Shown here: one piece after another, positions 1 to 46,986 of the stretch | How the letters are laid out: every line of letters starts with the position of its first letter | How positions within the stretch are numbered: the stretch's first letter is position 1 | Source: Thermoflexus sp. | GTDB taxonomy: Bacteria > Chloroflexota > Anaerolineae > B4-G1 > SLSP01 | Assembly: GCA_020722365.1 (NCBI GenBank) | Contig: DYKY01000002.1 | Coordinates: forward strand, 8,266-55,251 | Direction of reading: 5' to 3' | DNA length: 46,986 nucleotides | Translations under genes and position numbers: made by a program | The notes under the pieces: model-generated | Told to the model about the DNA's origin: nothing | The model's input: the letters and a program-made list of their open reading frames with translations, nothing else | The model's database searches: none

Positions 1-32
1 TCTTGATTCTTGATTCTTGATTCTTGATTCTT
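1..32. repeat. Heptamer tandem repeat (TCTTGAT)
   Basis: Four full copies plus four bases of the unit TCTTGAT run from the window edge to base 32, so the array probably continues upstream. It ends just before the ribosome binding site (GGAGAG, about 35-40) of the first gene. Its 7-bp period matches the other tandem arrays in this window, although the unit sequence differs. Confidence 0.9.
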
Positions 33-46
33 TTGGAGAGTGAACT

Positions 47-541
47 ATGGTAACTTCAACATCCAGATATGCTTATATCGCGTGTGATGCAACGAAATGT
101 ATCGGTTGCCAGTTGTGCGAGTACATCTGTTCCTACACCAAGACGGGCGAGTACAATTCCTATCGTAGCCGCATCCGCACCGTGCGCGTGGATGAAATCC
201 TGATCACGGCGGTGGCGTGCCGCACGTGTGAAGATGCGCCGTGCGTCATCGCCTGCACGCGCGATGCGCTGTCACAGGACCCGGAGACGGGCATTATCCA
301 CGTGGACGCGGAGCGTTGTGATGGCTGCGCCTGGTGTATCGAAGCCTGCGATTTCGGTGCAATCTCCATCAACCCGGCGACCAAGATGGCCGAAATCTGC
401 GATCTGTGCGAGGGTGAGGAGGATGGCCCGCAGTGTGTGAAGTGGTGTCCGAAGGACGCGCTCGAACTGACGACCCCCGATCAACGCGCGCAGAAAGCGC
501 GGCATAAGTTGATTCATGAAGAGGTACATGGGCCACGGTAG
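47..541 (+). CDS. Four-cluster [4Fe-4S] ferredoxin subunit (HycB/CooF-like)
   Basis: This 164-residue soluble protein looks like the electron-transfer subunit of a redox complex. Sixteen cysteines fall into four groups: CIGCQLC followed by C at residues 18-28, CRTCEDAPC with a following C near residue 58, CDGCAWC near residue 91, and CDLC plus CVKWCP near residue 118. This is the DmsB/HycB/CooF arrangement, in which clusters form a wire between partner proteins. There is no signal peptide or membrane segment. The start is the ATG at 47, seven bases after GGAGAG. The gene lies 8 bp before the HdrA-like gene and heads the hdr cluster, so it probably passes electrons between an unseen dehydrogenase and HdrA. 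The redox partner is not visible here. Confidence 0.85.
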   Translation: MVTSTSRYAYIACDATKCIGCQLCEYICSYTKTGEYNSYRSRIRTVRVDEILITAVACRTCEDAPCVIACTRDALSQDPETGIIHVDAERCDGCAWCIEACDFGAISINPATKMAEICDLCEGEEDGPQCVKWCPKDALELTTPDQRAQKARHKLIHEEVHGPR

Positions 542-549
542 GGAGCTTT

Positions 550-3084
550 ATGACTGAAAACAACGAAGAACTACGCATCGGCGTGTATGTCTGCCACTGC
601 GGGTCGAACATCGGCAGTGTGGTCAATGTGCCTGAAGTCGCGGAGTACGCGGCAACGCTGCCCAACGTGGTGGTGGCGAAGGAGCACCACTATATGTGCT
701 CCGATCCCGGCCAGAATTTGATTAAGCAAGACATCCGGAAGTACAAGCTCAACCGCGTGGTTGTCGGTGCGTGTACGATTTCGATGCACGAGCCGACCTT
801 CCGTGCGGTGCTCTCGGACGAGGGGCTTAACCCCTTCTTCTTCGAGATGGCGAACATCCGCGAACATTCCTCGTGGGTTCACGCCCACGAGAAGCCAGAG
901 GCAACGCTGAAGGCCAAAGAGCTGGTCGCGGCGGCGGTGTCCAAGGTGAGCTTCAGCCGCCCGTTGGACATGTTCGAAGTGCCGGTGACGCGCAAGGCGC
1001 TTGTCATCGGCGGCGGCATTGCCGGGATCAGCGCCGCGCTGGATTTGGCCGATATGCACATCCCCACTTACCTGGTGGATAAGTCCCCGTCCATCGGCGG
1101 GCGGATGGCACAATTGGACAAAACTTTCCCCACGATGGACTGCTCCATCTGTATCGAGGCCCCGAAAATGGTGGACGTGGGCAAGAGCAAGTACATCACC
1201 CTGATGAGCTATTCCGAAGTCAAAGAGGTTGAGGGCTACATCGGCAACTTCAAGGTGAAGGTGGAGCGCAAGCCACGTTACGTCCTCGAAGATCGCTGCA
1301 CCGGCTGCGGCCTCTGTTCCGAAGTCTGCCCAATTTCTGTGCCCAATTTCGAGTTCGAGGAGGGACTGGGGCCGCGCAAGGCCATCTACGTGCCGCTCGT
1401 GCAGGCCGTCCCGGCGATCTATACAATCGACATGGATGCTTGTATCGAGTGTTTCAAATGTGTTGAGGCGTGCGGCAGCTTGCAGGCGATCAGCTTCTTC
1501 CAGGAGCCAGAAATTGAGGAACTGGAAGTCGGCGCGATTATTGTGGCCACAGGCCAGGATATGTGGGACCCCACGCCAATGGAAGAGTACGGTTTTGGCG
1601 TCTACGACAACGTGATGACGATGATGGAAATCGAGCGCCTGCACTGCGCCGGTGGGCCAACGGTGGGTGAATTTATCCGTCCCTCCGATGGCAAAACGCC
1701 CAAGACGCTGGGTCTGATCCAGTGCGTCGGCTCGCGTGACAAACGCTATCACGAGTATTGCTCCGGCTTCTGCTGCATGTACACGATCAAGAACGCGATG
1801 TTGCTCAAGTGGCTCTACCCGGAGATGGACATCACGATCTTCCGCATTGACATCCGCACGCCGGGCAAGACCTACGAGGAATTCTACGCGCGCGCGCGGC
1901 AGGCGGGCATCCACTTCGTCCAGGGCCGCCCCGCCGAAATCCGCGAGGACCCGGCGACGAAAAACCTTATTGTACACGTCCATAATGCTGCGCTCGACCG
2001 GCAGATGGCGTACGAATTCGAGATGGTGGGGCTGGCGACGGCGGCGATTCCCTCGGCAGGCGTCGAAGAGTTGGCGCGTACGCTGACCGTCCCCCTCGAC
2101 ACATACGGCTGGTTTCTGGAATCGCACCCCAAGCTCAAGCCGATTGACTCCTCGACAGAGGGCGTCTACCTGGCCGGGTCGGCGCAGGGGCCGAAGGACA
2201 TCCCGCAGAGTGTGGCGCAGGGGAGCGCCGCTGCCGGGCGCGCCGCGCGCGTGCTCAACGCCGGGAAGTGGGAGATCGACCCCATCGTCGCCTATGTGGA
2301 TCCGAATCGCTGCCTCAACACCAATCCCAAAAGCAAGTGTACGCAGTGTGCGCAGGCGTGTCCCTATGGTGCGGTGATCAACTTGCCGGGGACGGGCCAG
2401 CCGAGCCAGATTATCCCGGCGAAGTGTCACGGCTGCGGGACGTGTGTGGCGGAGTGTCCGGCCAACGCCATCACGCAGTGGCACTTCACCGACGGGCAAA
2501 TCCTGGCGCAGGTGCATTCGTTGTTGGCCGACAGGCCCGAAGAGAAGGTCTTGGCTTTCACCTGCCGCTGGTGCAGTGGCCTGGGTGCGGACAATGCCGG
2601 CGTGAGCCATTTCCAGTATCCGGCCAACACCCGCAACATCATGGTGATGTGCTCCGGGCGCGTGGATCCGGATTTTGTGCTGGAAGCGTTCAAATTGGGC
2701 GCGGGGGCGGTGCTCGTGTCGGGCTGTCACGTCCAGGACTGCCACTACATCACCGGGCGGCAAAAGGCGGATATCCGCATGGAAAAATTGATGACGCAAT
2801 TGGAACGCATGGGGATGACGGCGGGCCGTTTCCGCATGGAGGAAGTCTCGGCGACCGAGGGGGCAAAGTGGGCGCGCATTATGACCGAGATGAGTGAGAC
2901 CGTCACGGGGATGGGACCGGAAGGCGTCAAGGCTGAAAATGCGAAACTGCTGCCGCAACTGGAAAAGCGACTGGCGCGCGTCCGCGAGGGGCTGGATGCC
3001 GCGCGGGTGCTCGACATCTTCGAGGCGCGGCTGCAAGGTGTCAAGACGGAAGTGCAGCAGGCGTATGAACGGGAGAAGGGCTAA
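550..3084 (+). CDS. hdrA: HdrA-like flavoprotein fused to an MvhD/FlpD domain
   Basis: The 844-residue protein is the flavin core of a heterodisulfide-reductase-like complex, the family that performs flavin-based electron bifurcation. In order: an N-terminal HdrA segment with CHCG at residues 15-18, an FAD-binding GGGIAG near residue 154, two ferredoxin motifs (CTGCGLC near 250, CIECFKC near 298), the HdrA-typical CVGSRD followed by CSGFCC near 390-407, and two C-terminal [4Fe-4S] motifs near 597 and 627. From about residue 670 it continues as an MvhD/FlpD-type domain: FTCRWC, MCSGRVDP and GCHVQDCHY match that [2Fe-2S] family. In methanogens MvhD is a separate protein linking hydrogenase or formate dehydrogenase to HdrA, so the fusion suggests the electron input is built in. 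The stop overlaps the next gene by one base. Confidence 0.92.
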   Translation: MTENNEELRIGVYVCHCGSNIGSVVNVPEVAEYAATLPNVVVAKEHHYMCSDPGQNLIKQDIRKYKLNRVVVGACTISMHEPTFRAVLSDEGLNPFFFEMANIREHSSWVHAHEKPEATLKAKELVAAAVSKVSFSRPLDMFEVPVTRKALVIGGGIAGISAALDLADMHIPTYLVDKSPSIGGRMAQLDKTFPTMDCSICIEAPKMVDVGKSKYITLMSYSEVKEVEGYIGNFKVKVERKPRYVLEDRCTGCGLCSEVCPISVPNFEFEEGLGPRKAIYVPLVQAVPAIYTIDMDACIECFKCVEACGSLQAISFFQEPEIEELEVGAIIVATGQDMWDPTPMEEYGFGVYDNVMTMMEIERLHCAGGPTVGEFIRPSDGKTPKTLGLIQCVGSRDKRYHEYCSGFCCMYTIKNAMLLKWLYPEMDITIFRIDIRTPGKTYEEFYARARQAGIHFVQGRPAEIREDPATKNLIVHVHNAALDRQMAYEFEMVGLATAAIPSAGVEELARTLTVPLDTYGWFLESHPKLKPIDSSTEGVYLAGSAQGPKDIPQSVAQGSAAAGRAARVLNAGKWEIDPIVAYVDPNRCLNTNPKSKCTQCAQACPYGAVINLPGTGQPSQIIPAKCHGCGTCVAECPANAITQWHFTDGQILAQVHSLLADRPEEKVLAFTCRWCSGLGADNAGVSHFQYPANTRNIMVMCSGRVDPDFVLEAFKLGAGAVLVSGCHVQDCHYITGRQKADIRMEKLMTQLERMGMTAGRFRMEEVSATEGAKWARIMTEMSETVTGMGPEGVKAENAKLLPQLEKRLARVREGLDAARVLDIFEARLQGVKTEVQQAYEREKG

Positions 3085-3296
3085 TGCAAGCTATTCGCGA
3101 AATCCGGACGGTCGAACAGGGACAGATCGTACTCAATTTACCTTCTACACTTTGGGGGCAGCAGGTTGAGGTGATTGTGTTACCCATATCGGCGCAAGAG
3201 GCACAACCTTTTCGGAAGAAGAGTTTGCGGGGTTGTTTACAAGAATACGCTCGACCAGACATAGACCCGGGAACAGAGGAGATAGGAGATGACTGA
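3084..3296 (+). CDS. Small antitoxin-like protein of unknown function
   Basis: This 70-residue protein is not assigned to a family with confidence. Its first half alternates hydrophobic and charged residues around an IVLNLP stretch, then QVEVIVLPI, which resembles the beta-rich N-terminal half of small VapB/AbrB-like or DUF2281-like antitoxins. The second half is basic, then acidic, and looks flexible. The ATG shares its A with the stop of hdrA, and the 3' end overlaps hicB by 8 bp, so it is translated with the HicAB module. It may be a third member of that module or a leftover antitoxin from another one; no toxin partner other than HicA is visible. Confidence 0.5.
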   Translation: MQAIREIRTVEQGQIVLNLPSTLWGQQVEVIVLPISAQEAQPFRKKSLRGCLQEYARPDIDPGTEEIGDD

Positions 3297-3552
3297 GACG
3301 GTAGTCGTAGATGAAGTCATTGTGCCCATCACTGTAGATTATCTGGAAGAAGACGCCGTCTATAAAATCAGTTGTCCGGCGTTGCCTGGATGTCATGCCT
3401 GGGGAGAAACTTTAGACGAAGCCATGCGTCTTATTCCGGCTAACATCCGGGCGCTGTTGGAAGCACGTAAGAGCAAGAACTCCCCTATTCCATCCTTGTT
3501 TGCGCCGCTCCAACCAGAAACGTATCTTGTTCTCAGGATGGTGCCTGCATGA
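3289..3552 (+). CDS. hicB: HicB-family antitoxin
   Basis: The 87-residue protein carries the HicB core: beta strands ending in CPALPGCHAWGETLDEA at about residues 28-44, followed by a helix. HicB folds like RNase H without its catalysis and neutralises the mRNA interferase HicA. There is no obvious C-terminal DNA-binding domain, so autoregulation by this protein is uncertain. It overlaps the preceding small gene by 8 bp. Its TGA overlaps the ATG of the hicA reading frame (ATGA at 3549-3552), so antitoxin precedes toxin, the reverse of the second module at 5291. The antitoxin appears intact although the toxin frame is broken. Confidence 0.8.
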   Translation: MTETVVVDEVIVPITVDYLEEDAVYKISCPALPGCHAWGETLDEAMRLIPANIRALLEARKSKNSPIPSLFAPLQPETYLVLRMVPA

Positions 3553-3761
3553 AATGTCGGGAACTGGTCAAGCGGTTGCGGAAGTCAGGCTGCGAATTTG
3601 TCCGCAACGCGGCCGGTTCACATTGAATCTGGTGGAACCCTGCCAATGGACAATACACGACTATCCCCGATTGGGGAAGTAAGGATTTAAAGATGGGCAC
3701 ATTGCGCAGTATTCTATCCGATCTCGGCTTAACAACGGATGAAATTCTTGGAAAAAGGTAA
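3549..3761 (+). pseudogene. hicA: HicA toxin gene with an in-frame TGA
   Basis: Translated through one stop, this frame gives a full-length 70-residue HicA: MKCRELVKRLRKSGCEF at the start, NAAGSH at residues 20-25, then TGA as codon 26 (3624-3626), then IWWNPANGQYTTIP and SKDLKMGTLRSIL, ending at TAA 3759-3761. The catalytic histidine of HicA lies in the GSH motif just before the stop. Everything downstream needed for the fold is still in frame, so a single nonsense change (for example CGA to TGA) is the simplest explanation and it looks recent. Selenocysteine is unlikely because the family has no cysteine there. A sequencing error cannot be excluded from one sequence. Confidence 0.85.
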
Positions 3762-3766
3762 AGATT

Positions 3767-4426
3767 ATGACCTCTGAACTGCATCCTTTTCTCACTGAAG
3801 TCATGAAGTTGCGGGGCGGCAAAGACGTGCTGGAATGTTACCAGTGCGGCACGTGTTCCGCCTCGTGTCCCGCGCTACAGGATATGGAGCACGGGCCGCG
3901 CCGTTTAATGTACATGATCCAAAACGGGATGGAGGAAGAAGTGCTCTCCAGCCCCGATATCTGGCGCTGCGTTTCGTGTTACTCATGCATGAACCGTTGT
4001 CCACGCGGGATCGAAATCACGGTTTTGTTCTCCGAACTGCGCCGTCTTGCTGTACAAAAAGGCTACGTGGCGGATAAGGAAGCGCAGTTCGGGCAGGTGT
4101 TTACTGTGACGTTGGCGCAGCACGGGCGGATGTTCGAGCCGGAACTGTTGATACGCTACTATCTGCGCACTTGGGACGTGAAGGGCATGCTAGGGATGAT
4201 CGTCCCGGGCTTGAAGATGCTGTTGAAAGGCAAAGTGGCGTTCTCCCCGGAGAATATCCCCGCGTCCCAGGAGTTGCGCGATGCCGGCGTTGTTCCGCAA
4301 GTCGATCCTTTCCCCCGCCGGAAATTCAATGACCGCGTTGTTGCTATCGTGACCAGGATATTAGGCCTTGTCGCTGCCAGTGGCAGGTTATTCTCGGGTG
4401 GCAAGAAGGAGACACTCCATGGCTAA
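3767..4426 (+). CDS. hdrC: HdrC-like iron-sulfur subunit
   Basis: The 219-residue protein matches HdrC, the small subunit carrying two [4Fe-4S] clusters between HdrA and HdrB. Its motifs are CYQCGTCSASCP at about residues 24-35 and CVSCYSCMNRCP at about 68-79. The C-terminal 130 residues contain a moderately hydrophobic stretch around LGMIVPGLKMLL but no clear membrane span, so a soluble complex is likely. Bacterial HdrC is of similar size. It starts 5 bp after the broken hicA frame, and its last 8 bp overlap hdrB, which indicates translational coupling of the two catalytic-module subunits. Confidence 0.88.
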   Translation: MTSELHPFLTEVMKLRGGKDVLECYQCGTCSASCPALQDMEHGPRRLMYMIQNGMEEEVLSSPDIWRCVSCYSCMNRCPRGIEITVLFSELRRLAVQKGYVADKEAQFGQVFTVTLAQHGRMFEPELLIRYYLRTWDVKGMLGMIVPGLKMLLKGKVAFSPENIPASQELRDAGVVPQVDPFPRRKFNDRVVAIVTRILGLVAASGRLFSGGKKETLHG

Positions 4427-5294
4427 AACTTACGCTTACTATCCCGGATGCAGCCTGAAGTCCACCGCGAAAGAGTACGATATATCTGTGCGTGCCGTCT
4501 TCGCCAAGCTGGACATTGAATTGCACGAGCTTGAGGGATGGACGTGCTGCGGCGCGACCCATTCCGCCATCTATAACGATGACTCGCGTTTCCTGCTCTC
4601 CCTGCGCAACGTGGCGTTGGCGGAGATGCAAGGGTACGATACCATCGTCGCGCCGTGCAGCGCGTGCTATAAGAACCTGCGCCGCGCGGCTAAGCTGGCT
4701 GAAGCCGACAAAACAATCTGTGCCCGGGTGAACGCCGAAATGGAAGAGACCTTCAGTTGTTCCGGTAAGGTCGAAGTGTTACATCCGCTGTATCTCATTT
4801 TGCGGGATTATGGCCTGGACGCTTTGAAGAAGCGGGTGGTGCGCCCGTTGACCGGCCTGAAAGTTGCTTGCTATTACGGGTGTATGCTTACCCGCCCGGC
4901 GGACGAGTTCGACAGCCCAGAGCGCCCCACGGGGATGGACCGGTTGGTCGAGGCGCTGGGCGCTGAGCCGGTGGAGTACGACTACAAGGCCAAGTGCTGC
5001 GGCGGCGCGATGGCGCTTTCGCATGGGGGAACGACCGCACGTATGGCGGGCAATGTGTTAGCCTCGGCCAAGGAGCGCGGTGCGGAAGTGGTGACGTTGG
5101 GGTGTCCGATGTGTCATATGGCGCTCGATCTATACCAGTCGAAGGCCGAGAAGGTGGTGCAGCGTGATCTGGACTTGCCGGTGGTGTTCTTCACGCAGTT
5201 GATGGGCCTGGCGCTCGGCCTCGAACCGGCGCAGTTGGGCTTGCAGCGGCACATTGTCCCGACGGCAAGCGTCGTCGCGCGAGTTGTGGGATGA
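4419..5294 (+). CDS. hdrB: HdrB-like subunit with CCG domains
   Basis: HdrB carries the disulfide-reducing site in methanogens, where each CCG domain (C, then CCG, then CxxC) binds a non-cubane [4Fe-4S] cluster. This 291-residue protein shows both domains: YYPGC near the N terminus with WTCCGA and CSACYKN, and CYYGCM with KCCGGAM and LGCPMCHMAL in the second half. The start is the ATG at 4419, preceded by AAGGAGA at 4406-4412; a longer open frame reaches back to 4368 but lacks that site and would only add a basic leader. It overlaps hdrC by 8 bp and the following hicA by 4 bp. The physiological disulfide or other substrate is unknown, as bacteria generally lack CoM-S-S-CoB. Confidence 0.9.
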   Translation: MAKTYAYYPGCSLKSTAKEYDISVRAVFAKLDIELHELEGWTCCGATHSAIYNDDSRFLLSLRNVALAEMQGYDTIVAPCSACYKNLRRAAKLAEADKTICARVNAEMEETFSCSGKVEVLHPLYLILRDYGLDALKKRVVRPLTGLKVACYYGCMLTRPADEFDSPERPTGMDRLVEALGAEPVEYDYKAKCCGGAMALSHGGTTARMAGNVLASAKERGAEVVTLGCPMCHMALDLYQSKAEKVVQRDLDLPVVFFTQLMGLALGLEPAQLGLQRHIVPTASVVARVVG

Positions 5295-5557
5295 GTAAGC
5301 GCCTGACTTCGAAACATCAAAAAACCTTGCAAGCTGTCTTTGCCAATCCAGTCCGCAGCAATATCCACTGGTCAGACATAGAAAGTTTGCTGGCGGCATG
5401 TGGGGCAGAGATCAGCGAAGGGAATGGCTCCAGAGTGCGTATTGCATTGAATGGTGTGCGGGCGGTGTTTCACCGGCCTCATCCACAAAAAGAAACAGAC
5501 AAAGGGACTGTAGCTTCGCTGCGTCGATTTCTGACTGAAGCAGGGGTAGAACTATGA
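5291..5557 (+). CDS. hicA: HicA-family toxin, second module
   Basis: The 88-residue protein belongs to the HicA mRNA interferase family, with a double-stranded RNA-binding-like fold. Visible marks are the N-terminal helix, SDIESLLAACGAEI, the GNGSRVRIAL strand, and the FHRPHPQKE segment, in which HRPHP corresponds to the family's conserved C-terminal block. The usual active-site histidine of the GSH motif is replaced here by GSRV, seen in the longer HicA subgroup, so activity should not be assumed. The ATG overlaps the hdrB stop (ATGA at 5291-5294), and the TGA overlaps the start of hicB. Order is toxin then antitoxin, and the frame is intact, unlike the first module. Confidence 0.75.
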   Translation: MSKRLTSKHQKTLQAVFANPVRSNIHWSDIESLLAACGAEISEGNGSRVRIALNGVRAVFHRPHPQKETDKGTVASLRRFLTEAGVEL

Positions 5558-5880
5558 TGGAATACAAAGGATATGTCGCACACGTTAAGTTTGATGATGA
5601 GGCCCGTATTTTTCACGGTGAAGTCGTCAATATACGGGATGTAATCACTTTTCAGGGCCAGTCTGTGAGCGAGTTATATCAAGCCTTTCAAGATTCCGTG
5701 AATGATTATCTAGACTTTTGTGTGGAGCGTCATGAGGAGCCGGACACGCCTTTTTCAGGGCGTTTCCTCGTACAACTGCCGCCAGAACAGTATCGCAAGG
5801 TAATCTTTGCGGCTGAAAAAGTGGGTATGGGGGTGGATTCCTGGATCACCGACATTATCGCTCAGGCAGTGAGGGCTTGA
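5554..5880 (+). CDS. hicB: HicB-family antitoxin, second module
   Basis: The 108-residue protein is the partner of the preceding HicA. Residues 1-65 form the degraded RNase H-like HicB domain, with the typical YKGYVAHVKFDDEARIFHG opening, DVITFQG and a helix. Residues 70-108 (SGRFLVQLPPEQY, then SWITDIIAQAV) form a ribbon-helix-helix type DNA-binding tail, so this HicB could repress its own promoter. It is unrelated in detail to the HicB at 3289, meaning two independent acquisitions rather than a duplication. It lies 17 bp before the polyferredoxin gene, within the hdr operon. Confidence 0.82.
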   Translation: MMEYKGYVAHVKFDDEARIFHGEVVNIRDVITFQGQSVSELYQAFQDSVNDYLDFCVERHEEPDTPFSGRFLVQLPPEQYRKVIFAAEKVGMGVDSWITDIIAQAVRA

Positions 5881-5897
5881 CTACAAGGAGATAGAGC

Positions 5898-6866
5898 GTG
5901 AAACGTGGAACAACTTTGAAACACCGCACTGAATCATCGCTCACCTTAGAGCGTAAAATGGTCACGCACCATGACGTCTTGACCTGGGATTTGGACCGCT
6001 GCGTGGGCTGTCAGATCGGACCGCTGGTATGTCCCAAAGAAGCCATCAGCCACATCGATGGTGTCGTCGAGAACGGGCACATGGTGACGAAGCTGTTGGT
6101 GGATGTCGATCCCGACAAGTGTATCTTTTGCGGCATGTGTGTGGAGATGTGCCCGATGCGGGCGATTACGTTGACGCTCAACGGTGAACCCTACAATCCC
6201 GTCATCGAGCATGAAGCGTTTCCCAAGCTGCTGAAATCCACCAAATTCAACAAGGACGCATTTGATTTTGGCTTGAAGGACTTTGTCATTGAGAACTGCT
6301 CCGCGGGCGTCATCAGCTACGATGAAGAACATGACACGATGAAGGTAGACCAGGAGCACTGCATTCGCTGCCGTCAGTGTGAGGTCGCCAGCGATGGTGC
6401 TTTCGAGGTACAACAACCCTGGCAGGGTACGGTGCTGCTACGCCGCGAGCTGTGCGTCGAAGGCTGTTTTGCCTGCGCCGACGTCTGCCCGACGCGCGCG
6501 TTGCACATCGACGAAAACGGCCAACTGGTTCACGCGGATTACTTTTGCATCAAGTGCGGCGCATGTATGCAAATTTGCCCGATCAAACCGGAGTGGGAAG
6601 AGTACGACGTGCATTTCGAGTCCCAAGGCGTCGTCTACACGCGGACGCATCGCCGGATAAAGAATGTCGACGAATTGCCGGTGCTTGTGGAACGCTGGCG
6701 CGTGCGCCATACGCCCGTCGAGAGCGCCGCGTGGCTTGAGGCCCTGGCGAAGCTTGCCGATGACAAGGCCAGCCAGGTCGAAATTGACCGCAAGCGCGCT
6801 GTGCGTCGCCGAGACTTAATCCTTGCGCTGAAGGGCGGCAAATCACGCGTCAAGGAACTCGAATAA
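5898..6866 (+). CDS. Polyferredoxin (MvhB/HdrA-associated type)
   Basis: The 322-residue soluble protein has five cysteine groups: CVGCQIGPLVCP (from residue 35), CIFCGMCVEMCP, CIRCRQC without a following CP, CVEGCFACADVCP and CIKCGACMQICP. The first has an enlarged spacing, and the third lacks the normal fourth cysteine in line, though an earlier C in ENCSAG could complete it. The last 100 residues have no cysteines and are rich in Arg and Glu. It probably serves as an electron wire for the HdrABC complex. The GTG at 5898 is chosen because AAGGAG at 5885-5890 is correctly spaced; an ATG at 5958 (residue 21) has a poor site. A terminator follows. Confidence 0.82.
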   Translation: MKRGTTLKHRTESSLTLERKMVTHHDVLTWDLDRCVGCQIGPLVCPKEAISHIDGVVENGHMVTKLLVDVDPDKCIFCGMCVEMCPMRAITLTLNGEPYNPVIEHEAFPKLLKSTKFNKDAFDFGLKDFVIENCSAGVISYDEEHDTMKVDQEHCIRCRQCEVASDGAFEVQQPWQGTVLLRRELCVEGCFACADVCPTRALHIDENGQLVHADYFCIKCGACMQICPIKPEWEEYDVHFESQGVVYTRTHRRIKNVDELPVLVERWRVRHTPVESAAWLEALAKLADDKASQVEIDRKRAVRRRDLILALKGGKSRVKELE

Positions 6867-6886
6867 GCCTTGCTAACCGATCTTTG

Positions 6887-6918
6887 CCGCGCCCCGCACA
6901 CGTCATCGCGGGGCGCGG
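6887..6918 (+). terminator. GC-rich hairpin ending the hdr operon
   Basis: An 11-bp perfect stem (CCGCGCCCCGC at 6887-6897 with its complement at 6908-6918) encloses a 10-nt loop 20 bp after the polyferredoxin stop. It is followed by TGGTTTA, a weak T tract. Position and strength fit a transcription terminator. Confidence 0.7.
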
Positions 6919-7037
6919 TGGTTTAGACGCGAGGTGCGCTTTTAGGGCCTAACCCCACAAATTCTTGCCCAACGAGCAAGAAACGGGCGTCGCAGGCCTT
7001 TTTGGTTCCGGTTTATCCGGGTTAGGAGGGAACGGAA

Positions 7038-8612
7038 ATGCTGCTGCGTCAGTTGTTGACGGCTGTGTCGGAGTCGGCGATGCCGGTTGTGCTGGAAATT
7101 AGCGACAGTGCGACGCCGGGTGATACGCCGATTGCGGGGATCACCGACGATTCCCGGCAGGTTCGGCCCGGCTTTCTGTTTGTTGCGGTGCGCGGTGTGC
7201 ATGTGGACGGTCACCGTTTTGTTCCGGCGGCTGTCGCTGCCGGCGCGGCTGCCGTCGTTGGCGAGGAGCCTGCTGCCACCCTGAATCTGCCATTTGGTTT
7301 ACCCTATTTGCGCGTAGTCGATGCTCGTACGGCGCTGGGCTGGCTGCACGCGGCCTGGCACGGCTTCCCCTCGCGTCGCCTGGCGCTGACCGGCGTCACC
7401 GGCACCGACGGCAAGACGACGACGACGAACCTCCTCTACGCGATCCTGCGCGCTGCCGGGCACGAGACGGGGATGATCAGCACCGTCAACGCGCGGATCG
7501 GCGCGCTGAACCTGGATACCGGCCTGCACACCACCACGCCGCATCCCGCTGACGTGCAGCGTTACCTGGCCGACATGGTCGCCGCAGGCGCGACGCACGC
7601 CGTTCTGGAGACGACGTCGGAGGGGCTGGCGCAGCAGCGCCTCGCCGGGTGCGACTTCGACGTGGCGGTCGTCACCAACATCACGCACGAGCATGTAACC
7701 GCCCACGGCACGTGGGAGGCCTACCGCGAGGCGAAAGCGACACTCTTCCGTGGGCTGGCGACGGCAGCGCGCAAACCCGATGTGCCGAAAGTCGCTGTGC
7801 TCAACCGTGACGATTCCCGTTCGTTCGACTATCTCCGCGCGATTCCTGTGGAACAGCAGGTGGTTTACGGCATTGAGACGGCGGATGTTGACGTGACGGC
7901 CTGCGATATCGATTACTCGCCGCAGGGCATCCGCGCGACACTGCACAGTCCGTGGGGAAAGGTGGAAGTGGTTTCGCCGCTGGTGGGCGCGTTCAACGTG
8001 AGCAACATCCTGGCGGCAGCCTCGGCGGCGCTGGCGCTCGGTGCGCCGCTCGACGCGGTGGTTGAAGGGATTGCGGCGGTGCAAGGTGTGCCGGGGCGCA
8101 TGGAGCGCATCGACGAGGGCCAGCCGTTCACCGCGATTGTGGATTTCGCGCACACGCCCAACGCGCTGCGCGTGGCGCTGTTGGCGGCGCGGCAGTGGGT
8201 GGCGGGACAGGGGCGCGTCATTGTCGCCTTTGGGTCCGCCGGGTTGCGGGATCGCGAGAAGCGCCGCATGATGGGCGAAGTCGCCGGAGAACTGGCCGAC
8301 CTGATCGTGCTGACCGCCGAAGATCCCCGCACCGAACCCCTGGATGACATCCTTGCGGAGATGGCTGAGGGGGTGAAGCGCCATTCGCGTGTGGAAGGTG
8401 TGGATTTCTGGCGCGTACCGGATCGCGGCGCAGCCCTGCTGCACGCCGTCAGGCTTGCGCGGCCCGGTGACATTGTTCTCGCGTGTGGCAAAGGACACGA
8501 GCAGAGCATGTGCTTCGGGACGGTCGAATATCCCTGGGACGACCGTAAGGCCTTACGGCGCGCCCTCCATGGTGAAACGTTGGACACATTACCTACTCAT
8601 TCGGGGACGTGA
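7038..8612 (+). CDS. Mur ligase, MurE-like
   Basis: The 524-residue protein has the three-domain layout of UDP-MurNAc-tripeptide synthetase, which adds the third amino acid of the peptidoglycan stem. The P-loop GVTGTDGKTTTTN lies at about residues 120-132, with TTPHPADVQ and NITHEHVTAHGTWEAYREAK in the central domain and DFAHTPNALR and FGSAGLRDREKR in the C-terminal domain. Two sites differ from the usual enzyme: the substrate block reads ETTSEGLAQQR instead of SSHGL, and the residues that choose the third amino acid read AEDPRTEP instead of DNPR. The amino acid added is therefore uncertain. The start follows AGGAGGGAA at 7024-7032. It stands alone, away from a mur/fts cluster, so it may be a second, specialised Mur ligase. 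Confidence 0.82.
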   Translation: MLLRQLLTAVSESAMPVVLEISDSATPGDTPIAGITDDSRQVRPGFLFVAVRGVHVDGHRFVPAAVAAGAAAVVGEEPAATLNLPFGLPYLRVVDARTALGWLHAAWHGFPSRRLALTGVTGTDGKTTTTNLLYAILRAAGHETGMISTVNARIGALNLDTGLHTTTPHPADVQRYLADMVAAGATHAVLETTSEGLAQQRLAGCDFDVAVVTNITHEHVTAHGTWEAYREAKATLFRGLATAARKPDVPKVAVLNRDDSRSFDYLRAIPVEQQVVYGIETADVDVTACDIDYSPQGIRATLHSPWGKVEVVSPLVGAFNVSNILAAASAALALGAPLDAVVEGIAAVQGVPGRMERIDEGQPFTAIVDFAHTPNALRVALLAARQWVAGQGRVIVAFGSAGLRDREKRRMMGEVAGELADLIVLTAEDPRTEPLDDILAEMAEGVKRHSRVEGVDFWRVPDRGAALLHAVRLARPGDIVLACGKGHEQSMCFGTVEYPWDDRKALRRALHGETLDTLPTHSGT

Positions 8613-8620
8613 ATTGCCCA

Positions 8621-8703
8621 TCACGAATGTTTGCATTTGCCGAATCTTCACGAATTCACACTAGTTTCTGCATATATTCGTGACGATTCGTGTAAATTCG
8701 TGG
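8621..8703. repeat. Intergenic CACGAAT/ATTCGTG repeat cluster
   Basis: Between the Mur ligase and the glycosyltransferase, CACGAAT occurs at 8622-8628 and 8649-8655, and its complement ATTCGTG at 8677-8683, 8686-8692 and 8696-8702. The opposite orientation of the two halves allows an imperfect hairpin. The same words build the longer palindrome at 46637-46748, so both belong to one dispersed repeat family. Confidence 0.65.
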
Positions 8704-8772
8704 TTAGTATTGAAGCGGTTGATGCCTATGCTGATAGCTGGCGGCTGAAAGCTGAATGTTTTGGAGTGACTC

Positions 8773-9861
8773 ATGCGGATTGCGTTGGTGCATGATTGGC
8801 TGAACCAGTACGGCGGTGCAGAGCGGGTTTTGGAGCACCTCGTCGAGCAGTTTCCGGACGCGCCGGTCTACACGAGCATGTACTGGCGCGAGAAGATGCC
8901 CGCTGCATACCAAACCTGGGATATCCGCACGACGTGGATGGATCGCTTGCCGGGCGTGTACCGGCGGCATCAGTGGTATTTCCCCTTGTACGCGCTGGCT
9001 TTTGCCACGCTTGATGTGCGTCATCAAGGCTACGACGTGATCCTCAGCAACAAAAGCGGCTTCTGTCACGGCGTCCGTGCGGGCGAGACACCGCAGGTGT
9101 GCTACTGCCTCGCGCCGACGCGCTATGTGTGGGAGTTCGACGCTTACGCGGCCCGCGAGAACCTGCCGGGCGCGCTCAAAGTGTTGCTCAAGCCAGTTGT
9201 TGCTCTGCTGAAGCGTTGGGACTATCGCGTTGCTCAGCGCCCGACGACACACTTCGTCGCCATCTCCACAGAAATTCAGGAGCGCATCCGGAGCTACTAT
9301 CACCGCGATTCGAGTATTATCTATCCGCCGGTGGATGTGGAACGCTTCAGCCCGGCTCCGCAGCACGAGGATTACTACCTGATCGTTTCGCGGTTGATTC
9401 CCTACAAGCGCATCGATCTGGCCGTGGAAGCGTTCAACCGGCTTGGTTTGCCGCTGCGGGTTGTCGGCAGCGGGCGCGACCGCGAAGCCTTGGAGACGCT
9501 GGCGAAGCCAAACATCACGTTTATGGGCTACGTCCCCGATGCAGATTTGCCGGATTTGTTGGCGCGCTGCAAGGCATTTATCTTTCCGGGGCGTGAGGAT
9601 TTCGGGATCGCGCCATTGGAAGCGCAGGCTTCCGGACGTCCGGTGATTGCTTACGGCGCTGGGGGCGCGTTGGATTCGATCGTCGAGGGTGAGACGGGGG
9701 CATTCTTCCGTGAGGCGACGGCAGAATCCCTTGCGCAGGCTGTGCTGTCCTTCGACGCTGACCGCGTGGATCCGCTGGCTTGTCGCTCCAACGCCGAACG
9801 TTTCTCCGTCCCGCGTTTCCAGCAAGAGCTGTTGGCCACCCTCACGTGCGTTTTAGAATGA
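8773..9861 (+). CDS. Family 4 (GT-B fold) glycosyltransferase
   Basis: The 362-residue protein is a GT4-type transferase. The acceptor-binding half opens with VHDWLNQYGGAERVLE, a glycine-rich loop typical of the family. The donor-binding half has VSRLIPYKRIDLAV near residue 210 and GREDFGIAPLEAQASG near residue 275, where the paired glutamates (E-x7-E) contact the nucleotide sugar. There is no signal peptide or membrane segment, so it acts in the cytoplasm or at the inner face of the membrane, probably in cell-surface or exopolysaccharide synthesis. The sugar and the acceptor cannot be read from sequence. It is preceded by 160 bp of repeat-rich spacer and is convergent with the next gene. Confidence 0.85.
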   Translation: MRIALVHDWLNQYGGAERVLEHLVEQFPDAPVYTSMYWREKMPAAYQTWDIRTTWMDRLPGVYRRHQWYFPLYALAFATLDVRHQGYDVILSNKSGFCHGVRAGETPQVCYCLAPTRYVWEFDAYAARENLPGALKVLLKPVVALLKRWDYRVAQRPTTHFVAISTEIQERIRSYYHRDSSIIYPPVDVERFSPAPQHEDYYLIVSRLIPYKRIDLAVEAFNRLGLPLRVVGSGRDREALETLAKPNITFMGYVPDADLPDLLARCKAFIFPGREDFGIAPLEAQASGRPVIAYGAGGALDSIVEGETGAFFREATAESLAQAVLSFDADRVDPLACRSNAERFSVPRFQQELLATLTCVLE

Positions 9862-9867
9862 GCGAGT

Positions 9868-9917
9868 GGGCGAATCAGCGAATGGGCGAATTTGCCTGAT
9901 TACTCGTTACCCATTAC
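9868..9917. repeat. Short octamer and heptamer arrays between convergent genes
   Basis: Three octamers ending in CGAAT (9868-9875, 9876-9883, 9884-9891) are followed by three heptamers ending in TTAC (9897-9903, 9904-9910, 9911-9917). The last heptamer directly abuts the stop codon of the minus-strand gene. The octamer GGGCGAAT/CAGCGAAT recurs at 35598-35621. Confidence 0.75.
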
Positions 9918-11774
9918 TCACCACGGCATCGACTGAACTTCCCACTCCGGTCGTTTCGTCCACCAGGGCAAGATACCGTAGGACTCCGAGATGGCATCCG
10001 TGGTGTATAGTTCTTCCATGCACTCGTACCAACTCATGCCCTCGGTTTTCTGGAAATGCCACCACTCCACATCGTAGTAGGAGGCTCGCCAGTTGGAGAG
10101 TGCGTTGCGTCGCTCCCACCCGTAATCGGCGGCGATGGTGGTGAAGTCGACGTAGTAGCCTTCGGGAATTGTCGCCTTGAGTTCGCCCCCCTGGGCTGTC
10201 GCCAGCCCGCCGTCGGACCGCGCCGAGAGGTCCCAGGGCGCAACGCGCAGCGGCTCGCCCAGGCTGCCGTCCTGCTCTTTGGCTTTGATGTACACGCGCC
10301 AGTAGGTGACGCCGCCGATGTCCTCGCGCACCAGTTCTATCAGTCCGGTGCTCAGATACCCCTGGTTGATGTCCACGGCGCGCCCGCAGACGTGCCAGGA
10401 GATGCGCCCTTGCCCGGGGCGGGGCGTGTAATTCATCGTCCGCGATGAGTCGCCGAGGATGGATAGGTAGTCCCAGCCTGTTTGTTCTTCCACTGCCTTA
10501 CGTAGCGCGTTGTAGCTGTCATTGACTTTGTCGCTCAATTTCTCCGCACTGTCGCTATGATTGACGTTTGGCAGGTTGACCAACTGATATTTTTCGGGGC
10601 TCTCGGAAAGCAAAAGTTCGGTGTAAAGGGGGGATTCTTCTTCTCCCATACGTTGTACGAGCCGCGCTTCCAGTTCGGGATTGAGAGGTGTCAGCGTCCA
10701 CGAGGGCGTGTCCATCCAATCCATCGTACTGTAGCCCTCCTGGGCCAGTCCCCATCCTGTTGTGTCGGCCGCGATCAGGTACGACGTTGCCTGCTGGCGG
10801 AAGATGAAGGCTAACGCGCTCCCGCCGGGCGACCATGTGGGCTGTCCGCCCACGCCGAAGAGACTTGGGCGCAGCATCCCGGTTGCCAGAGCTTCTTTGT
10901 CGAAGGGGATTTTCCAGATCGTTTCGTTGCCGGGCACGCCGGCAGAGTAAACGATATAGCGTCCGTCGGGCGACCATTCGGCGTAATCCTCGTTTTGGTC
11001 GGGTGTGTTGGTCACGTTGACGGTGATACCATCGTCCAGTGAGATGACGTACAAATCCTTGTTACCGTTGCGATAGGCCGTAAATGCGATGTGCCGTCCA
11101 TCAGGCGACCAGGCCGGGGAATACTCCGGGGCGGATTCCGAGGTTAACCGCTGGCTGTCGCCACGCTCCACATTGAGGATGTAGATATCGAAATTCCCAT
11201 CCACATAGGCTTCATAGGCCAACCATTTGCCATCGGGTGACCACGTCGGCGCAGCCTGATAATCCGGCGTGCGTGTCAGCCGTATCACGGTGCCGGCTGT
11301 CATCTCGATGAGATAGAGGTCCCAGCCGCCGCTGCGTTGCGAGGCAAACGCAAGGTGTTGTCCATCGGGGGACCAGACCGGATTGCGATCTTCGCCGGGA
11401 TCGAAGGTGAGCCGCAGCAGATTGCCGGTGTTCTGCGAGAGCAGGTAGATGTCGCTGTTCCCGTTGTGCCGCATTGAAAACGCTAGCGTCCCACCGCTGC
11501 CGACCGGGGTGGGGGTGAGCGGTGGCGCGCCAGGGACCGGTGTGGGAATGTACCATGTGGATGCCGGTGGTGTAGCTGTGACGACGACCGTGCGTTCAAC
11601 CTCACGCTCTATGGCGGGTGGGGCCGGGCGGACGATGAGCGCCAGCGCGCCAATGAGCAGAATAATCCAGACGACTAGTGGAACCTTGACCTGCCGGGGT
11701 TTGAAAAAATAGCTTAATATTTGTTTTAATGCTTTGCTGTACGCCACAGTATGCTTTCTCCCACCTCTAAACAT
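9918..11774 (-). CDS. Membrane-anchored TolB-like propeller with M15 peptidase-like domain
   Basis: The 618-residue protein begins with a basic stretch and one membrane span (VVWIILLIGALALIV, about residues 35-50), then a Pro/Thr-rich linker. Residues about 85-350 hold at least five TolB/PD40 propeller repeats, each with a variant of NPVWSPDGQHLAFAS. The C-terminal 190 residues look like a VanY/M15 zinc peptidase: SWHVCGRAVDI near residue 460 and EWWHF near the end carry the two histidine motifs. That would place a cell-wall carboxypeptidase-like domain outside the cell behind a propeller. Catalysis is not proven, since the full metal triad is not clear by eye. The ATG at 11774 has a poor ribosome site; a GTG at 11747 after AGGTGGGAG is a good alternative. 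Confidence 0.7.
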   Translation of the reverse strand: MFRGGRKHTVAYSKALKQILSYFFKPRQVKVPLVVWIILLIGALALIVRPAPPAIEREVERTVVVTATPPASTWYIPTPVPGAPPLTPTPVGSGGTLAFSMRHNGNSDIYLLSQNTGNLLRLTFDPGEDRNPVWSPDGQHLAFASQRSGGWDLYLIEMTAGTVIRLTRTPDYQAAPTWSPDGKWLAYEAYVDGNFDIYILNVERGDSQRLTSESAPEYSPAWSPDGRHIAFTAYRNGNKDLYVISLDDGITVNVTNTPDQNEDYAEWSPDGRYIVYSAGVPGNETIWKIPFDKEALATGMLRPSLFGVGGQPTWSPGGSALAFIFRQQATSYLIAADTTGWGLAQEGYSTMDWMDTPSWTLTPLNPELEARLVQRMGEEESPLYTELLLSESPEKYQLVNLPNVNHSDSAEKLSDKVNDSYNALRKAVEEQTGWDYLSILGDSSRTMNYTPRPGQGRISWHVCGRAVDINQGYLSTGLIELVREDIGGVTYWRVYIKAKEQDGSLGEPLRVAPWDLSARSDGGLATAQGGELKATIPEGYYVDFTTIAADYGWERRNALSNWRASYYDVEWWHFQKTEGMSWYECMEELYTTDAISESYGILPWWTKRPEWEVQSMPW

Positions 11775-11806
11775 AGCCGACAACGGGAGAATGTCAAACT
11801 TGGTAT

Positions 11807-11846
11807 AAAAAAGTCCAGGCGAGTTCTGTGTTGGCTCGCCTGGACT
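11807..11846 (-). terminator. Rho-independent terminator of the tat operon
   Basis: A 12-bp perfect stem (AGTCCAGGCGAG at 11812-11823 with CTCGCCTGGACT at 11835-11846) has an 11-nt loop. Read on the minus strand it is followed by six T residues (A6 at 11807-11812 on the plus strand). It lies just after the tatC stop, and separates tatC from the propeller gene. Confidence 0.92.
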
Positions 11847-11864
11847 GTTGAACGGTTGTGCGTG

Positions 11865-12617
11865 TTAGTCTGCTTCGAGGGTGGCTTTGGCTTCGGCTGC
11901 ACGGCGTGCGCGTTGTCTGGCAGCTACGTGCGCCAGCAGGATGCCGAAAAAGTAGAGCACAACGAATGGCCCGGTGACCAACAGCATGGTGAGCATATCT
12001 GTAGTCGGTGTGATGACCGCGGCGAAGATTGCAGCGACAAAGACGACTACCCGCCAGGCCTGAGCAAGCTGTTTGGGCGTCACGACGCCTAACAAGGCGA
12101 TCACGTAAATGACCAAGGGTGTTTGAAAAACGAGGCCCATCCATAACAAGAGCATTGAAACAAAGGCGAGGTATTTCTCCAGGGAGTACTGTGTTGTGAC
12201 GACCGAGCCAAAAAAGCCCATCAAAACGGGCATGCTGATGGGGACTAAAACCTGCAAAGTAAATAACGCTCCCAGAACGAAAAAGATGATGACCGTGGGG
12301 AGAACCAGCAGGACGGTTTTTCGTTCGTTGCTGAACAGACCCGGCCTTATAAAAGCATAAATCTGATACAGAAGGTAGGGTAGCGCAGCGCCGAAACCGA
12401 GTGTCAGTGCGATTTTGAAGTACGTCATCGGCGCTTCGGTTGGACTGAGCACAACAACTGGGGCGCCGCCTAGTGGTTTGACGAGCCATGCGACTACGTA
12501 ATCGGTAACGAGCATCGCTATGATAGTCGTGATGATGACAGCCGCTACGGAGCGGAAGAGCCGCACGCGCAGTTCTCTAATGTGTTCGAGAAGATCCATG
12601 CCATTTTCTTCCGTCAT
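11865..12617 (-). CDS. tatC: Sec-independent protein translocase TatC
   Basis: TatC is the polytopic receptor of the twin-arginine export pathway, binding RR signal peptides of folded proteins. The 250-residue protein has six hydrophobic spans and the family marks: HIRELRVRLF at the N terminus, SPTEAPMTYFKIA in the first periplasmic loop, and LPYLLYQIYAFIRPGL with the conserved F..PGL. The C-terminal tail is basic. The ATG at 12617 is one base after the stop of the tatB-like gene and follows GAGG; the open frame reaches back to 12635, which would overlap that gene without benefit. It is the last gene of the tatA-tatB-tatC unit. Confidence 0.93.
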   Translation of the reverse strand: MTEENGMDLLEHIRELRVRLFRSVAAVIITTIIAMLVTDYVVAWLVKPLGGAPVVVLSPTEAPMTYFKIALTLGFGAALPYLLYQIYAFIRPGLFSNERKTVLLVLPTVIIFFVLGALFTLQVLVPISMPVLMGFFGSVVTTQYSLEKYLAFVSMLLLWMGLVFQTPLVIYVIALLGVVTPKQLAQAWRVVVFVAAIFAAVITPTTDMLTMLLVTGPFVVLYFFGILLAHVAARQRARRAAEAKATLEAD

Positions 12618-12618
12618 C

Positions 12619-13158
12619 TTATTTATCCTCGTCACCTGGGCCTGCAGATACTGAAGTGGGAGCGCCTTTTGTGGCAGTAGCGACTGCAGAGGGGGGTGTT
12701 TTTCCGAGCCGTTCAGCTTCAGAAGTCACCCGTGATGGAGCGCTTGGCTTTGTCGCCATGGGGGTGATTGCTCCCGGCGCGGGTTCATTCAGCGTGGCTT
12801 CAAGCGCCTTGGGGACTTCGCTCACGCCGGTAGCAACGGACGTTGACACATCTTCCAGCGTGGTTTTGACGTCTTCGACCGCCGCTATGGCTTCGCTGAG
12901 ATCGGCTTTGGTTATAGCTTTGACATTTGCTACGGTTTTCTGAAGCTCGGCAACCGATGCTTGCGTTTCTTTGATGGTTTCTTTTATTTCTTCGGGCACG
13001 TAATCGCCCTTGAGAACGCTCGCTGACATTTGCTGTATTTTGCGTACATATCCTCCCATTGTCTGCATAATTTTCAGAATATCTTCAGGACCAAAAAGGA
13101 TAATCGCCAACAGCACAATGATAAGGAGCTCACCACCTCCGATATTTAAAAACTCCAT
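12619..13158 (-). CDS. tatB: TatA/TatB-family protein with a long C-terminal tail
   Basis: This is the second hairpin-helix Tat component. Residues 1-20 form a membrane helix (GGELLIIVLLAIILFGP) followed by the hinge P and an amphipathic helix (EDILKIMQTMGGYVRKI). About 130 further residues are rich in Ala, Val, Thr and Glu and predicted to be helical or disordered, longer than in the neighbouring TatA, which is why TatB is preferred. It uses ILFGPE rather than a conserved TatB-only signature, so it could be a second TatA. The ATG at 13158 is chosen because the membrane helix must be near the N terminus; the open frame to 13197 adds a basic leader. Confidence 0.78.
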   Translation of the reverse strand: MEFLNIGGGELLIIVLLAIILFGPEDILKIMQTMGGYVRKIQQMSASVLKGDYVPEEIKETIKETQASVAELQKTVANVKAITKADLSEAIAAVEDVKTTLEDVSTSVATGVSEVPKALEATLNEPAPGAITPMATKPSAPSRVTSEAERLGKTPPSAVATATKGAPTSVSAGPGDEDK

Positions 13159-13198
13159 CCCGCATCTCCGTGGCAGTTGTGTTAGACCATAGATCAAA

Positions 13199-13222
13199 CC
13201 GCCGGTGGGGAAAAGCCGGCGG
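13199..13222 (-). other. Intercistronic hairpin between tatA and the tatB-like gene
   Basis: CCGCCGG at 13199-13205 pairs with CCGGCGG at 13216-13222 around a 10-nt A/G-rich loop. There is no T tract on the minus strand, so it is more likely an mRNA-processing or partial attenuation structure than a full terminator. It could set the ratio of abundant TatA to the downstream subunits. Confidence 0.45.
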
Positions 13223-13249
13223 CGACTTGATCGGGGTGTTTATGCTGCG

Positions 13250-13453
13250 TTAGGCTTCGTTCGAAGCGTTCTCAGAGTCAGTTGTATCAGTGTTTTCTTT
13301 GGGTTTGTTGGGCTGTAGGCCCTCCTTGAACCCGCGGATTCCTTTGCCCAGCTCTGCTCCAAGGCGCGCGACCCGTCCAGGCCCAAAGATGATCAAGGCT
13401 AACACAATAACCAAAACCAGCTCCAACGGACCGAATTGTTTGAACAGTGGCAT
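13250..13453 (-). CDS. tatA: Sec-independent translocase pore subunit TatA
   Basis: The 67-residue protein is a standard TatA. A membrane helix (LELVLVIVLALIIFGP) is followed by the FGPGR hinge and an amphipathic helix (VARLGAELGKGIRGFKEG), then a short charged, disordered tail ending in SENASNEA. TatA oligomers form the export pore. The ATG at 13453 is used because GGAGG lies five bases upstream; the open frame extends four codons to a TTG that overlaps this ribosome site. It is the first gene of the tat unit, with about 150 bp of spacer to the tRNA genes upstream. Confidence 0.92.
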   Translation of the reverse strand: MPLFKQFGPLELVLVIVLALIIFGPGRVARLGAELGKGIRGFKEGLQPNKPKENTDTTDSENASNEA

Positions 13454-13602
13454 TTCAACCTCCAAAACAAGATTTTTCTGAGTGCGTCTCTTGTGGGCAC
13501 ATAGCCCTCTTCGATAACGCTCGTCTTACACAAGTTCTATCATACTATGGTTTAGCAGATACGCAAACACGAGGAAAATCGCGGGGTCCTGGTTTCACAT
13601 AG

Positions 13603-13675
13603 AGTCCCCGGTGAGACTCGAACTCACAACCCCCTGGTTCGAAGCCAGGTGCGCTGTCCATTGCGCCACGGGGAC
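13603..13675 (-). tRNA. tRNA-Arg (anticodon UCG)
   Basis: On the minus strand all four stems close: a 7-bp acceptor (GTCCCCG with CGGGGAC), a 4-bp D stem GCGC, a 5-bp anticodon stem CCTGG/CCAGG with loop CTTCGAA, and a GTGAG/CTCAC T stem with loop TTCGAGT. The anticodon TCG reads CGN arginine codons. CCA is not encoded. The discriminator position would be T, which is uncommon for arginine tRNAs. Confidence 0.95.
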
Positions 13676-13697
13676 TGGAAGACATATCCTCAAGGAT

Positions 13698-13726
13698 ATA
13701 AAAAGCCGGACACACTGGCCCGGCTT
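13698..13726 (-). terminator. Terminator between the two tRNA genes
   Basis: AAGCCGG at 13703-13709 pairs with CCGGCTT at 13720-13726 around a 10-nt loop. On the minus strand the stem runs into TTTTTATA. It would end a tRNA-His transcript before tRNA-Arg, implying separate or attenuated expression of the two. Confidence 0.75.
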
Positions 13727-13730
13727 CTAG

Positions 13731-13804
13731 GGTGACTGGTGGGACTCGAACCCACAGTTGCCTGAGTCACAGTCAGGAGCCTTAACCATTAGGCCACAGC
13801 CACC
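13731..13804 (-). tRNA. tRNA-His (anticodon GUG)
   Basis: On the minus strand the acceptor stem GTGGCTG/CAGTCAC (one G-T pair), D arm, anticodon stem CCTGA/TCAGG with loop CTGTGAC, and T arm GTGGG/CCCAC with TTCGAGT all form. The anticodon is GTG. A genomic G at position -1 (complement of 13804) faces C73 (complement of 13731), the identity pair of histidine tRNAs. Confidence 0.95.
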
Positions 13805-13882
13805 ATGCTACGGGCGAGATTGTACCACAGAAGGAGAAATGGGCAAATGTCTCACGACTGTGCGACCGTTGTAAGCTCGAGG

Positions 13883-15145
13883 TTATTTTCCCCCCTCTTC
13901 CGTTGTGGCAAACGGGTTTCCGATGGGCAGCAAAATATGAAAGGTGCTACCGGGGAATTTCTCCTCATCGTAGCCGGGACTTTCTGCCCACACTTTGCCG
14001 TTGTGGGCTTCGATAATGCCTTTGGATACGACTAATCCCAGTCCCAAACCGCCCCCCTTGAACGCCGTCTTGCTGGAACGGTGCAATGCCACATCCTCCA
14101 GGACATAGAAGCGCTCAAAGATGTGGATAAGTTCCTGGGGCGGGATGCCGACGCCGGTATCCTTAATCCAGATATGCACGACATCCTCCAGGGTTTCAGC
14201 ATCGATTGTTACTTTCCCATTATCAGGCGTGTATTTAATGGAATTGCTGATGAGGTTACCGATAGCCTGGTGCAATCGTCGCGGGTCGCCCTCGATAACC
14301 GGCGCTTTCTTGATGCCCTGTCCAAGTTCGAGGGTGAGATTGCGTTGTGGACCGAAGCTGCGCAGGTTGTGCAACACTGATTGAATAACCGAATGGATGA
14401 AGACCGGCTCGTGTGAGAGGTCGAGACGATTGGCGTCAATCAGCGAGACGTTGAGGATATCTTGAATGACCTCACTCAATCGTTTGACGGCATCGGAGAC
14501 TTTCGACAAGAGGTGGCGCGGACTGCCTTCGGTTTCTTCTTCGCCGGGAATAGCAGGATTGGAGCGGAGAATTTGCAGATAGCCGTAGATGACGGTGAGC
14601 GGTGTCCGCAACTCGTGCCCGGCCAGTATGACGAAATCGGATTTCATCTTCTCGACGCGTTGTAGTTCGGCGTTGGCATTTTCCAGCTCTCGGATTTTCT
14701 CCTCAAGCCGGTTCACCAGACGTTGATTGTACTCTAGCAGATATTCGGCCTTTTCTTCCGGTGTGCCAACTTCATCCTCCAGGCCTACCATATAGGCGCG
14801 AATCTGGTCGCCAAAGCGATCTACATCGATGGGTTTAGGGATGTAACCATTGCACCCGGCCACCAACGCGCGCTCCCGGTCGCCGCGCAGCGTCGCGGCT
14901 GTGACGGCGATGATGGGGACTTCTCTCAGGCCCTCAAGGGTACGCAGGCGCGTGGTTACCTCGTAGCCATCAAGCCCGCTGATGTTGATATCCATCAGAA
15001 TAAGGTCCGGTTTTTCGCGTCGTGCGGCTTCGATGGCGCCTAGCCCATTGTCGGCTAGCGCGACTTCGAATCCCTCGGCGGTGAGGATGCGTTGGACTAA
15101 CCGCTGACTGGCGAGATCATCTTCAACGTATAGAATCTTCGTCAT
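13883..15145 (-). CDS. Receiver domain-histidine kinase hybrid
   Basis: The 420-residue soluble protein has an N-terminal receiver domain (residues 1-120; VEDD acidic pair, phospho-acceptor Asp in LILMDIN near residue 52, conserved Lys in IPKPID), a coiled-coil linker rich in Glu and Arg (about 130-165), a HisKA dimerisation domain with the phospho-His in AGHELRTPLT, and a HATPase domain with the N box NLISNSIKYTP, G1 DTGVGIP and G2 GGLGLGL. Having the receiver in front and no sensor or membrane domain suggests it acts inside a relay. Its start overlaps the stop of the upstream gene by 4 bp (ATGA), so it is coupled to the threonine-synthase-receiver protein, its likely partner. Confidence 0.88.
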   Translation of the reverse strand: MTKILYVEDDLASQRLVQRILTAEGFEVALADNGLGAIEAARREKPDLILMDINISGLDGYEVTTRLRTLEGLREVPIIAVTAATLRGDRERALVAGCNGYIPKPIDVDRFGDQIRAYMVGLEDEVGTPEEKAEYLLEYNQRLVNRLEEKIRELENANAELQRVEKMKSDFVILAGHELRTPLTVIYGYLQILRSNPAIPGEEETEGSPRHLLSKVSDAVKRLSEVIQDILNVSLIDANRLDLSHEPVFIHSVIQSVLHNLRSFGPQRNLTLELGQGIKKAPVIEGDPRRLHQAIGNLISNSIKYTPDNGKVTIDAETLEDVVHIWIKDTGVGIPPQELIHIFERFYVLEDVALHRSSKTAFKGGGLGLGLVVSKGIIEAHNGKVWAESPGYDEEKFPGSTFHILLPIGNPFATTEEGGK

Positions 15146-16875
15146 TTCTCCTCGTCATTTTTGCCCAGAAGAGCACTGATCTCCTGTAAAAGATCCTCAT
15201 CCATAAACGCCCCTTTTTGTAAGAGCATTTGAATCTGGCCCTGAAGACGTTCGCGGTCTTTCAGGGTCAACTCTTTCGCAGTAATCACGATGACCGGGAT
15301 GTCTTTCAGTTTTGGATCGGCTTTGAGATGGTCGATCACGGCGAACCCGTTCATATCCGGCATCATCAGATCAAGCAGGATCAGATCGGGATGCATTGCG
15401 CGGATCATATCGAGGCCTTCTTTGCCCGTGTGTGCCTCGCCAATTTGGAATTCGCCATGCGTTTGCAGGATGCGTCGCAGTAGCCGGGCAGCCTCTGGAT
15501 TGTCTTCCACAATCATAATCTGTTGCACGCGCTTGTCGAGTTGGTCGAGCGCCCCCAACAATCCTCCTTGAGCCGGCGGAGCGGGAGCCGGCGTTACAGG
15601 CGCGGCCGGCGTGAGCGTCTCTGCGCTTGCCGGCAAAACTTTAAACCAATCTTCCTCAAGCAGGAATTTTTCCACAGGGAAGGTGTGACCAGAACAACAA
15701 ACAACCACCGTCTCATTACGGTTGATGACACCCATATTGAGCAGCTTGAATAGACCTGCAAAGGCTACTGCTGCCGCCGGCTCGATGGATAGGCCCTCCA
15801 TCTTTGCCATCACGTGCAACGCCCGGAAGGCCTCCTCATCGGTGACGGATTCGAAGACACCGCCATAATCCTGCATAACGCGGTACAGATACTCGTAGGC
15901 CGGGCCTGGTGCACCGGTGGCGATGGTAATCACTCGCGTTGTGGGGTCTGTCACCACCTCGGCTTGGGGTAGGTTTTTGCGGAAAGCATTGGTCATTGGG
16001 GCGCAACCGTCGGCCTGGACCAAAGCCAGTTTGGGCAGGCGATTGACCAATCCCATCTGGTACATTTCCTCGTAACCTTTCCAGAAGCCGATAGGCCCCA
16101 TCCCGCCGCTCACGGACTGGATGTACCAATCCGGTGTGCGCCAGGGAACGCCGGGCTGCGGCGGCCCCAGTTCGGCGGCAAGTTGCTCGGCGACCTCAAA
16201 AGCGATGGTTTTCATGCTTTCGCGAGTTCCGGTGTTGCGAATGCCGCGATCCACGAGAATCCCCCGGTGTTCGGCAAACTGCGCTGCCACCTTCTTTGTC
16301 ACGTCGTAGTTGGCGGTCACTTTAACCACCTCGCTACCGTAGATGGCAATCTCGCGCATCTTTTCGGGCGGAACCAGACTCGGCAGGAAAGTCCACAGTT
16401 TAATGCCCGCATGAGCTGAATAGGCGGAGTACGAAATGGCGACATTGCCCGTCGAGGCGACGACGAGTTCAGTGATGCCGGCCTCTTTCATCATCGAGAT
16501 GACCATGGCTGCCTGGCGGTCTTTGAAGGAGTTAGTGGGGTTCTGACGTTCATCTTTGATGAAGAGATTCGGCGTGCCGAGCATCATGCCGAGGTTGTTG
16601 GCGCGCATGAGTGTCGTGCCACCTTCGCCCATTGTGATCTGGAAGTCATCGCGTCTGAGCGGCAGAAGTTCGCGATAGCGCCACATCTTAAAAGGTCGTT
16701 GGCGTAGGATATCGGGCCAGAGCCGTGCGATGCGGTTATAATCGTACCGGACTTCCATCCAATCGTGTCCACATGCGCTACAGATGTGTGTGGGCAGGAC
16801 AAATGGCTGGCGATGACCGCATTTACCACATTCGAGTTCAATATCCATTGGGATGGCGGCTGGAATAACTTGCAT
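15142..16875 (-). CDS. Threonine-synthase-like PLP enzyme fused to a receiver domain
   Basis: Residues 1-45 form a zinc ribbon (CGKCG, then CSACG). Residues about 60-430 match the threonine synthase branch of fold-type II PLP enzymes: NSFKDRQAA carries the PLP lysine, ASTGNVAIS the phosphate-binding or substrate loop, and SGGMGPIGFWKG the glycine-rich phosphate loop. That family converts O-phosphohomoserine to threonine. After a Pro/Ala linker, residues about 460-577 are a complete receiver domain: MIVEDN, the phospho-acceptor Asp in LILLDLMMP, and a conserved Lys position near TAKE. Standard threonine synthases have no receiver. The kinase gene overlaps its 3' end by 4 bp, so phosphorylation of the enzyme by that kinase is a plausible inference. 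A related PLP activity is possible. Confidence 0.82.
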   Translation of the reverse strand: MQVIPAAIPMDIELECGKCGHRQPFVLPTHICSACGHDWMEVRYDYNRIARLWPDILRQRPFKMWRYRELLPLRRDDFQITMGEGGTTLMRANNLGMMLGTPNLFIKDERQNPTNSFKDRQAAMVISMMKEAGITELVVASTGNVAISYSAYSAHAGIKLWTFLPSLVPPEKMREIAIYGSEVVKVTANYDVTKKVAAQFAEHRGILVDRGIRNTGTRESMKTIAFEVAEQLAAELGPPQPGVPWRTPDWYIQSVSGGMGPIGFWKGYEEMYQMGLVNRLPKLALVQADGCAPMTNAFRKNLPQAEVVTDPTTRVITIATGAPGPAYEYLYRVMQDYGGVFESVTDEEAFRALHVMAKMEGLSIEPAAAVAFAGLFKLLNMGVINRNETVVVCCSGHTFPVEKFLLEEDWFKVLPASAETLTPAAPVTPAPAPPAQGGLLGALDQLDKRVQQIMIVEDNPEAARLLRRILQTHGEFQIGEAHTGKEGLDMIRAMHPDLILLDLMMPDMNGFAVIDHLKADPKLKDIPVIVITAKELTLKDRERLQGQIQMLLQKGAFMDEDLLQEISALLGKNDEEK

Positions 16876-16996
16876 GATTGCCTCTATCGTTAAATGCTGT
16901 TAAGTGGTATCCTGGTTAATGAATTGGCATATCAAGAATAGCACAAGTTTTTATAAGAACAAGCGTAAGGGGATTGGCGAACGGTTCACTAGAGTT

Positions 16997-17025
16997 TTGC
17001 ACTTTCAGTAGTTCTGTTGTACAAT
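16997..17025 (+). promoter_or_regulatory. Candidate sigma-70-type promoter for the kinase operon
   Basis: TTGCAC at 16997-17002 and TACAAT at 17020-17025 are separated by 17 bp. The -10 matches the consensus at five of six bases, the -35 at only three. It lies in the 267-bp divergent spacer, upstream of the kinase gene, with the expected transcript start in the inverted repeat at 17031. Confidence 0.4.
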
Positions 17026-17030
17026 TCAGA

Positions 17031-17050
17031 CAGCCAACAACCGTTGGCTG
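17031..17050. promoter_or_regulatory. Inverted repeat at the predicted transcript start
   Basis: CAGCCAAC (17031-17038) and GTTGGCTG (17043-17050) form a perfect 8-bp palindrome with a 4-nt centre. It sits 5-25 bp downstream of the candidate -10 box, where a repressor would block initiation. It could instead be a 5' leader hairpin. It also lies between the divergent threonine-synthase and kinase operons. Confidence 0.5.
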
Positions 17051-17142
17051 TTTGGAGAATGGATAGGCATAGATGGCGCTTCCTGCTTATTCTCGTATAA
17101 TGTGGTTGTATTTGCTCTTATGCTAACAGAAGGTTTTCAGGG

Positions 17143-19263
17143 ATGAGTGATCGTAAATCAGAGCCTGCACCCGAACAAAAGGGCGGGTCTGCTGTCAATC
17201 TGGAGACGCGGCGAATGCGTGGCCTTTCGCAGCGGTTGCGGCAGCCACTATTCCCGCGACCAGAACCCTCGGTGGCGCCGAAATCCTCAGCGTCGCCACA
17301 AACGCATCTGGTGGAGGAGCCGCTTTCGGGAACGCCGGCCGGTGTGCCTGCTGCTAAACCTGACGGTTCAGTATCAGGTGCAGCGGCATCGGCAGAAACG
17401 CAGCAAATTGCCGGGAAGCCTCAGGTCTCGTATGAAGGCTTGCTTTCGGCGGGGGTGCAATTGCAAGGTCGCTACAAGATCCTGGGGGTCATCGGGATCG
17501 GTGGTATGGGGGCAGTTTACAAGGCTCAAGACTTGCGTTTTCCGGGCGTATTGCGTTTGTGCGCGGTGAAGGAGATGATCAACACGGCATTGGACTCGCA
17601 AGTGCGACAGATGATCGTGCGCAACTTCGAGCGCGAGGCGAGTATTCTGGCGACACTGGGGCATCCCGCGATCCCACAGGTTTACGACTACTTTACCGAA
17701 GGCTCGCGCTGTTATCTGGTCGAAGAGTTCGTGACGGGCAAGGACCTCGAGGCGCGCCTGGCAGAGGCGGAAGGCTTTTTCTCCGAGGGCATGGTCGCCG
17801 ATTGGGCTGTGCAGCTCTGTGAGGTGCTTTCGTATTTGCATAACCACAAACCGCGTCCGATCATCTTTCGAGACTTGAAGCCCTCCAACATTATGTTGGA
17901 CGATCATGACCGGATCCGTCTAGTTGATTTTGGCATTGCTAAGCTTTTTCAGAGTGGCGAGAAGGGCACGATGATTGGCACCGAGGGCTATTCTCCCCCG
18001 GAGCAGTATCGCGGTATCGCCGAACCACGCGGTGATATCTATGCGCTCGGCGCCACGTTACACCATCTCTTGAGCAAACAGGATCCACGCCTGGAGCCGC
18101 CTTTCTCTTTTCATGAGCGTCCTATCCATAAGACAAATCCTACCGTTTCCCGCGAATTGATCGGGGTGATCGACAAAGCGCTGGAGTATGACATTAACAA
18201 GCGTTGGGGGTCGGCGGAAGAATTCCGGCGCGCTCTCGCCGCCAGCCTTTCGATCAAGATCGGCAGCGGATCGTTGGGTGACAAAACGGCAACTTTTGAT
18301 ACGGGCGTTGTCAAACCGCTGTGGAAGTTTGCCTGTGAAGATGAAATCCGCGGCTCGGTGACGGTAGCTGACGGTATGGTTTTTGTGCCTTCGTATGACC
18401 ACAATGTGTACGCTTTAGCTGAGGATAACGGTAAATTCTTGTGGAAGTATCCGACCGAAGGCGGCATTGCCTGCAAACCCTGGGTCTCCGAAGGGATGGT
18501 AATTTTTGGTTCGATCGACAAAGTGATTTATTCCGTGGATGTTAGAACCGGACATTTGCTGTGGACGGCGCCGACACAAGGGCGGATTTTCTCGTCGCCC
18601 TTTGGCGAGTTAGGGCACATTTTCATCGGTTCTGACGATCGACAAATCTATGCCATCCACCAGATGTCTGGTCGGCGCGCGTGGACCTATGCGGCAGATG
18701 GCGAAATCCGTTCGCGGCCGCTGGTGGCAGAGAGTTTGATTCTGTTTGCATGCCAGATGGGTATGGTGTACGCGTTGAGCTTAAACCGCGAACAACGCTG
18801 GCGTTTCCGCGCGCGACGCGGCTTTCTAGCCTCACCGGTGATGCACAATGGATTGGTATTCATTGGATCGCTGGACAATCATTTCTATGCCCTGGATGTG
18901 CGCTCCGGTTGGGCTGCCTGGAAGTACCGATCTGGCGGAAGCATTGTCTCGACGGCGGTGATTTGGAAAAACATGGTCTTTTTTGGATCCAGCGATGGCT
19001 TCGTATATGCTTTGGATGCTGACGACGGGCGTGTCGTCTGGCGTTATCAAACCGATAACCAGATCACCGCTGCCGCGAACGTCGCCGAGGGCAATCTCTA
19101 CATTGGTGGTGTGGACGGCAATCTGTATTGCTTCGATGCGCTTACCGGGGCTGTGCGTTGGCATTATCAGACCGATGGCCCGATCACCGGCGCACCACAG
19201 ATTGCCGATGGCATTGTCTATATAGGTTCTGCGGATCATTACGTGTATGCGATTCCGATGTGA
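17143..19263 (+). CDS. Ser/Thr protein kinase with C-terminal PQQ propeller
   Basis: The 706-residue protein has a Pro/Ser-rich, probably disordered N terminus (1-105) and a Hanks-type kinase domain (about 110-375): glycine loop IGIGGMGAVYKA, CAVKEM with the ATP lysine, FRDLKPSN as catalytic loop (F replaces the usual H of HRD), DFGIAK, and GTEGYSPPEQY in place of APE. From about 385 to the end come seven or so PQQ/quinoprotein-type blades, with repeated YALD, W.Y.TD and VY.GS words, which probably form a ligand-binding propeller. There is no membrane span, so the sensor part is intracellular, unlike PASTA kinases. It heads the operon and faces the PP2C phosphatase 20 bp downstream. Confidence 0.9.
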   Translation: MSDRKSEPAPEQKGGSAVNLETRRMRGLSQRLRQPLFPRPEPSVAPKSSASPQTHLVEEPLSGTPAGVPAAKPDGSVSGAAASAETQQIAGKPQVSYEGLLSAGVQLQGRYKILGVIGIGGMGAVYKAQDLRFPGVLRLCAVKEMINTALDSQVRQMIVRNFEREASILATLGHPAIPQVYDYFTEGSRCYLVEEFVTGKDLEARLAEAEGFFSEGMVADWAVQLCEVLSYLHNHKPRPIIFRDLKPSNIMLDDHDRIRLVDFGIAKLFQSGEKGTMIGTEGYSPPEQYRGIAEPRGDIYALGATLHHLLSKQDPRLEPPFSFHERPIHKTNPTVSRELIGVIDKALEYDINKRWGSAEEFRRALAASLSIKIGSGSLGDKTATFDTGVVKPLWKFACEDEIRGSVTVADGMVFVPSYDHNVYALAEDNGKFLWKYPTEGGIACKPWVSEGMVIFGSIDKVIYSVDVRTGHLLWTAPTQGRIFSSPFGELGHIFIGSDDRQIYAIHQMSGRRAWTYAADGEIRSRPLVAESLILFACQMGMVYALSLNREQRWRFRARRGFLASPVMHNGLVFIGSLDNHFYALDVRSGWAAWKYRSGGSIVSTAVIWKNMVFFGSSDGFVYALDADDGRVVWRYQTDNQITAAANVAEGNLYIGGVDGNLYCFDALTGAVRWHYQTDGPITGAPQIADGIVYIGSADHYVYAIPM

Positions 19264-19283
19264 CCTGGAACTGTGGGGGAAGA

Positions 19284-20246
19284 ATGGCGGATATCAAGGC
19301 TTGGTTGCGTAATAGATTTGGTAAGTCAGCGCGGCGTGCGCAAGAGGAAAGTGCCGCCGCGAGTCTGTTCAAAAAGCCCGAAACGGCCCCGATTGAAGGG
19401 GCGGAGGCTGAACGTGCTCTGGCAGAGAGAGGGCGGCGCGCCTGGGAGGCTTCGGGCGTTTTCTCCGTCGGGTGGTGTACCGACGTGGGACGTGTACGCA
19501 ACCATAACGAAGACGCGCTTTTTATCCTGTCTAGCGAACAGGAGGCGAACAATGCCGCCCCCCCGTTTGGGCTTTTTATGTTAGCCGATGGGATGGGCGG
19601 GCACCAATCCGGTGAGGTTGCCAGCGCGCTGGCGCTGCGGGCGGCTGCCGGCTGGTTGCTTTCTCATGTTTATTTCCCTCTGGTGGATGGTACGGATCGT
19701 GGAGCCGATCAGCCTTCGTTAACCGACATGGTTCGTGAGGCCATCTCGCATGCTAACCGGGTTGTTACGCGCGACTACCCCGGCAGCGGCAGTACTTTAA
19801 CGTGTGGCATGATCCTCGGAGATCGTCTTTTTGTGGGGCATGTTGGGGACAGCCGCGCCTACCTGTTGCGTGTGGGTCAACCTGCCAGACAATTGACCAA
19901 GGATCATTCGCTGGTCAATCGCTTGATAGAAATGGGGCAGTTAACTGAGGAAGAAGCAGCAGTCCATCCGCAACGCAATGTGTTGTATCGGGCGATCGGG
20001 CAAGGCGCAACGCTGGAAGTCGATGTTTTCACCTATGCGCTCGAACCTGGAGATCGCCTGCTTCTGTGCAGCGATGGCTTGTGGGGAGCGGTAGACGAAG
20101 CAGAAATCTGGCGCTTGATCCAAGAAGCGCCGACACCACAGCAGGCTTGCGTACAGTTAGTCGCAGCAGCCAATGCGGCTGGTGGCAACGACAATATCTC
20201 AGTCGTATTGGTTGAAACCTGGCGTGGGCAAAGCCAGGGGGTGTGA
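19284..20246 (+). CDS. PP2C-family Ser/Thr phosphatase
   Basis: The 320-residue protein has an 80-residue N-terminal extension rich in Ala and Arg, then a complete PPM catalytic domain: [10 protein letters not shown] with the metal Asp, [45 protein letters not shown] and [12 protein letters not shown]. It removes phosphate from Ser/Thr residues using two metal ions, and is the natural counterpart of the kinase just upstream. The ATG at 19284 follows GGGGGAAG; the open frame extends to 19128 inside the kinase gene but adds only out-of-frame kinase sequence. The TGA overlaps the ATG of the next gene by one base (TGATG), indicating coupling. No membrane segment is seen. Confidence 0.92.
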
Positions 20247-21715
20247 TGACAACGATTGACTCCCAGAAAGACTATTACGCGGCCCTAAATGTCTCCCTGA
20301 ATGCGGACGACGATGAAATCAAACAGGCCTATCGCGAAAAAGCACGTGAGTATCATCCCGACAGCGGACATGGTGATGCGGAGCGTTTCCGGGAAGTCCA
20401 GGAAGCCTACGAAGTTTTGCGCGACGAGGTCTTGCGGCGTGCCTATGACCGGCAGCGGGAGAAGCGGGGACTTTCTGAGGATGCGCTGGTGGGCTTGGCC
20501 TTGTCGCAGAGCCGCACCGAAGCATACCCTCTAAATGAACCCCAAGTGTTCTATGTTCTGGTTGATATTGCGCCGCACACTGAGGAACAAAAGGAAGTTA
20601 CGCGCCAACATTTGAACGTTGCCCTGGTGGTCGATTGCAGTACCTCAATGAGTGGCGTGCGGATGCAGAATATCAAGATCGCCGCTACGGACCTGATCGA
20701 ATCTCTCGACTCTCACGATCGTCTGGCGCTCGTCGCGTTCAGCGATCGCGCTGAGGTGTTGGCGTCGACGCATCTGATGGACAACCCGCGCATCTTTAAA
20801 TCTGCGTTGGCTGCGTTGATTCCCAGTGGGGGCACCGAGATCTACCAGGGTTTATTGGCTGGACTGGAAGAAGTGCGCCGGTATGCTTCTCCGGAGATGG
20901 TTAACCATGTCATTTTATTGACGGATGGTCGCACCTATGGAGATGAGATGCGCGCGCTGACTGAGGCGCGGCGTGCTGCCGCTGAAGGGATCGGTATCTC
21001 CGCTTTCGGGATCGGCGAAGACTGGAACGATGAATTCCTGGACGATCTGGCACGGAGTGCAGGCGGCGTCTCGCGTTATATTCGCGTTCCCTCGGATGTG
21101 CGCGCTGCTCTTAAGCGGCAAATCCAGGGATTGAGCACTATGCTGCTGCAAAATGTGAAGCTGGAAGTGAATGTGGCTCCGTACGTCCATATCCAGGCGG
21201 TTTATCGAGCGGCACCCTATTTGGAAATTCTGGAACATTCGGAAAACAACGTCATTGCTCTCGGCAATGTGATGGCGGATGAACCGGTATCGGTGGTGTT
21301 GGAAATCGTTGTTGCTCAAGCCGTTACAGGTGAGCGTCGCATCGCACGGTTGGATATGGTCGGTGAGCCGATCACTGCTTCTGAACCAATTCGTCTGCGT
21401 CAGGACGTTACTGTGACGTTTACGCTGGAACCTAAAGAGGAATCGGCGCCGACCAATTTACTCAACCGCCTGGCCCGGCTGAGTGTTTTTAGTCTCCAGG
21501 AAAAAGCCTGGAGAGCACTGGGTGTAGGAGATGTGCACCAGGCGACTACCTATTTGGAATATGCTGCAACCCGGTTGTTCGATATGGGCCATCGAGATCT
21601 GGGTCAGGCTGCGATGTTGGAAGTCAGCCGGCTTATGCATGGCGGCGATCCAACCAAGGAAGGCCGCAAGAAATTACGCTATGGCACTCGAAGTCTAACA
21701 TCCCCTGTGCGATAG
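20246..21715 (+). CDS. J-domain protein with von Willebrand A domain
   Basis: The 489-residue protein starts with a J domain (about residues 7-70: [24 protein letters not shown] at the loop, and RRAYDRQR), the part of DnaJ that stimulates the ATPase of Hsp70. There is no G/F or zinc region. A VWA domain follows (about 125-300), with a complete metal site: DCSTS, GGTEI and LTDGR. The remaining 190 residues include a beta-rich part and a helical tail. VWA domains bind protein partners through a metal ion. The combination suggests recruitment of Hsp70 to a VWA-bound client, perhaps a phosphoprotein of this operon. Its start overlaps the phosphatase stop by one base; the GTG three bases earlier is a less likely start. 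Confidence 0.85.
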
Positions 21716-21740
21716 TTTGGGGCAAGTGGGAGGAGAAAAT

Positions 21741-22268
21741 ATGACACAGAAAGCAAACAAAGTCGTTTGTCCCTCGTGTGGGGCGGAAAACCTGCCCGGA
21801 ACACTCTTCTGCATTCAGTGCGGCACCTACCTGCCATCGGGCGGCCCTTTGCGTACGGAGCCGCTTCCAGAGCAGGAAGACGGTCGCCCTGCTCGTCCTC
21901 GTCAGGAGGGCCAGGAGGGTGAAGAAGCGTGGGCGCTGAACATTGAAGTCGAGGTGCTGAACACCGGCCGAAAAGTGTTGCTCTCGGCAGACCGCGAAAT
22001 CCTGGTGGGACGCCTGGACGCGGCCCACGGTGTTTTCCCGGAACTGGACATGACAACCGATGGTGGCCTGGAACAGGGCGTTTCACGACGCCATGCCCGG
22101 ATATATACGCGGGAAGGAACGTGCTTTGTCGAAGACCTCGACAGTACCAATGGCACATTTTTGAATGAAGAGCGAATTACGCCTTATTTGCCCTATGCTT
22201 TTCGTGATGGCGACCTGTTGATGTTTGGCACGATGCGCTCGAAAGTGCATATCTACCCCAATCATTAG
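21741..22268 (+). CDS. Zinc-ribbon/FHA phosphothreonine-binding protein
   Basis: The 175-residue protein has an N-terminal zinc ribbon (CPSCG, then CIQCG, residues 10-30), a flexible acidic linker, and an FHA domain over about residues 75-170. The FHA marks are EILVGR, VSRRHARI and LDSTNGTFLNEERI, which place the Arg, Ser and Asn that bind phosphothreonine. It is most likely a reader of the kinase's phosphorylation. AGGAGA at 21731-21736 supports the ATG at 21741. It follows the J/VWA gene by 25 bp. The zinc ribbon is of the type common in Chloroflexota signalling proteins and may mediate protein contacts. Confidence 0.88.
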   Translation: MTQKANKVVCPSCGAENLPGTLFCIQCGTYLPSGGPLRTEPLPEQEDGRPARPRQEGQEGEEAWALNIEVEVLNTGRKVLLSADREILVGRLDAAHGVFPELDMTTDGGLEQGVSRRHARIYTREGTCFVEDLDSTNGTFLNEERITPYLPYAFRDGDLLMFGTMRSKVHIYPNH

Positions 22269-22286
22269 CGGAATAGAGGAGTCACT

Positions 22287-22529
22287 ATGGCACAAACCGT
22301 TTTGATACATGTCATGAACGAAGATGCGATTGTCGGAGAGATTGAGGAACTTCCCGATCAAAACGCACCGTTTCTCAAAGTCTCCAGTCCGCGTCTGCGA
22401 GATGGGCGTGATGTCTCCTATTTCTTGCCGGAGACAAACATTGTACTTATCCCCTGGACCCGCATCCATAGCATCGAAATCATGCCGACCGAGGGAGAGG
22501 AAAAGCTTGTTACCTTTATCCGCGAGTAA
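22287..22529 (+). CDS. Small conserved-looking protein of the signalling operon, unknown function
   Basis: This 80-residue protein is not recognised. It is acidic, without membrane segment or cysteine, and reads as alternating beta strands ([33 protein letters not shown]), compatible with a small beta barrel or Sm-like fold. It lies 18 bp after the FHA gene with GAGGAG before the ATG, and its last 23 bp overlap the regulator gene. Its place between the phosphopeptide reader and the response regulator suggests an adaptor role, but this is only inferred from position. Confidence 0.65.
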
Positions 22530-23262
22530 TCCAGAAACGACGATTCGCGACGTTCACCCATTGGTATTGGTAGTGGATGACGAACCTCGAATCATCCGCT
22601 TTGTGCGCATCAACCTGGAAATGGAAGGTTTCCGCGTTATCGAAGCCGCCAATGGGTTGGAGGCCGTGGATCAAGTCCGCGAGAAAATGCCCGATGCAGT
22701 GCTGTTGGACGTTTCGATGCCGGAGATGGACGGCTTCGAGACTTTGAGGATGATCCGTGAGATATCCAGCGTGCCGGTGGTCATGTTGACCGTGCGCAGT
22801 TCTGAAGAGGATAAAGTGCGCGGGCTGGATCTCGGCGCTGATGATTATATCACCAAACCATTTAGCCCCCGCGAGTTGGTAAGTCGCTTGCGCGCCGTCT
22901 TGCGCCGGGTGCAAGCCGCGTCACCCACCAGCGCCTCCGTTTTGGAGATTGACGACCACCTCAGCCTGGATTTCAATACCGGCGAAGTGCTGGTGGAAGG
23001 GGAGCGCATCAAATTGCGTCCCATCGAGTTCCGGCTACTGCGTCATTTGATTGAAAACGCCGGATGGACTGTCCCATACAGCACGTTGCTTTCCAAAGTG
23101 TGGGGGTATGAATACAAAGACGCGGTCTCCTATCTGCGTCTGTACGTCAATTACTTACGGAAGAAGATCGAGCCTGATCCGGCAAACCCACGTTATATCT
23201 TCACGGAGCGGGGGATGGGCTACCGTTTTGCTGATTTTCGTCGCCAACAAGTTGAAGAATGA
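22507..23262 (+). CDS. OmpR/PhoB-family response regulator
   Basis: The 251-residue protein has a receiver domain (about 20-135: VVDDEP, phospho-acceptor Asp in [13 protein letters not shown], conserved Thr in MLTVRS, Lys in YITKPF) and an OmpR-type winged helix (about 150-250: [14 protein letters not shown], then [16 protein letters not shown] and [10 protein letters not shown]). It should bind direct repeats as a dimer. The TTG at 22507, six bases after GGGAGAGG, is preferred; the open frame reaches to 22324 but that region is the neighbouring gene in another frame. No cognate histidine kinase is next to it, so it may be driven by the Ser/Thr kinase or by the hybrid kinase at 13883. Confidence 0.88.
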
Positions 23263-23271
23263 GAGGGCTAT

Positions 23272-23790
23272 GTGAAGTCTTACAAAATCGTGATCACCGG
23301 CCCATTTAATGCCGGCAAGACAGCTTTTATTCACACCATTAGCGACATCGCAATGGTCACCACCGAGCGCCGGATTTCCGATCCTGGCGTGGCGACTGCC
23401 GGCAAGTCTGAGACAACCGTGGCGATGGATTATGGTCAAAAACGACTTGGCGATGCGCTGTTGCACCTGTACGGCACGCCAGGGCAGGCCCGCTTCGAGT
23501 TTATGTGGTCGATTTTGGCGAGAGAGATGGATGCGTTTGTGTTGCTTGTGGACAGCACTGATAAGGTCAGCTTGCTGGACGCCAAGCAAGTGATGTGGCA
23601 ATTCCGCAAACAAGCCAAAGTGCCATACGTGGTAGCCGCCAATAAACAGGATCACCGTGCTGCCCTACCGCCGGCAGAAATCCGGCGGCTGTTGGCTGTG
23701 TCGAAGGATGTGACAGTTATGCCGTGTGTCGCTCATGAAAAGGAATCGGTCTTGCGAATTCTGGAGCATGTGCGCCGGTTGTTAAGATAG
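23272..23790 (+). CDS. Small Ras-like GTPase
   Basis: The 172-residue protein is a P-loop GTPase of the bacterial small-GTPase group that includes the Streptomyces conservon and MglA relatives. G1 is TGPFNAGKTAF (residues 7-17), G3 is reduced to LYGTPGQARFEF, and G4 is AANKQD; the G5 region is not obvious. The usual DxxG of G3 is changed to YGTPG, as in this group, and Gln follows. These proteins act as switches at the membrane or in polarity, often with a roadblock partner, which is not seen here. The GTG at 23272 is the only reasonable start, 9 bp after the regulator stop with GAGAGGG upstream. It closes the operon. Confidence 0.82.
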   Translation: MKSYKIVITGPFNAGKTAFIHTISDIAMVTTERRISDPGVATAGKSETTVAMDYGQKRLGDALLHLYGTPGQARFEFMWSILAREMDAFVLLVDSTDKVSLLDAKQVMWQFRKQAKVPYVVAANKQDHRAALPPAEIRRLLAVSKDVTVMPCVAHEKESVLRILEHVRRLLR

Positions 23791-23909
23791 CCGGGCGGCG
23801 CCAGGGCAAGCGCGCTCGACACTGTTATATTCGATTTTGCCTTTAAGCGGCGGGCGTTGTTGCCGTATCTGAGTTTGGTCTCTCTCATCTGTCGACCGAA
23901 AGTCTGATT

Positions 23910-24359
23910 ATGCGTTGGAAGTTCGATCCGTTTCTGAATTGCGCTGCCGTGCGTGAGGCGCTGGCGCGGTTGATGCACGACCCGCGCTTTACACCCGCGC
24001 GTGTGGTGCAGGCTCTTCGCCGCGACACAGTTGTCGAAACCCCCTTGATGGTCGATGTGCACACGACGGCGGATGAAATCGTGGTGCAAGCATCGCTTCC
24101 TGGACTCAAGCCCAAAGATGTGGAAATCAAGCTCGAACGTGAGCGGCTGACGATCCGCGGCAAGTTCCCCGCGCCCATGACCAACGTCGCGTATGTCTTG
24201 CAGGAACGCCAGACTGGATATTTTTGCCGGATGCTCGCACTGAATGTGCCGGTGGATGGCACTCGCGCTGAAGCCCGGCTGGTGGATGGTGTGCTGACGT
24301 TGGTTCTGCCGAAGGTCCAGGAGCCGCAAACCAGGGTGACGTACGTACGTCCCAAATAA
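23910..24359 (+). CDS. Hsp20/alpha-crystallin small heat shock protein
   Basis: The 149-residue protein is an ATP-independent holdase. The alpha-crystallin domain (about residues 48-140) starts with TPLMVDVHTTADEIVVQASLPG, continues with PKDVEIKLERERLTIRG and ends with DGVLTLVLPK, the conserved A/G-x-L-x(n)-L-x-L-x-P region. A helical N-terminal arm of 45 residues would drive oligomerisation. No strong ribosome site precedes the ATG at 23910, but no better start is present. It is 120 bp after the GTPase and was probably transcribed on its own or by read-through. No heat-shock promoter element was recognised. Confidence 0.88.
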   Translation: MRWKFDPFLNCAAVREALARLMHDPRFTPARVVQALRRDTVVETPLMVDVHTTADEIVVQASLPGLKPKDVEIKLERERLTIRGKFPAPMTNVAYVLQERQTGYFCRMLALNVPVDGTRAEARLVDGVLTLVLPKVQEPQTRVTYVRPK

Positions 24360-24383
24360 TGTGCTCCGAACGGTGTTCAAATT

Positions 24384-24454
24384 AAGCGCAGACCTTGCGT
24401 AAATTTTTGCGCCGCGAAACTCGCGCCGCGAAGAACCGCGCTTTGTCTGCGCTT
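24384..24454. other. Inverted-repeat element in the hsp20-macroglobulin spacer
   Basis: AAGCGCAGAC (24384-24393) is perfectly complementary to GTCTGCGCTT (24445-24454). Between them the word GCGCCGCGAA occurs twice. The right arm is followed by GCTTTTTGCG. It may act as a terminator for hsp20, or be one more copy of a dispersed palindromic repeat. The rest of the 200-bp spacer shows nothing further. Confidence 0.5.
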
Positions 24455-24560
24455 GCTTTTTGCGTTTCCTAAGCTAAGATGAAGTCGTATCTCTTTGATT
24501 GCAAAGCGGCTGCGGTTTCTGCGATGAGGCCGGGAGCTGTTTGGTTTCTTTGGGGGAATT

Positions 24561-27500
24561 ATGCATAAATCGTCTTCGTGGTGGTTGTGGGCCACATTTC
24601 TGATCCTCATCATACTCGGATTGACAGGTTGCGAGCAGATACTTGTCAGCCTACCTGCATCTACCGCAACGTCCACGCCGGAACCCACGGCAACAATCGC
24701 GGCGACCCCTACGGCGACGCCAGAGCTGCCCGAGGGACCTTATCCGCCGGTTTTGCTCGGCTATGAACCACGTTTAGGTCAGGAAGTCGCTGCCGATGCG
24801 GCTACAATCAAGCTCTATTTCGATCAGCCGATGGATCAGGCAAGCGTCGCTGCGGCGTTGCGCGTGATGCCGCCTCTTGAAGGCGACTTTGAGTGGCCGG
24901 ATGATGCGACACTCGTTTTTCGTCCACGTGTCGTCGCGGCATCCACTCGCTACCGGGTGACATTGGCGGGCAATATGCGTTCGGCGGCGGGATTGCCCTT
25001 GTCCACAGAACTCTCTTTCGCCTTTTCGACGCTCGCGCCTTTGGCAGTTACGCGGGTGACACCGGCTGCTGGTTCACTCGACGCACGCGTTGATGCGCCG
25101 GCCCTGATCGTTTTTAATCGCGCCATCGTTCCACTCGCCTGCGTGGGGAAACCGGCGCAAGCGGGCGGCGAATGTCCCGCCCTTTCCTTGAGCTTTGAAC
25201 CTGCCGTTTTGGGTACGGGGATGTGGGTGGAAACGCCCGTTTACCGTTTCGATTCGTTGCGTGGGTGGGCTGCCGGCCGGGCGTACACCGCTACCCTGGC
25301 GGCGAATGTGGTGAGCGTGGAAGGGGTGGCGCTCTGCGATCCGGTGACCTGGTCTTTCAACACCGCATCCCCCGTGATTCAGGCAAGCATCCCGGCCGAG
25401 GGACAATCGGAAACTCCCCTGGAGACGGACATCCGCGTGATCTTCAATACACCGATGGATCAGGAAATTACCGGTAGCGTTTTCAGCATTGTCAATGAGG
25501 CGGGCGAGGCCGTTCCTGGTGCGATCACGTGGGAGGACAACGGAGCCGAGTTAGTCTTTACCCCCTTGACACGCTTGGACCTGGGGATGCGCTATACCGT
25601 GCAGGTCGGTGCGCGCGCGCGCGCGGCTACCAGCGCTCCTCTGGAGAACCCTCACAGTTGGACCTTCACTACCGTACCGTATCCGGCCCTCGTGGTCACT
25701 GCCCCTCAAGATGGGGCGGAGGACGTAGACGTCGCCGAGCCGGTGCGTCTGGCGTTTTCCGGCGCACTCGATGCGGCGACGCTGGCGCGACGCATCACCA
25801 TTACGCCGACGGTGGAAAATCCATACACCTATTTCGACGTAGCCGCGAATGTGTACAATCTTTCCTGGGAGAAACAACCGCAAACAGAGTATTGCGTGCA
25901 GCTTAAGCCGGGCATTGCCGATGTGTATGGCAACGTGATTACAACAAGCTATAGATCGTGTTTCGTGACCGGTGATTTACCGGCCTTCATCGCTCCGGCA
26001 AGCGCGGACAGTGCGGTAACGCTCGATGCGTCACAACCATCACAGCTTTACTTTTTGTTGCAGAATCGTGCTCGCGTTTCCTTCACGCTTTCTGAAGTGG
26101 CCGAGGCGGATTTTGTGCGTGGGCAGGATGTCGAAGGTGTTGTGGTTCGCAAGTGGCGGGAGACATTCACCGTACCGCGCAACACACCCTCGGTTGTCAC
26201 GCTGTTTTTGCGACGTCTCGCTAGCGCGCTGCCGACGGGTTATTATCACCTCGCGTGGGAGAATCCGCCATGGGGAAGGCAATCCCTCAACTTTGCAGTG
26301 GTAGATCGTCACCTGACGTTGAAACTGTCGGCGGAAGAGGCGCTGGTTTGGGTCACAGATTTGCGCAGCGCCGAACCCATCAGCCGCACCGCTGTGCGCC
26401 TGGTGGATCGCGCGGGGCTGCTTATCGCCGCCGGTACGACGGATGAGGATGGTTTGGCGCACATCCCTATCAGCCCGCGCGAAGATTTGTGGGAGAACGT
26501 AGCGGCAGTTGTCGGTGAACCCGGCGCGGCGGAATTTGGCGTGGCGCTGACTTCGTGGATGGGTGAGGCGGCACCGTCCGCCCTCGGGATTGCGCTCGAT
26601 GGCAGCATACTGTCGCCCTTTGTCGTCCACGTGTATACCGACCGGACGAGCTATGAGCGGGGGGAGGTGGTCCACTTCCGGGGGATACTGCGGGAAGAGG
26701 AAGGCCGTTATCTGCTGCCTTCGCTCGATGTGCCCATGCGGGTGATTTTACGCGAGGCCGTGGGGCGGGGAGTTTATTCGACCACGGTTGCACTGTCGGA
26801 TATGGGGACGTTTTCCGGCGCGTTGACGCTCTCAGAGAGCCTGGGGGTGGGAGACTATGTGCTTGAGGCATCCTTGTCCGGTGACGGCAATAACAGCCGG
26901 GGAACGGCCACCTTTGCTGTTGTCGCCCCCCGCGAGACCGCGTTGACCGTCGCTGTTTTGCCGGAGACGGCGGATTTGTTAAGCGGCGATCTAGTACGCG
27001 CCGTTATCACTGTCGATGATGTCTCCGGCGTCCCGGTAGCTGCCGCGCAGTTGACATGGACCGTTTACGCCCAAAGTTATCCGCTGTCGGTAGTCCCCTC
27101 TGAGGCGTGGCAGTGGCCTGAGGGCGCATTGGGCGATCCCGTTCTGGTTGCCTCGGGAGAAGCCGAGACGGATGCGGACGGCTGTTTTGCCCTCGAATTG
27201 CCGGCGGAGATACGGTCGTTCGGCCCGCAGCGCTGGATCATTGAGGCCACCGTGCATGGTGCAGCCACACGCGATACGCGCTTTCTGCCGGTCAGTGGGC
27301 AGGGGCAGGTGATCGTTCACCCGTCGCATTTTTACCTGGGCATGCGGCCGCGAGAGTGGGTGGCGCGTGCCGGTATGCGAACCGAAATCAGCCTCCTGGC
27401 GCACGACTGGGCGCAGCAACCGGTCGCCGGACAAGAGATCGCCGTCTCGTTGACCCACCGCGAGTGGTACCGTCTTCCTGGGGAGGATGCGCCCACGTGG

Positions 27501-30500
27501 GGCTACACCGACACCGTCGTCTCCACCGTTCGCGTGACAACGGATTCTGAGGGCCAGGCCGTGGCGACGCTCGTTCCACCGCACAGCGGCACTTACATCG
27601 TCGCAGCGGATACGCTGGATGCGGACGACCATCCCGTACATACCGAGATTATGGTGTGGGTGAGTGGTACGGAGACGGCATCCTGGCCGGTGGAAGCGAA
27701 CCAGGTCACGCCCGTTGCCGACGCGCGCGTGTATGATGTGGGTGACCGGGCCAGAATCCTGTTGCCGGTGGCGTTCGACGGTCCATATCAAATGTTGATG
27801 ACGGTAGAACGCGACGGCATCCTCGCCGTCGAGCGGCAGGTCTTAGACACGCCGAACCCTGTGGTGGAGATACCGATTATCGAGGATTACGTCCCGAATG
27901 TCTACGTCTCGTTTGTGCTGATTCACGGCGTCACCGAGACGCTGGCTGCGCCTGAGGTGCGAGCCGGTTACGTGATGGTGAAGGTTGCCCCCACTGCCCA
28001 GACATTGAAAGTCACCGCACTGCCTGACAAGACGGCGTACCGACCGGGGGACACTGTGACTCTGACCGTGCATACGGTCGATGCCGCCGATCGCCCGGCA
28101 GACGCGGAGGTAGGCGTGGCATTGGTGGATAAGGCGCTGCTGTCACGCGGAGTCAGCGTTCCCTCCCTGGTCGAGGCGTTCTACGGCGTGCGTCCCTTGC
28201 AGGTGATGACGGGCGATGGGCTGCTGGCGCTCTCCGGTCGCCAGGATGAGCTTATGTCGGCCGAGGAGGCTGCGTATCGTATGGTTCGCTTTGGCGAAGG
28301 CGTAACCTCACCTGTTTCAGCCGGCGCACGCTTCGCCGATGCTGTGGTGTGGGAGGGCGACAGGCGTACCAGTGCAAGCGGCGAGACGAAGCTTACCTTT
28401 GTCCTGCCTGATACGCCTGCGACGTGGGTAGCGGTGGTTTACGCGCTTACCGCCAACACAAAAGTTGGCGAGGCGCAGGTGGAGATTGTCGCCGCCCAGC
28501 CGCTGCGCATCCAACCCGTGACGCCGCGCTTTCTGGTGATGGGGGATCAGGCGGAAGTCGCCGCCTTGTTGTACAATCACACGGACAAGCCTTACTCGGG
28601 TGCCGTGCAGTTGACGGCGGGGGCGGGAGCGCGAGTGGATACATTGATACGCATGGTTGATCTGCCTGCGGGCGGGCGGGCGCGCGTGGTGTGGACAGTT
28701 TCCGTCACACCGAGCAACGCTGAGACACTGGCGTTGGCTTTCACGGCTACAGGGGGCGGATATCGGGACGGGATTTCCGTCGAGTTACCCCTTTATCGCT
28801 ATGTGATGCCGGACGTGATAGGGACTGCCGGTGTGCTTGACGAGGCCGGGACACGTCTGGAAACGGTGCTGGTTCCGCCAGAGGGTGGGGATGATAGTGT
28901 GTTAATTGTGCGCGTCGCTTCTTCCCCGGTCGGGGCGCTGGTAGACACGCTGACGTACCTGGACCAATATCCTTACGCCTCTACGGATGTGTTGATCGAG
29001 CGTTTTGCATCCTATGTCTTCACCTACCGCGCGCTTCAGGAGTTGGGTGTTTCGGATGCTGTCCTGCTGGCGCGCCTGCAAACTTCAATTGTTCAAGCCC
29101 TGGAGAAACTCTATGCGCGCCAAAACGCGGACGGTAGTTGGGATTGGTGGGAAGGACAAAGCGCGCGCGAAGATTTCGCGCGCGAAGATTTCGCACGCGA
29201 AGACTTCGCACGCGAAGACTTCGCGCTGCATCTTACGGCATTTGCAACCCTGGGATTAATCAGGGCAGAACGCGCAGGCTTTGACGTGCGCCAGGAAGTC
29301 CTGGAGCGGGCACTTGATTACATTTACGACAATCTCATGCTGAGCTTGTCCGGCGCGGCGCGCCGGCCACATCATGCTTTGGGGCTGTACGTATTGTCGG
29401 ATGCGGGGATTCCCTGGCCTTCCGGCGCCGGCGGAGCGCTGTACGCCGGGCGTGACTCATTGGGTGTCGTGGGACGTGCCTATCTGGCGCTGGCGGTAGG
29501 AACATCCGATCCTTCGGACTCGCGGCTGTTGGTTCTGCTGGATGGATTGCGGAGCGAAGCCAAGTTGTCGACAACAGGTGCGCACTGGGCAGGTGCGGGT
29601 GATACGATTGCCGGTGACGGCGGCAGCATGTACGGGGATACCGATGTCGTTGTTACCAGCATCGCCGTGGACGCATTAGCGCGTTTTGCGCCCAATGATC
29701 CACTGTTGGCCCAGGCCGCGCGTTGGTTGATGGTCACGCAGCGTGGCGGACGGTGGCAGACAACGTATGAGACAGCCTGGGCTATCGCCGGTCTGTCTGA
29801 TGTGTTGCGCGCTTCTGGCAATCTGGCGTCGGACTATGATTGGAGTGTTGCACTGAACGGTGTGACGTTGACGGAGTCTACGGTGCAAGCTGGTGCGAGC
29901 GATGCCGTGGTTGCCGTCCCATGGCAGTTGAAGGCCGGGCTTTTGACCGAGAACGGCGCAGGTGAAAGCCCTCTTCCAATTTTGTTGCGGGATCGCCCCA
30001 ACATTCTGGAGATTGCCCGTGGCAGTGGGATAGGTCAACTGTACTACACCGCACATCTGGAATTATCCGCTCCGGTGGCGCAGATTGCGGCGGAAAGCCG
30101 CGGATTGATGCTGCGCCGGGAGTACTGCGCTGTTGAGGATGGTACGTCTGTAAACCGGGTGGTCGCCCTGGCGGATTGCCGTCCGCTGACCGAATTACGT
30201 GTCGGTGAACAGGTGATGGTCCGCCTGACCCTGATTGCTCCGCAGGCGCGCGCCTACGTGCGCCTGGAAGTCCCGCATCCGGCGGGGTTTGTTCCGGTTG
30301 ATATGACCTCCGGTGTGACAACGGACTGCGCGCTGGATCAAGGCACAGGTTGGTGGGCGGCGCCCTTCGAGTGGTGTGAGGTGGTGGACGATGGGCGGGA
30401 ATCCTCGCGCGTGGTCTTTTTCGCCTCTGAAGTGGCGGCGGGGACATACCAGGTGGTGTACCTGTTGCGCGCGGTCATACCGGGAACTTACGGAGCGCTG

Positions 30501-30590
30501 CCGGCCGTCGTTTCCGAAGTCCATTTTCCCGAAGTGTGGGGGCGCAGCGCAGGTGATGTGTTGTACATTGTTCCGCAATCTCAAGATTGA
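24561..30590 (+). CDS. Lipoprotein alpha-2-macroglobulin with SbsA-type Ig domains
   Basis: The 2009-residue protein has a lipoprotein signal peptide (lipobox LTGC, Cys at residue 24) and a Thr/Pro-rich linker. About four Ig-like SbsA (Big_5) domains follow to residue 480, each with a word like IKLYFDQPMD or IRVIFNTPMD. Then come macroglobulin MG domains, an A2M block near 1270 (VWEGDRRTSASGETKLTFVLPDTPATW), and an alpha-alpha toroid near 1460-1800. In bacterial macroglobulins the toroid start reads YPYGCxEQ and forms a thioester that traps proteases; here it is YPYASTDV, so Cys and Gln are absent and no thioester can form. Other members without a thioester are known. A 60-bp tandem repeat lies in the toroid. 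It probably protects the cell surface. Confidence 0.9.
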   Translation: MHKSSSWWLWATFLILIILGLTGCEQILVSLPASTATSTPEPTATIAATPTATPELPEGPYPPVLLGYEPRLGQEVAADAATIKLYFDQPMDQASVAAALRVMPPLEGDFEWPDDATLVFRPRVVAASTRYRVTLAGNMRSAAGLPLSTELSFAFSTLAPLAVTRVTPAAGSLDARVDAPALIVFNRAIVPLACVGKPAQAGGECPALSLSFEPAVLGTGMWVETPVYRFDSLRGWAAGRAYTATLAANVVSVEGVALCDPVTWSFNTASPVIQASIPAEGQSETPLETDIRVIFNTPMDQEITGSVFSIVNEAGEAVPGAITWEDNGAELVFTPLTRLDLGMRYTVQVGARARAATSAPLENPHSWTFTTVPYPALVVTAPQDGAEDVDVAEPVRLAFSGALDAATLARRITITPTVENPYTYFDVAANVYNLSWEKQPQTEYCVQLKPGIADVYGNVITTSYRSCFVTGDLPAFIAPASADSAVTLDASQPSQLYFLLQNRARVSFTLSEVAEADFVRGQDVEGVVVRKWRETFTVPRNTPSVVTLFLRRLASALPTGYYHLAWENPPWGRQSLNFAVVDRHLTLKLSAEEALVWVTDLRSAEPISRTAVRLVDRAGLLIAAGTTDEDGLAHIPISPREDLWENVAAVVGEPGAAEFGVALTSWMGEAAPSALGIALDGSILSPFVVHVYTDRTSYERGEVVHFRGILREEEGRYLLPSLDVPMRVILREAVGRGVYSTTVALSDMGTFSGALTLSESLGVGDYVLEASLSGDGNNSRGTATFAVVAPRETALTVAVLPETADLLSGDLVRAVITVDDVSGVPVAAAQLTWTVYAQSYPLSVVPSEAWQWPEGALGDPVLVASGEAETDADGCFALELPAEIRSFGPQRWIIEATVHGAATRDTRFLPVSGQGQVIVHPSHFYLGMRPREWVARAGMRTEISLLAHDWAQQPVAGQEIAVSLTHREWYRLPGEDAPTWGYTDTVVSTVRVTTDSEGQAVATLVPPHSGTYIVAADTLDADDHPVHTEIMVWVSGTETASWPVEANQVTPVADARVYDVGDRARILLPVAFDGPYQMLMTVERDGILAVERQVLDTPNPVVEIPIIEDYVPNVYVSFVLIHGVTETLAAPEVRAGYVMVKVAPTAQTLKVTALPDKTAYRPGDTVTLTVHTVDAADRPADAEVGVALVDKALLSRGVSVPSLVEAFYGVRPLQVMTGDGLLALSGRQDELMSAEEAAYRMVRFGEGVTSPVSAGARFADAVVWEGDRRTSASGETKLTFVLPDTPATWVAVVYALTANTKVGEAQVEIVAAQPLRIQPVTPRFLVMGDQAEVAALLYNHTDKPYSGAVQLTAGAGARVDTLIRMVDLPAGGRARVVWTVSVTPSNAETLALAFTATGGGYRDGISVELPLYRYVMPDVIGTAGVLDEAGTRLETVLVPPEGGDDSVLIVRVASSPVGALVDTLTYLDQYPYASTDVLIERFASYVFTYRALQELGVSDAVLLARLQTSIVQALEKLYARQNADGSWDWWEGQSAREDFAREDFAREDFAREDFALHLTAFATLGLIRAERAGFDVRQEVLERALDYIYDNLMLSLSGAARRPHHALGLYVLSDAGIPWPSGAGGALYAGRDSLGVVGRAYLALAVGTSDPSDSRLLVLLDGLRSEAKLSTTGAHWAGAGDTIAGDGGSMYGDTDVVVTSIAVDALARFAPNDPLLAQAARWLMVTQRGGRWQTTYETAWAIAGLSDVLRASGNLASDYDWSVALNGVTLTESTVQAGASDAVVAVPWQLKAGLLTENGAGESPLPILLRDRPNILEIARGSGIGQLYYTAHLELSAPVAQIAAESRGLMLRREYCAVEDGTSVNRVVALADCRPLTELRVGEQVMVRLTLIAPQARAYVRLEVPHPAGFVPVDMTSGVTTDCALDQGTGWWAAPFEWCEVVDDGRESSRVVFFASEVAAGTYQVVYLLRAVIPGTYGALPAVVSEVHFPEVWGRSAGDVLYIVPQSQD
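29163..29222 (+). repeat. In-frame 15-bp minisatellite (AREDF x4) in the macroglobulin gene
   Basis: Four tandem 15-bp units encode AREDF four times (residues about 1535-1554). Copies 1-2 and 3-4 differ by two silent changes each (GCG/GCA and GAT/GAC), so the array grew by duplication under reading-frame constraint. Junctions contain the palindrome TTCGCGCGCGAA. Confidence 0.92.
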
Positions 30591-30640
30591 ACGTATGACT
30601 TGCAACTGACAACCTGTAATTTTGCTCAGGGGAGGTATTT

Positions 30641-31945
30641 ATGGTTCAGCAGCAACGAGGTATTATCAGCGGCGTTTTCTCACCGCCGGCTCCCCGTTCA
30701 GTTGCCGATACCGGTCTGAATATGGGGTTACTCAGCGATCTGGCGCTGAAAACGATGTACTTCGAGAGCTATCTCGCCGGGCGCGACCTCGCTGACAGGA
30801 TGGGATTGCCCTTTGCGGGTGTGGTTGCGAGCATCCTGGAGTTCCTCAAGCGCGAACAACTCTGCGAGGTGCGCAGCGCCTCAGGTCGGGGCGGGCTTTC
30901 GGAGGCGATGTACGAGTACGTCCTCACGGCGCGAGGGCGCGAGAACGCTCGTGATGCGTTGGAGCGTTCGCAGTATACCGGTCTTTCACCGGTCCCCCTG
31001 ACGGACTACGTCCAATCGATTCGCGTACAGGGCCTGAAAGATGTGGTGGTGAATCAACCACACCTGCGCAAGGCGTTATCGCATTTGGTCTTTAACCCGA
31101 AGACCTTCGAGCAGATCGGTCCGGCCGTGAACTCGGGGCGCTCCATCTTTCTCTTTGGCAGTCCCGGCAACGGCAAGACGTCGATCGCGGAAGCCATCGG
31201 CACCCTGCTGATGGAGGGCGATATGTATATTCCTTACGCTGTAGAAATCGAGGGGCAGATCATCAAAGTTTTCGACGATGTGAATCACAGACTGATCAAA
31301 GAAGAAGGGCAGCGCAACGTGGATGCGCGTTGGCTCAAGGTCAAGCGCCCCTTTATCGTTGTCGGCGGCGAGCTGACCCTGGAGGGATTGGACCTGGTCT
31401 ATGATACCAACAACAAGTACTACGAAGCGCCCTTCCAGATGAAGGCCAACGGCGGCATCTTCCTGATCGACGACTTTGGGCGGCAGCAGGTGCGCCCTAC
31501 GGATTTGCTCAACCGCTGGATTGTCCCGCTCGAAAAGCGTGTCGATTACCTGACACTGCACACGGGCCGCAAGTTCGAGATCCCCTTCGAAGTGCTGATC
31601 GTCTTTTCGACGAACCTGGAGCCGCGCGATTTGGTGGATGAGGCTTTTCTGCGGCGCATTCGTCACAAGATTGAGGTGCACGATCCGAGTTGGGAAGAAT
31701 TCGCCGAAATCTTCAAGCGCGTTGCCAGTGCCAAGAAGGTGCCTTTCTCGGAACAGGCCTTTGCTTATATCGTTCGCGAGCATTACCTCAAGCCGAACCG
31801 CCCACCACGCGCGTGCCATGCCCGCGACCTGTTGGATCAGATTATCGATATTGCCAAGTATCTCAACGTCCAGCCGGTTCTAAGCAAGGAACTCATTGAC
31901 CGCGCGGCTGAAGCTTACTTTGTGGAGTTCGAGGAGCACAAATGA
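30641..31945 (+). CDS. AAA-family ATPase with N-terminal winged-helix-like region
   Basis: The 434-residue protein has an N-terminal 130 residues resembling a winged helix with a following linker (LKTMYFESYLAGRDLADRMGL, then VLTARGRENARDAL), and an AAA domain from about residue 150: Walker A FGSPGNGKTS (about 171-180), Walker B IFLIDDFGRQ, sensor 1 FSTNLEP, and an arginine-finger candidate FLRRIRHKIEV. The C-terminal helical lid runs to the end. No membrane segment is present. The function is not known; similar ATPases occur beside various operons in Chloroflexota and Myxococcota. It starts 51 bp after the macroglobulin gene with GGGGAGG before the ATG, and overlaps the next gene by 4 bp, so the three form a likely transcription unit. 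Confidence 0.8.
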   Translation: MVQQQRGIISGVFSPPAPRSVADTGLNMGLLSDLALKTMYFESYLAGRDLADRMGLPFAGVVASILEFLKREQLCEVRSASGRGGLSEAMYEYVLTARGRENARDALERSQYTGLSPVPLTDYVQSIRVQGLKDVVVNQPHLRKALSHLVFNPKTFEQIGPAVNSGRSIFLFGSPGNGKTSIAEAIGTLLMEGDMYIPYAVEIEGQIIKVFDDVNHRLIKEEGQRNVDARWLKVKRPFIVVGGELTLEGLDLVYDTNNKYYEAPFQMKANGGIFLIDDFGRQQVRPTDLLNRWIVPLEKRVDYLTLHTGRKFEIPFEVLIVFSTNLEPRDLVDEAFLRRIRHKIEVHDPSWEEFAEIFKRVASAKKVPFSEQAFAYIVREHYLKPNRPPRACHARDLLDQIIDIAKYLNVQPVLSKELIDRAAEAYFVEFEEHK

Positions 31946-32706
31946 TATCACGATTTCCTGATTTATGGCAACGCGAACGGCCTTTGGGGCGCCCGTTCGT
32001 TTTGGGTCATCGTGGAGCCAGCCACGCCGCACCGCAGAATACGTTAGCGGCATTTCGCAAGGCGGCGGATGTGGGAGCTGACGGTATCGAACTGGACGTG
32101 CATCTCTCGCGGGATGGTGTGCCGGTGGTGATCCACAACGACAGCGTCGACGCCACCACCGATGGCCATGGCCTGGTGCGCGAGATGACGCTGGCGCAGC
32201 TCAAAGCGCTGGATGCCGGCGTGCATTTCGCTGCTGCTCCCTTTCCTGGCGAGCGCATTCCCACGCTGGAAGAGGTGCTGGCAGAAGTCGGCGCACGGCT
32301 GTTGACCAACATTGAGCTGAAAGCCGGTCAGACGGCGGCGTTGGCGCCTGCCGTCGTGGACCTGGTCAGGCGTATGGGTATGGCGAACCGCGTGTGGTTC
32401 TCGTCTTTCAAGCCCTATGCGCTTTACCGGGCGCGCGCTTTGGCTCCCGAGATCCCTTGTGGCTTGTTGTACGGTCCGCTGAACCCGGGAACATGGCTGC
32501 TGAGGCCGTTTACGCCGCACGAGGCGCTGCACCCACACAAGGATTTGCTCACCGAACATGCTGTCCGCCGGGCGCATGAGCGCGGACTGCGCATCTTCAC
32601 GTGGACGCTCGACGATCCCGCCGTGGCGCGGAAGTTTGCCGCGTGGGGCGTCGATGGCATTATCACCAACGAACCGGCGGAAATCCTGGCGGCTCTGAGA
32701 GTTTAG
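31942..32706 (+). CDS. Glycerophosphodiester phosphodiesterase
   Basis: The 254-residue protein is a cytoplasmic-type GDPD, which cleaves glycerophosphodiesters to glycerol-3-phosphate and an alcohol. HRGASHAAPQNTLAAF (residues 22-37) carries the first catalytic His and the Asn; GIELDVHLSRDGVPVVIHND carries the metal-binding Glu and Asp and the second His. NIELKAG and FTWTLDD are the later barrel motifs. There is no signal peptide. The start overlaps the stop of the ATPase (ATGA at 31942). Its role beside the ATPase is unclear; phospholipid turnover is the usual one. A bidirectional hairpin follows. Confidence 0.92.
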   Translation: MISRFPDLWQRERPLGRPFVLGHRGASHAAPQNTLAAFRKAADVGADGIELDVHLSRDGVPVVIHNDSVDATTDGHGLVREMTLAQLKALDAGVHFAAAPFPGERIPTLEEVLAEVGARLLTNIELKAGQTAALAPAVVDLVRRMGMANRVWFSSFKPYALYRARALAPEIPCGLLYGPLNPGTWLLRPFTPHEALHPHKDLLTEHAVRRAHERGLRIFTWTLDDPAVARKFAAWGVDGIITNEPAEILAALRV

Positions 32707-32708
32707 AA

Positions 32709-32769
32709 TCTATCCGAAAATTCGCCGTTGACGCACCCGGAACGCTCGCCAGCATAATTTCTGGATAGA
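32709..32769. terminator. Bidirectional hairpin between convergent genes
   Basis: The words TCTATCCGAAAATT (32709-32722) and AATTTCTGGATAGA (32756-32769) are inverted, pairing at 12 of 14 positions. The whole spacer between the convergent phosphodiesterase and the minus-strand membrane gene is taken up by it. No clear T tract follows in either direction, so terminator function is inferred mainly from position. Confidence 0.45.
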
Positions 32770-32772
32770 GAC

Positions 32773-33288
32773 TTAATCCTGTCGAGCCTGAACCGTCTGC
32801 CGGAAGTGGGATTGCGCGGCCAGGTTTTCTTCAGACAACGTCCCTGCCATCCACGCGGTGACGTCCTGGCCCGCGAGTTGGGCGAGGTACTGCACGGTTT
32901 CCGCGTTCCCGTGGGCTGTGAGCGCGATGATGATCGTTTCCGGCGTATAGCAACCGCTTTTTAACACCACCGCCATTTCATCCAGCGCCGTCCACAAGAG
33001 TTGGGCGCTGTCCGAGGGTGGTGTTGCCGTGGGGTAGGCGGCATGCAACGTGATGTAGAGTTGTGTGGTGTCCCAGGCCACGGTCGCTGTTTCGCTGAAA
33101 GGTGCGGGTAGCGCGTTGCAGGACTCCAGCATCCTTTGAACGCAAGGAGAAACGTGCGCCTGGACGATGCTGGGAGGCGCTGCCGGGGTAGCGGTCATTG
33201 TGCGGACGACGATAATGGCCAACGCACCGACAACGACAAGGTCCAGTACACCCAGGATGATCAAAATGTGTTTTTGTTTACGGGTCAT
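32773..33288 (-). CDS. Single-span membrane protein of unknown function
   Basis: The 171-residue protein is not recognised. After MTRKQKH there is one membrane helix (ILIILGVLDLVVVGALAIIVV), then a Thr/Pro/Ala-rich linker and a soluble outer domain with three cysteines (SPCVQRML, SCNAL, GCYTPE) that could form a disulfide. The domain begins with secondary-structure words resembling ETATVAWDTTQLYITLHA and ends with a Gln-rich helix. It is probably anchored in the membrane with the domain outside. The ATG at 33288 is used; the open frame to 33306 adds six residues without benefit. It is convergent with the phosphodiesterase and divergent from the transporter. Confidence 0.65.
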   Translation of the reverse strand: MTRKQKHILIILGVLDLVVVGALAIIVVRTMTATPAAPPSIVQAHVSPCVQRMLESCNALPAPFSETATVAWDTTQLYITLHAAYPTATPPSDSAQLLWTALDEMAVVLKSGCYTPETIIIALTAHGNAETVQYLAQLAGQDVTAWMAGTLSEENLAAQSHFRQTVQARQD

Positions 33289-33373
33289 TGCGTCACAGTA
33301 TAACACAGCGCGCTATACCTGCAATAGAATGATGAGACCCTAGTAGACGCAGTCTGCCGCAGCGTATGACTCT

Positions 33374-34339
33374 ATGACTAACGACTATCCGACGACCGAC
33401 GACGTGACCGCCACACGTGCAAGCCAGGGGCAAAAGGGCCTATCGGGATTCTCCAGTGGCCTGTTAGCCTCATTTTTGCTTGGATGGGCGCCGATTTTGG
33501 GCAAGTTTGCTTATCGCGCCAAGGTCGATCCTATGACTTTGGCTGCGTTGCGCACAGCGGTAGCGGCGCTCTTTTTGTGGGCCATCTATCTGATCTTTTG
33601 GCGCAAGCGCATTCTCATCAGTTGGTCCGCTGTATTGAACTGTCTTCTCGTCGGCGTCATCAATGGCATTGGGTCTTTGTTCTATTACAGTGGATTGAGC
33701 CGCCTCAATGCCTCGCGTGCGTCATTGCTTGGCGCACTGTATCCTGTCTGGGCCGTCATTTTTTTGATCGCTTCCGGGCAGACAATCCGGCGGATGACGT
33801 TGGGGCGTTTGTTGATTTCACTGTGCGGTGCGGTGCTGGTGACATCGCCATGGTTGATGAGCACCCTGACTGACTATCTGGGGGTGATGTTGATGTTGGC
33901 TTACGCCGGGCTGACCGGCTGGTACCTGGTGATGGGCCAGTGGGTGTTGGCCGACGTTCCTTCCCGTTCGGGAACGCTGTACATCCTCACCGGTATGGCG
34001 GCCACAGTAGCGATTGCGCGCGCTGTGGGTGGAGGACCTGCCATTGCGCCGATTGCCGCCTCGGGCTGGGCAGCGATCATTGCACTGGGGCTGACCACGG
34101 CCTTTTCGCGACTGGCAATGTTCTTCAGTCTCGAAAAACTCGGCGGCGTACAGACGGCGATCATCAGCCTGATGGAATTGGCCGTCAGCCTGACGCTGGC
34201 GTTTATCTTCTTAAACGAACGTCTGGCCTGGTATCAGTGGGTCGGCGCGATCTTGCTCCTTGGCGGCGGTGTTTTTGCCCGCATGGACATCGAGTCCGGC
34301 GCTGTGCCGCCACAAGCTTTCAATCCGATGGATGGCTAG
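33374..34339 (+). CDS. EamA/DMT-superfamily transporter
   Basis: The 321-residue protein has ten hydrophobic spans in two five-helix halves, each an EamA unit. The first half includes LLGWAPILGKFAYRAKVDPMTLAALR and the family-typical YYSGLSRLNASRASLLGALYPVWAVIF at helix 3-4; the second contains AIIALGLTTAFSRLAMFFSLEKLGGVQTAIISLMELAVSL and the final LNERLAWYQWVGAILLLGGG. Such proteins export amino acids, nucleosides or other small metabolites. The substrate cannot be inferred. Its stop overlaps, on the other strand, the end of a decayed minus-strand frame. No operon partner is adjacent. Confidence 0.85.
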   Translation: MTNDYPTTDDVTATRASQGQKGLSGFSSGLLASFLLGWAPILGKFAYRAKVDPMTLAALRTAVAALFLWAIYLIFWRKRILISWSAVLNCLLVGVINGIGSLFYYSGLSRLNASRASLLGALYPVWAVIFLIASGQTIRRMTLGRLLISLCGAVLVTSPWLMSTLTDYLGVMLMLAYAGLTGWYLVMGQWVLADVPSRSGTLYILTGMAATVAIARAVGGGPAIAPIAASGWAAIIALGLTTAFSRLAMFFSLEKLGGVQTAIISLMELAVSLTLAFIFLNERLAWYQWVGAILLLGGGVFARMDIESGAVPPQAFNPMDG

Positions 34340-34458
34340 AGAGTGTGGATCAGATATCCACCCAACAGCACGACCCCATTGGCACACAAGCGGATGATCG
34401 TGCCTGCGCTGACGGCTTTTGGATGTCCGAGAAGACGCTGCCGCCCCAGGCCGCCAAG
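34336..34458 (-). pseudogene. Possible C-terminal remnant of a membrane protein
   Basis: Reading the minus strand from about 34458 gives roughly 40 codons ending LCANGVVLLGGYLIHTL and a TAG at 34336-34338. The end is a credible membrane helix, and the frame is blocked upstream by a TGA without any start codon. It overlaps the transporter stop. No family is recognised, and a chance open frame is possible. The remaining spacer to 34532 holds a GCAGAG/GAGAACGC-type low-complexity stretch near 34475-34500. Confidence 0.3.
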
Positions 34459-34532
34459 TAGAGAATTTATAGTGACTCAGCGTTCTCGGCGGCCTCTGCG
34501 GTAAAAAAGGCTGCCCTTGCGTAAGTCCCGAT

Positions 34533-35573
34533 CTATTTACTTGCTGACCACGCGCGCGCCGCAGCCAGCAACGCATCGATGTTTTCTGGGCGTGTTCCCG
34601 GTGAAACGCCGCCGCCGAACGAGAGGATCATCCCCCCGCCCGGTGCAGCTTTATCCAGGCATTCCTTCGCCCACTGTGCGACCTCTTCTGGCGTTCCGCG
34701 CACGCCCATATCCAGCGGGGGCACGTTGCCCATCAGCGCAACCCGGTGTCCCATTGCTTCTTTGACCTTGGCGATGTCCACCTCGTGGCTGAAGTTAAAG
34801 ACGTCGAAATTCGCGTCGGCCAGGCTTTCCAGCAGGTGGGGACAAGGGGTGTCGTTGTGATAGATACGGATCAGACCCTCGAATTCATCGAAGATGCGGC
34901 GGAGATGCGGATGGACCATCTTCCCGTAATGGCGCTTCGACACCATGCCGACGAGGTCGTCCAACACCATGATGCCCTCCGGCGCCTTGAGCACGTCCAG
35001 TTGCGCGTGGAGCCAGCGGATGATGGATTCGGTCACCGTCTCCAAAAGTTTACTCGTCTTTTCCGGTTCGGTGACCAGCCCCATCATCAAAGGGGATATG
35101 CCCAATAACCACGAAGCCACCGTCATTGGCCCACGGGCACAGACCATCTTGATGCCCAGGCCTTCGGCCTGCAAACGCGCGTCCATCACTTCGTAGAGGC
35201 GCAATACCAACGGCATGAGGCCATCCTCTTGTGGATTCGCGGGTTTGGCAGTTGCCCAAAAATCCAGGTCCGGTATTAGCGGCTCGATCGAGGGCGGTCG
35301 ATTGTTGAAAAAACGCACCTTGGTGCCAAAGGCTGAAGGCTCGGCCGCCATGCCAAACTCGACCCAAAAGCCGGGAATCCACACAGCGCCGGGGAAACGC
35401 TCCAACAGCCCTTTGTTGATCGTCAACCACTTCTCTGGGAAAAGAAAATAATCCCGCGTATCGATGCCCGCGTAGCCGGGTAGCCATGGGCTGTCCACAA
35501 TCAACCCTACCGGAACCTGTTCCGGCTCACCCAACCGCGCCGCGACTTTGAAATTGTCCCACACTGTGCTCAT
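34533..35573 (-). CDS. Uroporphyrinogen decarboxylase-family protein
   Basis: The 346-residue protein has the UroD barrel of the branch that holds corrinoid-dependent methyltransferases (MtaA, CmuA) and uncharacterised relatives, rather than HemE. Recognisable parts are VARGPMTVASWLLG (as CARGPMTVA), LDDLVGMVSKRHY, IYHNDTPCPHLLESLA, in which His and Cys could bind a metal, and MGNVPPLDMGVRGTPEEV near the C terminus, followed by the glycine-rich GGGMILSFGGGVSPGTRPENI. HemE's N-terminal arginine motif for its tetrapyrrole carboxylates is not visible. It has no operon partner or corrinoid protein next to it, so the substrate is open. The ATG at 35573 is preceded by AAGGAGGAGC. Confidence 0.8.
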   Translation of the reverse strand: MSTVWDNFKVAARLGEPEQVPVGLIVDSPWLPGYAGIDTRDYFLFPEKWLTINKGLLERFPGAVWIPGFWVEFGMAAEPSAFGTKVRFFNNRPPSIEPLIPDLDFWATAKPANPQEDGLMPLVLRLYEVMDARLQAEGLGIKMVCARGPMTVASWLLGISPLMMGLVTEPEKTSKLLETVTESIIRWLHAQLDVLKAPEGIMVLDDLVGMVSKRHYGKMVHPHLRRIFDEFEGLIRIYHNDTPCPHLLESLADANFDVFNFSHEVDIAKVKEAMGHRVALMGNVPPLDMGVRGTPEEVAQWAKECLDKAAPGGGMILSFGGGVSPGTRPENIDALLAAARAWSASK

Positions 35574-35597
35574 TTTGCTCCTCCTTCCTTCGAAAAT

Positions 35598-35621
35598 CGG
35601 CGAATCGACGAATCAGCGAAT
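35598..35621. repeat. Octamer repeat (NNNCGAAT)
   Basis: Three 8-bp units CGGCGAAT, CGACGAAT and CAGCGAAT follow the start region of the UroD-family gene. CAGCGAAT is also found in the array at 9868-9891, so the two sites share one repeat family. Confidence 0.7.
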
Positions 35622-35676
35622 TAAGAAATCCGGTACGACAGAGTATAAGTTCTCTTTGGTGAGATGTCAAAAAAGC

Positions 35677-35823
35677 AATCAGCTATCAGCAATCAGCTAT
35701 CAGCAGTCAGCTATCAGCAGTCAGCTATCAGCAGTCAGCTATCAGCAGTCAGCTATCAGCAATCAGCAATCAGCTATCAGCAGTCAGCTATCAGCAATCA
35801 GCAATCAGCTATCAGCATCCAGC
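35677..35823. repeat. Heptamer array, WRTCAGC family (21 units)
   Basis: Twenty-one uninterrupted 7-bp units read AATCAGC, TATCAGC or AGTCAGC, with TATCAGC mostly alternating with the others; the last is ATCCAGC. The reading frames through it give only Ser/Gln/Ala-rich peptides and are not genes. It lies in a 412-bp gap without genes between divergent transcription units. Confidence 0.95.
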
Positions 35824-35942
35824 AACCCGTAACCCACAATCCGTAACCCACAACCCACAATCCGTAACCCACAACCCACAACCCGTAACCCACAACCCGT
35901 AACCCACACCCCACAACCCGTAACTCGCAACTCATAACCCGC
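35824..35942. repeat. Heptamer array, AACCCRY family (17 units), in phase with the preceding array
   Basis: Directly after the last WRTCAGC unit, with no change of register, come seventeen 7-bp units: AACCCGT, AACCCAC, AATCCGT and variants, with decayed copies (AACTCGC, AACTCAT) near the end at 35942. The sequence resembles a telomere repeat but the period is 7, and the unit changes along the array. About 40 bp separate it from the SDR start at 35986. Confidence 0.93.
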
Positions 35943-35985
35943 AACTATTTCTTGCATATCTCCTGCTTTTGCCTATACTCAAAGT

Positions 35986-36826
35986 ATGATTCATCCGCAG
36001 CTTGAGAACAAAGTCATCCTGATTACCGGCGCGAACCACGGCATTGGCGCGGCGACGGCGCGGGCGTTAGCGGCGCAAGGGGCGAAAGTCTTCATTACCT
36101 TCTACCGCGTTCCGTGTCGCTACACGGAACAAGAACTGGTGCAGGCGCTCGACGCCGGGACCGGTGGGGACGCGCTGTACTGCGCGATCCAGCAGCGGAC
36201 CGCCGACGCGCTCGTGGACGACATCCGGGCGCAGGGCGGGCCGCCGTGGCGCTTGAGGCCGACCTTGCTGATCCCGCCACCGTCCCGTTGCTCTTCGACC
36301 GCTGCGAAGCCGAACTCGGTCCGGTGGACGTACTCGTCAACAACCACACCTACTGCGTCCTCGAAACCTTCGACCCGGCCCGCGTCACGGATGAAGAGAG
36401 CGGCGTCCGTTTGCTCACCGCGCCCGTCATCGACGCGCACTTCGCGGTCAATGCGCGCGCCTACGCCCTGCTGATGGCCGAGTATGTCCAACGCTACCTG
36501 AAACGGAACGCGCGCTCAGGCCGCATCATCAACCTGAGCACCGATGCCGCGCACGCCCACGAGTCCAACGTCAGCTACGCCGCCAGCAAGCACGCGATTG
36601 AATCGTACAGCCGTTCGGCGGCTTCGGAACTGGGGCAGTATACGGCATCACCGTCAACATCGTGGCTCCTGGTCCGATCCAGACCGGCTACATCACGCCG
36701 CAGTCGGAAGCGGAGATTGCCGCCGGGACCCCGCTTGGCCGCATCGGCGAACCTGAAGACGTGGCGGACGTCATCGTCTTCTTCGCCTCCGAGCAGGCGC
36801 GATGGCTGACGGGGCAACTGCTGTAG
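35986..36826 (+). pseudogene. Short-chain dehydrogenase/reductase, frameshifted twice and truncated
   Basis: Three frames join to give one SDR. Frame one (from 35986) has the NAD(P)-binding TGANHGIGAATARAL. Around 36235-36243 the frame moves back by one base and continues ALEADLADPATVPLLFD, DVLVNN, RIINLST and the catalytic VSYAASKHA. Near 36645 another one-base shift follows, and it ends with TVNIVAPGPIQTGYI and RWLTGQLL. Both shifts equal single-base losses in GC-rich runs, so sequencing error is possible. The C terminus stops at WLTGQLL, where family members go on with YVGGG and more; there the sequence becomes a DUF2283 fragment. It is therefore truly truncated, whatever the origin of the shifts. 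An ATG at 35986 is preceded by only a weak ribosome site. Confidence 0.8.
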
Positions 36827-36963
36827 AATCCGAAGAAGTCCAGCCGGGGGTGATTCTGGACTTTGACGCTAATGGGCGTGTGGTGAGGGTAGAGATGCTG
36901 ACGCTAAGTTTGCGCGTTGAGCCGGAAAAATTGCGAATGTTGCAGTTTGAAACGGTTGGGTAA
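36802..36963 (+). pseudogene. DUF2283 gene lacking its 5' part
   Basis: The frame running to TAA at 36961-36963 reads ESEEVQPGVILDFDANGRVVRVEML, which is the second half of a DUF2283 domain. The first strand block, usually MKITYDPEADALYIRL, is missing: sequence upstream of about 36822 in this frame is the other reading of the SDR 3' end. The ATG at 36802 lies inside the SDR, so expression of a 53-residue protein is possible but would lack half the domain. An intact DUF2283 gene lies 300 bp downstream. Confidence 0.75.
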
Positions 36964-36986
36964 GAGGGTCTAAAGGAGTCACCAGG

Positions 36987-37268
36987 GTGGAATCGCAATA
37001 TGAAATAATCTGGACTGACTATATGCGTTATAGGGCAGAATTGCGTGGTTTTGAGCTTGCCAGGATTGAAGCTATTGTCAGGTATTCAAATGAGTGGTAT
37101 ATGGATGTCGAGACTGGACGCTCGATCGTAGTTGGACGCATAAATGATATACTGGTGATGGTTCCGTGTGATATTGCACCGGAGGCGATCACGCCCGTCA
37201 CGATTCATGCCACAACGCGCCAGCAGATTAATTTTCGGCTTAAAACAGGGAGATTTACCCATGAGTGA
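36987..37268 (+). CDS. DUF4258-like small protein, possible toxin
   Basis: The 93-residue protein begins with a helix (TDYMRYRAELRGFELARIEAIVR), then YMDVETGRSIVVGRINDILVMVPCD, beta strands of the type found in DUF4258 and RelE/BrnT-like small proteins, and ends TPVTIHATTRQQINFRLKTGRF. Small proteins of this kind precede DUF2283 genes in many genomes, as here (8-bp overlap), which suggests a toxin-antitoxin-like or regulatory pair. The GTG start at 36987 follows AAAGGAG at 36972-36978; an ATG at 37023 is the alternative. No catalytic residues are known for the family. Confidence 0.7.
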   Translation: MESQYEIIWTDYMRYRAELRGFELARIEAIVRYSNEWYMDVETGRSIVVGRINDILVMVPCDIAPEAITPVTIHATTRQQINFRLKTGRFTHE

Positions 37269-37497
37269 AACGCGAATGATGTATTTTGAGAAAGAGGATG
37301 TTTTACATTTAAGTATTTCGGATGAACCCGAAATGGGTAGCGTTGAGTTGGGGCCTAATATCACCGTAGAATTAAATGCCAAGGGGGAAATTATTGGCGT
37401 TGAAATTCTAGCCGCCAGTCATTTCATTCGAGACTCGATTATGGAATCCGTGCAGGCTAAAGTTTTGCGTATCCCCGAACTGCAACCGGCTTGGTGA
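37261..37497 (+). CDS. DUF2283 protein, partner of the DUF4258-like gene
   Basis: The 78-residue protein is a complete DUF2283: FEKEDVLHLSISDEPE, VELGPNITVELNAKGEIIGVEILAAS and a C-terminal helix. The ATG at 37261 overlaps the stop of the upstream gene; the open frame to 37168 merely reads the neighbour in another frame. Its function is unknown; it would be the antitoxin if the pair is a toxin-antitoxin system. A truncated relative lies at 36802-36963, so this family has been present twice at this locus. Confidence 0.75.
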   Translation: MSETRMMYFEKEDVLHLSISDEPEMGSVELGPNITVELNAKGEIIGVEILAASHFIRDSIMESVQAKVLRIPELQPAW

Positions 37498-37500
37498 TTT

Positions 37501-37971
37501 ATGAACATCGGCATCATCGTCTATTCCCTCACCAACCATACCCTGACGGCGGCTACGCGCCTGAAAGAAAAACTGTCCGCGGATGAGCACGAAGTGACCC
37601 TGGAACGGGCGGAAACCGTCGGCCCGGCGAAGCCGCAGTTCGAGAACGCTGAACTGAAGACAAAGCCCCCGGTTGATGGCTACGACGCGCTGGTGTTTGC
37701 CTGCCCCGTGCGGGGAGGCACGATTCCATCGCCGATGAAGCGCTATCTGGAGCAGATTCCGTCGTTGCAGGATAAGAAAGTGGCGTGTCTGGTCACGCAC
37801 TTCTTCCGGCGGGAGTGGGGGGCCAACCAGGTGCTCGCGGCAATGCAGGCACTCTGCGAATCCAAAGGCGCGACCGTCCGCGGAACGGGCGATGTGCGAT
37901 GGTTCAGCCTGCATCGCAAGCAGCAGATTGCACAGGTTGTTGAGAACGTGAGTCAGTTATATGGCAGTTAA
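37501..37971 (+). CDS. Flavodoxin-like protein
   Basis: The 156-residue protein has the flavodoxin fold: an FMN phosphate loop YSLTNHT (residues 8-14), YDALVFACPVRGGTIPSPMKRYLEQIP in the middle, and KKVACLVTHFFRREWG. It is likely a cytoplasmic electron carrier or quinone-reductase-like protein. It starts 3 bp after the DUF2283 stop, and its last 11 bp overlap the restriction enzyme gene. The 3' third (from about 37793) recurs at 40537-40713 as a truncated copy about four-fifths identical. Confidence 0.85.
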   Translation: MNIGIIVYSLTNHTLTAATRLKEKLSADEHEVTLERAETVGPAKPQFENAELKTKPPVDGYDALVFACPVRGGTIPSPMKRYLEQIPSLQDKKVACLVTHFFRREWGANQVLAAMQALCESKGATVRGTGDVRWFSLHRKQQIAQVVENVSQLYGS

Positions 37972-38923
37972 CAGAGATAAGCCGGATAGATGGAAAGACG
38001 ATATGGCGCAGTCGGTGGATATGTACAACGACTGGTTTATGCGCTTTGCGCCTGAGGCCTATCGAACTACGCGTGTGCAGACAACCAACGATGTCGAGGC
38101 GACGCTCAAAGCAACCAGGAACCTGATGGATGTCGGGGTGGAGCTACTGAAGACGCGCCCGTCGGTGTTGCCATCACTGCGAATGTGCACTTGTCCACCG
38201 CTGGCTGTGGACCGGTTGATCGGACTCGCCGGTGTATCGGGAAACCTCGTCAAGGTTATGGAAAAGCACAATAGGTTGCCGTTGCGCATGTCTCAGGTTG
38301 AGCTAGACCGTGATCTTGAAAAGATTGGAGCGACTATCGAGAGGATGGCCGACCCAGATATATTCGTCTGGCTGGAACGCGGCAATGATCCGTCGGAACT
38401 GGAGTTGTATCGCGCCGCAACGATTGTCGCAGACCGCTTGTGCGGCGCTGTCGCCAATCCGATCATCCGCAATGCACAGGAAAAGCGCCAGCTTGCCGCA
38501 ATCGGTGAGTGGCTCACGGCTTTGGGCTACCGGAATTTGCCGGCAGGCGAGGGGACGAAGTTCGACGCGATGCAGCCGGGGACATTTTCATTCCGATTGA
38601 ACGTGCCTGTTGAACAGGAAGGCACGGGCAAGACGATCAATATTCCGGTAGATGCCGTTGTTATGCCGAAGACGGCGCGACCAGGCGACCTGCCGTTGCT
38701 GATCGAGGCGAAGTCGGCAGGGGATTTTACGAATGTCAACAAGCGCCGCAAGGAAGAAGCCACGAAGATGAACCAGTTGCGCCGGACTTACGGAAAGGAC
38801 GTGCGGTTCATCCTGTTCCTGTGCGGGTATTTCGACAGCGGGTATCTCGGCTACGAGGCGGCAGAAGGCATCGACTGGGTATGGGAGCACCGTATCGACG
38901 ATCTCCGGGAGTTTGGCCTGTAG
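37961..38923 (+). CDS. XamI-like type II restriction endonuclease
   Basis: The 320-residue protein resembles the XamI family of restriction enzymes (XamI cuts at GTCGAC). It opens with RDKPDRWKDD and SVDMYNDWFMRFAPEAYRTTR, typical of that family. The C-terminal half has a PD-(D/E)xK-like core: VDAVV with the Asp, then LLIEAKSAGDF with Glu and Lys, followed by KRRKEEATKMNQLR. The specificity of this protein is not shown by sequence alone; GTCGAC does occur in this window (for example near 6666). Its ATG lies within the flavodoxin gene. The methyltransferase gene follows without a gap. Confidence 0.75.
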   Translation: MAVNRDKPDRWKDDMAQSVDMYNDWFMRFAPEAYRTTRVQTTNDVEATLKATRNLMDVGVELLKTRPSVLPSLRMCTCPPLAVDRLIGLAGVSGNLVKVMEKHNRLPLRMSQVELDRDLEKIGATIERMADPDIFVWLERGNDPSELELYRAATIVADRLCGAVANPIIRNAQEKRQLAAIGEWLTALGYRNLPAGEGTKFDAMQPGTFSFRLNVPVEQEGTGKTINIPVDAVVMPKTARPGDLPLLIEAKSAGDFTNVNKRRKEEATKMNQLRRTYGKDVRFILFLCGYFDSGYLGYEAAEGIDWVWEHRIDDLREFGL

Positions 38924-40510
38924 ATGATGACAACAGCGATTGCCGAACTTGAGGCGCGACGACTGGCCTTGCAAGATGCGTTGGACGCGAAGAAAGAAGC
39001 GGCCGAACGGAATAGGATGGGGCAATTTGCGACACCCACTCAATTGGCCGTTGACATTCTGCGGTATGCCAGGGCGCAACTCGGCAAGAGCGAGAACGTG
39101 CGTTTCATTGACCCAGCAATCGGTACGGGAGCGTTCTATTCGGCCCTGCTCGACGTGTTCTCGAAGGAGCGTATCGGTGCGGCGGTCGGGTACGAGATCG
39201 ATCCATACTACGGTGCGCCAGCAGCAGAATTGTGGCGCGACACGGGACTGGATATCCGTCTCGAAGACTTTACACGGGCCGAAGCGCCGGCGGATACCGA
39301 AAAGTTTGATCTGCTGATCTGCAATCCGCCCTATGTACGACATCACCACCTCATCAACGGCGAGAAACAGCGCTTGAAGCTGCGCGCGCAGGATGTCTGC
39401 GGCGTCGAGATCAGCGGGCTGGCCGGGCTGTATTGCTATTTCCTCGGTCTGAGCCACGCGTGGTTGAAAGATGGCGGATTGGCCGGATGGCTTATCCCGA
39501 GCGAATTTATGGATGTGAACTACGGTGTTGCGGTGAAGCGGTATCTGCTCGACAAGGTGACGTTCCTGCACATTCACCGGTTCGACCCCAACGACGTGCA
39601 GTTCAATGATGCGCTTGTATCGTCAGCCGTGGTGTGGTTTCGCAAGGAGCCGCCGTCGCCGGAGCAGCAAGTACGGTTCACTTACGGCGGTTCGCTGCAA
39701 CGGCCGAAGTTGGAACGCCTGGTGCCGGTCGAGACGTTGCGTCGCGATCCGAAGTGGACGCGCTACCCGCTGAAGGAGAGCTACGAACCCACTGAAGGAC
39801 CGGTTCTGAGCGATTTCTTCAAGATCAAGCGTGGCCTGGTTACGGGAAACAACGATTACTTCATCCTGCCGGTCGAGGAAATCGCGCGGCGCGGATTGCC
39901 GATGGAGGCATTCAAGCCGATACTGCCGAGTCCCAGGGACTTGCCGGATGACGAGGTCAAAGCGGACAAAGCAGGCAATCCCATTCTTGAGAAGCAGTTG
40001 TTCCTTCTGGATCCCCCGTGGACCGAAGAGAAAATTAGAAACCATTACCCGAAGTTGTGGGCGTATCTCGAAGAGGGTAAAGCGCAGGGGGTCGCGGAAA
40101 GCTATCTGTGCAGGCATAGAAATCCCTGGTATGCCCAGGAAGATCGCCCGCCGGCGCCATTTGTATGTACTTATCTTGGCCGGAGCGACAAAAAGAACGG
40201 GCGGCCGTTCCGCTTCATCCTGAACCACTCGCAGGCGACGGCCGCGAATGTGTATTTGATGCTCTATCCAAAGTCGCCGCTTGCGCGCGCTCTACAGGAT
40301 AGCCCGGAACTGAAACGGCGGGTTTGGCTGTGTCTGAACGAGATTTCCACGAAGGCGCTGCTCGCTGAAGGCCGCGTCTACGGCGGCGGGCTGCACAAGC
40401 TCGAACCGCGCGAACTTGGCAATGTACCCGCCAGGTTTATACTGGACTTGTTGCCGGATGTTCGCGCGCCAAAGGTCCCTAAACAACTTGGACTCTTTGC
40501 CGGGGCATGA
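38924..40510 (+). CDS. N6-adenine DNA methyltransferase of the XamI-like system
   Basis: The 528-residue protein has AdoMet motif I as FIDPAIGTGAFYSALL (about residues 49-64) and catalytic motif IV as LLICNPPYVRHHHL near 130, the gamma-class order of Eco57I-type adenine methylases. NRMGQFATPTQLAVDIL precedes motif I as usual. The C-terminal half is a target-recognition domain. Its job is to protect the host site cut by the enzyme encoded directly upstream; a stand-alone bifunctional enzyme is unlikely because no nuclease motif is visible. The ATG at 38924 touches the upstream stop. Confidence 0.85.
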   Translation: MMTTAIAELEARRLALQDALDAKKEAAERNRMGQFATPTQLAVDILRYARAQLGKSENVRFIDPAIGTGAFYSALLDVFSKERIGAAVGYEIDPYYGAPAAELWRDTGLDIRLEDFTRAEAPADTEKFDLLICNPPYVRHHHLINGEKQRLKLRAQDVCGVEISGLAGLYCYFLGLSHAWLKDGGLAGWLIPSEFMDVNYGVAVKRYLLDKVTFLHIHRFDPNDVQFNDALVSSAVVWFRKEPPSPEQQVRFTYGGSLQRPKLERLVPVETLRRDPKWTRYPLKESYEPTEGPVLSDFFKIKRGLVTGNNDYFILPVEEIARRGLPMEAFKPILPSPRDLPDDEVKADKAGNPILEKQLFLLDPPWTEEKIRNHYPKLWAYLEEGKAQGVAESYLCRHRNPWYAQEDRPPAPFVCTYLGRSDKKNGRPFRFILNHSQATAANVYLMLYPKSPLARALQDSPELKRRVWLCLNEISTKALLAEGRVYGGGLHKLEPRELGNVPARFILDLLPDVRAPKVPKQLGLFAGA

Positions 40511-40536
40511 GAGCTTGCTAACAATGGCTTACCGCC

Positions 40537-40713
40537 GTGGTCACGCATTTCTTCCAGCGAGAGTGGGGGGCCAACCAGGTGCTTGCGTCGATGCAGACGC
40601 TTTGTGAATCCAAGGGCGCGACTGTCCGCGGCGTGGGCGATATGCGCTGGTTCAGCTTGCATCGTGAGCAGCAGATCGCGCTGGTTGTTGAGGACTTGAG
40701 TAGGTTGTTTTGA
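40537..40713 (+). pseudogene. Truncated second copy of the flavodoxin gene (3' end only)
   Basis: The frame from 40537 to TGA 40711-40713 reads VVTHFFQREWGANQVLASMQ and on through RWFSLHREQQIALVVEDL, matching the last third of the flavodoxin at 37501-37971. By eye about 30 of 174 bases differ. The flavin-binding N-terminal two-thirds is missing and no start is present. It separates the XamI-like genes from the next methylase gene. Confidence 0.9.
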
Positions 40714-40730
40714 GTTAAGGACTGGTTTTT

Positions 40731-41825
40731 ATGACGACAAGACTGTTTGAGCAAGCCAAAAAGAATAAAGCGGACGAGTTTTACACGCAACTGCCGGATA
40801 TCGAGGCGGAAATGCGCCATTATCGCGAGCAGTTTCGTGGTAAGGTCATTTTTTGCAATTGCGACGATCCGTACGAGAGCAATTTTTTCAAATACTTTGC
40901 GATGAATTTCAATTTCTTGGGTCTCAAAAAGCTGATCGCGACGTGCTATACCGAATCCCCTGTTGTGGGTGAGCAATTGTCGTTGTTTGACGTAAAAAGT
41001 CTCGACATGCCAAACGGAGATGCTAAACTTCCTTACAAAATTGAGATTACTGAAGTCAGGGATGAAAACGCTGACGGTGCGGTTGATCTGGCAGACGTTG
41101 AGTATCTGCTCAAAAACAGAAGAAACACGCTCACGTTGTTGCAGGGCAACGGCGATTTTCGTTCCCCCGAATGTATCGAATTGCTGCAAGAAGCCGATAT
41201 CGTGGCAACCAATCCGCCGTTTTCGTTGTTCCGTGAGTATGTGGCGCAGTTGGTTGAGTATGACAAGAAATTTATCATTATTGGCAGCAAAAACGCTATA
41301 ACGTATAGAGAGATTTTCAAGCTGATACAAGAAAACAGACTTTGGCTCGGTAATGGTTTTCCAAATGGAAATGCTTTTTTTAGAATCCCTGCGGAATATT
41401 CACGCGAATGGGCAAACGGGGTATATGATCCAGAGACAGGGTTAGTGAAATTTCGTAACGTTGGCTGGTTCACGAATTTGGATTTTGAGAAACGCCACGA
41501 ATCCATAACTTTATACAAGCCCTATACTCCCGAAGAATACCCGCGCTATGTCAATTACGACGCTATCGAAGTGTCGAAAACCGCCGAAATCCCCTACGAT
41601 TATGACGGAGAAATGGGCGTTCCAATTACATTCCTCGATAAATACAATCCTGAACAGTTTGAGATTATTGGGTCAAGCAGGCTTGTTGGAAAGCCGATGT
41701 CTCAATTTGCCCAAAAAGGAGCCTATGTAGAGGGTGGCATGAGGTTCTATCTTCGGAATGGGGATGGCACTTATCAACGTCTTTACGACAGGATTGTGAT
41801 CAAGCGGAAAGGCAGTCAACAATGA
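40731..41825 (+). CDS. EcoRI-family adenine-specific DNA methyltransferase
   Basis: The 364-residue protein matches the EcoRI methylase family: it starts with LFEQAKKNKADEFYTQLPDIEAEM, has VIFCNCDDPYESNFFKYF, and the catalytic motif IV as VATNPPFSLFREY near residue 160. In this family the target adenine in GAATTC or a related site is methylated; the exact site here is not known. The C-terminal half includes GVYDPETGLVKFRNVGWFTNLD. It is 17 bp after the truncated flavodoxin and overlaps the next gene by 4 bp. The base composition is visibly more A+T-rich than the flanking genes, in line with transfer. Confidence 0.88.
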   Translation: MTTRLFEQAKKNKADEFYTQLPDIEAEMRHYREQFRGKVIFCNCDDPYESNFFKYFAMNFNFLGLKKLIATCYTESPVVGEQLSLFDVKSLDMPNGDAKLPYKIEITEVRDENADGAVDLADVEYLLKNRRNTLTLLQGNGDFRSPECIELLQEADIVATNPPFSLFREYVAQLVEYDKKFIIIGSKNAITYREIFKLIQENRLWLGNGFPNGNAFFRIPAEYSREWANGVYDPETGLVKFRNVGWFTNLDFEKRHESITLYKPYTPEEYPRYVNYDAIEVSKTAEIPYDYDGEMGVPITFLDKYNPEQFEIIGSSRLVGKPMSQFAQKGAYVEGGMRFYLRNGDGTYQRLYDRIVIKRKGSQQ

Positions 41826-42904
41826 AAATCGAATTGCACGAAATCACCGTCCGCGACGTAGCGGGAAACTACGTTGATAACGCCGAAGAAGGCGTCGTAG
41901 GTTATAACGGCAGGCTCAATATCCGCCCGAAATACCAGCGCGAGTTTGTCTATGATGAGAAGAAGCGCAACGCCGTGATGGATACGATTTGCAAAGAATT
42001 TCCGCTCAATGTGATGTATTGGGTAAAAAACGAAGACGGGACTTTTGAAGTTTTGGACGGGCAACAACGGACGATCAGTTTTTGCCAGTACGTCAAAGGC
42101 GATTTTTCCGTAGACAATCGCGCCTTTCACAACCTCACGAACACCGAACAAGAGCAGATATTAAACTATAAGCTGATGGTCTATTTCTGCGAGGGCAACG
42201 ATAAGGAGAAACTGGATTGGTTCAGAATCATCAATATTGCCGGCGAAAGGCTCACCGACCAGGAATTAAGGAACGCTGTCTATACCGGAACCTGGCTGAC
42301 CAGCGCCAAATCCATCTTCAGCAAAAGCAACTGCGCGGCGTATCTTTTAGCCAAAGACTATGTGAATGGCTCGCCGATACGTCAAGAAATCCTCGAAACG
42401 GCTTTAGGTTGGATTTCAAACGGCGAGATTGAAAAATACATGTCCATTCACCAACACGACCCCAATGCGAATGAGTTATGGATATATTTCAGGAATGTGA
42501 TTGAATGGGTCAAACTCACCTTTACGACCTACCGCCGGGAAATGAAGGGCATTAACTGGGGCAGTCTGTATGGTCAATTCAAAGGTGATATGTTTGACAC
42601 GCAACAGTTAGAGCGGGAAATACAAGCTCTGATGACGGATGATGATGTCACAGCCAAGAAGGGCATCTATCCGTATGTACTGACTCGCAACGAAAAATAC
42701 TTGAATGTTCGCGCTTTTACCGACAGTCAAAAAAGAGCGGCATACGAAAGGCAGAAAGGCATCTGTGTAAGATGCGGCAAACACTTTGAATTGCGCGACA
42801 TGGAAGCAGACCATATTACTCCCTGGCATCTTGGCGGAAAAACAGTACCAGAGAACTGTCAAATGCTTTGCATGGAGTGCAATCGGACAAAGTCTGGCAA
42901 ATAA
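41822..42904 (+). CDS. DUF262 protein with C-terminal HNH nuclease domain
   Basis: The 360-residue protein has an N-terminal DUF262 domain (about 25-240), with YQREFVYDEKKRNAVMDTI and the signature LDGQQRTISF near residue 80, the nucleotide-binding type also found in GmrS-like type IV systems. The last 60 residues are an HNH nuclease: CVRCGKHF, MEADHITPWHLGGKT and CMECNRTKSG, with the zinc cysteines and catalytic His. It is coupled to the EcoRI-family methylase (ATGA overlap at 41822), so methylation may mark self DNA while the HNH domain cuts unmodified DNA. This would be a restriction system with a nuclease unlike EcoRI. A modification-dependent role is the alternative. Confidence 0.82.
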   Translation: MKIELHEITVRDVAGNYVDNAEEGVVGYNGRLNIRPKYQREFVYDEKKRNAVMDTICKEFPLNVMYWVKNEDGTFEVLDGQQRTISFCQYVKGDFSVDNRAFHNLTNTEQEQILNYKLMVYFCEGNDKEKLDWFRIINIAGERLTDQELRNAVYTGTWLTSAKSIFSKSNCAAYLLAKDYVNGSPIRQEILETALGWISNGEIEKYMSIHQHDPNANELWIYFRNVIEWVKLTFTTYRREMKGINWGSLYGQFKGDMFDTQQLEREIQALMTDDDVTAKKGIYPYVLTRNEKYLNVRAFTDSQKRAAYERQKGICVRCGKHFELRDMEADHITPWHLGGKTVPENCQMLCMECNRTKSGK

Positions 42905-42934
42905 AGAGTGCCGCTGAGTTATTAAGCTCTCGCA

Positions 42935-43087
42935 GCCGTGCTCAGGGATTTCAACCACCTCGTTCTGGAAGATGTTCCCATCCCTGAACCGAAATTGGGG
43001 GAAGTCGTTGTCTGCATCAAGGCGTGCGGCATTTGCGCTACCGATTACAAAGCGATTAATGGAATTTGGTGTAGTGTGGATTGTTAA
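42935..43087 (+). pseudogene. N-terminal stub of a zinc alcohol dehydrogenase
   Basis: Without a start codon, the frame reads VLRDFNHLVLEDVPIPEPKLGEVVVCIKACGICATDYKAI, then breaks off into unrelated codons and a TAA at 43085-43087. This is the first 45 residues of a medium-chain alcohol dehydrogenase, including the zinc-ligand CGICATD motif. The rest of the enzyme is gone, so it marks a deletion beside the methylase-nuclease pair. Confidence 0.8.
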
Positions 43088-43115
43088 TCTGTAGAAATTC
43101 GCTTCAGGAGGTACA

Positions 43116-43493
43116 ATGAGCGTTGAGTTGAAAGAACCCCGCTTGTTGGCGCGTGTCGAGCGATTGGCTGCCGACTGCACACAACCGGCAGAACGTATTG
43201 TGGAAATGGCCGTGCAACTCTATTTGGACAAGCTGGACGCGGACGCCATTCACGCAGAAACCGAAGCCTTTTGGACGATGCACGCGGAGTTGGTCGCCCA
43301 GTACGCCAACCACCACGTAGCGATTTATGAGGGTGAAATCGTAGATCATGACCAGGATGCGCGACGTTTGGAAGCACGTATCCGGGAGCGATTCGGCGCT
43401 GCGCCAGTGTTGATCGCGCAGGTGACCCCGCACGCGCGGCGTGACTTGCGGTGGCGCGGCGGACGATTGGAAAGACTTGGAGCAACGCTATGA
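43116..43493 (+). CDS. DUF5678-type protein with RHH-like N terminus
   Basis: The 125-residue protein starts with a short alpha-helical part (LLARVERLAADCTQPAERIVEMAVQLYLDKL), which reads like a ribbon-helix-helix DNA-binding segment. From about residue 70 it has the DUF5678 pattern AIYEGEIVDHDQDARRLEARIRERFGAAPVLIAQVT. Its stop overlaps the ATG of the protease-like gene by 4 bp, and such pairs recur in Chloroflexota and Cyanobacteria. A regulatory or antitoxin role is possible but not shown. GGAGG at 43107-43111 precedes the ATG closely. Confidence 0.72.
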   Translation: MSVELKEPRLLARVERLAADCTQPAERIVEMAVQLYLDKLDADAIHAETEAFWTMHAELVAQYANHHVAIYEGEIVDHDQDARRLEARIRERFGAAPVLIAQVTPHARRDLRWRGGRLERLGATL

Positions 43494-43867
43494 CGGTGAC
43501 GCCCTATAACACAACGTATGATCCCCTTGTGCCGGTGTGTGATATCACTTTGGAATCAGCAGAGGGCGCACGGGTAACGCTTGTGGCTTTGATCGATACC
43601 GGCGCAGATGCCACTTTGATACCTGTCCCCCATCTGCGTGCTATCGGTGCGCGGCGGGTGTTTGAAATGGGATTGCGGAGACAATGGGGCGAACGGCGCA
43701 TGGTGTACTTGTATCTGGTGGATGTCCATGTCGGCGGGGTGACGTTACCCGGTGTCTATGTGGTGGGTGATGAAATGGGCGATGAGGTGATTTTGGGACG
43801 CGATGTGCTGAATCGTTTGCGCATCACACTTGACGGCCCGGCGTTGTTGACCCGATGGTTGGAGTGA
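43490..43867 (+). CDS. Retropepsin-like aspartic protease
   Basis: The 125-residue single-domain protein has the pepsin-type active site as ALIDTGADATLIP (residues about 30-42), with D-T-G, and the second part VVGDEMGDEVILGRDVLNRLRITLDG that carries the hydrophobic-hydrophobic-glycine motif. Like retroviral proteases it must act as a dimer. It has no signal peptide and is not part of a retroelement: no reverse transcriptase or gag is present. The ATG at 43490 overlaps the DUF5678 stop; the open frame back to 43451 adds 13 residues. The last 13 bp overlap the transporter gene in another frame. Confidence 0.82.
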   Translation: MTVTPYNTTYDPLVPVCDITLESAEGARVTLVALIDTGADATLIPVPHLRAIGARRVFEMGLRRQWGERRMVYLYLVDVHVGGVTLPGVYVVGDEMGDEVILGRDVLNRLRITLDGPALLTRWLE

Positions 43868-45507
43868 GAGATAGTGTGACACAATCTAGCGAATTCCCTC
43901 CACTTTTGATAGAAAACTTGTCCTTCCAATACCGGACGCGCGAGCAACCGGCAATTGAGGATGTGTCGTTCACGCTGCATGCGGGCGAGCTGCTGCTCGT
44001 GGCCGGGTCCAGCGGCTGCGGCAAGACGACGCTCATCCGCTGCATCAACGGGCTGGTTCCCCGCAGTTACAAGGGCAACCTGCAGGGGCAAGTGTTGCTC
44101 CACGGGCAAGATATTTCCGACATGCCGTTGTCGCGCATCTCGCAGATCGTCGGCACGGTGCTGCAAGACCCGGAACGCCAAATCCTGGGGGCGCACGTCT
44201 TCACCGAGGTCGCCTTCGGCCTGGAGAACCTGGGCCTGCCGCGCGACGAAATCCGCCAGCGGGTGGATGAGACGCTCGACTACCTGGGGATTGCCCATCT
44301 GCGCGACCGCGAGACCTTCTACCTCTCCGGCGGCGAGAAACAGAAGGTGAGCCTCGCCGGGGTGTTGGCGATGCGGCCCGACATCCTCTTGCTCGATGAA
44401 CCGCTCGCCAGCCTCGATCCGGCGAGCGCGCGGGAGGCGCTGGCGCTCTTCCGCCGTCTGGCCGACGAGGGCGTGAGTATCCTCCTGGTTGAACACCGGG
44501 TCGAGGATGCGTTGGGCATCCGCCCCGACCGGGTGCTCTTTATGCAGGATGCCAGGATCGTCCACGCCGGCCCGCTGGACGAGGTGATGGGGTTGATGGA
44601 TTACCGCCAGGTCAAGCTGCCTGCGCCAGTTGTGATGGAGCGCGCGGCCAAAGTGCCGCTTCCGCCCTTCGAGCCGGCGATCAAGCCCAACGGACGCGAT
44701 CCGCTGGTGACGTTCGAGGATGTTGCGTTTTCCTACGAAAGCGGCGCGGAGGTCATCCATGGCGTCAATCTCACGCTGCGTCACGGCGACATCACGGCGA
44801 TCCTCGGCCCGAACGGTGCGGGGAAGACGACGCTGGTCAAACACGCCATCGGCCTGCTGAAACCCAGCCAGGGTCGCGTGCTGGTCGAAGGAACCGACAC
44901 CCGCAAAATGAGCGTCGCGCAGATCGCGCACACGTTGGGCTACGTGTTCCAAAGCCCCAGTCACATGCTTTACGCGCCGACCGTGCGCGAGGAGCTGGCC
45001 TTTGGGCCAAAAAACCTGGGCTTCAGCAAAGAGGCCATCGAAGCCGGCGTCGGCGAGGCGCTCGATGCCGTCAACGTGCGCGCGTTGGCGGATTATCCGC
45101 CGCTTTCGCTCTCCTTCGGGCAGCAGAAGCGGGTCAGCATCGCGGCGGTGTTGGCGATGCGCTCCAAAATCCTGGTGATGGATGAGCCGACCGCCGGGCA
45201 GGATTACTGGAATTATATCGCCTTTATGGATTCCATCCTGCAGACGCCGGGATTTGCGGCCATCCTCTTCATCACGCACGATCTCGATCTGGCGATTTGC
45301 TACGCCAACCGGGTCGTGCTGATGCATGGGGGCCAAGTCGTCGGCGACGGGGCGCCATCCGAGGTTCTGGCCGATCTTGACTTGCTGGAGCGCTGCCGCC
45401 TGGTACCGACGTCGCTGTTGAAGGCGAATTTGGCGCATCTGCCGGAGACGGGACGCTTTATGTCGGCGGAAGCGTTGGCGCATGCTCTAGTAGACAGTAG
45501 ACGGTAG
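43855..45507 (+). CDS. ECF transporter ATPase with two fused nucleotide-binding domains
   Basis: The 550-residue protein joins two EcfA/CbiO-type domains. The first (about 20-255) has Walker A GSSGCGKTT, Q-loop, signature SGGEKQKVSLAG and Walker B ILLLDEPLAS; the second (about 285-515) has GPNGAGKTT, signature SFGQQKRVSIAA and LVMDEPTAG. In most ECF transporters these are separate EcfA and EcfA' subunits; the fused form is known from YkoD and related proteins. It supplies ATP energy to the S component and EcfT downstream. The ATG at 43855 lies in the protease gene; a GTG at 43876 is an alternative start. The stop codon lies inside a heptamer array, which codes for the last residues VDSRR. Confidence 0.88.
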   Translation: MVGVRDSVTQSSEFPPLLIENLSFQYRTREQPAIEDVSFTLHAGELLLVAGSSGCGKTTLIRCINGLVPRSYKGNLQGQVLLHGQDISDMPLSRISQIVGTVLQDPERQILGAHVFTEVAFGLENLGLPRDEIRQRVDETLDYLGIAHLRDRETFYLSGGEKQKVSLAGVLAMRPDILLLDEPLASLDPASAREALALFRRLADEGVSILLVEHRVEDALGIRPDRVLFMQDARIVHAGPLDEVMGLMDYRQVKLPAPVVMERAAKVPLPPFEPAIKPNGRDPLVTFEDVAFSYESGAEVIHGVNLTLRHGDITAILGPNGAGKTTLVKHAIGLLKPSQGRVLVEGTDTRKMSVAQIAHTLGYVFQSPSHMLYAPTVREELAFGPKNLGFSKEAIEAGVGEALDAVNVRALADYPPLSLSFGQQKRVSIAAVLAMRSKILVMDEPTAGQDYWNYIAFMDSILQTPGFAAILFITHDLDLAICYANRVVLMHGGQVVGDGAPSEVLADLDLLERCRLVPTSLLKANLAHLPETGRFMSAEALAHALVDSRR

Positions 45508-45530
45508 ACAGTAGACGGGTGAAGGGTAAA
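45489..45530. repeat. Heptamer array spanning the ATPase stop codon
   Basis: Four 7-bp units RGTAGAC (45489-45516) and two GGGTRAA units (45517-45530) run through the stop codon at 45505-45507. The last five codons of the ATPase come from it. As in the large array, unit sequence changes while the register is kept. Confidence 0.88.
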
Positions 45531-45726
45531 GGGAGCGAAAGCCTTTTCATGACTTGGGATGTAGCCCGAAAGGCAGCTCAAAGGGCTTTGCTCTTTTGGC
45601 GTGGGGGGTTCAACCCCACGTTTGGTAAGGATGCGTGCAGGGGACGCGCCGGGGGAGGGACGTGTTCTGCTGCTCGATCGTTGAAGGTATCGTATTTTAG
45701 TATTTCTCACGAAAGGAGATGAACGT
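45508..45726. other. Spacer with a hairpin before the S-component gene
   Basis: After the heptamers this 219-bp stretch contains no gene. CGTGGGG (45600-45606) and CCCCACG (45614-45620) form a 7-bp stem followed by TTT, a possible attenuator or terminator. A well-placed ribosome site, GAAAGGAGATG, follows at about 45710-45721. No riboswitch of a known class was recognised. Confidence 0.45.
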
Positions 45727-46629
45727 ATGACTGAACAACCAAAAACCAATCGCGCAGTCACCTGGCTCGTTGTGTTGGCCGCCTTTGTGGTGTTATTAGC
45801 CCTGGCCAGCATCCTCACCAGCGGCGACAAGATTCGCGGCGTAGCCCCGATCGGGGTCACCGCTCTTGGTCTCATCGCTGTTTTCGCCGTCTATCTTGTC
45901 ACGGCCAAGAGCGACGCCTGGAAGGTCGAGACCCGGCAGGTTGTCTATATGGCGATTGGCGCGGCGCTTTATGGCGTCTTCAACTACATCTTCAACACGA
46001 TCCCGATGCCGTCCGTCAGCCAGGTATCGCTGCGCCCTTCGATCTGCATCCCGGTGTTCTTCGGCTACGTCTTCGGCCCCGTGGTCGGGTTCTTCACCGG
46101 GGCCGTGGGCAACATCCTCGGTGACTTCATCACCGGCTGGGGCGTGTATCCGGCATGGGATCTCGGCAACGGCTTGATGGGGTTGGTTCCGGGACTGGTG
46201 ATGCTCTTTGTCGACAAGAAGCGCAGCCTCAACTTTCTCACCATCCTGGTCGGTGTGCTGATGGTCATCGCCGTAGCGTTGATCTTCATCAATCCAGAAG
46301 TGCCCGGCCCGTGGACCGGCGAGATCGAGGACTTTTCCTTCTGGGCCTGGGCTTTCCTCATCGGTGGCGCGGTGGTGATCGCCGGACGGTTTATCCTGGA
46401 GCGATTCAGCGTAGACCTGGCGGCGGTGAACCTGTGGGGCACGTTGGCCATCATCATCGGCATCGGCTTCGCCGCCCTCGCCGACATCTGGGTCAACGGC
46501 TACAGCTTCGCCACGGCCATCATCGGCGAGTTCGCGCCGGCGGCCGGCCCCAACATCCTCAACTCGATGATCCTGACGCCGATTTTGTTGGCCGCTTACG
46601 AGGCTGTACAAGGCCGGATTGGCCGGTAA
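45727..46629 (+). CDS. ECF transporter substrate-binding (S) component
   Basis: The 300-residue protein is highly hydrophobic, with about eight membrane spans. The core RQVVYMAIGAALYGVFNYIF, LRPSICIPVFFGYVFGPVVGFFTGAVGNILGDF and a Trp-rich loop GWGVYPAWDLGNGLMG are those of the ECF S-component family (group with YkoE-like and riboflavin-type transporters). Two extra spans come first, before residue 65, making it longer than the usual 180-200 residues. S components bind a vitamin or its precursor with high affinity. The substrate is not evident. It follows the ATPase and precedes EcfT, with a 150-bp palindromic spacer. Confidence 0.85.
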   Translation: MTEQPKTNRAVTWLVVLAAFVVLLALASILTSGDKIRGVAPIGVTALGLIAVFAVYLVTAKSDAWKVETRQVVYMAIGAALYGVFNYIFNTIPMPSVSQVSLRPSICIPVFFGYVFGPVVGFFTGAVGNILGDFITGWGVYPAWDLGNGLMGLVPGLVMLFVDKKRSLNFLTILVGVLMVIAVALIFINPEVPGPWTGEIEDFSFWAWAFLIGGAVVIAGRFILERFSVDLAAVNLWGTLAIIIGIGFAALADIWVNGYSFATAIIGEFAPAAGPNILNSMILTPILLAAYEAVQGRIGR

Positions 46630-46636
46630 TGTGAGA

Positions 46637-46748
46637 TGCCGACCACGAATGTTAGCACGAATAAACGAATAGGCGCCTTCGCTTGTGCGGATTTGCGTTG
46701 AGCGGACGGTTTGAATTCGTTTATTCGTTTCGTCATTCGTGGTCGGCA
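46637..46748. repeat. Nested palindrome between S component and EcfT
   Basis: The outer arms TGCCGACCACGAATG (46637-46651) and its exact complement (46734-46748) enclose inner arms ACGAATAAACGAAT (46657-46670) and ATTCGTTTATTCGT (46715-46728). The whole 112-bp element could fold as one hairpin with a loop of about 44 bases. It contains the same CACGAAT words as 8621-8703. Its ends and size fit a small non-autonomous or REP-like element; no flanking target duplication is evident. Confidence 0.85.
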
Positions 46749-46778
46749 AGCCAACTCAAACCATAAAGGGACAATGAT

Positions 46779-46986
46779 ATGCTGATCGCCTGGCGTTATC
46801 GTGAACGGAACACCATCATCCAGCGTCTTGATCCACGGGCGCGGATAATCTTCATGCTACTGATGTTGTTCTCCGTCATCCAGTTTTGGGATTTGCGCAT
46901 TTTGCTCATCTTCCTGGGCATCGCTCTGCTCCAGTTCTTTTTGGCGAAGCTCACCTGGCGCGAGACACGCCGGGCGTGGATTTTGA
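46779..46986 (+). CDS. EcfT transmembrane component, start only
   Basis: The open frame from the ATG at 46779 to the window edge encodes 69 residues: IQRLDPRARIIFMLLMLFSVIQFW and a second hydrophobic stretch LLIFLGIALLQFFLA. LDPRAR at the first helix is characteristic of EcfT/CbiQ, the coupling protein that ties the S component to the ATPases. AAAGGGA lies 8 bp before the start. The rest of the gene, including the Ala-Arg-Gly coupling motifs, is beyond the window. Confidence 0.85.
   Translation, partial: MLIAWRYRERNTIIQRLDPRARIIFMLLMLFSVIQFWDLRILLIFLGIALLQFFLAKLTWRETRRAWIL

Follow-up and report, generated by a model that had tools for sequence, protein, structure and literature searches.

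The J-VWA Gene and Its Operon

The window, by which we mean the whole stretch of 46,986 nt of Thermoflexus sp. DNA that was analyzed, carries on its forward strand the genes for a Ser/Thr protein kinase, a PP2C phosphatase, a protein joining a J domain to a von Willebrand A (VWA) domain (J-VWA), and a zinc-ribbon-FHA protein, followed by a response regulator, a small GTPase and an Hsp20 protein (Table 1). The J-VWA reading frame is intact from its ATG start to its TAG stop, and the ATG shares one base with the stop codon of the PP2C gene (TGATG). For the zinc-ribbon-FHA gene, the listed open reading frame starts at a TTG at position 21717. Divergent to the kinase lies a gene (15142–16875, minus strand) for a threonine-synthase-type PLP enzyme (PALP, E 2.1e-59) with a C-terminal response-regulator receiver domain; its best matches lie at the same place in the loci L020, L022, L023, L028, L029 and L032.

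TABLE 1. Features of the J-VWA locus, in window coordinates.
Feature	Position	Strand	Basis
Ser/Thr protein kinase with PQQ-type beta-propeller	17143..19263	+	Pfam Pkinase E 1.1e-40, Beta-prop_ACSF4 1.1e-73
PP2C phosphatase	19278..20246	+	Pfam PP2C E 1.5e-16
J-VWA protein, 489 aa: J domain, split beta-sandwich, VWA, C-terminal helix bundle	20246..21715	+	ORF, Pfam, AlphaFold2, structural alignment
J domain, aa 9–68, HPD = H37-P38-D39	20270..20449	+	Pfam DnaJ E 2.1e-20
VWA domain, aa 124–280; MIDAS D130, S132, S134, T197, D227	20615..21085	+	Pfam VWA E 6.4e-22
Helix bundle, aa 403–482, C-terminal, ArnB RHB-like	21452..21691	+	AlphaFold2 model and VIA-align to 8s05_B
T481-R482, candidate phospho-threonine site in the tail K-x-[IL]-[KR]-Y-G-T-R-x-L	21686..21691	+	Conservation; phosphorylation putative
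Zinc-ribbon-FHA protein, ArnA-like domain order	21741..22268	+	Pfam FHA E 5.7e-16, Zn_Ribbon_1 9.6e-08
PhoB/OmpR-type response regulator, likely output	22324..23262	+	Pfam Response_reg, Trans_reg_C
Small Ras-like GTPase, optional member	23272..23790	+	Domain scan, neighbor counts
Hsp20 small heat-shock protein, optional member	23910..24359	+	Pfam HSP20 E 3.1e-15

The Pfam DnaJ and VWA matches in J-VWA are both far better than the cut-off. Together with the individual residues and the relatives described below, they confirm the claim of the sequence-only reading that an intact HPD J domain is joined to a VWA domain whose MIDAS residues, five in number, are all there. That reading left out that the VWA is part of a larger body with sandwich and bundle.

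We ruled out that J-VWA is a DnaJ proper with G/F region, zinc finger and C-terminal domain, as the full-length DnaJ profile TIGR02349 scored 78.5 bits, far under its cut-off of 377.2, with the match confined to residues 9–139. Class C J-domain proteins have neither a G/F region nor a zinc finger. J-VWA resembles them in the HPD-bearing N-terminal J domain by which class C Hsp40 proteins are recognized, in the four-helix pattern and in the conserved helix II; it differs from them in the ArnB-like body of the putative hub and in its fixed kinase/PP2C/FHA operon.

Conservation of the J and VWA Domains

We assembled 222 homologous open reading frames, which gave 146 unique homologs (score >150, identical cores merged), 117 with and 29 without a J domain. 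Since a J-bearing query was used to retrieve the loci by similarity, close relatives are over-represented in this set. The HPD motif is kept in 114 of the 117 J-bearing proteins, including some only ∼35% identical to that of the window, and the complete set of five MIDAS residues in 117/117 homologs with and 29/29 without J. In an order-level alignment (the window plus 35 proteins) HPD, DxSxS, T and D are each found in 36/36. The sequence-only reading had named poor conservation of the HPD or MIDAS residues in relatives as a ground for abandoning it; both are kept (HPD 114/117, MIDAS 146/146), so this half of its test left the reading standing.

Mean pairwise identity is almost the same for the J (48.3%) and VWA (48.2%) domains, lower for the bundle (43%), sandwich (25%) and linker (21%), and highest among the six segments compared for the tail motif K-x-[IL]-[KR]-Y-G-T-R-x-L (63%). 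The J domain shows J-type helix II features, with nearly fixed positions at F48 (113/117), L58 (117/117) and K/R26 (112/117). R27 and R36 of E. coli DnaJ are, we assume, helix-II/loop contacts with DnaK; the equivalent positions in the window are the non-basic E31 and S40, and they are variable in relatives. Three homologs have lost the HPD motif with the MIDAS intact (L077, QPE; L079, HSE; L206, AAG), and their J domains are possibly decay intermediates.

J-VWA is single copy in its own genome. Among the 40 nearest genomes, including its own, 38 have a homolog and none was found in G009 and G016. The match begins inside the J domain in 37 of the 40, which shows that the fusion is no assembly artifact, and at residue 79 in G008, whose homolog has no J. 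Homologs with or without J were detected in 138 of 298 genomes of the class (E up to 1e-30) and in 148 of 400 genomes of the phylum, and all 80 relatives listed of 357 are, by their titles, Chloroflexota. Beyond the class most matches listed begin near residue 65–82, i.e., without J, and three J-bearing homologs were fetched from outside it (L193, L226, L227). To place the J domain on a tree, 144 sequences left after a length and score filter were clustered at 72% identity to 99 rows. The presence or absence of J changes seven times on this tree, which cannot separate gain from loss. In L104, from the window's own family, the module is present and the frame opens without J directly after PP2C. 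The 29 of 146 homologs without J otherwise retain the module or the fold; thus, J is not needed for the core.

A plasmid search for J-VWA outside Chloroflexota gave 199 records, none reaching 80% query coverage, and the eight plasmid VWA proteins from the best 20 of these 199 records that were translated and scanned gave no J match. VWA-kinase-FHA-PP2C operons without J were seen on Deinococcus plasmids (L253, 4944–10813; L248, 2944–6927). One of the two directly follows lexA and pprA, hinting at a DNA-damage setting for that operon.

A Conserved Four-Gene Module

Neighbors were counted over unique loci with enough flank for each partner. The kinase is within reach at 62/62 loci with J and 25/26 without, PP2C at 102/108 and 24/27, and the FHA protein at 108/111 and 28/29, respectively. 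These counts define the core module as kinase-PP2C-VWA-FHA, to which J comes and goes, and these four genes are conserved together across Chloroflexota whether or not J is present. PP2C was not found at six of the 108 J loci; in the J-VWA operons L029, L036, L041 and L208 none was detected between kinase and hub. Catalytic and ligand positions in the partners hardly vary: in ungapped rows the kinase lysine (91/91), HRD-type Asp (95/95) and DFG Asp (96/96) and the PP2C Asp positions (two in 134/134, a third in 132/132) are invariant, as are the four cysteines and G98, R99 and S123 of the FHA partner (139/139 each).

The genes further downstream are less regular. The response regulator occurs at 59/71 J loci vs 4/26 without J, the small GTPase at 25/66 vs 1/26 and Hsp20 at 17/61 vs 1/26. 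We rejected a tie between response regulator and J, as the link is confounded by descent: of four independent pairs 1.3 went the same way, 0.0 the opposite way and 2.7 showed no difference. Likewise, Hsp20 was rejected as a sign of a heat-stress or proteostasis output, the tree giving only four independent pairs with a median p of 1, and it counts as no more than a lead. The response regulator lies next in most J-bearing operons and is likely their output.

DnaK (contig C245) and further HSP70 matches are encoded in the own genome. On contig C19 (L231, L241) the frames of a second HSP70 (724 aa) and of a small J protein (173 aa) lie close to each other, and this HSP70 is possibly an alternative partner of J-VWA. 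We found no MoxR AAA+ gene among the scanned genes at 13883–24359; the genome's MoxR hits that pass the cut-off are encoded on contigs C73 and C111 and the window is on C149, and we rejected J-VWA as half of a MoxR-VWA chaperone pair, the MoxR gene being unlinked.

An ArnB-Like Body Is Predicted for J-VWA

The AlphaFold2 model of J-VWA has a mean pLDDT of 90.6 and a pTM of 0.84. Its best structural match is 4fx5, a VWA protein of Catenulispora acidiphila with no J in the matched part (J-VWA 69–487, Z 37.9). With VIA-align, residues 80–487 of the model superpose on residues 2–381 of ArnB in the ArnAB complex (8s05_B; Z 31.0, 370 residues, rmsd 4.0, 17% identity), and residues 80–486 on the ArnB paralog 5a8j (Z 26.3). 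The J domain lies outside the residues covered by the Foldseek and VIA-align matches listed, so these bear on the body and do not test J. As modeled, the body is an ArnB/Sec23-24-type core, made of the VWA, a sandwich split by the VWA, and a C-terminal helix bundle. A Pfam scan of 30 members (E up to 1) listed no ArnB C-terminal domain family, and in the PDB a profile built from the helix-bundle sequences found no ArnB. The model of the FHA protein is a generic FHA fold, with the ArnA FHA ranking 16th.

In the Sulfolobus system the Hanks kinase ArnC phosphorylates three threonines in the helix bundle of ArnB, T353, T363 and T375, after which the FHA domain of ArnA binds the protein (PMC12852372). 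In unphosphorylated ArnB the zinc finger of ArnA docks on the sandwich and bundle, and within the former on its first loop; most ArnB-like proteins elsewhere are, per these authors, not part of multi-phosphorylation processes (PMC12852372, same sections). As far as the accessible parts of the sources go, ArnA-ArnB of Sulfolobus acidocaldarius (8s05, 5a8j, 5a8i; PMC6509490, PMC12852372) shares with the Chloroflexota module the VWA with split beta-sandwich, helix bundle and intact MIDAS, a partner that starts with a zinc finger and ends with an FHA domain, a Hanks-type kinase and a phosphatase. The two differ in several points. The Arn system is archaeal, its output is motility and ArnB has no J domain; in a search for the Hsp70 family 12 of the 14 controls gave a match, and S. 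acidocaldarius was not one of them. The Arn phosphatase is PP2A and not PP2C, the N-terminus of the Arn kinase is OB and TPR-like and the Chloroflexota kinase instead carries a beta-propeller, and the RanBP2-type zinc finger of ArnA differs in type from the ribbon of the FHA partner (Zn_Ribbon_1). By analogy, we describe the module as ArnAB-like without classing it as ArnAB, because phosphothreonine-FHA binding is here a candidate feature.

T481 Is a Candidate Switch Site

The T481 column holds Thr in 116/116 untruncated J-bearing proteins and in 26/29 without J. Two J-less, FHA-adjacent proteins (L216, L224) have no Thr in this column and other Thr in their tails. As controls we used six MerR-paired homologs from cyanobacterial and Deinococcus plasmids, for which no annotated kinase or FHA gene is present in the fetched stretch. 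Thr is absent from the column in 6/6, and five of the six tails have no Thr at all (L251 has one). Deinococcus VWA proteins that sit beside kinase, FHA and PP2C (L248, L253) have several Thr in the tail. These tail controls are few and related to one another; a seventh homolog, L250, was excluded from the comparison for its extended C-terminus. From this pattern in the sequences T481 is a candidate phospho-threonine, and its conservation may also be structural. An Arg follows T375 of ArnB in the published peptide (PMC6509490; numbering as in PMC12852372; available parts of both). We rejected T481 as the exact equivalent of T375, the match resting on the alignment end points (487 on 381) and the shared Thr-Arg; as the helix-bundle profile finds no ArnB, the two sites are claimed as similar only.

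Proposed Role of J-VWA and Alternatives

With the ArnB/Sec23-24-type body and the zinc-ribbon-FHA partner, a phosphorylation-switched hub is the best-supported role, J being an added arm. We thus propose, with moderate confidence and by analogy with ArnA-ArnB, that J-VWA acts as the hub in a Ser/Thr phospho-switch of the cytoplasm and bears a putative Hsp70-recruiting arm. As in ArnAB, the zinc-ribbon-FHA protein, loosely docked by its ribbon, would clamp the phospho-threonine through its FHA domain and thereby change the state of the hub, which PP2C would reset. The J domain, which a short linker ties to strand one of the sandwich, would recruit DnaK to the hub, and DnaK might then remodel, assemble or release whatever partner the hub or its MIDAS holds. 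The response regulator would be the likely output in most J-bearing operons. Points against such a hub are the non-basic E31 and S40, the 29/146 homologs without J, the three HPD-less J domains, the generic FHA and the PP2C missing in 6/108 loci. The possibly structural conservation of T481, its absence from L216 and L224 and what the PMC12852372 authors say of most ArnB-like proteins also count against it.

The linker is short in the AlphaFold2 model, J reaching to about residue 73 and the first sandwich strand starting at 82. In ArnAB it is the first loop of the sandwich that receives the zinc finger, so DnaK and the ribbon could compete for the hub. We suggest, tentatively and as something we rather doubt, that the switch could be gated by proteostasis, with the amount of misfolded protein determining how far Hsp70 occupies the hub, and this occupancy competing with zinc-ribbon/FHA docking beside the point where J is attached and gating Ser/Thr signaling to the response regulator. 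If true, the Hsp70 cycle would here be coupled directly and covalently to a Hanks-kinase pathway of bacteria.

The sequence-only reading saw in J-VWA a specialized co-chaperone for the signaling operon. Spelled out, the VWA/MIDAS would capture a client and J pass it to DnaK, with kinase, phosphatase and FHA only tuning the process. Parts of this hold up: J is under the same constraint as the VWA, HPD and MIDAS are conserved together, the kinase/PP2C/FHA operon is there, DnaK is encoded, Hsp20 lies downstream in 17/61 J loci, and for MoxR systems the vWA domain is described as a co-chaperone that binds peptides (PMC7159879). The VWA as a stand-alone binder is not supported, as the body is ArnB-like. 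Against a client-transfer role, the same partners occur in the module without J, J is dispensable to it (J-less orthologs, L104), and the Hsp20 link is lost under phylogenetic control (four pairs, median p 1). Since the MIDAS is kept in 29/29 J-less homologs, it is independent of a chaperone role. We consider the co-chaperone unlikely.

In a chaperone-titration sensor, DnaK held by J would keep the switch off until misfolded proteins drew it away; the kinase/FHA branch would then fire and bring the response regulator into action. In favor of this, J is on the hub and not on an output protein, and the response regulator is mainly found at J-bearing loci (59/71 vs 4/26). Given that this link is confounded by descent, we regard such a sensor as distinctly unlikely.

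The same three protein classes, VWA, PP2C and kinase, make up the TerY-P triads of metal-stress or phage-defense signaling, and J could then be just a docking or oligomerizing piece. The available text describes these triads as adjacent genes for VWA, PP2C and a kinase-zinc ribbon (PMC11090510). The TerY-P kinase has a C-terminal zinc ribbon or OB fold, whereas here the kinase has neither but a beta-propeller, and the ribbon is on the FHA protein; the module is not classed as TerY-P because of this missing kinase fusion. It also adds sandwich, helix bundle and J to the VWA, plus the FHA protein. No ter gene was found among the open reading frames scanned in the window, the TerY-family check of J-VWA gave only a weak sub-threshold vWA-TerF-like match (E 0.019), and J-VWA matches no PADLOC model (E up to 0.01). 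The presence of a homolog in 38 of the 40 nearest genomes is also unlike typical defense islands, and we find this alternative improbable. A J domain that is just a remnant or a structural add-on, with no Hsp70 partnership, would fit the seven changes on the tree, the three HPD-less copies and the variable R27/R36-type contacts, but the HPD is kept in 114/117 proteins down to ∼35% identity and J is as conserved as the VWA, which makes it very hard to believe.

A hub with an added J arm would be a bacterial counterpart of the ArnA-ArnB switch, so far known from one archaeal motility circuit, with hub, FHA partner, kinase and phosphatase in one conserved operon. Within one bacterial lineage the putative Hsp70-recruiting arm is on most copies and absent from others, with the module otherwise constant, which gives natural pairs with and without J for asking what part Hsp70 plays in kinase signaling. 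The arrangement suggests that protein-quality control and kinase signaling are wired together in one Chloroflexota operon. Related themes occur separately in the GAP1-N2 GTPase systems, namely kinase, PP2C and vWA as neighbors, and HSP70/GrpE with a DnaJ-FNIII fusion (PMC7159879, available sections). There DnaJ is on an FNIII-repeat protein, and these sections describe no DnaJ-vWA fusion. The kinase architectures surveyed in the accessible part of PMC1262709 include no DnaJ, and our literature search, with most subscription papers outside its reach, found no description of a J-VWA fusion.

Other Features of the Window

Elsewhere in the window, a 15-base tandem repeat of 4.3 copies (29162–29226) lies in an alpha-2-macroglobulin-like gene, where it encodes repeated AREDF. 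Two neighboring 7/14/35-base tandem arrays with different units were seen at 35674–35945. A XamI-type restriction endonuclease (E 7.7e-119) and then an Eco57I-type methylase are encoded at 37961–40510.

Follow-up and report, generated by a model that had tools for sequence, protein, structure and literature searches.

Results

The heptamer array between two divergent genes

The window, which is the whole stretch of DNA that was analysed (46,986 nucleotides from a Thermoflexus genome), contains a 412-bp gap separating two divergent genes, and the heptamer array sits in this gap. The gene on the minus strand (34533–35573) encodes a 346-aa URO-D-domain protein, either a methyltransferase or uroporphyrinogen decarboxylase-like. 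On the plus strand, a short-chain dehydrogenase gene (35986–36809) is split over two or three reading frames by apparent frameshifts or sequence errors, and its Pfam match is divided between two frames; it is either a pseudogene or affected by errors in the sequence. The gap also holds a short 8-bp array, AATCGGCG AATCGACG AATCAGCG (35595–35621, plus strand), and a sigma-70-like promoter facing the URO-D gene (TTGACA-17-TATACT, 35642–35670, minus strand) that matches at 11/12 positions and ends 6 bp before the heptamer array, where the promoter scan would be expected to give 0.5 sites of at least 9/12 in the region by chance. Just after the array, a weak promoter-like pair facing the dehydrogenase gene (TTGCAT-16-TATACT, 35952–35979, plus strand) was picked out by eye as a candidate and was not reported by the scan. 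URO-D orthologues in genomes G001 and G035 (82% and 79% identity) have no array upstream and lie in other contexts, so that a syntenic counterpart of the gap was not found among them; for the dehydrogenase flank, the genus offers no clear orthologue.

The array itself occupies 35677–35942 and comprises 266 bp, or 38 × 7, free of indels and in a single register throughout. Its first half (35677–35816, plus strand) consists of 20 heptamers of the form WRTCAGC (AATCAGC, TATCAGC and AGTCAGC). Unit 21 is a junction heptamer, ATCCAGC (35817–35823, plus strand), also in register, and it is followed by the 17 AACYCRY-type heptamers of the second half (units 22–38; 35824–35942, plus strand), which include AACCCGT, AACCCAC, AATCCGT, ACCCCAC, AACTCGC, AACTCAT and AACCCGC. 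A further four bases (AACT) extend the array to 35946. The initial annotation had described 21 WRTCAGC and 17 AACCCRY units; the 38 units in phase were confirmed, but one of the 21 is transitional, leaving 20 clean copies, and the second-half consensus is wider than proposed and better written as AAYYCRY or AACYCRY, two units being AATCCGT and two carrying AACTC.

Self-matching within the array was 75% at lag 7, 80% at lags 21 and 35, and highest, at 84%, at lag 14; lags other than multiples of 7 gave 14–33%. Tandem Repeats Finder (TRF) reported periods of 7, 14 and 35 bp in the first half and 14, 21 and 35 bp in the second, and the same nesting is visible in the order of the units. With A for AATCAGC, T for TATCAGC and G for AGTCAGC, the first half runs A T A T G T G T G T G T A A T G T A A T, in which a repeat of two units gives way to one of five. 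With P for AACCCGT, H for AACCCAC, Q for AATCCGT and h for ACCCCAC, the order given for the second half is P H Q H H Q H H P H P H h P, which contains three-unit and two-unit repeats. Such blocks of two, three and five units are the record of expansion that slippage or unequal recombination would leave, and the slipped replication suggested in the initial annotation fits.

Of 148 contig ends of the draft genome, 11 lie in arrays, compared with 0.2% of random positions. The longest stretch repeated exactly within the array at 35677–35942 is 55 bp, which matches the array length left at several contig ends. Contigs L082, L107, L114, L117, L118, L128 and L131 end in 7- or 8-bp arrays, often after 54–55 bp, a length within perfect arrays that looks like the assembler's word length. 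As contigs end inside arrays, the number and length of arrays are underestimated genome-wide. These figures would suit an artefact in which unrelated arrays were joined or copies collapsed; however, the sequence at the junction is unique and includes an intermediate unit, most of the array is varied enough internally to be made up of unique words, and in-register changes of a similar kind are common elsewhere in the genome. Misassembly, a concern of the initial annotation, is thus not supported, and we regard it as extremely improbable. Taken in its entirety the array is probably genuine, while the count of 38 is not secure and the number of units in the part with the 14-bp period may be too low.

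A change of unit without a change of register

When the two families were compared in the observed register, their mean identity was 3.31 of 7 positions, and the next best rotation gave 2.75. Column shuffling reached the observed similarity in 8.7% of trials (P about 0.09), and homology of the two families is therefore likely, although unproven from similarity alone. Units of intermediate sequence occur in the array, namely ATCCAGC at the junction and AATCCGT. Elsewhere, 54/73 adjacent pairs of similar heptamer runs were uniquely in phase, against a chance of about 1 in 7, but most of them differ by one letter and overlap and are thus in phase by construction, so that composite arrays are better evidence. 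Three of these were found in the organism's own genome, running CATCCGC-AACTCGT-AACTCGC-CATTCGC (contig L060), GATTCTT-GATTCGC-AACTCGC (L056) and AGCCCAC-AACCCAC-AACTCGC (L006). In other taxa, among the matches listed, WRTCAGC arrays continue without loss of register as AATCGTC, TATCAGG, AGTCCTT, CGTCAGT or AGCCAAC, examples being AATCAGC followed by AATCGTC and TATCAGC followed by TATCAGG. The initial annotation had taken the constant period combined with a change of sequence as a sign of a process that depends on spacing. No such process is needed, since drift by substitution followed by re-expansion leaves the register of an array intact, the intermediates are present, and a spacing sensor is superfluous.

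Periods 7 and 8 predominate in the genome and its relatives

Genome-wide numbers rest on samples, the main one being 977 kb (0.98 Mb) of the 3.95-Mb genome. Exact tandem runs, defined as at least 14 matches at a given lag, numbered 67 for period 7, 23 for period 8, five each for periods 6 and 9, and 0–1 for each of periods 2–5 and 10–13; multiples of 7 and 8 were also visible. A third-order Markov control of 0.98 Mb gave essentially no runs, and no period-7 run of this kind, and intergenic DNA as a background showed only slightly raised autocorrelation at lags 7 and 8. TRF found 74 period-7 and 18 period-8 loci in the same sample, which by extrapolation corresponds to about 300 and 70 loci, respectively, in the whole genome, and the array at 35677–35942 was one of four 7- or 8-bp loci of at least 150 bp. 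The congeners G001 and G002 showed the same predominance of periods 7 and 8, and the array is probably one among hundreds with 7- or 8-bp units that this bacterium and its relatives carry. The genome-wide count proposed in the initial annotation thus shows that what is constant is the period rather than the sequence. Its proviso that other arrays might have varied periods applies in part, period 8 being common (about a third of the period-7 count) and other periods below 14 being rare.

The 8-bp arrays of the window (9856–9891 and 35595–35621) are of the GAATCAGC/GAATGGGC type, in which the 8-bp unit is the heptamer AATCAGC with one additional G, and 7- and 8-bp arrays can directly adjoin each other (L335:4454–4522 and L313:1300–1480). 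The window opens with a perfect 7-bp array of TCTTGAT (1–32) just upstream of a ferredoxin-type gene. It also includes a 15-bp in-frame repeat of 4.3 copies (29162–29226), encoding the peptide AREDF four times, within a gene (24561–30590; 2009 aa) that by our reading is alpha-2-macroglobulin-like.

Of 76 period-7 loci, 51 were outside genes, though 81% of the sample is gene; gene calls came from a simple script, and some of the arrays placed inside genes lie in doubtful open frames. The unit sequences form a network of single substitutions, with 53 links compared with 20 in random sets (maximum 29), and they are fewer than expected: 59 independent loci drew on 32 unit classes, against the 57 predicted by the heptamer content of intergenic DNA. 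Unit classes held in common with two congeners numbered 9 and 11, with about 1 expected.

Possible dispersal of arrays

A small unit repertoire common to several species would also be expected of a dispersed repeat family, in which an enzyme (e.g. a tyrosine transposase of the REP type) or template switching copies arrays from site to site, the array studied here being one landing. GTAGACR arrays form a dispersed family in the genus: in each of four congeners their pattern gave 47–100 hits, and the reversed control gave none. Two further genomes of the family had 70 and 38 hits, and the other 34 had none. Neighbouring arrays form 33 inverted pairs versus 117 direct pairs, some making hairpins with a GGGG..CCCC centre. 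PF01797 genes are present in 6/6 GTAGAC-positive genomes versus 18/34 negatives, but this association is weak (chance about 0.035, hypergeometric count), and the organism's own three PF01797 loci have no GTAGAC arrays nearby. The array at 35677–35942 moreover has neither an inverted partner nor element ends, and shared units could also come from common ancestry of founder arrays. We therefore consider dispersal quite unlikely as the source of this array. A REP/RAYT origin in particular was rejected: REP elements are short palindromes tagged GTAG or CGTC beside a RAYT gene, the array is a direct repeat without a strong palindrome, and the PF01797 loci of the genome lack heptamer arrays.

GTAGACR arrays often occur as inverted pairs around a GGGG..CCCC centre, with examples at L311:15807–15880 and 17160–17231. 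The copy of GTAGACR within the window (45489–45519) is present in G001 and absent at the same site in the congeners G002 and G003, and it lengthens the 3′ end of an ABC-transporter gene.

Regulation and DNA structure

The array spans the space between two core promoters, the 11/12 site before it and the weaker one just after it, and might accordingly be a cis-regulatory spacer that tunes one or both genes by its length or through protein binding in 7-bp steps, possibly with phase variation. Several observations argue against this reading. Divergent gaps were not enriched, containing 6/39 period-7 loci compared with 123/531 of all gaps of at least 100 bp, and convergent gaps were not depleted (5/39 compared with 72/531). 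The orientation of period-7 arrays relative to the local coding strand was unbiased (40:36), the URO-D orthologues in G001 and G035 lack an upstream array, and the dehydrogenase gene appears broken. Orientation relative to GC skew was also unbiased (33:43), and no sign of the binding protein with 7-bp steps that the initial annotation had suggested was found in orientation, skew or divergent-promoter context. A general regulatory role of the arrays is not supported; for this array a regulatory spacer is unlikely, though it might have a local role at the predicted promoter pair.

The units are more asymmetric in purine and pyrimidine content than background, 59/76 having at least 5/7 bases of one kind (background 47%). 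On its minus strand the second half reads GGGTTRY and carries two predicted G-quadruplex motifs (35868–35891 and 35896–35919), which are the only two non-overlapping G3N1-7 ×4 motifs in the window; at least four G-tracts of at least three bases at 7-bp spacing occur in two stretches, both confined to the second half. As the G-rich heptameric repeats of Xanthomonas and Nostoc fold into quadruplexes (PMC4692102), the second half might act as an element similar to Xanthomonas GGGAATC that drives instability or regulation. However, G-tracts are missing from the first half, most of the heptamer families in this genome (e.g. AATCATG, AAAGTTG and ACCGTCT) are unable to form quadruplexes, and the period-7 rule holds without G-tracts, making a quadruplex element a very unlikely explanation of the array.

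A structured RNA was rejected as well: an Rfam scan of the window found no structured-RNA family at the array (its only matches were two tRNAs, 13603–13803), and single-strand folding was stronger than that of shuffled sequences only because of weak hairpins that recur in the first half.

Occurrence in other taxa

Arrays of four WRTCAGC units were found in at least 116 stretches of public genomes, which among the matches listed belong to Cyanobacteria, Chloroflexota, Acidobacteria, Nitrospirota, Planctomycetota, Bacteroidota, Pseudoalteromonas, Streptomyces, Helicobacter and others. Viral contigs yielded a further 31 such stretches. Within the phylum of the window, three-unit arrays occurred in 20/301 genomes. 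The similar arrays that the initial annotation ascribed to cyanobacteria do exist, as (WRTCAGC)n in contigs of Moorena, Microcoleus and Oscillatoria. Other arrays more than 500 bp away on the 116 stretches listed had period 7 at 76 loci and periods 6, 8 and 9 at 3, 4 and 6 loci, respectively, in stretches that were chosen for a 7-bp array and are thus not a random genome sample. Comparison of cyanobacterial arrays with those of the genus gave 3 unit classes in common, where 2.9 were expected by chance, and 11 loci using those 3 classes, where 3 were expected; with the number of classes at chance level, sharing of a unit repertoire across phyla was rejected.

Discussion

The array has the features of a heptameric simple sequence repeat, being a 7-bp tandem beyond chance expectation that is intergenic and of a type found at many loci of the genome. 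It is similar to the cyanobacterial STRR and other bacterial heptameric repeats in its 7-bp tandem unit, intergenic position, many loci and several unit families. It differs from the cyanobacterial STRR in lineage and favoured units, in the presence of two families in one register within one array, and in the 8-bp class that is also common here; the gene content of the window is, in our judgement, not that of a cyanobacterium. PMC4692102 cites work on heptameric simple sequence repeats of bacteria (Mrazek and others 2007), and it attributes to an earlier study both the over-representation of heptameric repeats in bacteria and the idea of a 7-bp polymerase slippage, in which the repeat length reflects how much DNA the polymerase holds. 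Chloroflexus aurantiacus has heptamer satellites, (GATAGRA)n, that are likewise dispersed at many loci of one genome, with a different unit (PMC6749651). The TAACTGA direct repeats of Beggiatoaceae, cyanobacteria and Bacteroidetes also form intergenic arrays of mixed heptamers, which show indels in 7-nt steps between strains (PMC4679880), and the units AACTCGY and AACTCAT found here are one or two letters from TAACTGA. In Beggiatoaceae, however, these repeats for the most part closely precede start codons and have a single orientation (PMC4679880), whereas no preferred orientation or position was seen here. The Xanthomonas GGGAATC and Nostoc GGGGATT repeats (PMC4692102) resemble the minus strand of the second half in having GGG every 7 bp, and close convergent repeat pairs have been reported for them too (PMC4692102), but the first half and most other families here have no G-tracts.

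Taken together, we consider it probable that this is a non-coding heptameric slippage array that has drifted by substitution, of a kind common in the intergenic DNA of the genus. A short heptamer duplication would have been expanded in whole units and in blocks of two, three and five by replication slippage (or unequal recombination). Point substitutions at one end may then have led from WRTCAGC through intermediates like ATCCAGC or AATCCGT to AACCCRY, or in the reverse direction, with both versions of the unit re-amplified locally and the register never broken. The register, the nested blocks, the preference for 7 and 8 bp across the genome and the many other in-register changes of unit are observed; the direction of change, the role of slippage as the engine and the neutrality of the array are inferences. 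The array most likely has no sequence-specific function, and we propose that it is tolerated because the space between two divergent promoters can accommodate it.

If slippage started from random seeds, nearly as many unit classes as loci would be expected, and the restricted, shared repertoire is counter-evidence to this, implying that certain heptamers were seeded or favoured, or that a few founder families were inherited, in addition to slippage. Nor does slippage by itself give a reason for steps of 7 and 8 rather than 5, 6 or 9–12. A limited set of heptamers could be seeded at many sites by an active process, be it templated addition, template switching or a transposase, with the machinery setting the 7- or 8-bp step and the array here representing two such units joined in register; we give this only a small chance of being correct. 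The array is an unusually long case of something ordinary in this genome, and both heptamer arrays and the polymerase-length idea are already published. It is nevertheless a clear and dense example of an old and poorly explained pattern, namely why the tandem repeats of many lineages take a step of 7 bp. The genus is a good test bed for this question, as 7- and 8-bp arrays are common and other short periods nearly absent, the unit repertoire is small and shared, and arrays come and go between congeners.
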